Shown here: positions 1 to 64,000 of the stretch, one piece after another
Numbering within the stretch: position 1 is the first letter of the stretch
Layout: the number at the start of each line of letters is the position of its first letter
Assembly (NCBI GenBank): GCA_033182465.1
Contig: CP137322.1
Coordinates: 930,001 to 994,000, forward strand
From: Sanghuangporus weigelae
Taxonomy: Eukaryota > Basidiomycota > Agaricomycetes > Hymenochaetales > Hymenochaetaceae
Direction: 5' to 3'
Length of the DNA: 64,000 nt
The notes under the pieces: generated by a model
Database searches by the model: none
The model's input: only the letters and a program-made list of their open reading frames with translations
What the model was told of the DNA's origin: nothing
Position numbers and translations under genes: made by a program

Positions 1-490
1 TCCTGGAGCTGCTGGGCAAGGGGCATCGACTGTTTTCAAAAGATATGGATATTTTTCGGCAAACCAAGCAAGCTACTATATACTCACCTACAATAAAAGG
101 CTTTCCATGACTATCGTATACAGTATAAACGGTGCATCTTTGGTCAACCTTTTCTCTCAGGCCTGTCGGAGTCAATAAGCATGCAATTCTGAAGAAAGGT
201 CGTAAGTGCACTCACATTCCTGTAGCTCCCAGACGTAGCTCTTCTTCACTAATTTTCTCGAGCCATGCTTATTGGTTCGGACGCACCACATTGAAGCGCA
301 TGGACGTAAACTGAACGTACGATGCGTTCCCGTCACTCTTATCATATCCACGCCACAACTTCCCGCCGTATACTTGCGAATGTTTGCCACAAAGTAGGTC
401 GGATCTGTCTCTCGATTTGGGTGGCGAGGAGCGTAAGCAATCCTTGCATCCACTTTTCGAGTTATCTCCGAGTCTTGATTGACTTTTTCA
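1..490 (-). CDS. Partial unrecognised gene running off the left edge
   Basis: At least three exons can be followed on the minus strand, joined by plausible GT-AG introns. The first runs from about 480 down to about 220 and includes the stretch IAYAPRHPNRETDPTYFVA. The second, about 170 to 105, includes VDQRCTVYTVYDSHGKPFIV. The third, about 28 to 1, reads VDAPCPAAPG and continues beyond the window. Donors GTGAGT after both upstream exons and in-phase joins support a real spliced gene rather than chance open frame. The 5' end is unclear because an in-frame stop lies just upstream of about 495, so another intron probably starts there. I do not recognise the family. Mixed aromatic and basic residues, with no membrane segment in the visible part, suggest a soluble protein. 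Confidence 0.45.
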
Positions 491-964
491 CATTAGATTG
501 TCCCTGATAGATACCGAAGGCCGTTCTGGTATAGCGCACCAGTATCAGATTTAGTGCATTACAAACGACTTGCTGCTTGCGTAAAGTTCATGTAATACGT
601 ATCTGAGAGTTACGAAAGGCACGACCTAGAAAAACAGTTGAAGTTCCACGAGAAATAATAGCATCTGCGTTTCCAGCGATACGCCAGTTCATTTGGTCCA
701 GAAAGCCTAAAATCGGGGCTCTTAACTGGAGAAAGTATAGTAAATCTCGAGAAAGTAAACGATCACAAGCAATTCATTCTATTCAAGTTTACATTACGCT
801 AGTCACCAGGCAGAACCGCGCAGAGCCACGGCAAAAAAAATTCCGAGAGATGCCGTATAAAGAATTTCGGGCAATGAGATAGGAGAGTTCCGCTGAGACT
901 CGCGTTAAGAAGACGAGAAGTTACGAGCAATAAGGACAAGCGAACGTAGCACAGGCGTTGTTAT
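491..964. other. Intergenic, no gene seen
   Basis: This stretch separates two minus-strand genes. It should hold the promoter of the left-edge gene and the 3' end of the coiled-coil gene. No convincing coding exon, RNA gene or repeat was seen. Confidence 0.4.
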
Positions 965-2145
965 TCAAAGCTCTTCCAGAACCTGTCGAGCTCTGTACCT
1001 CCTTTCCATCAGCTCAATGTGGTTCTGCACTTTCTCGAGCGACCGAGTATATTTTTCCCTTGCCTCCATAAGCTCAGTCTTGAGACGGTCCAGTTCCGAT
1101 GTGAACGAGAAGTTTGATTGCGAATGCAATTTTCCGCTCATGTCGACATTGTTATGCGCACGCGTGCCTTCCAGTCTCTTCTGAAGAGAAAGAGTCCGTC
1201 TCAAGAGAGGTGACTGAGCCGCTCGAGTTGCTGAACTTCTTAGATTTGGAGGACTGAAAACTGAAGCACGAGGTGTACGGCAGCTATTTGACCTGATGCT
1301 AGTCCTAAGGACAGTCGGGCTTTTTGCTAGAGGAGATGGCAGCCCCGCGAGAGTAGATACGCTTGATTCGTCTGCTGATGTTGAATTGAGACTAAGAGAT
1401 TGCGACGCAGCTACATCTTGAAAATTGAGTCGTCGCAAAGGACCAGATCGATGAAGTCCCGAGCTAAGACCATCAGAAGAAAGGCGCAGTTTCCCTGTGG
1501 GAAGAGGTCGATTGGTTGGAACTGACATCGGACGTGCGGAAATGGTCAGCCGCCGATTCTCCTTTCCTAAGGGAGTCCTCAAAGAGCAAGAAAACAGAGT
1601 TGGAGAAAAGGGAGAAGCTACTGATGAGTTGCAAAGCTTTTTGCATTGTTCTTGAAGAATAGTCGAGTCTGCTAGAGTTTCCACGAGAACTGATCGTCCG
1701 CCAAGCTTCGCCGTTCTGGCACGCTTCTTCAAATCGTAAATGCTGGACAGCCTCTCGAATCGTACGAACAGGATGCTGTCACCAATATCAAAAGAGTGCT
1801 TGAAGCCAAGGATGCTTTCTCTAGAGGGAGACTATGAGTCCCATGGTCCTGCGCACAACCCATCAACCTACATCGTGCCACTCTCCTCACAGTATCGAAT
1901 GAGGGATTGCTCGTCTCCGACAGCAAGTACTCGAACTGTGTTGTTGAATTCGATATCCATTCCTAGACCGTTTGCATAGGACAAACCAAGAAAAAGCGGT
2001 AGAAACTCGAGATTTTGTGACGGAGGGAAGATTGCTCGTATCGTATCAATGAATTTAATGGCTGACGATAATTAGGTCTAGGTCTAGGTCAGTACAGACT
2101 CCGATTGGATTTCGGATGAATCCGATGGCGTCGATCATCAAACAT
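965..2145 (-). CDS. Uncharacterised protein, 363 aa, with C-terminal coiled coil
   Basis: Three exons (2145-2100, 2061-1872, 1820-965) join in phase into 364 codons including the stop. The introns are 38 and 51 bases, GT-AG. The N-terminal ~110 residues look like an ordered domain (for example FIDTIRAIFPPSQNLEFLPL, then MDIEFNNTVRVLAVGDEQSL). The middle, about residues 140-290, is Ser/Arg/Pro-rich and probably disordered. The last ~50 residues have the heptad-like spacing of a coiled coil (ELDRLKTELMEAREKYTRSL). An ordered head, phosphorylatable linker and coiled coil would suit a cytoskeletal, kinetochore or scaffold protein, but that is inference from composition and I cannot name the family. 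The 38-base first intron is short, so the first 15 residues are the least certain part. Confidence 0.7.
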
Positions 2146-2329
2146 CTCCTTCTCTAGATTCTAACTACATTTCCTGTGTAAAGACTTACAGCTAATTGTG
2201 GGGGTGGGCAATATGGTCTTCGCGTGCGCGTCGGAGGCCGAAAATAAGCCCAAATAGGCAAGTATCACAAAGCTTTGGCAAAATCATGCACAAAGTGCAC
2301 AACAGATCAATTCACCTACTTATGTTTTC

Positions 2330-2670
2330 GAAAATGTAGCCCCTGAGAGTTGAAGTATAGTACTTCAGTGTATCCTATGGAAACTTTTGTGTCGATGTAT
2401 GAGCTTTAGCTGGCTGAAATTCAAAAACAAAAATCCATTGTTTCATCACAAGATTCACAACAAATTAGCTTAATTATTGGCAACAGTGCAGTTTTTGCAA
2501 AAAGTACCTCCTGAGAGTTGAAGCACCTTATTCAAACATATATTCTACCATTTTATTAGACCGATACATGAACTGTGGTAGAGGGAAATTCAAGTCAAAG
2601 AATCATTGTAAACTCTTTTTGTTACAAAAATTGTGGTTATCTAATACGGCGTGGGCTAAATTTTACACAC
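2330..2670. repeat. Two imperfect tandem copies of a ~167-base unit
   Basis: The phrase CTGAGAGTTGAAG occurs near 2344 and again near 2511. The sequence after each copy can be aligned loosely (GATGTATGAGCTTTAGCTGG against GATACATGAACTGTGGTAGA), followed in both by AAATTCAA. The unit is therefore a diverged direct duplication with a period of about 167 bases. It lies just upstream of the open frame at 2680 and may belong to the same element. Confidence 0.5.
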
Positions 2671-2679
2671 CGAGTTGCG

Positions 2680-3555
2680 ATGCCAAATCAAGACTATTTC
2701 GAAAGGCTACTACGGCAGAACAGTGGTGGCGACTCAAGAGTAGCAAACCACGGATCGTCTGGAGAAGACACGGAGGACTCTAATGATTTGCAATTAGGAC
2801 TAACTAATATGCACATTGGACATACTCCACCGCCGGAACGCAGTCTGGCGGCGATGGAAGAAAGAAATGTCGCAAGGTATACGGAACTCCTGCAACGAAG
2901 ACATTATCGGCGTGGTGCAACTAGAAGATTTGTACATGAGAGCTTGGTGTGCGCCAATTGTTACTTGGCCTACCAACGAAGCTGGGTACTTGCGGAATGG
3001 CTCATGAAGAACTTCACGGAACGGTTAGTGTCAAGGGAAGCAGCCGATGTCAAGATTCGGCATAAGCCCGGACCCTCGGAACGAACAGAAGACCAACCAT
3101 TACCGAACCACGGAATGAGTGCATACGACCATGAGGTATCCATATGGCTTAGCGATAGGGATGTCTATGCATTAAAGGTCGGCGTGCGAGCTTGGATCAA
3201 TCAGCATCGGCACCAGACCTTGTGCAGTCACACGGCAGTGGAAGTAGATTGGCCAGTTTACAAGCGGCCACCTTCGGACATTGAACATCTTACGGAAGAA
3301 GCGATAGAACGCTTGATGCAGGCTTGGCGAGCGTCAGAGCCAGGGGTAATTACAGTTGATGAGTGGAATGGCCGCGAGCACTTTGGACAGAGGCTACGGC
3401 TAACCACGGGCCCAGGACTACAACTATCGGACATCGAAGTCGCGGCGAGGCACAGAAGGAGTGTAGCGGAGTACACTCATGCGCCGGGAGAAGATCGGCA
3501 AGCTCTGCCGATCTCTAACCCTGATATCACTATCTCCCCCATGATCGAGGATTAA
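2680..3555 (+). CDS. Unrecognised single-exon ORF, possible mobile-element protein
   Basis: An intron-free open frame of 291 codons starts at the first ATG, reading MPNQDYFERLLRQ; the frame stays open upstream to 2575. The protein is hydrophilic and rich in Arg, Glu and His, with one Cys pair (VCANC) near residue 90. It has helical stretches around LTEEAIERLMQAWRASEPG and no membrane segment. A long ORF without introns is out of character for this spliced genome. Together with an LTR-like sequence about 250 bases downstream it suggests a retroelement product such as a gag-like protein, but no diagnostic motif is visible. A lineage-specific host gene is the alternative. Confidence 0.35.
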   Translation: MPNQDYFERLLRQNSGGDSRVANHGSSGEDTEDSNDLQLGLTNMHIGHTPPPERSLAAMEERNVARYTELLQRRHYRRGATRRFVHESLVCANCYLAYQRSWVLAEWLMKNFTERLVSREAADVKIRHKPGPSERTEDQPLPNHGMSAYDHEVSIWLSDRDVYALKVGVRAWINQHRHQTLCSHTAVEVDWPVYKRPPSDIEHLTEEAIERLMQAWRASEPGVITVDEWNGREHFGQRLRLTTGPGLQLSDIEVAARHRRSVAEYTHAPGEDRQALPISNPDITISPMIED

Positions 3556-3798
3556 GCGGCAGAAGCTCGGCCCGGGAACGGAGCGCCAGAGAAGCGATAG
3601 CTTGGCAACTATCATGGGAACCCGTCTGGGAACGGAGAAGGATCGCGGGGTAAAGATAAGGAGAGATTAACATGTGATAACGATTGCAGATCGGAGGAAG
3701 CACGGAAGAAGCTTCTCGAAGCATCGGGGTAGTAGGACTCAAACAAACCCTCCTAATATGGTAGAAGTATTGTGATTCAACACTAGAGGAAAGTATCG

Positions 3799-4046
3799 GT
3801 GTTGGCACCAGAGTAGAGTACTGGTGTCAGAGAAAACATATTTTCTAGACCAATAGCAAGGCTGTAGTCGGTAGTAATAGGTAGTCGGTACTATTTAGTA
3901 AATAGGTTATTTAAGGGCCAGCTGAGCGGGGCATTGTCCCTCAGCAAAATTATTTTGTACTCTCAATCGAAAACTGTACCCTTTGATTGAAACCCTGTTC
4001 TACTACTGAGGTCAAGCTTGAGCCTATCGCTCGCTTCTAAAGTAGT
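3799..4046. mobile_element. Possible LTR remnant
   Basis: This stretch of about 248 bases begins TGTTGGCACC and ends GTAGTACA. It contains a TATTTAAGG promoter-like block followed by a GC-rich block, the general layout of a short fungal LTR. A purine-rich tract (AGAGGAAAG) lies just before it, where a polypurine tract would be expected. No second LTR and no clear target duplication were found, so it would be a solo or one-ended remnant. The family is undetermined and the whole element looks incomplete. Confidence 0.3.
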
Positions 4047-4206
4047 ACATCTATAAACCTTCGTTCCGTCTCCAATCAATTATCATCAGAAGGAATAAGC
4101 AGGGACTTGTTCCGGTACGCTTAGACTGACCACCTCGTCTAAAAACACTGGTCCTAACACTTTTTGAACTCCGACGATCATACCTATAACCGAACGCACG
4201 CAAATA

Positions 4207-4282
4207 CACAGCGGGCAAACAGTTATTTAGACACGGACTAAATCCATTACTAGATGACAAATGAAATTTGAAATATAATAAT
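4207..4282 (+). repeat. Left terminal inverted repeat of the transposon
   Basis: These 76 bases match the reverse complement of 6955-7030 with one difference (G against A at the seventh base). Homology with the right end resumes after the palindrome insertion at about 4528, with CACTGCGTTACAG against CACTGTGTTACGG. Confidence 0.85.
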
Positions 4283-4527
4283 GCATTTAGTCATGTAGTA
4301 TATTTTATGTTTGTTCTTTGACTAGATGTTAAACTATATTTGAAATAACAAAAGGGATTTTGATTCGGATTTGGTAAACAAAGAAATAACTATACTTTCT
4401 AGTTTTAGTAATTATAGCTATTTCTTTGTTTACCAAATCCGAATCTAAATCCCTTTTGTTATTTCAAATATAGTTTAACATCTAGTCAAAGAACAAACAT
4501 AAAATATACTACATGACTAAATGCATT
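4280..4527. mobile_element. 248-base near-perfect palindrome (fold-back MITE) nested in the left TIR
   Basis: The arms 4280-4388 and 4419-4527 are reverse complements over 109 bases with about one mismatch, around a ~30-base loop. The ends read AATGCATTTAG and CTAAATGCATT. Comparison with the uninterrupted right TIR shows that this block is an insertion: ATAAT is followed directly by CACTG there, but by the palindrome here. It has no coding capacity. A single strand would fold into a long hairpin. The target duplication cannot be read uniquely because the ends are themselves palindromic with the flanks. Confidence 0.75.
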
Positions 4528-4940
4528 CACTGCGTTACAGAGGTTCCTAACACACATCCGTGTAGTCTATCATATATGAGCTAATACAAATCTACAAAAA
4601 ATGTTGTTTTAGTCTATGAAAGTTTCATTTGTAGTTGTCTGTTTATGACCTAGAAATTTATGTATTGGTGACTTAGTGCACATCAAGTTGTAGATATGCC
4701 TAGATGACCAACGGAAATGACGAAATATTGCTAGCTCATATAGACAACTCTACACAGATCTACGCGAGTCTCAGGGACTTTACCGAAAACTCGACGCGTC
4801 ACTTCTCTCTTCCTGCCTGCCACCATCATCACCTCTCTTCTCTTCTGCTGCACGGTCGTCATGCATCCGACATCGCGCCCACCACTCGTCTCTGGTAAGC
4901 AATCATGTCCAGACTGGATGATTCTTACGGTTTTATCTAG

Positions 4941-5166
4941 AATGTCAACGTACTCAGACCCTGTCACCATCCTCAGCTACCTCAGTGCCCTCCTTTCTCG
5001 AATCAGCACCGAAGAATCACCCAAAGCTCATGTAGTCCTCCTCTCATCCTTGGCACATGCAAAATTCCTCTACGGTGATTTGGATTGAACGCGCACGGAT
5101 ATGGATACAGCATGGAAGATTTTGGACGATCTCGATGGTGTTGACCCGGCAGTAAATGCGGCTTAA
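4941..5166 (+). pseudogene. Captured fragment of proteasome lid subunit Rpn9/PSMD13
   Basis: The frame reads SDPVTILSYLSALLSRISTE, then AHVVLLSSLAHAKFLYGDLD and MDTAWKILDDLDGVDPAVNA. This matches the conserved region of Rpn9 (family pattern ...LLASIAHAKLLYGDLDGTKADIDAAWKVLDELDGV...). An in-frame TGA now stands where the family has a residue after YGDLD, and the match stops abruptly near 5166. Only about 70 residues of a ~380-residue protein are present. It sits inside the TIR element, and an upstream ATG (4861) with a GTAAGC donor may be part of another captured first exon. It is non-functional as a proteasome subunit. The intact gene should be elsewhere in the genome. Confidence 0.75.
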
Positions 5167-5169
5167 TGG

Positions 5170-6455
5170 CCGCATCAATTTGGGTGAGTTTCCGGTTCCC
5201 TCGGCAGCGCAAATTTCACCGAACGTATTTGCGGATAACTTGTTCAACTTTAGCCCAAATATTTCAATGATGAACCGCATGCAGAAAAGCAGCAAGACGT
5301 TCACCGAGGTTAACGCTGAATATGTCAGGATGCAAGGTGAACTGGCTAAGAAACAGCGCGACATGGAAAATCTTGATCGTACGCTTGGTAGAGTTCTTGC
5401 TGAGGAGTACAAGGCGCGAATGGAGAACGAGCAGAACGAGGCTATTCGTGAGGCGCACGAGGCAATCATGACACTGCACGCTCAACTTGAGAGTACCCAA
5501 GCCAGCCACCAGGCGACGATTCAGGCTTACATCAAAGAGAGGGACACGCTGAAGACTATGATTTCTCGTTATGAACGGGGCGGGGCACTTCCAGCTGCTA
5601 CTTCTACTCAACAAGCGTGACCATCGTCTCCACAGGTGAATGGATCTGTTCGCGAGCCAACTGAATTAGAGAATGAGCTTGAGGAAGTCCGAACTAACTT
5701 CGAGGCATACCGAAAAGAAATGGGCGTTGATACTATCAAGCTTCGCGAAGAAGTTCTCCAATACCAGCGTGAATCCAGCCAATTGAGAGCGGCACTCGCA
5801 AAGGCCAATGCGAGGTTTGAAGTCCTCAATGGTGAGTTTATTCTCTTTGCTCAACGGGTCAAGCTCACCATCTGGGTCAGAGCGGCACCGCATGGTTCAG
5901 AAACAGCACATCATGCACAAGCGAGAAGCTCAAAATCTGCAGAAACGGAATCAACGATTGCACGATCAATCAACCATGCTGCCGAGGAATTGGCCTCCGC
6001 TAATACCCAATCCGAACGATTGCGGAACGAATGCTCCAATCTTCGTGAAGACCTGGGAGGTGCGCCGCCGTTAATTACTCGTCTTGTGATTCATATTAAC
6101 TCGAGATGTAGAGTGTGCAGACTCAATTAATTAATGAAAACAAAAGTCTGTCTCTGGAGCGGTCTCGTATGGCGGACTTGATTTCCAACGTGCAGAAAAT
6201 GCACAATGACATTGACAGGGCGAACGGCAGCGATGGGCGAAGATTTGAGTCCCGAATCCATAATCTGGAGGGCCAAGCGTAAGTGTTCCTCTATATCACG
6301 TTTGCTTTAGCGCAGTAACATCCAATTTTTGATGCTTTAGTCAGGATCTTTGAACTCAGCTATCCCGCGAGCGCGACACAGTCCGACAAGTTTCATTGCC
6401 AAAAGATATTGAAGTTCAGGAACTGCGAACCAAGGTTGATCGCTCCGTAAGTGTA
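5170..6455 (+). pseudogene. Captured fragment of nuclear-pore coiled-coil protein TPR/Mlp1
   Basis: Several coding blocks separated by short introns read as TPR/Mlp1 coiled coil: TFTEVNAEYVRMQGELAKKQ, ELENELEEVRTNFEAYRKEM, LREEVLQYQRESSQLRAAL, NTQSERLRNECSNLREDL, MADLISNVQKMHNDIDRANG, then KDIEVQELRTKVDRS. Residue patterns and block order follow the fungal family. Introns are still present (for example donor GTAAGTG after VDRS near 6449), so the copy was taken from DNA, not mRNA. Stops and frame breaks lie between blocks, and the piece lacks both ends of the very long parent protein. It follows the Rpn9 fragment in the same orientation, giving a chimeric captured unit that may be transcribed from a captured leader near 4780-4860. 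Confidence 0.75.
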
Positions 6456-6954
6456 TGCGATGTAGCCAGGGATTTGGATGGATGTTGTTTTCTCGACGAG
6501 ATGGATCAAACAGCGCATATCACCTCGACTCAACCTTCTGTATCAGACCATGAACGGATCAGTGCATTGGCAGATAGGTACTGGGCTAGCCAAGATAGTT
6601 GTCGTATTCGAAATTCAATATAATTTCTATATTAAGCAATTTATATTCTTGATATAGCAATATCGAATTATTTGGGTGGATCAGAGAATTTCAAACTTAG
6701 TTCTTAGGTACATATATACCGACATTGTAGTCCATCCAACACAAATATACAAACTTGTTTGTATAGCGTCTACACTAATATACATTTTGGCACTGTCTAG
6801 CTCATCTACACCAAGTGTGCTAGCGCCCCGTAGTCAGACTCCTGTTTGCTACATAAACTGTGTGTTAGATGATCTACATTCTGAGTGTAGTCACGCGATT
6901 TGTGATCTAGCACACATCTACACACACATGTATTATTTCTTCCGTAACACAGTG

Positions 6955-7030
6955 ATTATTATATTTCAAATTTCATTTGTCATCTAGTAATGGATTTAGT
7001 CCGTGTCTAAATAACTGTTTGCCTGCTGTG
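6955..7030 (-). repeat. Right terminal inverted repeat of the transposon
   Basis: Reverse complement of the left repeat. It is uninterrupted, so it shows what the left end looked like before the palindrome inserted. The ATA target copy follows directly. Confidence 0.85.
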
Positions 7031-7603
7031 ATACGGCGTTGCCGACCCCCACTAATTGCGTTAGTATTAGTAATGACACTCCCCAGTGAAGTAGAGACAA
7101 ATTATAACACGTGATGAGCAGACTTAGTGAAAAATTTGGTTGGATTTGAGAGTCAACAGCATCACAAAATCATCAGTTACGACTCTTCTTCACTGCAACT
7201 TGGCTTACATATGTTACTCATAGAAAGAGAAAAGCACAAATTTTCTCAATTGCGAAATCTGATGTAGATCCCCTTGGGGTGACTTCCTGCTCACTACTAC
7301 CTCAACATCAGAAGACATTCAATTATATTCTGCAAATCAAATCTTTTCTTTAAAATTTCGACAGGCAGTAGACGGTCAATAATTTATTTAGAAACTTGTT
7401 CTGAGCAATTTGGTTGAGAATTAAGCTCGGGACAAAATGGGTAGTACCAGAGGGAAGGTGGAAGGCATACCAGACGGCGAAGTCCATTTTCCCATCTGCT
7501 TTTGAAACAAGTTTTCTTCACCTTCATAGTCCAGAGTGCCATTACTAACGCAAACAGCTGTAATCTTCATGCTGAAAGACAAACTTTGTATCGCAAGATC
7601 GCT
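7031..7603. other. Upstream region of the MBIP-like gene
   Basis: Runs from the transposon end to the ATG at 7604. It is AT-rich, without coding exons that I can support. Promoter and leader of the downstream gene should lie here, so the transposon sits about 570 bases from that start. Confidence 0.4.
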
Positions 7604-9232
7604 ATGTCTTCCGGGATTCCTTCGTCCTCGATGGACGGGAAGCCATCAACGTCCTACGCGCAGAAATCCGGTAACCTCTACTCGTTCTCCGTCCACCAAC
7701 CATATACAAATTGGCCGCTGCATACCTCCTCTCATACTACTCCGTACGCACCGGCATGGTACTCCCATCCGATGCATCATTACAGTCCACAGAAGTTGTA
7801 CCGCGAACAGGCGACTCAAACGAGTGAAAGCTTGACGTCTCATGACAATAGCGAAGATTCTGGTGAAGCAGGGCAGAAGTTTGCGAAAGAATGGGACTCA
7901 GTGCTTGTCTCTTTCTTCAGACGATTAGGTCTACAGCAAGCTTTGGTCGGGTTTCATGAGGATATGCTGTTACTCAATGAGGACTTGGAACGCAAGGAAG
8001 TCCCGGGTGCTATTAATGCTCTTGTTCAAGATCTTTCGGTAGGTAACTTGCATTGCTCCTCATGCTCGTTCCGTCGATGCCATACATAACTGTTAATCCA
8101 GGAACTTACAGAAGGCGACAACTCTAAGCTGCAAAAGAAAGGCTTAGAGGAACGGAAGCTAGAGCACGTCCAGTTCCAGAAGGGCATGGAGGAGCAGACA
8201 CCTCCATCGGTATGTCTCTTTTATTCCAAAAATGTGTAAAGATGCTGATATGCTGTCAAGGCAGTGAAATCTGTTTCTCAACTCCTTAGACAATCACGAA
8301 AACGAAATAATACGTCAAACCGTGCAGAGTTTCTCCTGAGTTTCGCAGAGAAGCGTCGTCGGCTCAATGAACTTGGTGAATCGTCCACTGAGGTGAATAC
8401 AGAAGAGGCTGCTGAGAAAAGAGACAAGCCTGGTAGCATGGACATCGATGCAGCAATCGCTTCATGTGCACGGGCTGATGCCAAATACCAGGATCGAGAT
8501 ACGCAGATTAAGTATGACATCGCCAAGAACGAAGATGGTCCTCTAAGAAGAACTATGAAACGGAATCAGGACAATGACGAATCGAATGAGATGCAATCCC
8601 AACCGTCTCTGACTATGCCGCGTGATGGGAGTCTTGGTCCAGATGCAAAAAGCCATCCTGGAATAGCGGTGCGTATGGAGACTGTCGAGGAGCATCTAGC
8701 AGTACGATATGGTACGTTTACATGCATGCTTTCCTTGAATTCCACGCTGATCATATCGTTCTTCAGTTCCGTCTCGTCCACGATCATTGTTTGACCGTCT
8801 GAAATTCCTGGAAGACTACATTATTCGTCTCGAAAAAGATTATCCTCCATGGGCTGCGTTGCATTTCAATCAACCGAACAGAGGCGTGCGTATAGTCATT
8901 TCGCGGAATACATTCTCAAACTTTCTTACCGCTTTTTGTGTCTGTAACAGTGGCCTCCCCCACCACGCGCAACTCCAATCATTGTTCCGCCGCACCTTGC
9001 CAGCTCAGAATCCTCAGCCACTCCAAGCGAGGCTGGAGCTGTCGCTCAGGGTCGAGGTGCTGGTCTCGCTGGCGCTGCTTCGTCTGGCCAGACATCAGCT
9101 TCAAAACTAGCCGGTGGAACAAAAGGCAAGTCAAGCCTTCACCGTGCGGTAATGGAAAGATTAGAGATCCAGAAAGCAATAGGCGATCTGGCTGGCAGCA
9201 GTGTAACTTATTCTTCTGGGACAGGTACATGA
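7604..9232 (+). CDS. MBIP-like leucine-zipper protein, 464 aa
   Basis: Five exons (7604-8038, 8102-8209, 8261-8711, 8767-8885, 8951-9232) join into 465 codons. Landmarks are a Ser/Tyr/Pro-rich N-terminus, a helical segment near residue 100 (EWDSVLVSFFRRLGLQQALV), a basic stretch SRKRNNTSNRAEFLLSFAEK, and a conserved helix FDRLKFLEDYIIRLEKDYPP followed by WAALHFNQPNRGWPPPP. A final helix reads LHRAVMERLEIQKAIGDL. The ...RLKFLEDYIIRLE... helix resembles MAP3K12-binding inhibitory protein 1, a subunit of the ATAC histone-acetyltransferase complex in animals. That link rests on this motif alone and is inference. The protein is probably soluble and helical. The start was chosen because upstream in-frame sequence has no ATG. 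Confidence 0.75.
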
Positions 9233-9483
9233 ATCAGATTGAATTTATATTGATAATGTCGTAATTTATATTTACATATGTATGTGTCGCTATATGTCCT
9301 AATTTCAATGCAACGAACGAGGATGTGTGTTTCCTTTTTGGAGTGATTGCCAGATCGACATAGGGATTGACTAAAACTGTATAGCATAACTGCCAGAGTT
9401 GGTGGAGCAAGTTCTCACGCTTGAATCGTCGTTCGTCTGAATTTCGTCCGTCCACTGCAACACGACCGACACGACTGCTAATA

Positions 9484-10531
9484 ATGGGTACGTCGTCACC
9501 GTAGCTTTCGCCTCGACGTCGTACAATTCTACTGACCATGTATCTTGACTATTTTTGATGCTACTCGTTATTCGGATGGTATTCTCTAGGTATCTCGCGC
9601 ACCTCAAGACACAAGCGCTCTGCAACCGGCGCCCAGCGTGCGCACTACCGCAAGAAGAGGAAGTTCGAGCTCGGTCGCCAGCCCGCTAACACCAGGCTCG
9701 GGGCTAAGCGCATCCACACCGTCCGCACGCGTGGCGGGAACCACAAATTCCGTGCTCTTCGTTTGGATTCGGGCAACTTTGCGTGGGGATCTGAACATGT
9801 AACGAAGAAGACGAGGATCATTGGTGTCGTGCGTATTATTCCCTAATTTCTGCTGCTGGGATTTTGCTGGGACAAGAAGGAATGATTGATGTGATATTTT
9901 GAACGATTGAAGGTGTACAATGCGTCGAACAATGAACTTGTCCGCACGAACACACTCGTTAAGGGGGCCATCATCCAGATCGACGCGACGCCCTTCAGAC
10001 AGTGGTATGAATCTCACGTACGTATCTTCTCATCCTATCATCCCGGAAGGCTGTATCTGACAGAGCTTCCTTCGTCATAGTACGCTCAACCCGTTTCTGC
10101 CAAGCTCGCAAAAAGCGCCCAAGGAGCCGAGGGCGAAGAGGAGAAGAAGAAGTCCAACCACGTCAAACGCATCCTTGAAGAGAGGAAAAAAGGTCAGTCA
10201 CCTCACCCGACCATTTACCCACACTTCTCTCGTTTTTCAAGCTTCTACGTTTCTGACGCTATAATTCTCATCTTCGTCGTCCAGATTCTAAAATCGAGCC
10301 CGCACTCGCTGCCCAATTCGGCGCGGGTCGTCTGTACGCTTCGATCTCCAGCCGACCAGGCCAGTCCGGTCGGTCAGACGGCTACATCCTCGAAGGCAAG
10401 GAGCTCGAGGTACGCTCATCCTCCTGTATTCTGTCCTTTACCTTCGCTCATAACCCCACCCTTTTTTTTGCTCTCAGTTCTACATTCGTAAACTGCGTAC
10501 CGGAAAGCAGAGGCACGCCCACGCTGCGTAA
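9484..10531 (+). CDS. RPS8: 40S ribosomal protein eS8 (RPS8), 212 aa
   Basis: Six exons (9484-9487, 9590-9828, 9913-10017, 10081-10192, 10285-10409, 10478-10531) give 213 codons. The first coding exon is only ATG plus one base, and the join restores the invariant MGISR start. Family signatures run in order: [88 protein letters not shown] and [18 protein letters not shown]. Length equals the normal eukaryotic protein (about 200-210 residues). It is a structural component of the small ribosomal subunit, binding 18S rRNA. Splitting the start codon from the body by an intron is common in fungal ribosomal protein genes. It converges with UGP1. Confidence 0.97.
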
Positions 10532-10973
10532 ACTAACAACTTTGTTCTCCTATCCTTACCGTTTCCGTCCACCTGGAGGTTATGTATTACACGGCTCGGC
10601 AGAATATGCCTCAACTGCTGTGTTATGTCTTCCGTATGTAGCTCCAACATGCTTCTTTTGAAATACATTACCACGGTGTGATCCGACTTTGAGCAAAGGA
10701 ACTGACCGAGGCACTAGCACCAGTGTCACAGCAGTAGATTTCATTTTTTTCAGCGCATTCAATAACAAGATGCCACCGTTTATACTTTTTTTTAATAAAT
10801 AGAAGAACGCAAGAACATCTACGTAAAAAGACAAACAAATTATGCTGAAAACAGTGAGACGACAAACAAAAACAGTCCGCGTATTTCCAGCGTAGAATCC
10901 TCTAACCCTGCATCGTCCTGACTTGCCCTATCAAAAGTGGTATACGTGTCCTTGATTTCCCTACAACTAGCGA
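10532..10973. other. Convergent 3' regions of RPS8 and UGP1
   Basis: About 440 bases between two stop codons facing each other. It is AT-rich, with a T-run near 10741-10752 and a further T/A tract near 10785-10800. It probably carries both polyadenylation regions. No gene seen. Confidence 0.4.
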
Positions 10974-13021
<2,048 letters not shown>

Positions 13022-14941
13022 TCTGTAGCAAGGATGTCAGAGATGAATCGTATACAACGAGAGGAGGAGATGGAAAGGATGTAAGGAAAGGAAGGGTGGA
13101 TGCTTTAACTAGTAGTGTGACGCTGGTGACAGACGCCGCACGTGTCTGCATATCATATATAAACGCTTCCGCCGATCCATTTCAAAAAAATGCGCACACG
13201 CGGGAGTGCGACTCCGATGGCGACGCGAAGGGAAGCCGCAACAAAGGAGAGACAGAAATGAAAAGAGAAAGGGGGACAGACCTTGAGATGGTGGTAAAGG
13301 AAGAGGGAGAAGAGGGGGTAACTGGACTATGGACGGTTCGATGGCGTTTTAAACCGGGGCGGATATGGATATGGATCTGTGGAGATGGTACCCGCGATGA
13401 TGAACCGTATTCCTCCTCTCTTTCTGGCTCGAAAAATATTCCAGTAGGACTACTTGTATTGTTAGCGAGGGTAGTGGTACTGTTTTCTTCACTGATTGTC
13501 CAGATCGTCAGGGCACTGGCAGTACCAGTATTCGTCCGGCTCTTCTCCACTGCGAGTCGGCTGCTGGCACGCCTGGAAGATGGTCCCGGCTCACCGAGCA
13601 TATCCCTATCCCCATCCTGCCAGTGCACACGAGCACCTCGCTCGCCCTTGTATGCGGAAAACGAACGTGTGCCCACAATATCCAGCAACATACCTATCAG
13701 GGAGGAACAGGAGGAAGAATCGCCCACGCGGGACGCGTATGGCACTTATATTATCGGACTCGATGGCGAATACAAGCGACGGCTAGCTATCACCAAGAGC
13801 GAAATTAATTGCTGAGTTGGTTCAAGCGAAGCGACTCGGACAGCCCGTCTGAGAGCTGCATCATTCGCTCAGACCGCCCATTTTTGCCCGTGTTTCGCTG
13901 TGTTCCTGCACCTGCTGTTCCTGTTTTTCCACCGATACAGTCTCCCGCTCAAGCCGCACTAATATTCATCAATTTTCGTTCTAGACCTTCCGGCTATCCA
14001 TCCTGGTCGCCCCTCGCATGCTATTCGTCCACTCGCGGATATGCTAATTATTATCCTTCTCTTTCGCTAGCCGATGCGTCAACTTATCGTGTAGAGATTG
14101 CATTTTTATATCTTGACAATTTGCAATTTCCCATTTAATTATTGAGTATTCTATGACCTCTTTATCGCATATCTTCTCCATCTTCTTTTCGCGGAAACCC
14201 AGCAGAAGAATGAAGGCACTTTTTCAAATGCACCCTCCTTTGCGGAAGCGCCATCGGAAGAACGAAGGTAAATACGGAAGATTAGACCGCCCTGACAAAA
14301 TTGCGGACATCTCCAGACATCTCCTTGCTGAGCCATCTGCTCGAATTTTCCACGTCTTCTTCCTCAATCTGCTTCAGGCCGGTTGAAAATGCCCGGGCCC
14401 TTTCTTTATGTTAAACTATGCGGCCTGCAGGAACTGAGATGTCAGTACGGGCCCGTATACGCCGGTACCTGGAACCAGTGGCTCATAATATTGTTCGCCG
14501 GCGCCGCTCTGGCCGTCAGGACATCGACTCGCCGTATGGCCGTCGAAGCACATGCAACTTCGGATCGAGGAGGATAGAAGCCATACTGCTGGGTTTCTTG
14601 CCTATTGAGTTGAGTAGACGAAACAGCCAGTTCGCGAGTATAAGAAAAGAATACAACGTCTTCAGTACCTTTGTTGCTCGGATGCCTCGACTTAGGTGCC
14701 TCAACGATAACGACGCTCCGCTTTTTGAATCAGCATCAAATCCTATTTCTGAGACTGGACTTTTAATGCGGCTTTAATGACGCCAAGGAGCACAACGTGA
14801 GAAAAGACGAGAGCGCCACGTAATTGATTGCCGATCATCGTCGATCATTCTCCGAATGAAAGATTTGATTTATGGTTCCGTCTTCCAGTGACTTCATTCA
14901 CTACTTATCAGTGCGAACGACCACTTCCTGGCTTTATTTGC
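13022..14941. other. Long divergent intergenic region between UGP1 and the Cdc1-like gene
   Basis: About 1.9 kb. The first ~800 bases are GC-rich and open in several frames on both strands, but none resembles a known protein, so I read them as promoter and 5' leader DNA of UGP1. A TATA-like TATATAAA lies near 13157. From about 13830 the sequence has C/T-rich tracts typical of fungal promoters and leaders. A small frame at 14383-14577 is not supported by anything else. Confidence 0.4.
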
Positions 14942-17623
14942 ATGAAGAAGCGAGTCAAAAGCGCATCGCACTTCCTTCGCCCTCGTTCACTCTTACCGAA
15001 GAGCCCCGTTTCGGCCGTCCGCGCCGTCTGGATTCTAGCTGTCCTCTGGTACGAACTCGGTGCCTTCCGTTGGGACCTCGCGGGATGTCGTTGGCCCGAT
15101 GCTGAACTTGATCGTGTGTTGAAAGACGAAGAGGTCAGTGTTGCTTCCGCTTTTGAGCGCAGCGTGCCTCATGTGATTGGGGGAGGCTATCTTCATCTAT
15201 GGGACGGTCCGAAGGCACACATGAGAGGAATCCAGAGCCTGTGATGCCTTTCTTCATCATGCCTTGAAAGATTATCGCAACTTTGAGTTGATGTTCTTCC
15301 TTCCTTTTCTCCAGGACAGCTCCTCTTCTATTTCCCTGACGCACGTGCTGCTCATTGCAGACCCACAAATACGTGCTCCGCGTAGACACCCGGCCTGGAG
15401 GCGCTGGCTGCATCTGACGGACCTTGCACTTCGGAAACGATGGTCTTTTGTCCGTCGCGTCCGTCCAGATGTTGTTGTGTTCCTTGGTGATATGCTGGAC
15501 AGAGGGCGTTACGCCGACGATGACGAGTAAGTATATCTCTTCTCGAGGATTTCATGGACATTTCTCCCGTCTCCTGCCGCGTGACTTGTTCCTCTACATC
15601 TTTTCTCCATTAAAAGAAATGAGGGTCAGTTGTACACGTTTCGCACGTCGAACTCGTGAAGAGTATCCTCCCCTTCCGGACTTACGTTCATTCTTCATAT
15701 AACGGAGCTATATGATAGTGCAGTCCGGTATGAGCAACCCTCCTTCGTTCAGCTCTCTTCTAGACTAGAAAAGTCTCGTCATAATCATCATCTTGCCGAT
15801 GATTGTGACGATGATAAAGTTCCAGATTTGTCGAGAGAGCAGATAATTTTCTCGCTCGCAGGCTCTGTCCACTGTCATCCCTATGACATTTCCCTGTGCC
15901 TGTCTAAATGTATGACTGCCTACTGAAATACATTGGTATGGCTTTCGTCGCCGGTGAACTTCTCATTTAGGTATCGCGAGTCTTTTGAGTACTTCAAGTC
16001 CATATTCTCGGTCGAGCCAGATACGAAGGTTTATTATGTTCCAGGTAACCATGACATAGGGTATGTCTCTGTGCTTTTACGCAGCCTGTCTTCGCCAGAC
16101 TGATGCATCGCAATCGTTTGGTAGGCTCGGTCCCAGTTCGAGGATGAATACAGCTCATGCCCGAAGGCGCTACACCAAATACTTCGGTCCACTCAACAAT
16201 AAAGTGAGCATCGCCAACCATACACTGATCATGCTCGACTCTCCGGGCCTTGCCGACGAGGACTACAGACGAGCAGGTACAGGCAAGTCATTCGAGGATT
16301 GGCAAGCCATCCCGGGTGGAACGATTGATTTTATAAACAGCTTTGCTGGAGGTTCGTATTTCTTGAACTATTATTTCCATTTTCATTCATATTAATTGAC
16401 TTGATGGTGATTGCGCTATAGTGGGATCTGAAGAACCTGTTGTTCTATTCAGTCATATCCCATTGTTCAGACCGGATACCGCAGGGTGCGGGGCCCTGAG
16501 AGAAAGGGGCAATATCCGCCGTGGAGTCGGTCATGGATTCCAGAATATGTTGATGAGGGATACTACGAGGTATATCCTGCGATATGTGAGACCTGCCGTA
16601 GTCTTCAGGTAAGGTTCCCTTTCAAATAGATTAGATACCCCTTTGAACTAACTAAATTTGATCAGTGGCAATGATCATGACTATTGCGAATACACTCATA
16701 GCATACCCTTGCTCTCCGAAGGCCCAGAGGCCAAAATCGATTATGTGCGAGAAGTAACGGTCAAAGCGATTTCATCCATCGGAGATATTCGACGACCAGG
16801 CTTCCAGCTTCTTTCCCTTTCAGAATCTTCTATCCACCAGACGGATGGAAAGACGTTCGCAGATGCACCATGCTTCCTCCATGGAGAGCGGGATATCTAC
16901 TTCGGACGATACCTTCCGCTTCTTATTTTATCTTTATTCGTACTCCTTGCTACCGCCATTAGGCGACACTGGCCTACATGGCAGCGTTCGGGCGGTTCTC
17001 GACAGGATTTGGATACAAATCCTGATATGAATGAGACTTTACCACTCTCTGCAGCTCCACATGATGATTCGAGCAAGGAATACTTGGATCCGACCACCTT
17101 GTATAATTCTGGACGTACAGCAGGATCCTCGAGTCTCGCACCAATGCTACGCGCCCACGCAAACGGCCAGTTCACTCCTCATACTCCTGATTTCTCCGTC
17201 GGTGGGAGCGTACCGAGGGAGTTCCGAACTTCCGCGCAAGCTGCGTACGTAGCGAGTGGATCAGAAGATACCGAAGGCGACGAGGAAATCCCCGAGCAAA
17301 TGACTCGGTATCGTGGCACATCGGACAAAGGGAGCGATTATCTGCGGCTCACACTTGATCGAGCCCGTCGAAAGCGTCGGCTAGCTTGGACATGGACGTT
17401 TGAGCTTGGTGGACGTAGAAGACGACTGGTTGTCGGTGTGCCTTTCCTGATGGAACATGTAGCTCGGACATTCTGGAGAGCCACCGTCTCTAATTTGAGA
17501 GGAGGACATGCGAATAGATCTGGGACGGAGAGCATCTTATTGGACTTTTTGATTAGTGTTTTGGTTGTTGGTTGGCCATCTATCTTTTTGCTTTGTATCA
17601 TCTATTTTGTTTTGCTTAGATGA
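14942..17623 (+). CDS. Cdc1/MPPE1-family membrane metallophosphoesterase, 621 aa
   Basis: Six exons (14942-15133, 15315-15526, 15971-16060, 16125-16351, 16422-16608, 16666-17623) give 622 codons. Metallophosphoesterase motifs appear in order: ADPQ in VLLIADPQIR, GDMLDRG, GNHDIG, SHIPLFR, and GNDHDYC in place of the usual GHxH-type last motif. A hydrophobic segment near residue 30 (AVWILAVLWYELG) and two near the C-terminus (LPLLILSLFVLLATAI; LISVLVVGWPSIFLLC) fit a membrane-anchored enzyme. Family members (yeast Cdc1/Ted1, animal MPPE1) are Mn-dependent and remove ethanolamine-phosphate from GPI glycans in the ER/Golgi, so GPI-anchor remodelling is the likely role. A long acidic, Ser-rich loop (about residues 390-520) separates the last catalytic motif from the final helix. 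The third exon follows a 444-base intron, the least certain join. Confidence 0.88.
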
Positions 17624-17837
17624 AGCATGGATGCTTCCACTCTGCTCACTTAGTATCTCCTGTACTTCTTCGTTTGCTCTGACATCCGTGTAAAAGGAAG
17701 TAATGCTAAGATTACAAGTCAACTATATTTCTGTCGGAGTTCGAAATTCTAGACGCGTCCTCGCATCGAGAGCACGTGCAGACTTGTAGGAGCAGGTTCA
17801 TCAGACACACCGACAACGAGAAAGCCAATTGTATGAC

Positions 17838-19342
17838 ATGACGCAGACGTCTTTGCTCAATTATGAGGCACCATGTATGTTCAGGTTTGAGGCATCTGAA
17901 AACCACGTACTCGAAGCTGACGTTTCGAACATCGGACCTCAGGGTCGGTGTACGCGCTGGATTGGTGTAAAACTCCAGCACCCGGACAACATTCACGCCC
18001 TCGAACCGCATATCGGCTCGCTTTAGGATCATTTACAGAAGACTCGCGGAATAGGCTTGCGATTATAGGATTGCAAGATGAACGAGTACTCATCGAGGAT
18101 GACTACGATTACGAGCAGCACGCTGATTTCGTCTCGCTCGTCGAAGCGCATCACGGTTATCCTGCAACTAGTGTACAGTGGCAGCCTGCATCTGCGGCAA
18201 CTTTAGGTCACTCAGGATCGGAACTGATTGCGACGTCGGGTGATGCACTGCGTGTGTGGGAGACTGCTAGTGATAGTCCTAGCTCGGGCGGTAGTACTTA
18301 CGTCGGAGCTAAGCAGTCAGGTGGTGGCCATCGGCTCACTTTAAAGAGCACTTTATCCGGGGTCTGTCAATTTCCTTTGCTACTTATCTGATGTTTTTCA
18401 TGCACAATCACGTCTGCAGTCAAAAGTGCAGCAGCCAGGGAACACAGGGGCCCCGATCACCAATTTCTCGTGGAACGAGAAATCACCATCAATGATCGTA
18501 ACATCCTCAATCGACACGACATGTACCGTTTGGAACATCGATACAGCGAGCGCTGTAACGCAGCTCATCGCGCATGACCGCGAAGTGTACGACGTCGCTT
18601 GGCTTTCGGGTTCTACAGACATCTTCGTCTCCGTCGGTGCGGATGGCTCGTTACGAGCATTCGATCTACGTTCCCTGGAACATTCAACCATTCTTTACGA
18701 GACGCCAACGCCGAAACCCCAGAGTGTTGCCGCTCAGAACGCAGCTGCAGCTGGTAGACCGGCGACGTCACCGCTGTTGCGAATCGCGTTCAATCCTGCT
18801 GATGCGAATTATATGAGCACGTTCCATATCGATTCGAATGATGTCCAGATACTCGACATGCGCAGTCCCGGGCAACCCGTGTTGGAGTTGAAGGCTCATA
18901 AAGCGCCGATCAACGCTCTGGGATGGGGTTCTGCTGACCAGCCTTTCCTCGCAACAGCAGGTAAATATTCGATGTGTGTATTTTATTTTGCGAATTAGAT
19001 CCTGACTCCGTCACAGCGGACGATTGTCAACTTCTCCTCTGGGATATCACCCAACAACCTATACGACCCCCTTCCAGCACTCTATCTAGTCGAGGTCCAA
19101 ATTCGCCTCGGGCATCAAGCGCAGCATCAGGCAACTCGACAAGCGGATCTTCATCCTCATCGTCCAAAAAGCCCAAGCTGCTGACGGATCCCATCTACGC
19201 GTACACAGCGCCTGCAGAGATCGGAAATCTATGCTGGAGTCCTCAAATCGCAGGTATGGCTATGGCTTCAGGTCATTCGACCGCTCCTGGAGAGTGGGTC
19301 GCGATCACTATGGGGAAGAGCGTCAAAGCTCTCAAGGTTTGA
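17838..19342 (+). CDS. WD40-repeat protein of the WDR68/DCAF7/AN11 type, 440 aa
   Basis: Four exons (17838-17874, 17943-18361, 18420-18960, 19017-19342) give 441 codons. The N-terminus (MTQTSLLNYEAPW, then VYALDWCKTPAP, LALGSFTEDSRNRLAIIGL) is the signature start of DCAF7/WDR68. WD-type units follow: SIDTTCTVWNIDT, AHDREVYDVAWLSGSTDIFV, SVGADGSLRAFDLRS, NDVQILDMRSPG, KAPINALGWGS and DDCQLLLWDI. The C-terminus contains IYAYTAPAEIGNLCWSP, also conserved. The protein is a beta-propeller scaffold that in other organisms binds DYRK-type kinases and DDB1-CUL4 ligases; that role is carried over from the family. A Ser-rich insertion (about residues 345-380) interrupts the last blades and is probably a surface loop. 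It starts about 215 bases after the Cdc1-like gene in the same direction. Confidence 0.93.
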
Positions 19343-19900
19343 GCTGTTGATCACCATCTATGGATATGTTCTGTCGTGTCTCCTTGTTTCAATTCATTCC
19401 AAAATGGCTGCTTGTCTGCCTTGATCTTTGGTTGCGCTGAGTTTTGCTAGATTTCGTCCCTGTATATATTCCAGATGTTTTCGTATTGCTATTGTATTAT
19501 CTTTCACACGCATTCTTTCGCGTATGGAACTGCAACTGAAACCGAATTCGTGTCTGTGCACTTCGGCGACGAAAAGTTTAACGGAAAAAAGTGCGATTCA
19601 ATTGATAATACTACAGAACAATATTCGAATGTGAACAGATAGTCATACAGAACGTAACGAGAACCATACAGTCGTACAGCGCAATAAATAAACTTTAATA
19701 GGATGCGCGATAGTCATACCATGGTATACAAAAGTAGGAAATCAATGTCAGCCCAAGGTATATTCGCAAGTTAAGATAGAATAAACAGACAATGAACGGA
19801 AGGGAATCAGGTTGTACAAAACAGGGAATGTTGGCGAAATTCGCCTTGTATCCAAGAATGGAGTAGCAGGCTGTGACGGTCTTGAGCAAACGCCTCGGCT
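19343..19900. other. Convergent 3' region
   Basis: Between the stop of the WD40 gene and the stop of the minus-strand low-complexity gene. It contains an AATAAATAAA-like poly(A) region near 19682-19693. No exon was recognised. Confidence 0.4.
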
Positions 19901-21051
19901 TTAGTATCCATATGAACTCGAGACGTAGTACGGCGAGGCACTGTAGCTTCCACTGTGTCTGTGTCTGTGCCTGCTTGAGGAGCGATGGCGTGAACCAGAT
20001 CGGTGACTGTGATGACTGTGGCTCCGATGATGTCCAGACGGCTGGATTACCGTAACCGGCGAAGTAGCGGCGTATGCAGGCTGGACGTATGAACCTGGGT
20101 ATGAGCCTGCGTATCCCGCCGTGTAGCCCGGGGAGGCATAAGCGGTCGCAGGAGTTCCGTACGAGGAAGGGTATGCACCACCGTAGGCGCTCGTGCCGTA
20201 TCCATATCCATACGAATCACCCATGTAAGGCGAGGGGGGACGTGAGTACGACCGCGACCTGAAAGGTGAGTGGGAGCGCAGCGAGGAAGCGGAGCCGCGT
20301 CGTGAAAGCCGGCCGCGTCCAGAATACGGATCGTACGCGGCGCTATCCATCAAAGCGTACTCAAAGATTCTGTCGGCTGTTGCTCCTGCTGAGTCGCAGG
20401 CTTCGAGACGCCCGTATGCGTCGGTAACGCGCCCGGTATATTGCCAGAGACGCGTCGCTAAATTTCAAATTCGATTATTAGCTGTGTTCCCAAACTCGAG
20501 ACGGAGAAAACTATATGCATACCCTCACTAACTGCAAGACCAATAAGCGCCTCCCTTTGACGCTCATTGTCGCCGGACAGCGGTTGCGCATATATTCCAT
20601 GATGATACTTCCAGTTGCGCCAGGCTTCGTAGGCTGCAGCTGCGCCGATTTCAATCGACCGCATATTGAGAATGTCACCCTGTAATAAAGGCGTTTGGTG
20701 GACTTCATTTTCGATTCGATTGAAACAAAAGCATACCAATCCGCCATATGCACGTCGATGCCAAATGCGAGCCTCCTCGAAGCTTAGTCCAATACTCGAG
20801 TGATTGCGCACTCTATTCCAAGCATAATCGTAAATATCTCTGCACAAGTGAATTTAAGTTTCGGTCAAAAATAGGGTTAAAGAAGATCAACGATGATGGA
20901 CATACGGATCGGCGAGGGCCCCATGCGCTCTATAATAGTCACGACCGCTCCAATTAGGCTGGGGCTGGTATGTAGGCTGCATAGGCGTGATGAACTGGTA
21001 GTTGGATGTGCCCCAGCCGGGTGCGTTGCGGTAGGCGTCGTAGTAGGCCAT
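19901..21051 (-). CDS. Helical protein with Tyr/Gly- and Ser/Arg/His-rich low-complexity tail, 320 aa
   Basis: Four exons (21051-20906, 20839-20737, 20679-20523, 20457-19901) join into 321 codons. The first ~50 residues are Tyr/Pro/Gln-rich (QFITPMQPTYQPQPNW). The centre (about residues 50-165) is helical and looks conserved: YDYAWNRVRNHSSIGLSFEE, AYGGLGDILNMRSIEIGAAA, YEAWRNWKYHHGIYAQPLSG and REALIGLAVSEATRLWQYTG. It loosely recalls the DUF3759/CipC-like helical proteins of fungi. From about residue 175 the tail is SR/RS-rich, then Tyr-Gly-Ala-Ser repeats (GYGYGTSAYGGAYPSSYGT), then His/Arg/Ser runs (HHRSHSHHSHRSGSRHRSSS). Such tails often drive condensation or RNA/membrane association, but no function can be assigned from sequence. 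It shares an upstream region with COG5. Confidence 0.75.
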
Positions 21052-21487
21052 GAGTGAATCAATCAGGGATAAACTCTTGGACAGTTGGAACTTGTGGGCT
21101 TATAAAGGGTCCGTGGGCAGCCGGCGCGCAGGAGACCTAGTGGTATACGGTTAGGGTCCATCAGAATACAATCCTGCATTTTATATTGTACAGACCCAGC
21201 ATCGCCTGACATACGGATGACCCCTCTTTGTTGGCGCTGTTTCATCCCAACTGGTCGTTGAGGACCCTCCAATTCTCTACTCTAGAAGGCGGGACGGCAC
21301 CGGCACGAGTCAGAAGTGTATCCGGCCTTGTCGGACCAAAAGTGTGTATTACTAAGCAAATGAAATCTGTAAGTAAGTATCTATCACGTGCACGTGGGAC
21401 GTCGTCCTTCCTGCCCGACGCGTAACGCGTTCTCCAAGTCCCGACACAAACGACGACCAATCCAGATGATCGGGCACTCTTCATAAC
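21052..21487. promoter_or_regulatory. Shared upstream region of two divergent genes
   Basis: About 436 bases separate the start of the low-complexity gene (-) from the start of COG5 (+), so both promoters must lie here. CACGTGCACGTG (two overlapping E-box-like words) occurs near 21386-21397. No coding exon is needed in this gap. Confidence 0.45.
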
Positions 21488-24400
21488 ATGCCAGGTTTGT
21501 AGTTGTACTATCAAACTACTAGATATACTAATCGATTTTGAAGATCCTCTTTACGATGCATTTTCTGGGCCCGATTTTGACGCAAATGAGTACGCGAATG
21601 CCATCCTAGCTGGTGAACCGTTTCCACCTCCGCATGCGACCTCGACTAGGGAACAGCAGCCTGGAAGAATAGCGAAGACATCCTCGTTAATATCCGAGCC
21701 TGCTAAAGAAGATATCTCCGTTGCAATATCAAAGCTCACTGTCGGTATTGATGATGTTTCAAAACAACTAAAGAATGTTGTGCGTACTTCCGCTTCCCCT
21801 GCTCCAAGAAATCCCGCTAACTGTAACTCTTGCTTTTTCTTATGTTCGTAATTATTTCTATACCAAATTCTCCCCCTTCACGATGAATGATTGTCGTCTT
21901 TGCATCTCGTTCGTATCAGGTAACTGCCAATCATGATAAGCTCCTTGTACAAGCAGCAGGCGTAGGTGCCCTCGAAGAAAAATTACGCACCGTTAAATCT
22001 GGGTTAGACGAAGTAACGGCGTCACAGGAGAAGTAAGCGTTTTGTTTTCCTCTGTGACTATTTTCTTTTCTTGTACTCATGTTTTGTGAATGAATGTTCT
22101 ACTTCGGCAAACATCTTCTCTGTGCTATTCTCTACGCTTGGTCACTCCTATCCGACTGCATATGACACATTTCTCGACCATCTTTGGCTACTCTTGTATC
22201 AATATATTATGCTTCTTCCTGTGGTCACTTGGCACATGTGCCCCATAACATCCGAGATGAACCTCCCTGGACGTATCTATCCGAATCTGCTGTTCGCCGT
22301 TAATATCTCGATCTTTCGGTGGAACGCGTTGTTCACGTTCCTGCGTTGATCTTTCTAACACCTTCTGTGTGGGTTTCTGTCTATTTATATCCCGATTTCT
22401 ATTTCTTCACGGTCATTATTATCCGTCGTGCGGGTCTCAAACCGCTCTTTGTTCAATGGTTAATACTGCAGAATACGCACGAAGGTTCGAGTACCATGCG
22501 CTTCAATTAGCATTCTTGCCAAGCGTATGGCTCGGCTTCAATGCGCAACCGACGCTTTACGTCGCACCGCTCGCTTCGTGGTCCTTGCACGTAGGCTTGA
22601 TGGGCAGATGGTTGAGCTGACTCGCCTCTCGGCGAGTGAAACTACAGATTCGAGTCCTGTTGTAAATGGGAAAACGGCGGTTAGCGGCAACAAGAATGCA
22701 GTAGCGCGAAACAGGGCTGAGAGTGATGTTCGGACAAGTATTTCTGAGAGTCGATCTAGTGACGATGTAGCAGGTTTGGGCAGCGAAACTGAAAAAGAAC
22801 GTGCAATTGCGAAATCTGCATTGACCCTTGCCGAACTCGGTGGGTCATATCATGAATTCTTCTTATAGACCATAGTACTGATTGATCTTTTTCAGCGGCA
22901 CTTCTGGACACACCTACAACGTCAAACCAGTATTCGCAATCATTGGATCAAGATGGCCGGGACGAAGCGACTGCTGATTCCATAGTGGAAGAAGAGTTTG
23001 ATAGTGTTGAAATCCCTCTCCGCTCGATTCATGCCGTTGCGAGCCATTTGCCTGCAATTGAATCAGCCCGTACAAAAATCACGTCTGAAATGGAGATTAT
23101 GGTGCTAACTGGCCTCACTGGTATTGTATGCGTCCTAATGTCTCTTTCCCGTTATCCTTGGTCCATGTCTCTTGCTTAGGCATTGTCTTCTAGAATCGTT
23201 CTCTCCTCGCTTCGTCACTACAGACCGCCCACAATCTGCGCGTACTGCCGGGCCTCGTTCAAACGCTTTTGGCGGATTTGACAGATGCTGTTGAGCAACG
23301 TATCAAGCTCGCTTTTGACATCGCGCAAATATCGAAGGAGCTGAATGCTAAGGGTGAGTTTCGTGCTTGATTGATGGCACATACAATAGCTAAACATTCT
23401 GCTTATATTCAGAACAAACGCCTACTACCTCAGGATTACTTTACCGATCCCGTATACGTACGGAACCTACCAACGCGACAGCACCGCAGTTCAGCGCAGC
23501 TTTGTGGTCTCGGCTGGAAGCCCTGATCGGTGAACTGGCTGACTGCTGTATCAAGGTTCGTTCATATGACACGTTGCAATGGAATGAGAGTTGAGCAAGT
23601 TTTCTTTTGGAAGGTTATCACTCTCGAGAAAGTCCTTCAGCTCAAGAAGGATACACTAACGCAAACAAATTTCATGGATGAAGCAATGAAAGTGAGCAGA
23701 CCCGCACGAGAGTACTAATTCGTTAACAAATCTTGCATGAAGGTGCTCGAAAATAAGCCGAGTTCGACTTTCTGGACTGTCTTGGCAAGGACTCTAGAGA
23801 AACATTGCAAAGAAGCATCACGAAGTACGTCAAAAAGCTCCTTCTACTTGTTCTTGCCAAACCTCATTCCGACGTTCTCCAGACTCCACCTTTATGCAAC
23901 AGACTTTGAGTTCGGGTTATCCGCGCCTCTTACGTCTTTTCCACGAGCTTTTTGCGAAGATCGCTGTTGAAACGGATACGACATATACCCAAGAAAGGCA
24001 GAGGTCTGCATTGGTTCACTTGCGTACATGGATGTTGAAGACTGATCGTTTCCTTACAGCCCAGAAACCATCCTCATCCTTCGTGCACTTTCTGTCTTTG
24101 AGCAAGCGTATTTGCAACGAGTTGCGAACCGTTTGAATGAAACAGTGGCTCAGAGCGTTGCGGGTGGGGCCCGAGCGCCGCCTGCTATGGGAGAAGGTTT
24201 GAGCATTGCCCGAGCTGCGGCAAATGAATTGGATACTGCCAAATTTGATCCGTTGCTGGTGAAAGCCGTCGCAAAGAACCTGCAGTCGAGTTTGGATATG
24301 TTATTGAGCAGATTGGATTCGTTGGTATGCCGATTCTTTGAGCAATGTTTGCGACATTGATTCATAGACATTCTGTGTGTAGATTGTGCGAGATAGATGG

Positions 24401-25470
24401 GCAACCAGCCTTCTTGGACCAGTTAGCACTCCTCAGCAGACTCAAAATGCGCAAATCGCAACTTGTCTGTACCATTGCGCTTCACGGCTTGGTACCCTAG
24501 AAGGCGAATACCCTGAGTCTGTCATTGCGATCCTTCAACCGTCTATCAGGGTACAATCTTAATTCTCTTTGTCACTTACGTACGTTGCTTATATTGCGTC
24601 CGAAGGAAATCCGCCGTGTATTCGATAGTATCGTGGACCCTCTATTAAGCGCTATTAAAAGGGAGCTAAGCGCAAAAGTAGCAAAGCTACACAAGCTTGA
24701 CTTGGGAGCACCAGACGCTTCCTCGGGGATGGGCGGCCCGAGCACGTATATGAAGGACTTGGTCGAAAAGTTGAACTTTGTCAAGTCGGAAGTGCTTGCC
24801 AAATTCAATGTGGATGTCTCTCGCGAATGGTACGTCTATATGATTGCTCTTTAAGGGAGGCTATAAAGGCTGACCGACGCGTTGCCCAAGGGTGATTGCT
24901 ATTGTGAGAAACGTGGTACACTCATTCGTTCTGAACGCATCGATAGCAAAGCCTCTCGGAGAGGGCGGAAAGTTGCAGCTAACAAGCGATATGACTGAGC
25001 TGGAATTCGCTCTGAGCGCTTTTCTCGCGGAAGGAGGCTCACAGAGTAAACGCGGAGCCAGGTTAGACGTCATTGGAGAAGACTATCGCGCTTTGCGTGC
25101 AATGCGGTTTGTCCTTGTCTTTATGCCAAATCGCGATTGTTTCTCACATAGATGACGCTATAGCCCACTACTTTTCCTGGAAACCAATATGCTATCCTCT
25201 CCCACCCAGACCGCCGGTCTGCCGCCGCTGATTGTTCTGCATCATATACTTGTGCGTTCGCCGCTTCCACTACCTCATGCACTGCATGGGTGGAGCGAGG
25301 CAGAGTATGCACGCTGGGTGGAGGAGCACACAGAGGAGGAAGCACTAACCCTCGTCGATGGTGTATTGACACACTGGGAAAAGGTGAACGAAGCACCAAA
25401 AGATGAGACATCAAGGGATTTTGTCGACTTGGCTCGTGCAGTCTTAGTTAACGCAATACAACGTCGCTAG
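21488..25470 (+). CDS. COG5: Conserved oligomeric Golgi complex subunit 5
   Basis: A many-exon gene of roughly 880 residues. Family landmarks in order are DPLYDAFSGPDFDANEYANA near the start, LLVQAAGVGALEEKLRTVKS, DALRRTARFVVLARRLDGQM, VEIPLRSIHAVASHLPAIES, PQFSAALWSRLEALIGELAD, LSSGYPRLLRLFHELFAKIA, PLGEGGKLQLTSDMTELEFA, DYRALRAMRPLLFLETNML and the C-terminal PLPHALHGWSEAEYARWVEE. Spacing and order match COG5 in animals and fungi. It belongs to the lobe B half of the COG vesicle tether, which guides retrograde traffic within the Golgi and supports glycosylation enzymes; it acts on the cytosolic face of Golgi membranes. The proposed first coding exon (ATG CCA G, 21488-21494) is only seven bases and is the weakest part. 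An alternative start inside exon 2 would remove one or two residues only. Confidence 0.9.
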
Positions 25471-25815
25471 GTTCCAATTTGATCCCTCGATGAAGCTGAG
25501 AATAGTAAAGTCGTAGCCTATTGTACATGCAAAGTTCCGCGAATCGGACAAAGCGAAAGGTCGCCGGTACATCGCAGAATCAAAATCCCTGGATTCCGAG
25601 AACAAGACCGTTGCTGTGACGCGTAGACTTCATCTTTAATCATGATTATAGAAGATTCAAAGATGATGGTTGCTGTAGCATGTACCAAGTATAGCGCAGA
25701 TTATAACCTATATCTGACGCTTGGAGTGCAATCCCCCTCCGTCGACCTCAGAAACATATCGATTTACTGAAGTTTCCAATCGCCTCTACTCTTTTCAAGC
25801 TTCGGAGCGTACAAC
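25471..25815. other. Gap between COG5 and the first seven-helix gene
   Basis: About 345 bases containing the 3' region of COG5 and the promoter of the next gene. It marks the boundary between the housekeeping block and the duplicated membrane-gene cluster. Nothing coding seen. Confidence 0.4.
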
Positions 25816-27360
25816 ATGCTGAGCCAGTATAGTGTGACATCAGTAGCTCCTGTGATCGATCTTGGCCCTGATAAGGATATTATACTTGGCTTCTATTTTG
25901 CTTTCCTGATCATTGGAGGGAATGTGGGCTTACCTCTTCTGATCACTACTCTGTTGGTAACGAAGACGGTTAATCGACGCCATCCAACATTGATAAATTT
26001 CCTGATTTCGTGGACGGTATATGGTAGTACATGCTTAATACTGTGAGTCCCATTGAACTTAGATCAAGCGGTATGCATTTCATTTCGGGCAGATTGTACG
26101 CTGGCGAACAAGGACAGGAGGCCCCGAGATTCGATATTTGCCTCGCACAAGCGTCATTGTTTTATGGAAGCATCTCTGGGTGAGTTTTTATATATTCGTT
26201 AAAGTGTCTTGAGGATACCATTTTTCAAATAGAGGAGCTGTCGCGACGCTTTGTCTTGTTTTACAGGTAGGTAGCAATGAATTCCTTGTCGATATCTGGA
26301 AAGTCCTGAGCGTCGCCGTCGGAACGATACGTAGCTTTGGCTCGACATCAAAAGCCGAAAGAAACTCGGTAATCCCCGTTTGATGATCGGACTAGTGCGC
26401 GAGTATTTTTGGTGTTCTGAGCTCCGCTAAGTTCTATTCGATTTTCAAGCTTTTAATTGCTCCTTGGGCCTTTTTCTCGTTCTTTGCCATACTTGCTTTG
26501 GTGGTGAGTTGCACGTTTTGCAAGGCCAACCAGAGGAAATTAACGGCACAAATTATAGGTCGGCATAAGGGAACCTTCACTCGTGACAAGAAAATGGGTC
26601 TTCTACTGCACCGTATCATCTAATTACATGTATGTGATCTTCGTCTATGTGCGAGTTACTCTTCATGTGAAGTATTAGAGTATTCTCTGCCAGCGCAGTC
26701 GGTCTAGTTGTGATGGCACTTGTTCTCGTATTTCAAGGTAGCGAATACTCTTTTTTTCTTCCACTCTAGATTCGACTGAGAGAGTAATATAGGTTGGATT
26801 CATCACTTCCTTTACAAACGCGGAAGGGCAAGAGCCGTGGACCAGTCGACCTTTCGTTTATACATCAGAGTATCCATATTCACTTTCTTCGCAGTTCTTT
26901 TCTTTATGTAAGTAAGCAATCAGCTCCTTGTGAGGCTTTTTGACTGGCCGTATGTATGATGATGCAGAGTCGACATCGTGACTGTATTCGTGCCGACACA
27001 CCCAGCAGTGTATATCATCTTTTCACTAGGTGGGTGCTCTTTACCTTATAAATTCAACACTAACAAGCCGTTGATTTGCATAGTGCCTCTCAGTATCTTT
27101 TTGGGATTTGGGATCCACAAGGTTCGTAAAAATGTTTGATCTATAAATTTGCGTTGCCAACTTACATGCCAATTTCAAAGGAAAATTTTCGCATATGGTT
27201 CAGGATTCCGAGGTGGCGAGACAGACGAGCCAGCTCAAGACGTTTTGCATTGAATATCTCGCGCAGCAAATTCGCAGACCCGTCCACCGTGACAGACAAA
27301 GCTGATACAAACAAGCCTCTTCCCCCTGTTCCCCATTTCCATAATGATATTCATGTATGA
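25816..27360 (+). CDS. Seven-helix membrane protein, copy A of a local family
   Basis: Member of a five-copy family in this window, built from about ten short exons. Transmembrane segment 1 reads ILGFYFAFLIIGGNVGLPLL. Then comes the family motif ...RRHPTLINFLISWTVYGSTC, LYAGEQGQEAPRFDICLAQA, the loop VTRKWVFYCTV, segments VGLVVMALVLVFQ and TFFAVLFFMV, and VPLSIFLGFGIHK. The last exon begins at 27181 (ENFRIWF) and ends with the tail motif KPLPPVPHFHNDIHV. Family members show seven hydrophobic segments and a cytoplasmic tail with KPLPPxP-like prolines, as in a receptor-like protein, but I know of no function and no ligand. This copy is the most diverged of the five. Its last exon is partly duplicated downstream. 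Confidence 0.7.
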
Positions 27361-27575
27361 TAAAACCCGAGTCATCGACCGCGGAAATCGTACAGCTCCG
27401 TGTGACTCCTCTATGACTCGGTAGCACACGAGGCAGCTCAAAGCATAGAATGTCGAATGCTTCGCGTAGCAGAACGACAAACACGGCCATTGCAACAATA
27501 AAGGCTGATACAAACAAGTCTCTTCCTCCTCTGCCCCGTTTCCAAAATGATATTCATGTATGATAAAGCCCGAGC
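27220..27575 (+). repeat. Direct duplication of the terminal exon of copy A
   Basis: 27220-27372 and 27423-27575 are related direct copies with an offset of about 203 bases, ending with the shared words GCTGATACAAACAAG, AATGATATTCATGTATGATAA and CCCGAG. The second copy still encodes a tail in the matching frame (KADTNKSLPPLPRFQNDIHV, then stop at 27561-27563). It lacks the first ~13 codons of the original exon, and the nearest AG acceptor would join in a different phase, so use as an alternative last exon is not evident. Confidence 0.7.
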
Positions 27576-28293
27576 TATCAGCTATCCGATTCTCTTTCCG
27601 ATGGATGAATGACCATGTAATGAAATAGACTTCAAATTATCGAGGCTACGCAGCTGAACGATCGGGATAAAATTACTTCTTCGAAGATAAGTAAGCGTTC
27701 ATTAAGACCAGTCACTCGAAAATACTACAATCTCGGATCTCAAGCCTCGTAGAAAGAAACGGGTGTTGATACTTGACCTTTGGAGCACTGTTACTCGTTT
27801 GTAGTAAAGTGTATATAGAGAAGATCTTTGGACATCGTAAAAAGGTTTTCTCTTCCGATTTGGCTAGTGCGTGGGAAAATTGGTGTGATGGCTTGATCGC
27901 GATCTTCAACAAAAAACGGTCATCACGAACGAGCTACTGTATGTTTTTTAATCTTCGGCGTCGCATTTTCATCATGCACAGGATGTTGAGGAGCTACGGC
28001 TTCTCTACACCTTGATGCTTTCATGGCAGTTTCCATGTGAGCCTTGTGTCTCGGAGTGCACGCTTACGATGCATGCATCATGGTTAATGATGGGATGGTT
28101 GCATCACATCTCCGGTTGCTCGTAGTTAGACGATATCTCCGTGCTTGTAATAATGATCTTAAGAGGCACCTTTTAGCATGAACTCTCGCTCTTTGTCCTT
28201 CGCCATCCTATGTCTCTCGTAGGGGCGTACTATTAGAGTGTTTTTACGTTCTTGCAGCGCAGAGCACCTTGACACGGCGAACCTACTTTTGTC
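27576..28293. other. Gap between seven-helix copies A and B
   Basis: About 720 bases. A small frame at 27773-28015 has no recognisable features. CACTCGCGCTAG-type motifs or repeats were not found. It may include remnants of an older copy, but nothing can be aligned by eye. Confidence 0.3.
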
Positions 28294-29862
28294 ATGACGG
28301 CCGGTCTGCCTTCGTTCTACTTTCCTCTCCGTGATGGCGTCAAATATCTACGTGCGTACCTTACTACTCGCGGTGCATTAAATGCTCTTGACACTTATAG
28401 ATTGATATCGTTCATCAGAGTCTACTCACACGACGCCCTCTGCGCAGAATCCTCCTTTGAGTGCTCTAGTATTCTTCTTTACTCTGCAAATTCTTGGTGG
28501 ACACATCGGCATTCCAATGATTCTCGTCACGCTCCACGTTAAAAGAGTCAAGAGGCACGCGATGCTCAAGAATTTCCTTATCACCTGGATCATATACTCC
28601 ACTTCGTTCTGCATACTGTAAATGTTAATCGCTCTTGCTCTGGACGTTTTTTTTTCAGTGCGTCGCGTTTTAGATTATACCTGGGGAAACAGTTTGGCCA
28701 CGAACCTAGTACAGGTCTCTGCACAGCACAGGCTTCTTTGATTTACGGCACTGCCGTTTTGTATGTCTGTCATAGGGATCTTGTATTCGCAAGTTCTGAT
28801 TAGGCTGACCAGAACGCCAACTGCTGGGCTTTGCTTTGTTCTATATGCAAGTAGACGTGTTCAAATTCGGGAAACGACTCACATCTAGATTTCTTCTAGC
28901 TTTGGTTTGTGCTGCGTGATTTGACTCAGCCGGAATCTGGCCATTCGCTACGCGATTACTCGGTATGTATTAAAAGCCCTTGTTTGCTGAAGAAACTACA
29001 CTGAGACCATGTTGTACAGTTGATTATCGCCCCATATATTGTTTTCTTTATGTTCATTCTTTTTACAGCGTTGGTGAGTAAGATTTTGCAAGTCCGCTAC
29101 GAGTAGCGCGCTTACGATGCATTCCTCAAGTATGGGTCATTCAATCCGGAACTGATTTCAAGATCACGCTATGGATTTTACTGCACTTTGGACTCCGGAG
29201 TTGTGTGCGTCTGGATGCTCATACATCGAGGTCCTACTGATGGTCAGTATTCAGAAATGTGGTACCAGCTGCAGCTGCTCTTCTGTTGCTCTTGGTGATT
29301 TTATTTGAAGGAAAGCCACACACCATGTCGTGACAATTTATTTACTGACAGACAAATAGGACTGGTGGTGCTTAAATTGTACCGTATGCGGAAATCATAC
29401 CGTACTATGAACTCAAGTGGCGGCGCTCCAACAAATCTTATCATACGAGTCGGAGTCTTCAGTATCTACTCATTTTTGGCTATTATGTGAGTTTATGGTT
29501 CCTGCGTTCTTTCTGAATCAGATGTTGAAGCACCATTTGCAGCGGGAGCATCGCTTTCTGGGCAGAAACGGGCACAGAACTGCCGTATATCATCCAAGCC
29601 TCTCGTGAGTATCACAGCCCGCATCATCCCTTGCCTGTTTATCATCCGCATATTTCGTGTTGTAGTCCCGACAGCAGCTTTCATTATATCCGGTACACAG
29701 AGGGTGCGTCATACTTATGTTACTTCCACATACTATACTTTTAATCACCCAATACATCAGGATCTACTCGAAGCTTGGGGCATGAATCGATTTTTTTGTT
29801 TTTCTTGGCGAAAGCCGAATATGGCTGAAATGGTCGAGGTATCCCGGGCGGGCCATTTCTAA
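28294..29862 (+). CDS. Seven-helix membrane protein, copy B
   Basis: Starts MTAGLPSFYFPLRDGVKY, closely matching copy C at 36.0 kb (LPSFYFPLRE). Exon 2 carries LSALVFFFTLQILGGHIGIP and KRHAMLKNFLITWIIYSTSF. Later blocks are RLYLGKQFGHEPSTGLCTAQ, ASLIYGTAV, LIIAPYIVFFMFILFTAL, SRSRYGFYCTLDSGVV, AAALLLLLVILFEG, LIIRVGVFSIYSFLAIM, AFWAETGTELPYIIQAS and VPTAAFIISGTQR, with a short tail DLLEAWGMNRFFCFSWRKPN. About ten exons with introns of 50-70 bases at the same places as the other copies. Seven hydrophobic segments are expected in the plasma or an internal membrane; function unknown. The tail ends at 29862 without the proline motif of copy A. Confidence 0.7.
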
Positions 29863-30950
29863 GTCGATAAAAAATGTAGTGACGACTTCAATCTCATGAG
29901 AAGAAACTGTAGCGTTATGTTCTGTTCTACTGTATATATAAAGAACTAGATGTCATTCGCATGTATTTTTATTGAGTCGTCTATTTAGAACTCAAGAACA
30001 AGTTAGATGTTTGTGACCGAGTTTCTGGACTCGAGCTCTTCCGATCGTGGGAGTTGCTGACGAAGAGCAAGATATCGGCTCGCCCAATCGGTAAGATGAA
30101 TAATGTTGGAACGAAGTTGCGGAAGGGATCAATCTGCTCGCTACTTGGAGGTAGCATGATGAACATCTGTTCTTGTTTATGCTATGATCTGGGGGTGATA
30201 GTTGCTCATCATTCTGTTTGGGAAATCCTTTGATTTCTTGTTGTAATCTACGTTATTCTATATGAAAGAAGGGCAACTTTGGACTATACACCCACGCGCG
30301 CTAGTGGGTAAGTGAGGCAGAATACGTGCATCTGGCTAAGGAACATGGGAGGAGAGAGACCCCAATTCGAGAAACCCGAGTATGATCAAGGACAGGAGCC
30401 TGTCTACTTGTCTTGCATGATTCTGACGAAAGCAATACAACGTCTCTAGCTGTTGCCTCGAGTCGCCATCTTTGAACGTAGCGTTGAACTTAAAAGTGAG
30501 TCTGTACTATATCTTCCGTTATTGAAATACCTGCAGAATCAAACAAGATAGAAGCACCAATCTGGAGCATAAGAACAAGCCTCAAGGTCGACGTTGCTAT
30601 CATAAGAGCCCGATCTATGATGATCGTTACCACAGACGTCAAGTTGAGTGATGCGTGAAATAGCGTCTTTGTTATCTGGCCCAAGCTTCGCTGCATTTCG
30701 TCCTGTCAATTGTTGCCATCTATCTGGCTGGCTCTCGTATCAGGATGTAGGTCATTTTATACTTGATTTGAACACTCGTGTAATTCTACTTATCCATTTC
30801 GGGTTCAGAAGATCGTCTCGCTGTCTCTCAAGATGCCGATACGCTCTTTTCGGTCCCTTGAAACTGCGACAACAACATTTGATGAATTCTGTGTTGTCGC
30901 GGTGTTCGCATACTTCCGAAGGAGGAGAGTACTTATAGTTTTTGTCAAGC
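29863..30950. other. Gap before the DUF6533 gene
   Basis: About 1.1 kb. A short minus-strand frame near 30500-30696 (SLNLTSVVTIIIDRALMIAT) looks hydrophobic and exon-like but has no neighbouring exons that I can join, so it may be a relic of a membrane-protein gene. Otherwise nothing is recognised. Confidence 0.3.
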
Positions 30951-32586
30951 ATGAATCAATTCCGTCACCCCCTCGTTGTGCGTATGCCTAACCTCATACA
31001 GGACTCGTCCCAGCTCACTGCAGCAGATCTGCAACATCTGCGATATACTGCTGTGAGTTTCTTTCACTTGTTTTTATATCCGGTCTGAATCTCAACTTCC
31101 TGAATACAGTACGTTGATGGTAGGGACCGTGCGGTTCAATGAGGTAGATGAGAAATTGACTAATTTGTTCCACATCGACAGTTGCGACCTTCACAATACT
31201 GGTGAGCACAAATCCATTGGAATTTTCAAAAGCATCTGACACGGTTCATCAGATTTATGATTACTTGATCACTTGCGAGCGAGAGACACAGCTTGTGTGG
31301 CCTATGTCATGGAAATCACCAGTGAAGATTTTGTTTTTATTGACTCGATACATGCCGTTCTTCGACATGACCATCAACATATGGCGTAAGTCAGCTCTGC
31401 ATAATTCAAAATGCTTCATTTGACTTCCATCAAATTAGATCACTTCAAACCTGGCATGTCGATTGCTGATTGTAGTTTCGCATACAAGTCTATGGGCTGT
31501 AAGTAGCGTTCCCTGGGACCACTTTTGGCTCTAAGTCTAAGCTACTTGCTGTGCAGGGGCTATTATATCTGGATTCGTTGTCGCAGAAAGTAAACATGAT
31601 GTATAAGTTCAAAACATAGATGCTGACAATTGCTCATCAGTCATTCTATGCTTACGAACATGGGCAGTCTGGGGTAGATCACGAGTAGTGGCTATAGGAC
31701 TTTTTGTGTGGTGCATCGTGTTGTTGGTAGCTAGCTTGATAATCAATGGTATATTCCTGGAGACTCTCGGCTGTAAGTGTCCAACTCTATTCATGCTAAA
31801 TGCGTTGTTAAGAATCCGTGCTATAGTTTCATCCATGCCAGACCACATTTCTGGGTGCTTTGTGAAGAGTGGAAGCCCGATTATTGCTGTTGACTGGGTC
31901 TTGATCACAGTTTTTGAAGCGGGTGTGTCAATCCCTTTCATCTAACATAGAAATCGTACCTCATATATTCTAGGTACATTGGTGCTGATGCTTATCAAAG
32001 CATTTCAGAACTGTGAGTACTGGCTTCATGACTATACTGTAGCGATTGATCCGAAGAGGATTGCAAAAGATCAAATGCACGGTCAATCGCGTCTCTATAC
32101 CATTGTCTATCGGGATGGTAGGTGCAATCAAGTTTTCGATTTGGATATGTTGTACTGACAGCATCGACTTTCCAGGAACCGTTTTCTATGTGTATCTATT
32201 TGGTTCGTGGTGTTGCTTTACAAGCGTAAATTACATTTTCTAATCAAATCATTCAGCTTTATCAGCTATGAATGTTTCCGTCATAGTGACATTGCCAGTG
32301 AGTTTCTTGCATTTACTATCTCTTGTAATCACCGTATTAATTGACGAAAAAAAAAGACGGATCTCGCTCTCATTCTTACAAAGTGAGAATATTTGCATCG
32401 AGATCCATTCGATAAAGAAAGCTAACATGCAATAGTTTGGAACGTGTTATCCATGCCATTCTCACATCTAGGATTATCATGAACCTTCGTGGCCTGGTCT
32501 TCGACTCTTCGGACGAAGTTAATGGTGCAGAGGTGATTTCTCATCCTATCAGATTTCGTGACCGATCTGGAGAGGGATCGTGTTAG
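30951..32586 (+). CDS. DUF6533-type seven-helix membrane protein
   Basis: The N-terminal domain is spread over tiny exons: 30951-31052 ends ADLQHLRYTA, 31110-31119 gives YVD, 31181-31200 gives VATFTIL, and from 31252 it continues IYDYLITCERETQLVW. Together they rebuild the DUF6533 pattern (Y-x-x-VA...LL-YDYLLT...E...W), followed by SPVKILFLLTRYMPFFDMTI. Later exons give ILCLRTWAVWGRSRVVAIGL, LLVASLIINGIFLETLG, a WVLITVFEAGTLVLMLIKAF segment, and a C-terminus LTSRIIMNLRGLVFDSSDEV. DUF6533 proteins are abundant in Agaricomycetes, have seven predicted helices and no established function; a receptor-like role is often guessed. The gene is in the same direction as the neighbouring seven-helix genes but belongs to a different family. 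An internal ATG (MPNLIQD) is an alternative start. Confidence 0.72.
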
Positions 32587-32961
32587 TCCGGACTTCCTGT
32601 ATCGAATTGTATGTCTACTAGCCTCTCCACTACCATGAGATTCGTTTCGTGCATTCAGAAATAATACTCGAGATCGACTGGATACTTCTGAATATGTGTC
32701 AAATTCGCAGTTGATTCGAACAAGTCACATCCTCCTTGAGATATAATTAATGTTGCCGAGTTGCATAAATCGATGCATACATCATGAAGTGAATACACGT
32801 AAAACAGTTCGGTTTACTTGGGGAGCTCGGCATTGAGACCGAGAAACACAAGAAAACTCCACACACAACTGGACAGAAATCCGATTGCCCATTTATGAAG
32901 CATATATTCGACTCTCGTTGAATATTGTCTCCCAAACTCGCAGGTCACGATAAGCTTATAG
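32587..32961. other. Convergent 3' region
   Basis: About 375 bases between the stop of the DUF6533 gene (+) and the stop of the MFS gene (-). No further exon seen. Confidence 0.35.
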
Positions 32962-35305
32962 TCAAAGAGCAGCCTTGCCCGCCGTCTATATTCAAAGCCA
33001 GTTACTCCTCAAATTTGAGTCATACATATAGTTTGCAACTTACCTCGATCGGAAGAAACACAGTAAGAAGGGCCGCTACCATAAACAAAGAAGCAGACAC
33101 GAAAACCGGCCTATAGACCGGGGAATAAGCAACACTGTCAGTAACTATCATGCTGGACACACAGATCAGAACGTACGCATTTGCTCCGATACTAGATGAT
33201 CCACCATCACGGCTTGTCGTAATTATCTTGATGACAGGCGCAAGAAGGCCTGTTATGCGATTGAAGGCAGAACACAAAGCATCTCCTGTGCCCCTATGAG
33301 GGGTAGGGAACACTTCAGGCGTGTATGCATAGAGAACGCCATACATCTGTTTACCCGGAATAAATGAACAATATGATGCGAGAGGCTGACCAAATTGCTT
33401 ACCGCATTTCTGTAAAATATTCTCAGCGTCGCATCAAGTACGGAGAAGAAAACTTTACGGGTGTACTCACTGTGTGAATGAAGCGGCACAGGAGAACCCA
33501 AGATCGGACGCTTCATCTGTAGCGGTCGTAAAGAGGAAAAGAAAAAGGCCCGTCAATATTGTGGACAGTGCAAGTGCCATTTTTCTGCCTCCGATGGTAA
33601 ACTTTCCGGATTTTCTTGTCCAGTCGACCAAAATACACGCAACAATCGAACCTGGAACTCCACAAATGGATGTGATACTATAATCACGGTAAGTTTGGTT
33701 TGTCGAGCTTGAAGCGTGAAGTTTATCCGCAAGATATAGAGGAAGAAAGCCGTTATATAACGGATACGCGAGTCCAATAGTACTGAAGAGAAAGCACCGT
33801 TCAATATCTAATATGGCGCGAACTAGTATCTACTCACCCCCAGATGAGAATAATCAGAGATGAGTTGATGAACAGCCTTTTCGTCGAGAATAGCGGACGC
33901 ACGTGCTCTCTGCAGAGAGGCATTCAGGAGAATGAATCCACGGAGCACATTGGAACTTACAGCGAAAAAACAGAAAAGGACTTCTTCAGTAAAGACGCCA
34001 CCGATCCATTTTCCGAGTAATCGGTGGCGCCTGGATTGGCAGCCTTGAGATTTTCTAACGTGAGCGTAATGTTACGCCCGTTGCGCTTTGCTATGTATTG
34101 TAACACATGGATCGCTTCTTCATCACGACCTGAGGCAGCAAGAAATTTGGACGACTCTTGGAGCTCGAATATAGCATATCGACAGAAGAACATTGCGAAC
34201 GTCAAGCAGCCCCTGTTTCGAAGAAAATAGTCCACGTATGACAAGTGTTTTGAAGGTTAAACAAGCTTACATTGTGTATCTATACGCAGGAGCGAAGAGC
34301 AAAGCGCTTGTTAGCGTAAAATTTTGTTTCCAACTGCTACACTCTTACAGGGAGTATCTCCACCCTTTATCCGATGGATAGTTTTCGACGAACACCCAAA
34401 CTATGAGCGAAGCAATAAGCTGGCCCACGGACCAGAAAGCCGATAGGAAGGTCAGAAGCCACTTTGACTGGTTCAGCAGAGCCAAATAGATGAATACGAG
34501 TGGTGACAGACCTGATGTGATTGTGGAATATGTTCTAGGAATAGAGCGCCTGTGGAGTTTTAGAGATAATTCTTGTTCGATACTGGAAAATTAGATACCA
34601 TCGACAGGCAGGCTGAGATCTCCTGAATAAGCAGTTTTTCCTGAGAGATGAATTCTCTGACACTCACTTTCCGCCGACACTAAACCCGATACATGCTACG
34701 AGAGAGCACAATGCAACAAAATTCAGAGCCCCTCCAGCAGCGATACCAAATACCCCCTTAGTTTTGAATGCAGTGAGTCGACTTCAAAGTAGATATATTT
34801 ACTATACGCACAGTCAAAAACAAAGTGATTTGCCATGAAGGCTTGCGCCCTATCACGTCCGCAAGGCTGCCGAAAAATGTTGCACCTGTGATGAGCCCCA
34901 CGTAAAGAGAGAGTGTGATATACTCGACCCTAGGTGGATCCAAGTCGGTTTGTACCTGCGGGAGAATTATAGCAACACCCTGTAACCATAAATCTTCATG
35001 TGTATCAGAAACGTGCTGCCTGAATACAATCATATGAGTCTTTCTTACTATCCGCCAGCCATCCAAAACCCGACAAAACAAAAAGCTCCCACTGATAACG
35101 TCCAAAGCCAACTTCATTCTGGAGACATTGATTGACTACAAAGCAGCTGAGCAGGATCAAATCGTCAAATGATAGGCCGGCACGCACTCAGATGACTTTT
35201 CGCCCGATACGCTGTGCCAACGCCATCAGTTTCAGATGCTGCAAGCTCGGAGTTATGCTTCGATTCACTGCGACTCTCTAAAGCCTGGTCATCGAGGCCT
35301 GTCAT
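32962..35305 (-). CDS. MFS transporter (SV2/sugar-porter-like), copy 1
   Basis: The start MTGLDDQALESRSESKHNSE opens a hydrophilic N-terminus. It is followed by VVNQCLQNEVGFGRYQWELF, VLSGFGWLADNLWLQGVAII, LPQVQTDLDPPRVEYITLSL and YVGLITGATFFGSLADVIGR. The last includes the G-x-L-A-D-x-x-G-R-K loop typical of the major facilitator superfamily between helices 2 and 3. Other blocks are FAMFFCRYAIFELQESSKFL, ASGRDEEAIHVLQYIAKRNG, MYGVLYAYTPEVFPTPHRGT and the final exon TAGKAAL-stop. Twelve helices are expected, with the central cytoplasmic loop at the ESSKFL...ENGSVAS stretch. The substrate is unknown; relatives carry sugars, organic ions or small acids. The join after SHLSA uses a 37-base intron, which is unusually short. 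Its close paralogue lies at 61.6 kb on the other strand. Confidence 0.82.
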
Positions 35306-35538
35306 TTTGTCAGTACTTGCATATGCTAATCAGGGGCGTTTTTGTAGATAGAAAATCGGACAAGATGGCGGGACTGACTTATACAGTAGAACAGACGTAC
35401 TTTTACAGATGCATACATTTCACTCGCACATATTAACCGCGAAGAAGATGTTCCAGCTGCATCATTAACTCGGTGTCCAAAGATATAGACACTGTGAAAG
35501 TACCAGAGCAGGTCGCTTAGTGCCTTCCTTTTCAGGCA

Positions 35539-35815
35539 TCACACTTTTGCTTCCGTTCCACTGGTGTGATAGATTGCCGCCCCCGTACTCCCAACCATCC
35601 AATCCAATGAGAGAATCGGAAATCCGGCCTTCTCGGTTCGAGGTCTCAACTCGGCGGTGATCTTGACAGAAGGCTCTGTGATGCATGGCCACACGGGCAG
35701 TGTACTTGTCTCCGCCGGATTGCAATTCCTGACGGGAGAGTTCTGATTGTTACGAGATCTGTTCTCGTATTCACTCTTTTGTATATCCGGAGGAGAGGCT
35801 CACCGTTGAAGTCAT
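35539..35815 (-). CDS. Doubtful small two-exon gene
   Basis: ATG ACT TCA ACG (35815 down) ends at a GTGAGC donor. After a ~60-base intron the frame NSPVRNCNPAETSTLPVWPC continues to ILSLDWMVGSTGAAIYHTSG and stops at 35539. About 70 residues with no recognisable domain. Splice sites look right, but the frame is short and has no known relative, so it may be chance. It lies between the start of MFS copy 1 and seven-helix copy C, which needs promoter space. Confidence 0.25.
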
Positions 35816-36006
35816 GATAGCGCAATTGACACAACTGCACGGCGTGAGAAGCTGTTGCATCAGGTTACTACGGTGCAAGATAAAGAAATGACTTGATCTA
35901 CCCATCCTTCATCCAAACGTACGCCTCTTCTTCCTCTAAGTCTTTCCTTTAACCTGTCGGTGCTGGTCACCCGTATCGGCAACTCTGCGAGGGGCCCTCT
36001 TCAGAC

Positions 36007-37595
36007 ATGCTTTTTGATCTTCCGTCGTTTTACTTCCCTTTGCGAGAGGACGATGGATACCCTGGTGCGTCTTTTCATTGGTATGACAGTGACTAAGGCT
36101 GAGTTAAGGATGCCTCAGGCACTCAAACGCTGCTCGCGACTTCGGACGGGCGAAAATACAGTCTTGGCGGCGTTATCGTGTTCTTTTTCTTGCAGATATT
36201 TGGGGGACAGATTGGCGTTCCAGGCATTCTTCTCACTCTTTACATAGTAAAAGGGCTGAGGAGACATCCTATGCTTGTGAATTTTCTTGTAACTTGGATA
36301 ATCTACTCTATTTCTTTCTGCATACTGTGAGTTCTGTCTTCAAAACCGATACCCTCTTCTGACCATATCCAAGCTTGTACCTGGGAAAGCAATTCGGTCC
36401 AGAACCTAATCATGCACTTTGTGATATTCAGGCATCTCTCATCTATGGAACGGCCGTTATGTGAGTACCCGACTAACAAGCATCTTCGGGCATGAAAGGT
36501 AACGAGATTGCATAGGACTCCTACCGCTGGGCTTTCTTTCGTCCTGAGTGTCGGTATTCATTCATGTTCGTTAGCTTAGAACTTTGCAGAATAGCTTATA
36601 CGCAACAGCTTTGGTTTAGACTTCGAGCCGTAGCAGAAAATAGGTCGGATATTCCAAATCATGAGTTAAGGGACCGTATGGTATGTCTCACCTCTAGTAG
36701 ACAGCGTCCGAAGCTGAATCCGCACCGACAAGCTGATTGCCGCACCATATGCCACTTTTGTGGTTTTCGTTGTATTCACTGCTCTGGTGAGCATATGCGG
36801 AGCGGAGTCAAGATTTACTTCAGAACTGACATATTGCGTAGTTTGGAGCATCAAACTCTGTCTCGAGAAACCGTTATTTGTTCTATTGCACCATCAATTC
36901 GAAGATCGTGTACGTCTGTTTTACGTCTGTTTCATGGTTCCGCTCCTTCGTGATTTACAACTATTTCATGCAGAGACGTGGTTCCAGGAATCGCTGCTGT
37001 GATAATGTTGACAATAATAGTTTTTGAAGGTAGCGATCTTGTTTCTTGCCTTGAAAAGATGCACTGATCAAGTCTACTTCAACAGGTTTGATTGCATACA
37101 AGCTGTATCGAATGCACAAGGCTTTCGTCAATATGCGATCGAACGGTGGTCCACCACTTCATATGATAATCAGAGTCGCGATTTTCAGTATCTACTCTTT
37201 TCTATCGATTGTGTACGTACTTGCTCTTACACATGAATGTTTATTGTGTATTGACTTTGCCATGAACAAAGAGCATGTATCAGTTTCTGGTCAAGAACAG
37301 GAGCAGAATTACCTTACATTATTCAGTCATCGCGTGAGTTTCGATACGTGATACTGATCGACCTTGCTGACGTCCGCTCTGTAAATTCAGTTCCGACAGC
37401 AGCATTCGTGATATTCGGCACTCAACGAGTGCGTCGAATTGACCTCTCTTTGATCTTTTGTTGAAACTGACGGGTTTGATTCAGGACCTTCTCGAGGTTT
37501 GGGGCGTCATTCGTCTTTGGCATTTTTTGACACGCAAGCCTAAACCAGTCCGAATTGACGAAATACAAAAGTCCAAGCCGGTTCTTGATTCTTGA
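36007..37595 (+). CDS. Seven-helix membrane protein, copy C
   Basis: Starts MLFDLPSFYFPLREDDGYP, then exon 2 has YSLGGVIVFFLQIFGGQIGV, PGILLTLYIVKGLRRHPMLV and NFLVTWIIYSISFC. Further blocks are LYLGKQFGPEPNHALCDIQA, SLIYGTAVM, IAAPYATFVVFVVFTALVS, SVSRNRYLFYCTINSKI, PGIAAVIMLTIIVFEG, MIIRVAIFSIYSFLSIV, PTAAFVIFGTQR and a tail DLLEVWGVIRLWHFLTRKPK ending at 37595. Exon structure and motif order match copies B, D and E, and the introns are short. Seven hydrophobic segments; function unknown. It is followed by a TLC-like gene on the opposite strand, the same pairing seen for copy D. Confidence 0.75.
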
Positions 37596-38143
37596 GGACA
37601 ATATTGATTATCTATTTCTTGACGGGGACAAGATTTCTTGCTAGAACTAGACGAAAATATGGTCCCTGTAAAGATAAATGGATGTTTTCTTCATGTACTT
37701 CCTATATGTTTAAATGTCTATAGTTGCTATTGGCTTTTCAAACCGGTGAAAAAACGCACTGCACGAAGCTCGGATCTGGGGTGATTCGTTCGCAAATGTA
37801 ATTGTGAATGCTGGATTTCGAAAGTGCTGCGTGAAACATGACTTGTGGTTTCTCGGATCTTAAAGCTACATTTACTTTCACTGAGCCTGCCTTATCCGAT
37901 TCTCGTCTACTTATTGTAAAAATTCAGCAAGTTTAGAGTCTTCGTCGATGTTCAATGCTAGCGATTGAAACTGGTTTATTCAATAATAATCAAAGCAGAA
38001 GGAAAGTCCATAAGTGTGCAATATCGAACGAATATGCAACTTGGTGACTGCACGTCGCCTCTATAAGCGTTAATCAGACTAGCAAGAGCTGCTACTCACT
38101 GTCATTTAAGTCGATCTATCTGGCATATCTAATATCGAGGAAC
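37596..38143. other. Convergent 3' region between copy C and TLC-like gene 1
   Basis: About 550 bases, AT-rich. It holds both 3' ends. No coding exon or repeat recognised. Confidence 0.35.
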
Positions 38144-39019
38144 TTACGAGCATACTTTCGAAACTGAGATTTGACTTCGTGAGCCACCTTCAAACATATC
38201 AGATGAAATTATCGTACTTCTAATGGTCGCGGAAGCTGATTTAGAAAAGAAGTACTTTTGGCCAATATGTGTTCTTTGCCTGAGCCTGGCAGCTTGAGAG
38301 AAAAATTTCAGAACTAGAAACAGAATAATTCGATGAGTTGTGCGTACTTGTTTTACTTGCGCCTTGATTCTATTACGTGCTCGGGTTCTGCGAAGGATAC
38401 CCTTGACGGATGAAATGAACCACGTAGCATGAAGAATGAACGCCATGCCTAACAGGTATGCGGGTACGAAACTTCCTTCAAAAGCTTCGTTTCTACCTCG
38501 CGACAGAACCGACTGGACCAACATAATGGTGTGCAGTCCTATTCGCATAAAGAAGAAAACGGAAGCGAAAAGGACATCATTACGCAACCTTGGCCACAGA
38601 AATGACGATGCGAGAAGGCACGTTGGTATTTCCATGGATAGGCATATGCAGAAGATGTGTGCCCAGCCACGACTTGTTACATAATGGAGAAGCAAGGCGT
38701 ATGCAACGTGATGTATCCACCCAAGGAAAAGAGAGAGTTGTTGAGGGTACTCGATGCTTCCGATAAGGAGATCCGAAAGGAGAAAGCCTTGGAATGAACC
38801 ACACATAACTTGAGAGAACGAGATCCTCCTGTTTACAGCAAGTATGTCCCGGGACAGGAGGAAGTCCCACAGGAATGGCAAACTACCTGTGGACATGGCA
38901 AGGCTCGTCAGAAACGTCACGATCCATGATTTCTGCTGAACTCTGTCGAATCGAGAAGATGCAAAGATGAAAGCTGAACATGAGAAAAGGAGAGAGGCAA
39001 TGGAGGCAAGAAAAAACAT
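38144..39019 (-). CDS. TLC-domain-like membrane protein, copy 1
   Basis: One long exon of 291 codons begins MFFLASIASLLFSC, the same start as copy 2 at 43.3 kb. Several membrane segments follow. The central part resembles a TLC (TRAM-LAG1-CLN8) domain: CGSFQGFLLSDLLIGSIEYP, FLGWIHHVAYALLLHYVTSR, then CLSMEIPTCLLASSFLWPRL, with the His-His pair and the acidic residue before PT in the expected order. TLC proteins handle or sense lipids (ceramide synthases, TLCD/TMEM56 proteins). Assignment by motif layout is tentative. The region after RARNRIKAQ starts with GTAAAAC and may be an intron, so the last ~60 residues are unsure; the uninterrupted frame stops at 38144. Confidence 0.65.
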   Translation of the reverse strand: MFFLASIASLLFSCSAFIFASSRFDRVQQKSWIVTFLTSLAMSTGSLPFLWDFLLSRDILAVNRRISFSQVMCGSFQGFLLSDLLIGSIEYPQQLSLFLGWIHHVAYALLLHYVTSRGWAHIFCICLSMEIPTCLLASSFLWPRLRNDVLFASVFFFMRIGLHTIMLVQSVLSRGRNEAFEGSFVPAYLLGMAFILHATWFISSVKGILRRTRARNRIKAQVKQVRTTHRIILFLVLKFFSQAARLRQRTHIGQKYFFSKSASATIRSTIISSDMFEGGSRSQISVSKVCS

Positions 39020-40208
39020 TTACACGAGAAGTTAAGAGCAAAGACTGGGTAATCGCTAGTAAGCTCATCTTGCGTAACACTCTGACATATATGAATCACA
39101 GACTAGTGCTGTGCGTGAGACGCACGAGTCGGTCAATTTTAGCACCCGCACAGCACAAGCGGCGAAGGCAAAGCAAACAGGAAGCTCAGGCCTATTGTGT
39201 TCACCGTGATTGAAACTGATACTGACTTCGCATCATAAAATGACTTATTTGTAGTCCGTCCGTGTCGGACCCACGCCAGTACTAGTGATTGCCACTCGTG
39301 TACAGGTCAGGTCGTGTACAAGTGAGGCGTCTAATAAGTCCTCGTGGATTCCCAAAGATTTCACCGAACTCCGTGGATCCACGTTGCCTTGCAGTCTTGA
39401 ATGACTGAAGACCGGAGACTATTAGAAAGAGATAGGACGAAAGCGAGTCACTGTGAGTATCGTGGGATTTCGATTGGACTGACTGAGCACAAAAATAGTC
39501 CCGCCGTTGCAATAAATGCCGAGCAGTCGCGTCGATCGTCGAAAATACCACGTGATTTGCAAATTCCGACATGAGTCTTGAGGTTGCCAATTAAGTTAAT
39601 AAGCTGACGCCGCTGTTTCGTGGCAGAGCGCTGTACTACCCACATCGGCAGCTTCTCTGTTATTTTCTCCCCAGTATCACAGTGCAAGTAAACCACCAAT
39701 CAGGGCCTTCGTAGGCCTCGGGAAATGATGCACCCGAGCATATTTATGCAACAACCTTGTTCTTTCAGGACTTCATACTTATCGGAACATGTTGTATTAC
39801 TGAAGGCGATCAAAGCTTTTAGATCAAGTGTATTCAATTATACTTGTTGGTTTCTGTCGAAGCGCATGCAGTGGTTACAATCATCCTGATTGTTGCTTAT
39901 GATGCGAAAATAAGTACTCTGCAAATGCAAGTCCAGAGACTGCTCAGTACTGTGACCCTCTTCAAGTGCTTTCTGTCTATACTTGACGATCTTTCTCATG
40001 CACCATGAAGCTTCACGCTGGTACTCAGCTTCAATCGTTTTTCTTTCCGGTTCGCAATTTAACGAACGTTGCAAATGGTTCTGATGAAGCATATCATTGT
40101 ACGTTCTGAATTACCTATCATTATATATCCTCTCTGATTCATCCTCTTCGCAAACAAGTCTCGTCGCTCATTCTGGGTCCGGGTAGTGGTAATCCAGGCT
40201 ATAAATCA
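39020..40208. other. Gap between TLC-like gene 1 and seven-helix copy D
   Basis: About 1.2 kb of upstream DNA shared by two divergent genes. It may include the 5' exon of copy D near 40083. Small frames on the minus strand (39282-39699) show no domain and no matching paralogue elsewhere in the window. Confidence 0.3.
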
Positions 40209-41718
40209 ATGCTCATCTCGATTTACTTCTTCCTTCAAATTTTTGGAAGCCACGTCGGCGTACCCGCAATACTACTCACTCTATTCCTCAAGAAGGACAT
40301 CCGAAGACACCCACTTCTCATTAACTTTCTAGTCACCTGGATTCTTTATGCCAGTGCATTCTGCCTTCTGTGGGTGGATCGCTTTGCATCATATCTAATT
40401 GACCTCTGAACTCTTGCCAGGCTCTATGTAGGAAAGCAATTTGGACCCGAGCCTCCTGTTGGACTGTGTCTTTCGCAGGCATCCTTGATCTACGGCGCAG
40501 CAGTCATGTAAGCCCGTCAAGTTGGGAACTCCACACTTCTTATTTATACTTTATCAACCGAACGGAGCTTAGGTGCTCATCTGCAGGCCTTGTTTTCGTC
40601 ATCAATGTGAGCACCATGTTCCTTTCAGCACCATGTAGCTAAAACCGTATTGCTTGACAGATTTGGATCGGGTTAAATGCGCTTTCCAGGACGCAACCGA
40701 GCTTCAATGTTCAGAAATGGAGAGACTATTTGGTCAGCCGTTTCATCCCTTTGGAATTTTCCTTCGCCTTGTTTGAGGCGAGATGCTCGCTCGATTAATA
40801 ACTCTAGACAACTTGCTTACATTTTCTTTGGCATATAATAGTTAATCGCGACACCGTACATTCTCTTTGTTGTGTTTACGGTCGCCATGGCAGCTGTGAG
40901 TATTTCCATCGGACCACTCAGAACGTATCTGACGTATGCATAGATTGGTGCTGCCTATCCTCGATTCGTGACTCGGGAGCAGTACTTTTTTTACTGCACA
41001 ATTAACTTGCAGGTTGTGTGAGTCTGTTTCTGTCCCTTCCATCATGTTTTACGCTTAACGTCATCCCTTTTCCGATAGAGATCTTGTTCCGGGTTGTTCT
41101 GGACTCGTTTTGATATGTGTCATGATGTTTGAAGGTGAGAGTCAGCGCAATTATCCCAGTCTGGCCTCAGCAAATAATTTGATTCGGACAGCTCTGATTG
41201 GGATGAAGCTCTATCAAATGAACTCCGCTTCTGCCGTAATGAAGTTAAATTCAACACCTCCTCTGAGCCTCATCATTCGCGTGCTGGTCTTTAGTTCATA
41301 CTCTATACTATCGCTCTTGTAAGCATCATGCCCATTCCTGCCTAACACGCTGACTTTATGGGTTCGCAGAGCATGCATTGGTTTCTGGTCACAACAAGGC
41401 GACGATGCGCCATATATAATCCAAGCCTCTCGTGAGTTTTCCTCTGAATAAGACCTAGTCATTTATAAACAATTCGATAGTCCCGACAGTCGCTTTTATC
41501 GTTTTCGGAACACAGTCGGTGAGCAGTTTTCAGTGTTACTTGGATCATATTTGATCCGTACCGGAACTTTCGCCTAGGACATACTGGACGCTTGGGGAAT
41601 CAACGCTTTCTGGAGAAAATTGCGAAGTAAGAAAACTTTACCGCAAGCTCAGAAGCCACTCCCTCCTGCACCTCGCTCTTTGACTACACCTCAGCATGAC
41701 CGGACCGGAGCAGATTGA
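40209..41718 (+). CDS. Seven-helix membrane protein, copy D
   Basis: The most regular copy. MLISIYFFLQIFGSHVGVPA, ILLTLFLKKDIRRHPLLINF and LVTWILYASAFCLL are followed by LYVGKQFGPEPPVGLCLSQA, SLIYGAAVM, IWIGLNALSRTQPSFNVQKW, LIATPYILFVVFTVAMAA, AAYPRFVTREQYFFYCTINL, VPGCSGLVLICVMMFEG, SLIIRVLVFSSYSILSLL, FWSQQGDDAPYIIQAS and VPTVAFIVFGTQS. The tail reads DILDAWGINAFWRKLRSKKT and contains QKPLPPAPRS, the same proline motif as copy A. About ten exons. The true start may be one exon upstream (the frame extends back through LILGPGSGNPGYKS to an acceptor near 40160); 40209 is the first in-frame ATG. Function unknown. Confidence 0.75.
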
Positions 41719-42429
41719 ATGGGATCAGAAGACTATCATCTTATGATGAGTATGCAACAAGTAGGGCGCCTGGAAGCGCCCCATTTGATAGATGAATCTT
41801 TACGTTGACTCCTTTTACCATGCCTAATGTATGGCATCCGATTTTGCGTAACTTCGTAATGCAGTGAAATTGTATGCATGAGAAGATACGTTGAAAGATT
41901 CTGATACCGGGTGGCGTATGAATCACATCGATGCATCAATGTGATCGGACTTACAGAAGATCTTACGCCTTGAGGACAGAACGGTCGTCTGTGCTCTTTG
42001 AAATAAGTACATGGGAGATGCCCTGTTTGATGAAACGTTCAAGCAACACAGAAATTTCTCACCGTCGTATTGTTGCTTAATCACGGAGCTTGTGTAGTTG
42101 AGTTTGATCGGGCTTCTCTTTCAAATTTAGCATGAACTATCACTATGACTTGCCGTTCATTTCCCCGATGAAATGCACATCTATACGAATACATGAATGA
42201 TCTCGATGCAATATACAAGCCTAACGTGTTACGAACTTGAAATTAATCTCTAAGCGTCAACAGATGTGCTGGTGGTCGCAAGAGCCATAAATTGTAATAT
42301 GGATGCTGTAAAAGAGGCGAATGGAAGGTCATAAGGACGCGGGAATGATGCACAAAAATCTTGCAGGAAGCCGGAAAACTACTTCCGGATTTCCGTCCTG
42401 TAACTCCCAGGTACTGAGGCGTTTGCGAG
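41719..42429. other. Convergent 3' region between copy D and TLC-like gene 2
   Basis: About 710 bases with no supported gene. The arrangement (seven-helix gene, gap, opposite-strand TLC-like gene) repeats that at 36.0-39.0 kb, so the gap is expected to contain two 3' ends. Confidence 0.3.
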
Positions 42430-43303
42430 CTACAAAATATAGAATGTCAAGGAGGCATTTAATGTATCTAGATATATTACCTTGGTGTCTTCAAAGTAAA
42501 CCATACGGAGCGTGCTATCGATATGGATCGAACCGATAGATGCCTTTCGGCTCGACTGAATTATGGTAAGACATTAAGAAGAGGAGGTGCCAACAGCTTC
42601 AGATAAACATCTTTACCTGTGATTCTCGTGAGCCTGTAGCGGTTCCATTGTGACTATTTGCGCGAGCTCTACCAATGGTTCCCTTTGCAGACGACATAAA
42701 CCATCGTGCATGCATAATGAACGTGGCTAAGAACAGGAATGCAGGGACAAAACTTCCTCCCATTGCTCCGTTCCTTCCCCGTGGTAAGATGGATTCAAGG
42801 AAGAGTGTAGCATGCAGGGCAATACGGGTCCAGAAGAACAGTACAACATATAATGTGTCGTTGCGCAGCTTTGGCCAGAGAAATGATGATGCGAGGAGGC
42901 AAGTCGGTACCTCCATGGACAAACATAAGCTAAATACATGCGACCAGCCGCGTACCGTTACGAACGGCAGAATAAAAGCGTATATGATATGATGGGCCCA
43001 TCCGAGGATAGGTGAGAGATGATGGGGATACTCGATCTTTCCGATAACAAGGTCTGAAAGGAGAAAACCTTGGAATGAACCGCAAACGGCTCGAGCGAGG
43101 AGAGTTCTGTGTCGCACGGCAAGTAGATCACCTCGTTGTGACAAAAAGTCTTGCAAGAATGGAAAGCTACAGGTCGACATTGCCGCGCTGGCAAGGAAAG
43201 TTACTATCCACGACTTCTGTTTCGCGGACGTAAAACGAGGAGCCATAAACGAGTAGCAGAGGCAAGAGAAGAGAAAGGAGGACACTGAAGCGAGGAGGAA
43301 CAT
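42430..43303 (-). CDS. TLC-domain-like membrane protein, copy 2
   Basis: Starts MFLLASVSSFLFSC, parallel to copy 1. Blocks in order are QKSWIVTFLASAAMSTCSFP, CGSFQGFLLSDLVIGKIEYP, ILGWAHHIIYAFILPFVTVR, FSLCLSMEVPTCLLASSFLW and FVPAFLFLATFIMHARWFMS. The His-His and E-x-PTCLL residues are kept in both copies. The frame reads without interruption to 42599. A better model splices after ESQ (GTAAAG...TTCAG, 61 bases) into SSRKASIGSIHIDSTLRMVY and stops at 42430. Overall similarity to copy 1 is clear over the whole first ~220 residues, so the two arose by duplication. A TLC-type role in lipid handling is inferred from motif layout only. It lies divergently upstream of the first betaine-lipid synthase gene. 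Confidence 0.66.
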
Positions 43304-44639
43304 CGTAGGCGTAGATTTGCAGATTATGAACGGAGGAAGAGTAAGACCGTCCACTGCTAGACCGTTTTGAATTCTCTGGAAGGTTCAACCTGACTGATTC
43401 CGACAGGAGACCCATCGGAGCTTTTAGAATTCAGTCCAGTAGTAAAGAAGGCAAGACTCAGAACCGACCGTCGAGTCGATTCTTAGTTTACGTCTTGCAT
43501 TTCATTCAGTTTCTCTCTTCCCTGCGGACCACTGGGACCAACCTAGTTGCGACATCGAAAGCCATGGATGAGATCAAATCAAGGCTACCGCGAGGTTTTT
43601 GGTGCACTTGAGGCCACATATGTTTGATTCTGATAGTCCATTTGTTGTGCCAGGTTTCGACGCACGTGCCGCTACAATTAAAATCGTGCGATAATCATCT
43701 TCCCTTTCGGGCGGTACTACAACTTGAATCCCTTGACTGAGACTCTGGACATTCAACCATCAAAACGCATGACGACGTACATTGCGAGATTCCAGGCGAC
43801 GCACGTTTGAAATCAAGATGAAGCGCCGCTTCCGCAAGAGCTCGTGTCAGTGTTCGGGGAGCTGAAGATGCCATACAGGGCTTATTTCGCTCGGTGCAAC
43901 TTGAGGAACGTGCAAACACTGAATTCCACGTATTTGATTTGGCACAGGTACTAATTCACCTCATCCACTGCCCCGAGTCCGCCGACCAGAACTGTCCTTA
44001 GCGAGGTTTGATAAATCGATTCGGTGTCATGATACCTTTTCCCGAATTAATGTTGTATTTGTTTTTTCTTCCGTCGAAGCCGCGTAAGTATGCATGAGAA
44101 AGGGAGCTTATCAAGTTATCTGCGAAGAACGCGTGTGGAAAACTACTTGTAACTTTCTAGTCCTTCATCATACAATCTTTCTCTGAGTTGCTAGCCTTGT
44201 AGGACCAGTATCTGATATCGGTCCAAGTGGTTCACATCCAAACTTGTTGGGATTCTTTCATTCCAAAAAAAAAATTTTTGATATTATTAATATTGTTGTG
44301 AGAGAATCAGTCCAGCGTGAGAATTTTGTCGAGTAAGCAGTACAGTACATAAGTGAGCGCGCACGCCGATATTACATAAAAAATACAATAATTTTTGGAA
44401 CGTCTCAAGGATGACACCAAGATGACAACTGGTACTGTTGATTTGGTTCCGTCACTAATCTTAGGCTCCTGAGTATAAGTGGGATACGGATAGGGGCTCC
44501 CGTGATGTGCAACACCACATTCCCCTGCTGCTCAATCTCTTTCTACCATTAGTACTTCCACCTCCGCGGACACGCATTCATTTCGTCGAATCATTGTAAT
44601 TTCCTTGGCCCCGCTTTCCATTTTGTTCAATATATCAAA
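43304..44639. promoter_or_regulatory. Divergent upstream region of TLC-like gene 2 and BTA1 copy 1
   Basis: About 1.3 kb. A CACGTG word at 43663-43668 would fit a bHLH (Pho4-type) site, but one six-base match in this length can be chance. An A/T homopolymer stretch lies at about 44266-44280, and a TATAAG box at about 44474, some 165 bases before the BTA1 start. No coding exon recognised. Confidence 0.35.
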
Positions 44640-47564
44640 ATGGTCGGCCTCGCGAACATCCGGATGCTCTGGAACGCTATCATTGCTCCCACTGGCGGCA
44701 AAGGGCAGCAAGAACGAATGAACAATGTGAGCACGTCTCTCGACACTCACCCGCTTAGTTGTACATTCTGAATCCATCTTTAGTTTTACAAAGGTCAGGC
44801 CGACGTTTACGATGTAACCAGGAAAGATCTATTGAGAGGAAGGAGAACCATGCTTCGCCTCGCGGCCGCTCATCTTTTTGAGTCTCGGAAGTCTGGACAA
44901 CAAGGAAGGCTGGTCTGGTTGGACGTCGGAGGTGGAACTGGTAAGATCCGGATATTTAATCCGAAACAATTCAGTCGATTGATCGTGCCTCATTAGGTCA
45001 CAACATCGAGGCGATGGACGCATTTATTCCAATCGATACCTTTGACGCGATTTACCTCGTCGATATATGCGAACCTCTCCTTCAAGTTGCCGAGAAACGT
45101 TTTGCTTTTCACAGGTGGACAAACATACATGTTATTCATCAGGATGCGGCTTCCTTTGTTCTTCCGGGGATTGATGGTACCGCGGATCACGGTGCAATAA
45201 GCCTTGTGACATTCAGTTACTCGCTTACTATGGCAAGTAATTGACACCTCACGAATAATTTGTTGGCTTCTGATATCGCAGTTAAGATTCCAGACTTCTA
45301 TTCCGTCCTTGATCGTATATCATCCTTCCTGGCTCCAGAGGGGCTCATTGGTGTCGCCGACTTCTACAGTTCCGGAGATATATTTCAGTGGCCGGCTTCT
45401 GTCGTAGACGTTGATAGAGCATGCGGCGGGCTTTCGCACTGGTTCTGGCAGATTTGGTTCTATTTTGACAACATCTCGCTTGGCTCTCAGCGAAGAGAGT
45501 ATCTTGAATATAAGTTTCAAACTGTGAGTCCGCGAGGGTATTTCATTTCGTATAAGAAGCTAAAATAGTTTTCAGGTGAAAGTTTTTAATGGTCGAAACA
45601 AATTCCTTTTGCGCTCATTTATTCGTATGTGCGTATGTGATTCGGTAACGAGTCATCACAAAAATTTGCACGATATAGCATTGGATAACGTCAAAATATG
45701 AGGGACTTACGATTGCTTACGATTGCTTCTGTGTTCTGTGGCGCAGTAATCGATTCTAATCTCGTGCAAATTTTTGTGATAACCCGATAACAGGTTGATC
45801 AAGGACCATTTACTAAACTGCGACAGCCCTTACTATGTTTGGTTGGGAAAGCTCACTTCGACGCCCACACGTAGTATTCTAGCCCCAGTTAATCCTGTGC
45901 ATCAAGAGCGGCTCGAATCTTTGTTTAGCATGACGGTTAGTGCCGTGGTTTTCGTTCTTATTTTCGGATAGTTTGATACCTTCCTTTATTTCCAGCCATG
46001 GAGAACGCTGTATTTCCCCAAGCCCTGGCATGTATATATGAGCAAACCTCTGAACACAATTACCTCGGTACGTCAATTGACCTGTATTCCCATATACTTA
46101 CCTAAACAGATCGATGAAAGTGGGATCCGTCTGAAGATATGAAGTATCTTGAGCCTGGTCCAAATGATTCGATTCTGACGATCACATCTGCCGGAGACAA
46201 TGTTCTTCATTATGCATTGCAAGCGCAATTTCAAAGCGTGAGTTCTTGCGGTATCATTCCCATTAGCTTCAAGGCTTACTAGAGCTGCTTCTAGATCCAC
46301 TGCGTTGACACGAACCCTTGGTAAGATCAATAGAGACTTGTAGCCGTCGTCGCTCTCGCTGACTAGTACGCGAAGTCAAAACCATCTGCTTGAGTTGAAA
46401 ATGGCCGCTTTAAGAACCCTCTCTTACGAACTCGTATTTTCCATGTTTGGCCACGGACACGTCGAATCGTTCCATGAGATTTTGGATTTGAAGCTTTCTC
46501 CATATTTGTCTGCTCCTTCCTATCAATACTGGAGAGCGAACGTGCATATGTTCGCAACAGAGACACCTCTTTATACGCATGGTTTCTCAGGTCTAGCTCG
46601 TCGTATTATCGATGCTCTTTTTAGGGTCACTGGACGTTCGAGTGATGTGGAGCGGTTATTCAAAGCAAGCACAATTAATGAACAGGTTTATATATGGAGT
46701 AATCGAATACGCTCCATAATTTTAAACCGGCTTATTGTATCGCTTTTGTGTTGCCGTTGGTTCTCTCGACGTGCTCTTAAGGTGTCAGAAAACCAGAGGA
46801 ACGTGCTGCTTTCTGAAGGAACGATACATGGCTACGTCAAGGACACACTGGATCCCGTCCTTTCATCGAAACTTCTGAAGGACGAGGGATACTACTACTT
46901 AATGGTTTGGCTAATACAATACTAGAAAGTCGGAAGAGTTGATTTGTTTTTGTGACTCAGATGCTCTCAGGACATTACAGCCCAACTTCGTGTCCGTCAT
47001 ATCTCACTCGGGAAGGCTTCAATTCTCTCCGAGCCGATAACGGAAAGCGGATGGACCCGCTCAAGATTTACACGGATACGATTGCAGGGTTCGTTTGGGT
47101 CGTATCTTGTTTCTCTTTTCCTAACAACAGATTAGAACTTTGCAGACTATGCCAAACTCATCGATATCAAGAGTGATTCTTATGGATCACTTGGACCAGT
47201 TCTCAACGGATAGCGCAGAGGTTGAAGAAATGATACAGCATCTGCATAGTGTTCTTAAGCCTGGTGGTTTCATACTTCTGCATTCAGTTGCTAGATCGCC
47301 GTGGTTTATTGCACGGTAAGTGAACCCGAAACGTGAATTTGGCAAAACGTCTAACGTCTTACAGATTTGCATCTGTAGGTTTCGAACCAAACTGTTTGAA
47401 AGTTCGGAAGCCTGGCAGTAAAGAGGCCCTTGACCACATCAACGCGTAAGTCAGCTGTTAATCCTATATGCCTCGTATTCTAACTGTGGTCGCGCAGGTA
47501 TGCTTCTTTCTGGAGATTCGAGAAAGTCAGGAAACAGAGCCCGATAAATCGCAGGGAATTTTGA
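44640..47564 (+). CDS. BTA1: Betaine lipid synthase, copy 1
   Basis: A multi-exon two-domain enzyme. The N-terminal half is a SAM-dependent methyltransferase (BtaB-like): VWLDVGGGTGHNIEAMDAFI is the SAM loop, with DAIYLVDICEPLLQVAEKRF and LAPEGLIGVADFYSSGDIFQ. The C-terminal half is BtaA-like (DUF3419): WDPSEDMKYLEPGPNDSILT, ITSAGDNVLHYALQAQFQSI, HCVDTNP, QNHLLELKMAALRTLSYELV, VYIWSNRIRSIILNRLIVSL and LSGHYSPTSCPSYLTREGF. BtaA moves the 3-amino-3-carboxypropyl group of SAM onto diacylglycerol and BtaB N-methylates it, giving the phosphorus-free lipid DGTS. In fungi such as Neurospora the pathway is induced by phosphate starvation. The start MVGLANIRMLWNAIIAPTGG is clear, and the end is SPINRREF-stop. 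One intron holds a small inverted-repeat insertion. Confidence 0.88.
45655..45780. mobile_element. 126-base MITE-like insertion in an intron of BTA1 copy 1
   Basis: Ends are perfect 19-base inverted repeats (ATCACAAAAATTTGCACGA and its complement). The interior has a small direct duplication (TTACGATTGC twice). The matching intron of BTA1 copy 2 is only about 43 bases and lacks it, so it inserted in copy 1 after the duplication or was lost from copy 2. No coding capacity and no clear target duplication. Confidence 0.65.
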
Positions 47565-49545
47565 GATGGAACTAGATCAGGCTCGATCCCGAATCGACTG
47601 TAATATTTGTGATTACTTTTAACAATGCAGTTTTCTTCTACCTCTACGGAATTGACGATGGTCTTGCTGTGGGCACAATACTCCGCGGCGCCAGAGCAGT
47701 GGCAGTCATCAAGACTAAAATGATCAAAATCAAAGTTCATGTACCGCAATTTGTCACAGACAGTTCAATACCGAAAACATTGTGTTCTCTTGGATTGATC
47801 CTCGGCCAGTAAAACTAATAATACGCATCTTGAGAAAATTCAAAGAGAATCCCTGACATCCCATTATCGATACTACATCTCTATTAATTTTCGGTTTCAG
47901 GTTGGGATCACATGTAAATGTTATTTTTACGTCTTTGGTCGTTGTGTCACGTAGATCACCTCCGAGACTTCCGTTTCTGTCAATTTATAGACCGATGGAC
48001 TAACAACGTGCATGCTTGCCGTGCAACCAAGTCTCGCTTGGAATTGGACCCATCCGAGCCTTTGACGAGCTTGGATCAACTTTCTAGTCGATTCCGAAGA
48101 AACAGTCCGACTATTGAGAGATCATTATTTGTGTTATAGTTTGTCATATCGTTTCGTTTGACGACCAACGTTTCGTACCATAGATTTTGAATGGTACGTG
48201 GTACCACGTTTCTCTGTAAATTCCGAATTGTGACTCCACATCTTCTTTTTTGCGCTTGGAATCTAGCGCACATGTACAGGATAAACATGTATCATCGGAG
48301 TGATGACTGCTCAATTCGCGGCATCAGCAGTGGGACGATTCCTTTGAAACCAACACACGTGGATAATTTCGGCCAATGAAGTTTTTTACAAGTCCACGAG
48401 CAGCCACTTCTGTCGGAGAGATAGGGATAGACCCGAATAACATGAACTTAATCAAGTTTTCACTGATAATTTTATCTCAGTTTGGAACGTTTACGACACC
48501 GTCCGTTTACACGGAGTATGCTACTAGACAATGTCGAGATTTTTGGCGAGATGGTTTTCTCTGGAATTCGCACGTCGCTCAATGCGCACGTTCGAAAAAC
48601 TTCGCGTTCAATGTATTTTATTCACGGCACGCTACGGGTATGTCAGTGCCGTTCCGCGACTCTTTCTCACTCGTCTCAAGTGGCGTCAGACGGGCAGAGG
48701 GCCTCAGGACGAGGTCAGTGGCAAATATCTCAATTCTTACTCTATTGATCAAGGCCTGTACCTTGTCGCTATTTTCAGACCGTTTACTACGGCTCGGTAG
48801 TGTCAGCATTTTAACCTATTCTGCTTCGATTTTCATTGAGGTGGTGTAGTCAAAGTAAGTATGACAGACACGAACAGGATGCGAGCTAATTGTCATTTGT
48901 ATGAAGGACGATAATATTAATGTGCGAATAAATTGACATAATCTCAACAAGCACACTGACACTGAACTTCTACTCGGATATACGCACTTCAGTACAGCAT
49001 TCCGCGACTCTTGCCTGATATCACGAAACGATGACTGGGCTGAAGAAGGACCTCAACCTCATCTCGGAGAACAATAGTCTGCCTTCAGCTTTGCAATGTA
49101 TAGCCAAATACTGCTTTAACATGGCAACACGCTTAGAACATCTCTTCGTTTTGACAGGTATATCGAACTTAAAGCGGTACTACATTGGGGCGGTGGCATC
49201 AGGGTTTCGCAATGGCTTTCAGGACAAGGTATCGTTGAAAGTGTATGGCGGTCTTTCCGTGATTACTCGTCAAAGTTAGATTGCTTAAACTCGCTACAGG
49301 GTTTGTTAAGTTTCAATGGCTCATAATCGAGGAGAGCCTCTAACGAACTTTACGCTTCATGAAGCAGAATCCGTTCTCAAAGGTCTTGGAGTCGGAAAAC
49401 GTACTGATACGTTTAACAGCTCTAATGTTCATGGTCTACGTTGCGTAGTAGGTTGAAATGAATTCCTCTGCATCTTCGTCTATTAATTAAACGGCATCGT
49501 AGTTCATCAAGGCACGTCTTCACTAACGGCCCGACTAAGATCCGG
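47565..49545. other. Relic-rich gap between the two BTA1 genes
   Basis: About 2 kb. Several disconnected plus-strand stretches look like decayed coding DNA: around 48100-48290 (LSYRFV, then WYVVPRFSVNS), 48376-48849, and 49031-49279 (LPSALQCIAKYCFNMATRLE). None joins into a gene and none aligns by eye with BTA1, so I cannot say what they came from. A CACGTG word occurs at 48356-48361. The last part should contain the promoter of BTA1 copy 2. Confidence 0.35.
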
Positions 49546-52307
49546 ATGATCTGGCACAGTTTTATAGCTCCGACTAGCGGTCAAAAGCATCAGGATAGAA
49601 TTAGCAACGTGAGAATCTGACTCTTTATTTATGACTCTTCTGAAAAATTTCGTTCAACCACGCCTTTTACAGTCTTACCGAGGCCAGGCTGATGTCTACG
49701 ATGAAACTAGGGAAGGTCTCTTGAAAGGCAGGAAGACTATGCTTCGTCTGTCTGCTGCCCATCTATCGGAAATTCGGAAGTCTGGTTGTCAACGCAGACT
49801 CGTGTGGATAGACATCGGAGGTGGTACTGGTGAACTCCTTACAAGTAACGTTCTCCGACTTCGTTAACAAAGAAACCTCGTCAGGATATAACATCGAAGC
49901 CATGGACGCCTTTCTGCCGATAAAAGCCTTTGATGCAGTATACTTAGTCGATATCTGCGAATCTCTTCTTCAAATAGCCGAGAAACGCTTCGCGTCTCGG
50001 GGTTGGACGAACGTACACGTGGTTCATCAAGATGCGGCATCCTTTATTCTTCCGGAAGCTCCATGGAGTGATGACACGACTGTTCGAGGCTCAGCAAGCC
50101 TGATCACGTTCAGTTACACCTTGTCTGTGGTAATGTTGACGTCGATCAACCTTGTTTACTTTTAATGTTTCTTGTTAGATTCCGGACTTCTATGCCGTTC
50201 TTGATCGCATCTCGTCGTTACTTGCTCCCGAAGGATTGATTGGTGTCGTTGATTTCTACACTTCCGGCTACAACTTCCAGTGGCCAGCTTCTGTTGCGGA
50301 TGTCAATAGAGCCTGCGGCCGGTTTTCTCGTTGGTTTTGGCAAATTTGGTTTGATTTCGACCATGTGATGGTTGGTCCTCAACGTAGAGAATACCTCGAG
50401 CATAGATTTGAAACTGTACGTGTCGATGAGACATATCCCTTCAGAACTAACCGTCGTCACGGGACCCTAGGTGAAAATCTTGAATGGTCGAAACCGGTTT
50501 CTTACACCCTCGTTTATCCATATGTGCGTATACGCGTGACTGTAGAGATTGGGACTGACATATAGAGTTCCGGTAGACCTTACTACGTCTGGTTGGGCCG
50601 ATCGAGACGTACCGTTTCGTCCAACGGCGAGACTCTGGCACAAATTAATGTTGTACAGTACCGTCTTGGATCATTATTTCAGAACATCGTAATGGTCGAA
50701 TTTATTAATGTTTCAATATCGTAATGTTTCAATATCGGACTCAATATCGTTTTGATGGTTTCCAGCCGTGGCGTGTTCCGTATACATCCAAGCCTTCGCA
50801 TGGTCAAATGAATACATTTATGTATGCTTTTACCTGGGTATGTCAGGCAGTTTCTGTTTTACCGATTGCAAATCACCATCTTCACTGTAGGAAGACCCTC
50901 TGGAAGACATGAAGCATCTCGTTCACGGCCCAAATGATTCGCTCCTCGTAATCACATCTGCCGGTGACAATGTTCTTCATTATGCACTGCAAGCAACATT
51001 CCAGTCGGTGAGCCTGCACGACTAGATGCAAACATAGATGCCTGAGCTTCTCGCAGATACACTGCGTGGATATGAATCCTTGGTGAGAGGAAGCTTGAAC
51101 TGGACAATTCATGCATTGGACCAACTTCCTCATATAGCCAAGGTCACCTACTTGAGCTGAAGATAGCCGCTTTGAAAGTCTTACCCTATGACATGGCCTT
51201 TTCCATGTTTGGACGTGGACATGTCGATTCGTTCCAGGAAATCCTCGATTTGAAACTATCTCCGCTACTCTCGGCTCCTTGTTATCAGTTCTGGAAAACA
51301 AATGCGCATATGTTCATGTCTTCAATGCCTCTTTACATGCACGGCTTTTCAGGTCTCGCTCTTCGTATTGTTCGTACTCTCTTCAAAATCACTGGACGCC
51401 TTGGCGATGTGGAACGGCTCTGCAATGCGAAGTCGATTACGGAGCAGATTTCTGTATGGTCTCGTCGGGTTCGTCCTGTACTATTAAACCGGCTCACTGT
51501 CTTTCTCCTGAACAATCGGTGGTTCTGTTGGCGCGGACTCGGTGTTCCCGAGAATCAGAGGAATATGCTCCTTGCAGAAGGAACAGCGTACGATTACATC
51601 AAGGACACATTAGATCCGGTCGTGGCGTCGAAACACCTCAAAGATGGAGGTTATCACTATTTGATGGTGCGTTCTATCTACTTGATAGAATCCCGGGAGT
51701 ATTGATCGAAAGTTATAGACACTCATGGGGCATTACAGCCCAACATCGTGTCCGCTATATCTCACACGAAATGCCTTCGATGTCCTTCAAAACAACAATG
51801 GCGATCTAATGAACCCAATCAAGATTCACACAGATACAATCACTGGGTTTGTTCGTGCTCCTATCGTGTTCGCTAGTTATTGACGTCGGAGTATAGAGTT
51901 CTTGAGACTATGCCTTCTTCCTCGTTGTCACGAGCTATACTTATGGATCACTTGGACTGGTTCTCGGAAGATAGTATCGATGCCATCGAGGAGATACAGC
52001 TCCTGCACCATGTTCTTGAGCCAGGTGGTTTCATTCTCCTTCGTTCTGCAGCTCGGAGCCCATGGTATATCAAACGGTCAGTATTAAGTCAGTGCCGAGA
52101 TTACCAGTCACTGAACGAGGTATAGGTTTGCGTCTTCTGGCTTTGAGCCGCTTTGCCTCAACGTTCGTAAACCTGGGAGCAAAGAGGCTCTGGATCGCGT
52201 GAACTTGTAAGTTACTCGGTACTTCTTGTCGGGCATCAGTGCTGATGGACGGGTATTTCAGGTATGCATCGTTCTGGAAGGTTAAAAAGCCTGGCATCAC
52301 AGCTTGA
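49546..52307 (+). CDS. Betaine lipid synthase, copy 2
   Basis: A tandem paralogue of copy 1 with the same order of domains. Methyltransferase half: QADVYDETREGLLKGRKTML, VWIDIGGGTGYNIEAMDAFL, AVYLVDICESLLQIAEKRFA and LAPEGLIGVVDFYTSGYNFQ. BtaA-like half: EDPLEDMKHLVHGPNDSLLV, ITSAGDNVLHYALQATFQSI, HCVDMNPW, VWSRRVRPVLLNRLTVFLLN, LGVPENQRNMLLAEGTAYDY and IKDTLDPVVASKHLKDGGYH, ending KVKKPGITA-stop. The second half keeps more of the usual family residues than copy 1. At the place where copy 1 has its ATG the aligned bases here do not form one; the first in-frame ATG is six codons later (CGG ATG ATC TGG). Either translation starts there or an upstream exon is missing from my model. The linker between the domains (50580-50900) is more diverged. 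Confidence 0.82.
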
Positions 52308-52936
52308 TCGAGTATTTGAAATTGTTCTTCTTGAACGTAAGATCTCTTCCAGTATTGTAAACTGATGAACTACATGCCCTTGTAAGACCGCGTAACAACT
52401 ATTGAATATCCCTTTCCTTGATGATGAACATGAGCCAATGCACTTTGTGTGATGCGATGGAAACTCGATCACTCAACCGTTGCTGTACGCGATCTGCATG
52501 TGACGAGAATAGACATGTCTGACCAGCGAAGTAGAATCTCAGCATTGCAGCGACATCGTGTTTCGACGGTTGATCTACAATTACCTGCTTGGAACTGATC
52601 GGACGTTTTGACGGAAGAGCCAAAGTATCCTACCTTAGAAACAGATCATCCCATCTGATGAGAGTGGCTTTGGACAAGATATCAAGAGCCTAAGTTAAAG
52701 CAACTGTGGTATCGCATACCTTTGCAGGTCGAGATTTTCACCAGGCATCGTCTGACTTCACGACCTTGTGCTCACACTTGATGTGCGTTTGAACAATTTA
52801 CTCAATAAGTATTGCTTGGGAAAGTGTTTCTTGAGTGCCAGCACTCCTCTTTCCAACCTCTTCGACTCGTCAAGCAACGTTCTTTCTTTATCGATATATT
52901 TTCTTCGGGTTATTATTGTCCGGCACTTGAATAATC
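52308..52936. other. Gap between BTA1 copy 2 and seven-helix copy E
   Basis: About 630 bases. A minus-strand frame near 52400-52620 (VAAMLRFYFAGQTCLFSSHA) has no recognisable domain. Probably the 3' end of BTA1 and the promoter of the next gene. Confidence 0.3.
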
Positions 52937-54654
52937 ATGCCCGACTCCACGCTCGTTACTTTCTTTTTCTTTTTCCAAATATTTGGCGGGCATTTCGGTA
53001 TGGCGTTGATTCTCGGTACAGTCGCGTTGTCGAAGAATGTAAAGAAACACCCCCTGCTTGTCAGTTTTCTTGCGAACTGGGTGTTATATTCGATATCCTT
53101 CTGTCTTCTGTGAGTTTGTTCTATTCTCAGAGTTGAGCTGTTCAAGAACGAGTTGACGGGTGCACCAGATTGTACACGGGACATCAGTTCGATGATCAGA
53201 AACCCATGTTGTTGTGCGTATTGCAGTTGTCAATGGTATACGGTTCAGCAATTTCGTACGTTGAGTATTCGAAGAACTGAAGGAGGATAGAAACGCTTAC
53301 CACTCTCGCAGAACACCGCTCGCAGGCTTGGCCCTGATTTTCAATGCATGTTCACTTATTATTTATCTTTCTTCAAGGAAGTATCTGATATCACGAAATA
53401 GATCTGGCTTATGGCCGGTCGCCTCATTCACTTTGGCCCTGGCGGCGATCTTGAAGATGAAGTGGATGAAATTCCAGTTCCAAGCGAAAAACGTTATCAT
53501 GCCCCAGGCGAGAAACGAATACCATCATGGGTAACGATCATGGTAAATGAGTTCTGTATCCCGTGTCAGTATCTGCCCCCAAGCGATCGTTCTGACCAAT
53601 GTGGCTTCTACAGCTGATTTTCATCCCATATTCCGCATACCTAACAACTGTTTTGTTCTTTTTGGTGGTGCGTGATATTCGCGTTGTCCGGGAACCGTCC
53701 ATTGATGTCATATGGTATTTATCAGGAGGAAAGCCGTAATACGGATCGCATCCATAGGGGTCAGGAGTCAATATACTGCAGTCTCGATTCCAATCAAGAG
53801 TACGGAAATCAGTTTTCATGAACGGCCGCAGCTCACTGACACGATTTTGTCCCATAGAGGTGCAGTGCCATACATAGTAGCACTGATAGTTCTGGCATGC
53901 GTCATTATGGAAGGTGAGCTACAAATTATTGTCAGTGATGATTTTGGTCAACACCTGCCAAAGCTCTGGTAGTCGTCAAGCTTGTGAAGTTCAGAAAGAC
54001 CTCCAAGTGGCCGAAAGCGAAGCTGGCAGCTGACGCTTTTGTCCGACTCTTCATCCGAATTGGTATCCTCACGCTGTATGGCATCCTTTCTTTGATGTAC
54101 GTGAGAGTGTGCGTAGTCGTGCTCACTAGAAAAAGTAACCCTCTTTTCCACAGGGCGGCTATTACATTTTGGTTCACAGCAAACAAGCAATTCGCTTTTG
54201 CCCATGCTGTGCAAGCCATGCGTGAGTTCATATAAAAACGGAACAGTACCTGTATAGTAACGATGCCTTTTCTTTGTTAGTACCAACCGCAGCATTCCTG
54301 ATCTTCGGGACGCAAAGGGTAAGATTTAGCATATACCTCAGACCGAATTGGGTTGATACGAACCTTCAAAAATAGGACTTGCTCGCCGCCTGGGGTATTA
54401 TCCCGCTTTGGAATCGGCTATCCGGCAAGCTGTCTCCCGCTGCTTCACCGGACCGGTACGAGATCTCCCATGCCTCTAAGGTGAACTCAATTGCACAGAA
54501 GCCTCTGCCAGAGCTTCCAAAACATATAAAGATCTCGACAATGATGGCTCCGACTAGACCGCTGGCAATCTTCGCAGGGGCGCCGAGTGGCTTTGTTCCG
54601 TCGTCAATCACCATATCTGAAGTTCGTAGAGATGAATCTGACACAAGTAGATAA
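52937..54654 (+). CDS. Seven-helix membrane protein, copy E
   Basis: Starts MPDSTLVTFFFFFQIFGGHF, then LILGTVALSKNVKKHPLLVS, FLANWVLYSISFC, LYTGHQFDDQKPMLLCVLQL, SMVYGSAIS and TPLAGLALIFN. The later part has DAFVRLFIRIGILTLYGILS, AAITFWFTANKQFAFAHAVQ, VPTAAFLIFGTQR and a longer tail than the other copies (DLLAAWGIIPLWNRLSGKLS, then IAQKPLPELPKHIKISTMMA, ending at 54654). The QKPLPELP motif again matches the tails of copies A and D. It is the most separate copy, placed after the BTA1 pair. Seven hydrophobic segments; function unknown. Middle exons (53300-53900) were followed only roughly. Confidence 0.72.
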
Positions 54655-55448
54655 CTGCTGCGCAGCACGCTTACAACTCTGACCCTATTATGACGGAAAT
54701 CAAACTTTGATGCAATCTTTGTGTTATTGATTGTGCTGTTGATGATTAATTGTCAAATATCAAGATAGTGTAAGAGCCGTCCGATCAGTCCAACAGGGAC
54801 TATTTTTACGGACTACCCGTACTGCTTACCGTGTTGGGGATAAAATATCTCATGCAAGATCCATGGCATCGCGAAATCAACGCAAGATCCGTGCTCATGT
54901 TGAGATGCGTGTGTAAAGAGAGCGCTAAAGAAGGTCACCGGACCCCACGAGGCCCAGGAAACACACACAGAGTGATCGCACAGCCTCGTGGGTGGACATG
55001 GAGTTTCGTTCGTTAAGTGCACCGAAAGCAGAAAACGCCGGTATTGAGAAGAGGTTGACGATACGAGACGCCGAGTTAAACTCTGTAGCCGGAGATATAC
55101 TACATCATAGTGACGCCTGGCCGCAGTGATGAGTGATGCTTCGAGAAGGACCGAGTAAGTAGAGTAAAAGTGGTATTTTTGTTCACTTTTAACAATCAAA
55201 GAGTACAAGATGAAACTCTGCGTTCCCGAAAGGCGAGAGGCGATTCAGTAGCATTGAATATAGTGGTTCTAAGCAAGCAAAGCAAGCAGGGAAGAAGGCG
55301 GAGCAAACATTAGACGCTTTGAGTAGGTAATCTGCACGTGGGTGTCTAGGCTCCATACGCACTGCACTCAGCTCTGCCATTGTCAGTGTCAGTCCCATCC
55401 TCATACCCCATTTCGCTCTTCTTCCTCTCTCCCCTCATCATCGTCGCT
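54655..55448. other. Upstream region of the PDK1-type kinase
   Basis: About 790 bases. The last ~70 bases before the ATG are C/T-rich, typical of a fungal leader. AAGCAAGC repeats occur near 55274-55290. No exon seen. Confidence 0.4.
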
Positions 55449-58022
55449 ATGCTGCGAGTCGACGTTACTGGGCCCTCCCCAGGTCCACCAGCAGCGCCCA
55501 CTCTTTCTGACTTGAGCAGAAATGCATCCGTCATTTCTACCTCAAGTTCGAGTGAAACCGGCTCTTTCGTCGTTAGCACTCCTCGACCTCGCCAAGCTCG
55601 AACATTCTCGTCGCCGAGATCTCAGAGTCGGGACGCACCACCGACGCCCCGTTCGACAAGACCGCCTGCGTATCTCGCGAAGGAGCTTGGTCTTGCCGAC
55701 GATATCGAGAACTATGCGGACCTTAGGAAACGGGCCCAGTCACGTTCTAAATCCAGAGCTCGCACAAAGTCAAGGAACAGTTCTGCCGGTTTTAAGCTGG
55801 ACGTAAGCGACTTTGAGTTCGGGGAAATTTTGGGCGAGGGTTCTTACTCCACCGTGTGTCTATTCGCTGCAAACTGCTTCACTCAATTCTCACAGTTTTA
55901 TGCAGGTTGTGCATGCTATCTATCCTCCTACAGAACAGGAATATGCTATTAAGATACTCGACAAAGGACATCTTAAACGAGTGAATAAGACGCAGACGGC
56001 CATTGCGGAGAAGAACACGCTCGTTCGGTTAGGATCCGGCCATCCGGGAATCGTGAGGCTGCACTGGGCTTTTCACGATGAGTGGAGCTTATGTACGTAC
56101 ATCTTGACACTTCTCTGTACGTCGGTTAGATCTGATTTATCGTCTCTAGACTTTGTCCTTGACCTTGCCAAGAACGGGGAACTCCAGAGTCGAATATCAA
56201 GGCTCGGGTCGCTCTCGCTTCCTTGCGCCCGATATTATGCTGCGCAGCTTGTTGATGCTGTGGCTTACATGCACTCGAGAGGCGTTATTCATCGGTATGA
56301 CCCAGGTGCTCATCAATATCGCTTTTCCTTACATATTTGATAGCGACTTGAAACCGGAGAACTTGCTATTGGATGACCATATGCGACTAAAAATTACGGA
56401 TTTCGGGACCGGAAAGCTATTGGAAGAAGGCTCAGAACGTACAGGCACATTTGTTGGGACAGCACAATACGTCTCACCCGAGTTACTCACTGCAAACAAT
56501 ACGTCGAAAGCGTGCGTCTAATGTCTATGGTCGCCAAGTAGTATTCTGACTATTCTTGTCTATCAGGTCCGATATTTGGGCTGTAGGATGCATCATTTTC
56601 CAGATGATTGCGGGAAAATTCCCTTTCCATGCACTATCAGAATACCTGATGTGGCAGAAGGTCAAGAGCTTGGATTATACCTTCCCGGATGGGTTTGATG
56701 AAGTTGCGAAAGATCTAGTACAAAAGTTACTTGTAAATATGTTTTCTATGCTCAGTTTTCTTGCGGAAGCTAATGATTCTTCTCAGGTTATTGATCCTAC
56801 GCAACGCCTTGGGTCTGGGGAACCCGGAACACCGTATGATATTGATGCACTCCGTGCCCACCCGTTCTTCAAAGACATTAATTGGGAAACTCTTTGGTCC
56901 AATCCAGCTCCGCCACTGGAGCCTGGTTTAGTGAAGAAAGAGCATCCGCTCTCCGAGCATAACTACGATGTCGGTGTCGCATGGGAACAGCTAGTCGGAG
57001 GCGCAGAAGACGAAGACGAGAATAATGCACCCTGGACGGTGGATAATTACGAATTGACGTCCGGTGTCGGTGCTGTCAACAGCTATCCGTTTGCTGGCGG
57101 CGGCGGAGAAATAGGACCTCTTGACATTGTACCCCCACAAGCGGACCCTGTCAAGGATGCTGCTCCAGTCGACGATGCAGAAACACGAGGTCGTATTGGC
57201 CTTTCGGTAGCATCGTCAAACATCGCCAATGGTATTCAACAGGTCTCTCATCCGATCGATATCCCATCGCATACTTCCGGGTTAAGAGATTCGATAATCT
57301 CTTCAGGCTCCGGGTCTAGTTCTTCGGAAGGATCACCAGTGGGCCGTCTCAATGCATCAATAGGGGCGATATCTTTATCTCCTGAACCTGATCGCGGACG
57401 TGATCGGGTAACGACACCTATCCGCCTTACTGATACTCCCGATACCCAGTGGGACGCACTGCTCGCACCAGGAGAGAATCTCGTATTCCATACCCCCGTA
57501 GAACTGAAGAGTCGGACTCGTCGATTAACAGCGACCTTACTCCCGATTTCAGCAACGCAGAATCGGCCGAAGATTAGACATCTCGTCCTGACGACGCAGC
57601 GGTTAGTCTGTGTCAAGGCCAAACGTGGGCGAAAGGTATCTATAAAGAGTGAAGCATTATTGCGAAGTCCGAGTCCAACGGTTGGGAAGGAGAGCAAAGA
57701 TGAAAGGAAAGAAAGGGATAGAGAGAAGGATCGGGATACCCGGCCGGTGATTACCAGTGTCGCTGCAAAGGGCCAGAGGGCTTTCATCATCATGACGGTT
57801 CGTCCTTTCACGATACTCCGCCGAAGAGAGCAAATTTGACGCGCTGACTCGCAGACTGCGAAGCCGCAGCAATACGCGACAGAGCCGATCACGGCCCAGC
57901 GATGGATAGAAGAAATCAGCAAGTTCATCAAACCAGAGAATGCACGTCGGGATCCCTGTAATGCCGGTGGGTCGAAACCAGCACCTCCGCCCATTTTGAA
58001 CGGCCAGCCTGCGAGAAACTGA
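55449..58022 (+). CDS. PDK1/Pkh-type AGC protein kinase with C-terminal PH-like domain, 749 aa
   Basis: Seven exons (55449-55853, 55906-56092, 56150-56294, 56344-56511, 56567-56732, 56787-57797, 57855-58022) give 750 codons. After a Ser/Arg-rich disordered N-terminus (~115 residues) comes the kinase domain: glycine loop ILGEGSYSTV, the lysine in EYAIKILDKGHLKRVN, catalytic loop HRDLKPENLLLD, DFGT in KITDFGTGKLLEE, activation-loop GTFVGTAQYVSPELL, then SDIWAVGCIIFQMIAGKFPF and HPFFKDINWETLW. TFVGTAQYVSPE is the PDK1 hallmark. The last ~200 residues (APGENLVFHTPVEL...HLVLTTQRLVCVKA...QRWIEEISKFIKP) fit its PH domain. Fungal Pkh kinases respond to sphingolipid long-chain bases and activate AGC kinases such as Ypk, Pkc1 and Sch9 at eisosomes and the plasma membrane. 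A highly charged Lys/Arg/Glu/Asp insertion interrupts the PH-like part. Confidence 0.93.
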
Positions 58023-59642
58023 CTAGAGTGGCTAGAACCTACGAATCAACCAGAGTTCTTCTCATTTCTCCCTCCAAATGCTTTTTCTCCGCGTCTCCTT
58101 TAATCAATTCCATTCCTCGAGTTTCTTCGTTGACATTTTATGGACCTTTCCTATAATTTCCCTCTTGTGTTTCCTTTATCATTCTCGGGCTTCCGCGTAA
58201 TTATTCGTTTTGCTCTCACTTGCATCACGCCTTCTTCTGTGATATCATTGGTACTCATCGCATTGCATTTTTGTCACCTCTCGTGTAATCCTCGTCTCAT
58301 TCGCCTTTTTATTCTCTATACACGTCAATTTCATCCACTGAACATCTCTGATACAAGACATAATGTGTAGCCACGTATAGCATATATACCGTACGATAAT
58401 GACAGTTCTTGCGGCGGGTATAGGAAAAGTCTCAGAGAGATGCACTAACCATGATCCGTACAAAGTAGTTCCGCAAGTGAAGCGAACTTGCAAATATGAG
58501 TAAGTACAGTCATTCACCGGTCCTTTGAACACCCAATACAGATGCACTCGCCCGGCTCACCATACAGCCGATTTATAAATTTCAAGTACACATTCTGATA
58601 GCCCTTGACGAGGGCGATATTTCCTATTTTTTTCAAGCTGTAAATTGCTCAGGAAAAATTATTATCGGCGAAAGAAAAAAGATGCAAGAATGTCACAAAA
58701 ACCACTCCTTTGTTGAACACCGTGTGACATCAGAGTTTTCCGTCACGGTGCTAGTTCTCGGTCTCGGGTATGGCAATACAACCGCCGATCTTAGCATGCT
58801 CCTCCCATCTGTCACACTTTCTGTTTGTTTCCCCTGCATTAATTCGTAGAGTAGCTGTTTTCTCTTCAAACTTTTCACAGATGCACACATGGTGATACTT
58901 TAGTGATATGTACAGCTATCTTCTATATAAATGGCCCAGAACAAGCTCAAGAGCAATTGTTGCAAATTAAACTCAACCAAAAACACCCAAATTAGCCAGT
59001 GCACAATTTCTCTACACTGAACGCCTTACTCAAACTTTCTGAAATTCGGTGTCGTCATTGGTACATATTTACTGCATCTGTGTGATTTTTTTCACGACAA
59101 AGGAAGAAGAATTGAGGGAGAAAATTCGAGTGTTCAAAGGAACGGTACTGTTTAAAGGACTGGTAAATGACTGTACCGTTCTGAATTTGCAGTGGTCGTC
59201 TCGTTGTGCACAGAAATCAAGTGCAGCGCGCTCTTGCACGAATGTCTAGTTTCTATGTAGCATGTTGGTTCGAAGATCTGGCTCACTGATTCCGCAATGT
59301 GGCTTTATTTACTTGTGCATTGTTCCATACACAAATCGAAAAACAAAGTCCGATCAAGGCCCTTTCATATCCGTAACAACTCAGATAGGTACGCATTCTT
59401 CGACTGAGAAGGACCGAAAATCACTGAAGAGTTATACGATGAAAATTGAAGGATGCTTCTTATGTATTTTGTATCATATCTGCTTACAGACGAAATTTCG
59501 AGGGCAACTCGTTCAACCCCCTTTAAAACCAAAAGCTTTTTCCTTCGAGATCAATTCTGCATACACGATCAGCAACCTGGCAAGAAGGCAGATAAACCAG
59601 AGATGGAGGTATTGATCCAAGCTTGTTTTTATAATTATCGCT
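58023..59642. other. Long convergent gap with a dispersed inverted repeat
   Basis: About 1.6 kb between the kinase and ILV6 stops. A short sequence occurs once on each strand: near 58490-58530 (minus) GTTCAAAGGACCGGTGAATG, and near 59149-59185 (plus) GTTTAAAGGACTGGTAAATG, both followed by ACTGTAC. A TATATAAA box at about 58924 has no gene that I can attach. This is probably mobile-element debris. Confidence 0.4.
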
Positions 59643-60869
59643 TCAGCCGGGAGGCAGAAGACTAGCATCAACTTCGTCATTTTCGTCTGATGCATCTTTG
59701 ACCTGCGAGGCGATAGGTGTTCGAGGCATCACCATAGTACCTTCGAAACCAAATCAGTTTTATGATGATACGAGATGCCGAGGCAGCCGAATTTACCTGA
59801 TCGAGCTGACTCGATAATACCGAATGGCTTAAGGAGGCTGAGGAAGGCTTCCACACGCGACGTTTTCGCACTCATCTCAACGATGACGCTGTTTTCGCTG
59901 ACGTCAACGATTCGCGCGCTGAATTGCTGAGCGAGGGTGTTGATAGACTGCAGGTGCTGATGCTTGAGGCGAAGTGCTTCTGCCGCCGTGAGTGGGGGCG
60001 GCGTAGCCGGGGCTGCAGCAGCGCTGTGCTCAAAGTTCTCCGCGATGGCAACCTCTTGCTCGAATATAAGCGACCGATCCTCCAGTGCTGCGTCTGGATC
60101 AGGAGCTGGTTGCGCAAGTGCTGCTCCCTGACGTGGATCGTGCGTGGGACCCCCAAGGAGTTGAGCTTCGAGATAATCGGGTCCGAGGATCGACACCTTC
60201 ACGAGTAGCAACTCTCGAGAAATGCAGTGCGTATTGGTATAATCCAGGACAGCCCACACTGGCACCTAAGTAAGAAGTTAGTCGGTGTAAAGCAATAGAA
60301 GCAGACAAATAAGCATACGAGGTCCTCCAGCTGTCTCCGGGCCTGTTCGACAACACCATCCTGACCACTTAAGACGATGCACATTCTACTGAGGTCACGG
60401 ATCTCAGTTGAGCATACGACAAGCGAGTCGATGTTAAATCCGCGAGCAGCTAAAATCCCCGACACCCGGGACAGGACACCCGGCTCATTCTGCACGAGAC
60501 AGTTGAGTACATGTCTGCAAACAAAAGAGCAAATCTGATCAATAAGCTTCGTCCAATTAAAACCCAGATAAACTTATGACACTTTTTGAAAGGTTGCAAA
60601 CTTGGAGGCGGGGTGTTGTACAGGATATTTGTGACAGCCTCTTCAGCCGTTCTTGATCGCGGAACGTCTGTCGCAGGAAGAGGTGCGGGACGGGAGTGGG
60701 TGTATTTGTATGCAAGTGCCGAAGTCGAGTCCTCGATTGGTGGAGGTGGTTTCGGGATCTTCTCCGCCTTTTCTTCCCATCGCAGAGCTGATGAAGAGAA
60801 AGAACGTGCACAGCGAGATCTGAACGAAAGCACCGCGGGTCGAAGCTGAACAGAAATCCTCGTCGCCAT
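59643..60869 (-). CDS. ILV6: Acetolactate synthase regulatory (small) subunit
   Basis: The N-terminus MATRISVQLRPAVLSFRSRC is basic, Ser-rich and lacks acids: a mitochondrial targeting sequence. After it come NILYNTPPPSLQPFKKHVLN and the ACT domain CLVQNEPGVLSRVSGILAAR, GFNIDSLVVCSTEIRDLSRM, then VPVWAVLDYTNTHCISRELL, LVKVSILGPD and the second ACT-like region HLQSINTLAQQFSARIVDVS to FGIIESARSG. The last exon restores TMVMPRTPIASQV and ends LLPPG-stop, the conserved end of the family. Four exons, about 300-310 residues. It binds the catalytic subunit Ilv2 in mitochondria and makes the first step of valine, leucine and isoleucine synthesis sensitive to valine feedback. The Ala/Pro-rich insertion around DPRQGAALAQPAPDPDAALE is typical of fungal Ilv6. 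A TGACTC core (Gcn4/Cpc1-like half) lies about 380 bases upstream, weak on its own. Confidence 0.93.
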
Positions 60870-61592
60870 TACAGCGTCGGGGACGAATATCTTCGTTCAA
60901 GCCTCAAACCGAGTCACAAAAAAGTTAATTTCATAGAGCACAGACGCGGCGACTTCCGCTTGTGACCGTGACCAAACGCGACACGAGTGTCACGATTTCG
61001 GAACCACTCCTCTCACAAGGAAACCATCAATCATCGTCAAAGAATTTGCATAAACATTCATGCAGCCATTTGTCTCGCTTAGAAAGTCCGGTAGTGTCGA
61101 TTGCTTATCTCTCATTCCTGACTGGATCCAATGCCGATGCATCGTCTTGTGAATGCTACCAAGACATCTGAATGCTCAAACTCGAGTTCCAACGCCGAGC
61201 GGCTTTCGTTAAAAAAAGTATCAATTGTGAATTGAAATTCGTTACCGAGTCAACTAACGCAGAACCGCCCTCTTGTTTTCCTTCTTCATTGTCTCTCAAA
61301 TCGGCATGCTTTCCAGGTCTAAGGTCGTACGCGGGATGCCGACCTTCACTTGCTATGTTACAGTGGCAGTGCTCCGTCGGTCTGTGCTTTACTCCACTCA
61401 AATCAAAAACCGGGGTCCAAGTGTTGGAAATTTTCGCCTAACACAAAAAATGCTCATAGTCATGTGGGCGGAAGTACGGTACAGCATGCAGCAAATTTTT
61501 GAGTGGATTTATTTTCTCCACGTCCTTATAACCCCACGGTTGATATATGTGTATGATCTTGGCACTATTTCTGGAGTCTCATTCCTCCCACT
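60870..61592. promoter_or_regulatory. Divergent upstream region of ILV6 and MFS copy 2
   Basis: About 720 bases between two starts facing away from each other. A GAGTCA word at 61247-61252 and a GTGAC...GTCAC arrangement near 60962-60994 are the only noticeable motifs. Open frames at 61172-61441 and 61273-61755 have no domain and overlap the MFS start, so they are not taken as genes. Confidence 0.35.
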
Positions 61593-64000
61593 ATGTCAGC
61601 CCCGAACAGTTCTGGATATCCTGGAAAGGAAGATGTCTCCAAGACTTCTGAGTCTGAGAAGGTTGACACGGCCACAAACGAGGACTTTGACTATGACATC
61701 GTTCAAAATCGCGGCGATGGAGTCGACAAAGCGTATGAACGCAAAAGCCATCTGAGTGCGTCGCAGGTCTACCCAGCTGCAGTTTCAAAGACCAGACTAA
61801 TACTTTCCCTAGTCAACCAATGCCTTCAGCACGAAATTGGCTTTGGTCGCTACCAGTGGGAGCTCTTTATCTTGACGGGATTTGGGTGGCTGGCGGACAG
61901 TAAGTATCATCAGTGTATATGCGTTCAAAATGCAGCTGAACTATATCGATACAAAGACCTATGGTTGCAGGGCGTAGCCGTTATTCTTCCGCAGGTACAG
62001 GTGGACCTAGATCCTCCCCGAGTGGAATACATTACACTATCACTCTACGTGGGGCTTATCATCGGCGCAACAACGTGGGGTAGTCTTGCGGATGTGATTG
62101 GTCGGAAGGTTTCATGGCAAATTACTCTCTTCTTATGCGTAAGTTATCCCTGACCATTCTTGTGGCGTATTTACTCACGCGATGTGAAATTTGCAGGGTA
62201 CGTTCGGCATTGCTGCAGGAGGCGCTCCGAACTTTGTTGCGCTTTGTTCTCTTATCGCATGTGTTGGATTCGGTGTCGGCGGAAAGTAAGTTTCAACGTT
62301 TGTGCTCAATTGTCCAGAAGACTAAACCGCTAATCTTATAGCTTGCCGGTAGACGGTAATTCTCATCTGAGCTATAACTGTAACCACAAGCTGAAAGTAT
62401 CTTAGGTGCTCTTTTTTTGGAACACATCCCACAGTCTCACCAGGTCAGTGCACAAGGCCGGTCTAAAGGAAATATTTCGCTGATTATACTCTAGTATCTT
62501 CTGACATTCCTATCAGCATTCTGGTCCATTGGCCAGCTAATTGCTTCTCTGATAGTCTGGGTGTTTATAGCAAACTACTCAGCAGACAAAGGATGGAGAT
62601 TTTCCTTGTAAGTTCTGAATTTGGTTTTGGTTTAATGAACACGCCTCCGTTTATAATTTACCTTTCTCAGGTACACCATGTAAGCAACACCATTCTGATG
62701 ATTGGAATATATTTATTAATACGGCATCGATATTCATTGCGATAGGGGCTGCCTGACATTTGCAATGTTCTTCTGTCGGTACATCATTTTTGAACTTCAG
62801 GAATCCTCCAAATACCTGGTATCATCTGGTCGAGACGAAGAAGCGATTCAAGTACTGCAGTATATCGCAAGACGAAATGGGAAAAATATCAGTCTGACGG
62901 TAGAAAAGCTTAGAGTCGTCGTTGTCTCGGAAAGTACCACTGTTCAAACAAGAAATACTTCGGTGATCGCGACTCTCAAAAGGTCGCTTTCTCATTTTTC
63001 TTTGTGAGTTATTCTTTTGCAAGACTTTTCAATGTCTGACGAAAGTGTGATGAACAAGGGCACATGTTCGTCCATTATTTTCGACCAAGAGGTTGGGCGT
63101 TAATTCAGCTTTGACCATTCTTATTTGGGGGTAAATCGTCGTTATAAACTTTTGCTGCGGTATTTTTGGTTCACGAGACACTTTTTAGAATAATTGGACT
63201 TGCCTATCCGCTTTTCAATGGATTCCTTCCCTTATATCTCGCGGATCGTCTTTCGTCATCGGGCTCGTTGAACCAGACGTATCGTGATTATACCATTACT
63301 TCCGTTTGCGGGATTCCCGGTTCCGCTATTGCATGTATACTCGTTGACTGGACGCGGACATCTGGAAAGATAGCTATCGGTGGCAGGAAGACGGCTCTTG
63401 CCGTTTCAACAGCTTTGACGGGCGTGTTCCTGTTCCTGTTCACGACGGCCCGTGATGAAGCATCGAATCTTGGATATTCATGCGCATCTTCTCTGACTCA
63501 GTACGTGGCTTTCCTACAATTTCTCTCCTTAAGTTTTCAACACTCCTGATACTTTGAATTGAGTTCAGAAATGCGGTACGCTTTTTCTGTTTTTACTTAT
63601 CCATGACGAAGAAACGAGCATATATATAGATGTACGGAGTGCTATATGCATACACGCCCGAAGTCTTTCCCGCACCTCATAGAGGAACGGGCGATGCATT
63701 ATGCTCAGCCTTTAACCGCATAACAGGAATTCTTGCTCCTGTCATCAAAATCACGACTACGAATCGGGATGGATCTGCCTCTAGCATTGGACCGAACGCG
63801 TGAGGTTCACTGACACTCTCGATAGTTCGTTCGATTCTGATTCATTTCTTCAGACCTGTCTTCGTTTCAGCATCGCTATTCATGGTATCGGCTTTCCTTA
63901 CCCTTCTTCTACCAATTGAAGTAAGTTTTACATACTGTATGTACTTGCGTCCTTCGTCGGATCCTCACCTGTTATAGACGGCTGGAAAGGCAGCACTCTA
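61593..64000 (+). CDS. MFS transporter (SV2/sugar-porter-like), copy 2, reaching the right edge
   Basis: Starts MSAPNSSGYPGKEDVSKTSE and shares all blocks with copy 1: LVNQCLQHEIGFGRYQWELF, LTGFGWLADNLWLQGVAVIL, YVGLIIGATTWGSLADVIGR, FGIAAGGAPNFVALCSLIAC, FAMFFCRYIIFELQESSKYL, SSGRDEEAIQVLQYIARRNG, NGFLPLYLADRLSSSGSLNQ, AMYGVLYAYTPEVFPAPHRG and PVFVSASLFMVSAFLTLLLP. The final exon TAGKAAL is followed by TA, the first two bases of the stop, at the last base of the window. The LADVIGRK loop marks the major facilitator superfamily; twelve helices are expected and the substrate is unknown. The long soluble N-terminus (~70 residues, acidic) is better kept than in copy 1. Introns fall at the same positions in both copies, showing gene duplication. 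Confidence 0.85.

What the first reader, a model, noticed from the sequence alone, without database searches (positions are those of the whole stretch)
4207..7030. A DNA transposon that has captured pieces of a proteasome gene and a nuclear-pore gene
Seen: two 76-base inverted ends differing at one base, an ATA repeat on both flanks, no transposase, and inside them recognisable Rpn9/PSMD13 and TPR/Mlp1 coding blocks in the same orientation with introns still present. Known: Pack-MULE and Pack-CACTA elements of plants pick up host gene pieces this way, while well-described fungal cases are few. Inference: this is a fungal Pack-type element, recent because its ends are nearly identical, and its chimeric insert could be transcribed and yield antisense, small RNA or a new protein.
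Basis: partly seen in the sequence, partly recalled or inferred. Interest (0 to 1): 0.85.

Follow-up and report, generated by a model that had tools for sequence, protein, structure and literature searches.

The report
Gene-carrying transposon nested inside another transposon
A small jumping DNA element in a fungus carries stitched-together, broken pieces of two housekeeping genes, has spread recently to several chromosomes, and here landed inside a second jumping element whose ends were mistaken for its own.

Summary
The 76-base inverted ends (4207-4282 / 6955-7030) belong to a 394-bp palindromic MITE (CACAGC ends, target duplication ATA). Its joined halves match an intact MITE elsewhere at 391/394. 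Nested inside is the gene-carrying element, 4528-6954 (2,427 bp), with its own short ends (CACTGCGTTACAG.../...CCGTAACACAGTG) and its own duplication, ATT. It and five other copies are pairwise 99.4-99.8% identical. Of nine copies with both ends read, eight have perfect 3-bp duplications, all ANT. The cargo is genuine: donors were found on C10 (Rpn9/PSMD13) and C9 (TPR/Mlp1). A TPR block with three retained introns lies between two Rpn9 pieces. CAC..GTG ends, 3-bp duplications and subterminal TGTAG repeats resemble CACTA/EnSpm, so it works like a plant Pack-CACTA; the mobilising transposase was not identified. In-frame stops shared by the three young copies checked, and near-even codon-position divergence, argue against a selected protein. 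TPR pieces also ride in a second, CACAGC-ended family (4.3-4.9 kb). Fungal transduplication by DNA transposons is known (PMC3538342, PMC6710886); five searches with mostly capped listings showed no fungal Pack-CACTA.

The parts
4204..4206 (.). target-site duplication ATA of the outer MITE, left copy
4207..4527 (+). left part (321 bp) of the outer 394-bp palindromic MITE, CACAGC end; arm 4207-4401, loop 4402-4405, start of second arm 4406-4527
   Evidence: foldback; joined MITE 391/394 to L007; arms 190 of 195 matching; many genomic copies
4525..4527 (.). target-site duplication ATT of the inner gene-carrying element, left copy
4528..6954 (+). inner gene-carrying (Pack-type, CACTA-like) element, 2,427 bp
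   Evidence: boundaries shared by other copies, 8 of 9 two-ended copies with a perfect 3-bp duplication; five other copies 99.4-99.6% identical to this one
4528..4540 (+). 5' terminal repeat CACTGCGTTACAG
4528..4787 (+). 5' subterminal region (first 200 bp 34% GC), 5 TGTAG/CTACA motifs in 260 bp
4953..5165 (+). Rpn9/PSMD13 piece 1, 90% to host gene (L062rc 2647-2859)
5170..5404 (+). TPR/Mlp1 piece 1 (host L054rc 1325-1559), 89%
5403..6452 (+). TPR/Mlp1 piece 2 (host L054rc 2031-3115), 89.5%; about 470 bp of the host gene is missing between the two pieces
5832..5880 (+). retained TPR intron, first of three (GT...AG)
   Evidence: for splice sites; coordinates read by eye
6060..6111 (+). retained TPR intron, second of three (GT...AG)
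   Evidence: coordinates read by eye
6279..6340 (+). retained TPR intron, third of three (GT...AG)
   Evidence: coordinates read by eye
6492..6579 (+). Rpn9 piece 2, 81% (L062rc 3557-3644); by eye it may begin near 6455
6628..6954 (+). 3' subterminal region (33-41% GC in 200-bp steps), 7 TGTAG/CTACA motifs in 327 bp
6942..6954 (-). 3' terminal repeat, read inward CACTGTGTTACGG
6955..6957 (.). target-site duplication ATT of the inner element, right copy
6958..7030 (+). right part (73 bp) of the outer MITE
7031..7033 (.). target-site duplication ATA of the outer MITE, right copy

Best explanation
Two insertions are nested. First a 394-bp palindromic, CACAGC-ended MITE inserted at ATA. Later a 2,427-bp non-autonomous CACTA/EnSpm-like element (CACYG...CAGTG ends, 3-bp ANT target duplication) inserted into that MITE at ATT. 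The inner element is a Pack-type element: it carries an Rpn9 - TPR - Rpn9 chimera copied at DNA level, introns included, from two host genes. It moves in trans by cut-and-paste, and its last burst is recent. Shown: ends, duplications, nesting, copies, donors, retained introns. Inferred: a CACTA-type transposase binds the short ends and TGTAG subterminal repeats; the cargo entered as filler by template switching or gap repair, first Rpn9 and then TPR replacing the middle of Rpn9; copy number rose by transposition with gap repair. The cargo is most likely passenger DNA without protein function.
For: Nesting: without the inner element and one ATT, the MITE matches intact L007 at 391/394, and L024 and L002 at 376 and 372 of 394. 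Copies: 8 of 9 copies with both ends read have identical 3-bp flanks, all ANT. Six young copies are pairwise 99.4-99.8% identical; L050/L051 form a second pair (99.6%), 92% to the first set. Donors: TPR gene (profiles) and Rpn9 (PSD13_N E=3.9e-76; solved PSMD13/RPN9 chains, best E=6e-78). Cargo order Rpn9-TPR-Rpn9. DNA-level copy: three GT/AG introns retained in the window copy. CACTA-like: CAC..GTG ends plus 3-bp duplications match fungal EnSpm in passages of PMC12730594. TGTAG motifs: 12 in the 587 terminal bases, 3 in the 1,840 central bases. Three Transposase_21 matches without stops exist in the genome. Passenger cargo: window versus L051 differ at codon positions 1/2/3 by 21/286, 23/285, 22/289, and window versus L053 by 20/279, 22/280, 21/282; two in-frame stops are shared by the three young copies checked (window, L047, L049).
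Against: No transposase gene with matching ends was found: the 13- and 11-base end patterns (full lists) do not occur near the three Transposase_21 or the Plavaka matches. The looser search was at chance level and listed only its first places. So the partner and the superfamily call rest on ends and duplication length. Duplication length is not uniform for CACTA in print: passages of PMC8903248 give 5 nt for its rice and maize CACTA sets, against 3 bp for EnSpm in PMC12730594. The terminal repeat is short (11 of 13 bases). L053 lacks a duplication and has a changed 3' end; no ends were recognised in L052. Two codon-position comparisons are less even: window versus L052 24/282, 12/282, 23/283; L051 versus L053 14/285, 12/286, 7/288. 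Search tools score only the best candidates, so copy numbers are lower bounds.
Confidence: 0.87

Rival explanations
1. One reading: one Pack-type element 4207-7030 bounded by 76-bp CACAGC ends and ATA.
For: Ends and ATA are real. Elements of this type exist elsewhere: L058 (4,336 bp, 397-bp arms 96.5% alike, AAT) and L059 (4,864 bp, 388-bp arms 95.6% alike, TTC) carry TPR pieces. L045 has one CACAGC end 10 bp outside the inner element.
Against: In the window the inner element has its own ends and ATT duplication; joined MITE halves equal an intact MITE but for 3 bases; none of the five other near-identical copies is bounded by CACAGC ends.
Confidence: 0.02
2. The chimera Rpn9-TPR-Rpn9 was formed first as an ordinary genomic rearrangement (a pseudogene), and the element then enclosed it whole, for example by pairing ends of two neighbouring elements as proposed for Arabidopsis Pack-CACTA.
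For: Group 1 (CACYG-ended) and group 2 (CACAGC-ended) TPR copies share 10 derived sites absent from the gene, L055 and L056, spread over codon positions 1/2/3 and introns as 3/2/3/2, as if a non-coding TPR copy existed before both. L068 shows two ends of this family near an Hsp70 fragment. The neighbouring-ends model is described in passages of PMC8616336.
Against: No free-standing Rpn9-TPR-Rpn9 chimera outside an element was seen among the fetched loci, which do not cover the genome; ten sites are few.
Confidence: 0.3
3. The element is moved by a non-CACTA transposase (for example Plavaka or a PIF/Harbinger-like enzyme, which also make 2-3-bp duplications).
For: Plavaka transposase matches exist in the genome (8 matches, 6 over cut-off); 3-bp duplications alone are not exclusive to CACTA, and PMC8903248 passages give 5 nt for plant CACTA.
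Against: Passages of PMC12730594 give Plavaka termini as TGT..ACA or CATCA..TGATG and fungal EnSpm as CAC..GTG with 3 bp; our ends are CACTG/CACCG..CAGTG. Passages of PMC8903248 report mostly TTA or TAA for rice and maize PIF elements; here ANT.
Confidence: 0.12
4. The cargo is functional: the chimera is transcribed and silences or mimics Rpn9/TPR.
For: Same-orientation exons with splice signals kept in the window copy; TPR pieces recur in several elements.
Against: Shared stops and a near-neutral codon-position pattern speak against a conserved protein in the element lineage; no RNA data were available.
Confidence: 0.1

Closest known systems
Pack-CACTA elements of plants (Arabidopsis; Catoni et al. 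2019 seen only as a reference entry and through passages of PMC8903248 and PMC8616336)
   Same: Non-autonomous, CAC..GTG ends, gene fragments from more than one locus, several copies, no transposase.
   Different: Fungal host; ends CACYGYGTTAC, not CACTACAA; mobilising CACTA element not identified; one donor fragment nested in the other; 3-bp duplications (5 nt reported for CACTA of rice and maize in PMC8903248 passages).
Fungal transduplication by hAT (histone H3 in Pyrenophora tritici-repentis, PMC3538342; Pseudocercospora fijiensis, PMC6710886; passages seen)
   Same: Housekeeping gene sequence captured and amplified by a DNA transposon in a fungus.
   Different: hAT with 8-bp duplications; a transcript or retrocopy without introns was captured in P. 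fijiensis; some elements keep a transposase. Here intron-bearing fragments of two genes and 3-bp duplications.
Pack-TIRs of animals (PMC8277862, passages seen)
   Same: Host pieces between inverted ends; multicopy cases explained by template switching followed by transposition.
   Different: Mostly hAT and Tc1/mariner, mostly single copy.
Fungal EnSpm (CACTA) transposons with TET/JBP genes (PMC12730594, passages seen)
   Same: CAC..GTG termini and 3-bp duplications.
   Different: Those encode a transposase and an enzyme gene; described there from Puccinia and relatives.

Membership tests
CACTA/EnSpm superfamily (non-autonomous member) | termini 5'-CAC..GTG-3' | tested here: met
   CACTG/CACCG...CAGTG in 8 of 9 two-ended copies; the ninth (L053) has GACTG at its 3' end
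CACTA/EnSpm superfamily (non-autonomous member) | 3-bp target-site duplication (as given for fungal EnSpm in PMC12730594; PMC8903248 gives 5 nt for rice and maize CACTA) | tested here: met
   8 of 9 copies with both ends; passages
CACTA/EnSpm superfamily (non-autonomous member) | repeated short motifs in subterminal regions (recalled feature, from no call) | tested here: met
   TGTAG/CTACA 12 in 587 terminal bases, 3 in 1,840 central bases; motif chosen after looking at the ends
CACTA/EnSpm superfamily (non-autonomous member) | ends shared with an autonomous element encoding a tnp2/Transposase_21 transposase | tested here: inconclusive
   three Transposase_21 matches exist but no matching end pattern lies near them; their own ends could not be fetched
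Pack-type element | transposon ends and duplication around host gene fragments, no transposase | tested here: met
Pack-type element | donor genes present elsewhere in the genome | tested here: met
   TPR on C9 and Rpn9 on C10
Pack-type element | mobilised as a unit | tested here: met
   six copies, pairwise 99.4-99.8% identical, on C2, C3, C5, C8 and C12
   none of the five other near-identical copies; they end in CACCG...CAGTG. L045 has one CACAGC end 10 bp outside
Plavaka | termini TGT..ACA or CATCA..TGATG | tested here: not met
   ends read against passages

The most novel reading that the evidence does not exclude
In this fungus the TPR/Mlp1 nuclear-pore gene is a recurrent donor: pieces of it have been taken up by two different CACTA-like families (CACYG-ended with Rpn9; CACAGC-ended with ~390-bp arms) and sit next to an eIF3i piece in at least one further locus. 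TPR-derived cargo may be favoured because RNA from it interferes with the nuclear basket or with silencing of the elements.
Probability: 0.07. Interest if true: 0.8.

Novelty: new member of a known kind. Interest (0 to 1): 0.5.

Why it matters
It gives a clean case of exon shuffling by a CACTA-like element in a fungus: two known donor genes, intermediates with and without the internal TPR deletion, an amplification at or under about 0.6% divergence and exact duplications. That makes it possible to ask how fungi capture genes with introns rather than transcripts, and whether a fungus silences a donor gene whose pieces are repeated. It also warns that long, nearly perfect inverted ends around a cargo can belong to a host MITE.

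Tried and rejected
Plavaka as mover: rejected on ends. Autonomous partner by end pattern: the 13-base pattern gave 18 hits against 7 for the reversed control; 16 of the 18 lie in loci already known, and 2 (on C13) were not read. The 11-base pattern gave 33 against 46, and the 16-base pattern with two mismatches 226 against 266; of the 226 only the first places were listed.

Direct Pfam scan of six translated element pieces: no match reached a cut-off; similarity was established through donor genes instead. PF07926 search in the genome: 8 matches, 6 with stops inside, led to the donor and to other TPR loci. One of them (C1:1567882, 545-aa open frame) was not read.

Independent-capture test: the unrooted tree of TPR pieces (16 rows; L057, L060, L061 and L063 left out because they do not span the stretch) and 200 resamplings give stable groups but cannot be rooted without an outgroup. 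Codon positions of the 10 shared sites lean towards a common non-coding ancestor of groups 1 and 2, so three independent captures are not claimed. L068 with Hsp70: two family ends in an unresolved arrangement.

Literature searches for a fungal CACTA capture: 20 of 178 listed; 12 of 12; 15 of 38; 7 of 7; 12 of 168. Among the titles and abstract beginnings shown I saw fungal hAT-type and Helitron cases, none of a CACTA element in a fungus; PMC10853768 holds Pack-CACTA only in its reference list. Papers seen as passages only: PMC12730594, PMC3538342, PMC8903248, PMC8277862, PMC6710886, PMC10853768, PMC8616336, PMC4289320.
Full report
What is there. The inverted ends, the ATA flanks, the lack of a transposase and the Rpn9/TPR similarity are all confirmed. 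A repeat scan also shows a 122-nt foldback at 4280-4401/4406-4527.

Two elements, not one. Genome searches with three parts of the element separated it. The first 321 bp (4207-4527) and the last 76 bp match a scattered family whose hits cover both orientations, as a palindrome would. The middle and the inner flanks match a different set of loci, from about 4524 to about 6960. The middle begins CACTGCGTTACAG and ends CCGTAACACAGTG, flanked by ATT on both sides. Removing it with one ATT leaves 394 bp that match an intact MITE (L007) at 391 of 394, and two others at 376 and 372 of 394. The MITE is a near-perfect hairpin: 190 of 195 arm bases match around a 4-base loop. In the CACAGC family, 13 of 15 elements read at both ends have identical 3-bp flanks; L001 and L031 do not, and L044 and L045 showed one end only.

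The inner element. Ten loci, the window included, cover at least 1,793 of 1,841 query bases. Six are 99.4-99.8% alike pairwise (5 to 15 differences in about 2,420). L050 and L051 are 99.6% alike and 92% to the first six; L052 and L053 are more diverged (82-89% to the rest). Nine have both ends read. Eight of these have identical 3-bp flanks (ATT, AGT, ACT or AAT); L053 does not. L052 showed no recognisable ends. The same search also found shorter and more diverged TPR or Rpn9 matches (27 matches in all).

Donors. The TPR/Mlp1 gene is on C9 (about 1534000-1541500, minus strand). An automatic splice model runs through it with GT/AG introns. One stretch of about 100 residues in that model looks read in a wrong frame, while another frame there is open and TPR-like, so the model is not exact. 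The first 1,295 residues match TPR_MLP1_2 (2.8e-27), TPR (1.7e-19) and Nucleoprot-TPR (1.5e-8). The Rpn9 gene is in L062 (C10:710000-716000): PSD13_N 3.9e-76 and PCI 7.6e-10, and solved PSMD13/RPN9 chains at E down to 6e-78. The ends of both gene models are uncertain. In the window, Rpn9 piece 1 (90%, 213 bp) is followed by TPR pieces (89%, 235 bp; 89.5%, 1,086 aligned bp) and then Rpn9 piece 2 (81%, 88 bp). The TPR pieces skip about 470 bp of the gene. L057 (element 5' end, Rpn9, then uninterrupted TPR to 1984) lacks that deletion and so looks older in structure. Three introns with GT/AG are kept in the window copy, so the copy was made from DNA; L052 and L053 have lost some splice sites. The origin of 4830-4945 was not found.

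Fate of the cargo. In the second TPR block, window and L051 differ at 21/286, 23/285 and 22/289 sites of codon positions 1, 2 and 3, and window and L053 at 20/279, 22/280 and 21/282, as expected without protein selection. Window versus L052 (24/282, 12/282, 23/283) and L051 versus L053 (14/285, 12/286, 7/288) are less even. Stops at two codons are shared by the three young copies examined (window, L047, L049); the older copies have other stops. So the chimera was probably not a protein-coding gene when it spread. RNA effects remain untested.

Kind of element and mechanism. CAC..GTG ends with 3-bp duplications fit fungal EnSpm as described in PMC12730594 (passages); PMC8903248 gives 5 nt for CACTA of rice and maize (passages). 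TGTAG motifs crowd the ends (12 in 587 bases against 3 in 1,840). The genome holds three Transposase_21 matches without stops; the one I read, L072, matches that family at E=4.6e-12. None has the element's 13- or 11-base end pattern nearby. The simplest account is cut-and-paste in trans by a CACTA-type transposase, with host pieces entering by template switching or gap repair. Junctions show at most about two shared bases by eye, which does not discriminate between models. PMC8277862 (passages) gives template switching as a cause in animals; PMC8616336 (passages) reports the neighbouring-ends model for Arabidopsis Pack-CACTA.

A wider pattern. TPR pieces also lie in L058 (4,336 bp; AAT flanks) and L059 (4,864 bp; TTC flanks), both bounded by CACAGC ends with arms of 397 and 388 bp, 96.5% and 95.6% alike, and in L055, L056, L060, L061, L063 and L064. 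L056 has an eIF3i piece before TPR (E=2.9e-10, below the family's cut-off). L068 has Hsp70 pieces (1.8e-24 and 1.5e-11) beside two ends of the CACYG family. A tree of 16 rows separates three groups; resampling supports the splits tested in 186 to 200 of 200, but without an outgroup it cannot say how many captures there were. Ten sites shared by groups 1 and 2 but not by the gene, L055 or L056 are spread 3/2/3 over codon positions with 2 in introns, which leans, on few sites, towards a common non-coding ancestor.

Place in the literature. Transduplication by DNA transposons in fungi is in print: histone H3 by hAT, and a case assigned to Tc1/mariner (PMC3538342; PMC6710886; passages). Pleurotus Helitrons are reported not to tend to capture host gene fragments (PMC4289320, passages). 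Five searches (three of the listings capped) showed no fungal Pack-CACTA; most subscription papers are not in that library.

Noticed in passing
window 4001-4159 (at least): A repeat upstream of the MITE recurs at 97-99% in L051, L058 and L061 and, by eye, in L068; it ends ...CTAACA and may be the end of an LTR. Only the part from 4001 was searched.
   Followed up: no
L058:1641-5976 and L059:1975-6838: CACAGC-ended elements of 4.3 and 4.9 kb with ~390-bp inverted arms and 3-bp duplications carry TPR pieces (host from about 2375 to 3133 and from about 3826 on): a second Pack-type family related to the outer MITE.
   Followed up: partly
L068:514-2012: Hsp70 fragments lie between a 3' end and a 5' end of the inner element's family, each preceded by AAT; the arrangement is unresolved.
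   Followed up: partly
L056:1822-2151 and following: An eIF3i C-terminal piece directly precedes TPR sequence; L055 shares a 99-bp stretch at 76% of that flank.
   Followed up: partly
L058:3571-4509 minus strand: A 313-aa open frame without Pfam match sits in a ~1.5-kb insertion that splits the TPR piece of L058.
   Followed up: no
L063: Near the start of contig C6, TPR pieces lie among repeated ~450- to 1,000-bp units in both orientations.
   Followed up: no
L045:1161-1249: Another copy of the inner element landed 10 bp from the end of a CACAGC element, so the two families are neighbours at least twice.
   Followed up: no
L050: This copy holds an extra insertion of about 670 bp absent from its near-identical sister L051.
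   Followed up: no
G000:C1:1567882-1568259: A weak TPR_MLP1_2 match (26.5 bits, below cut-off) in a 545-aa open frame without stops, distinct from the TPR donor.
   Followed up: no
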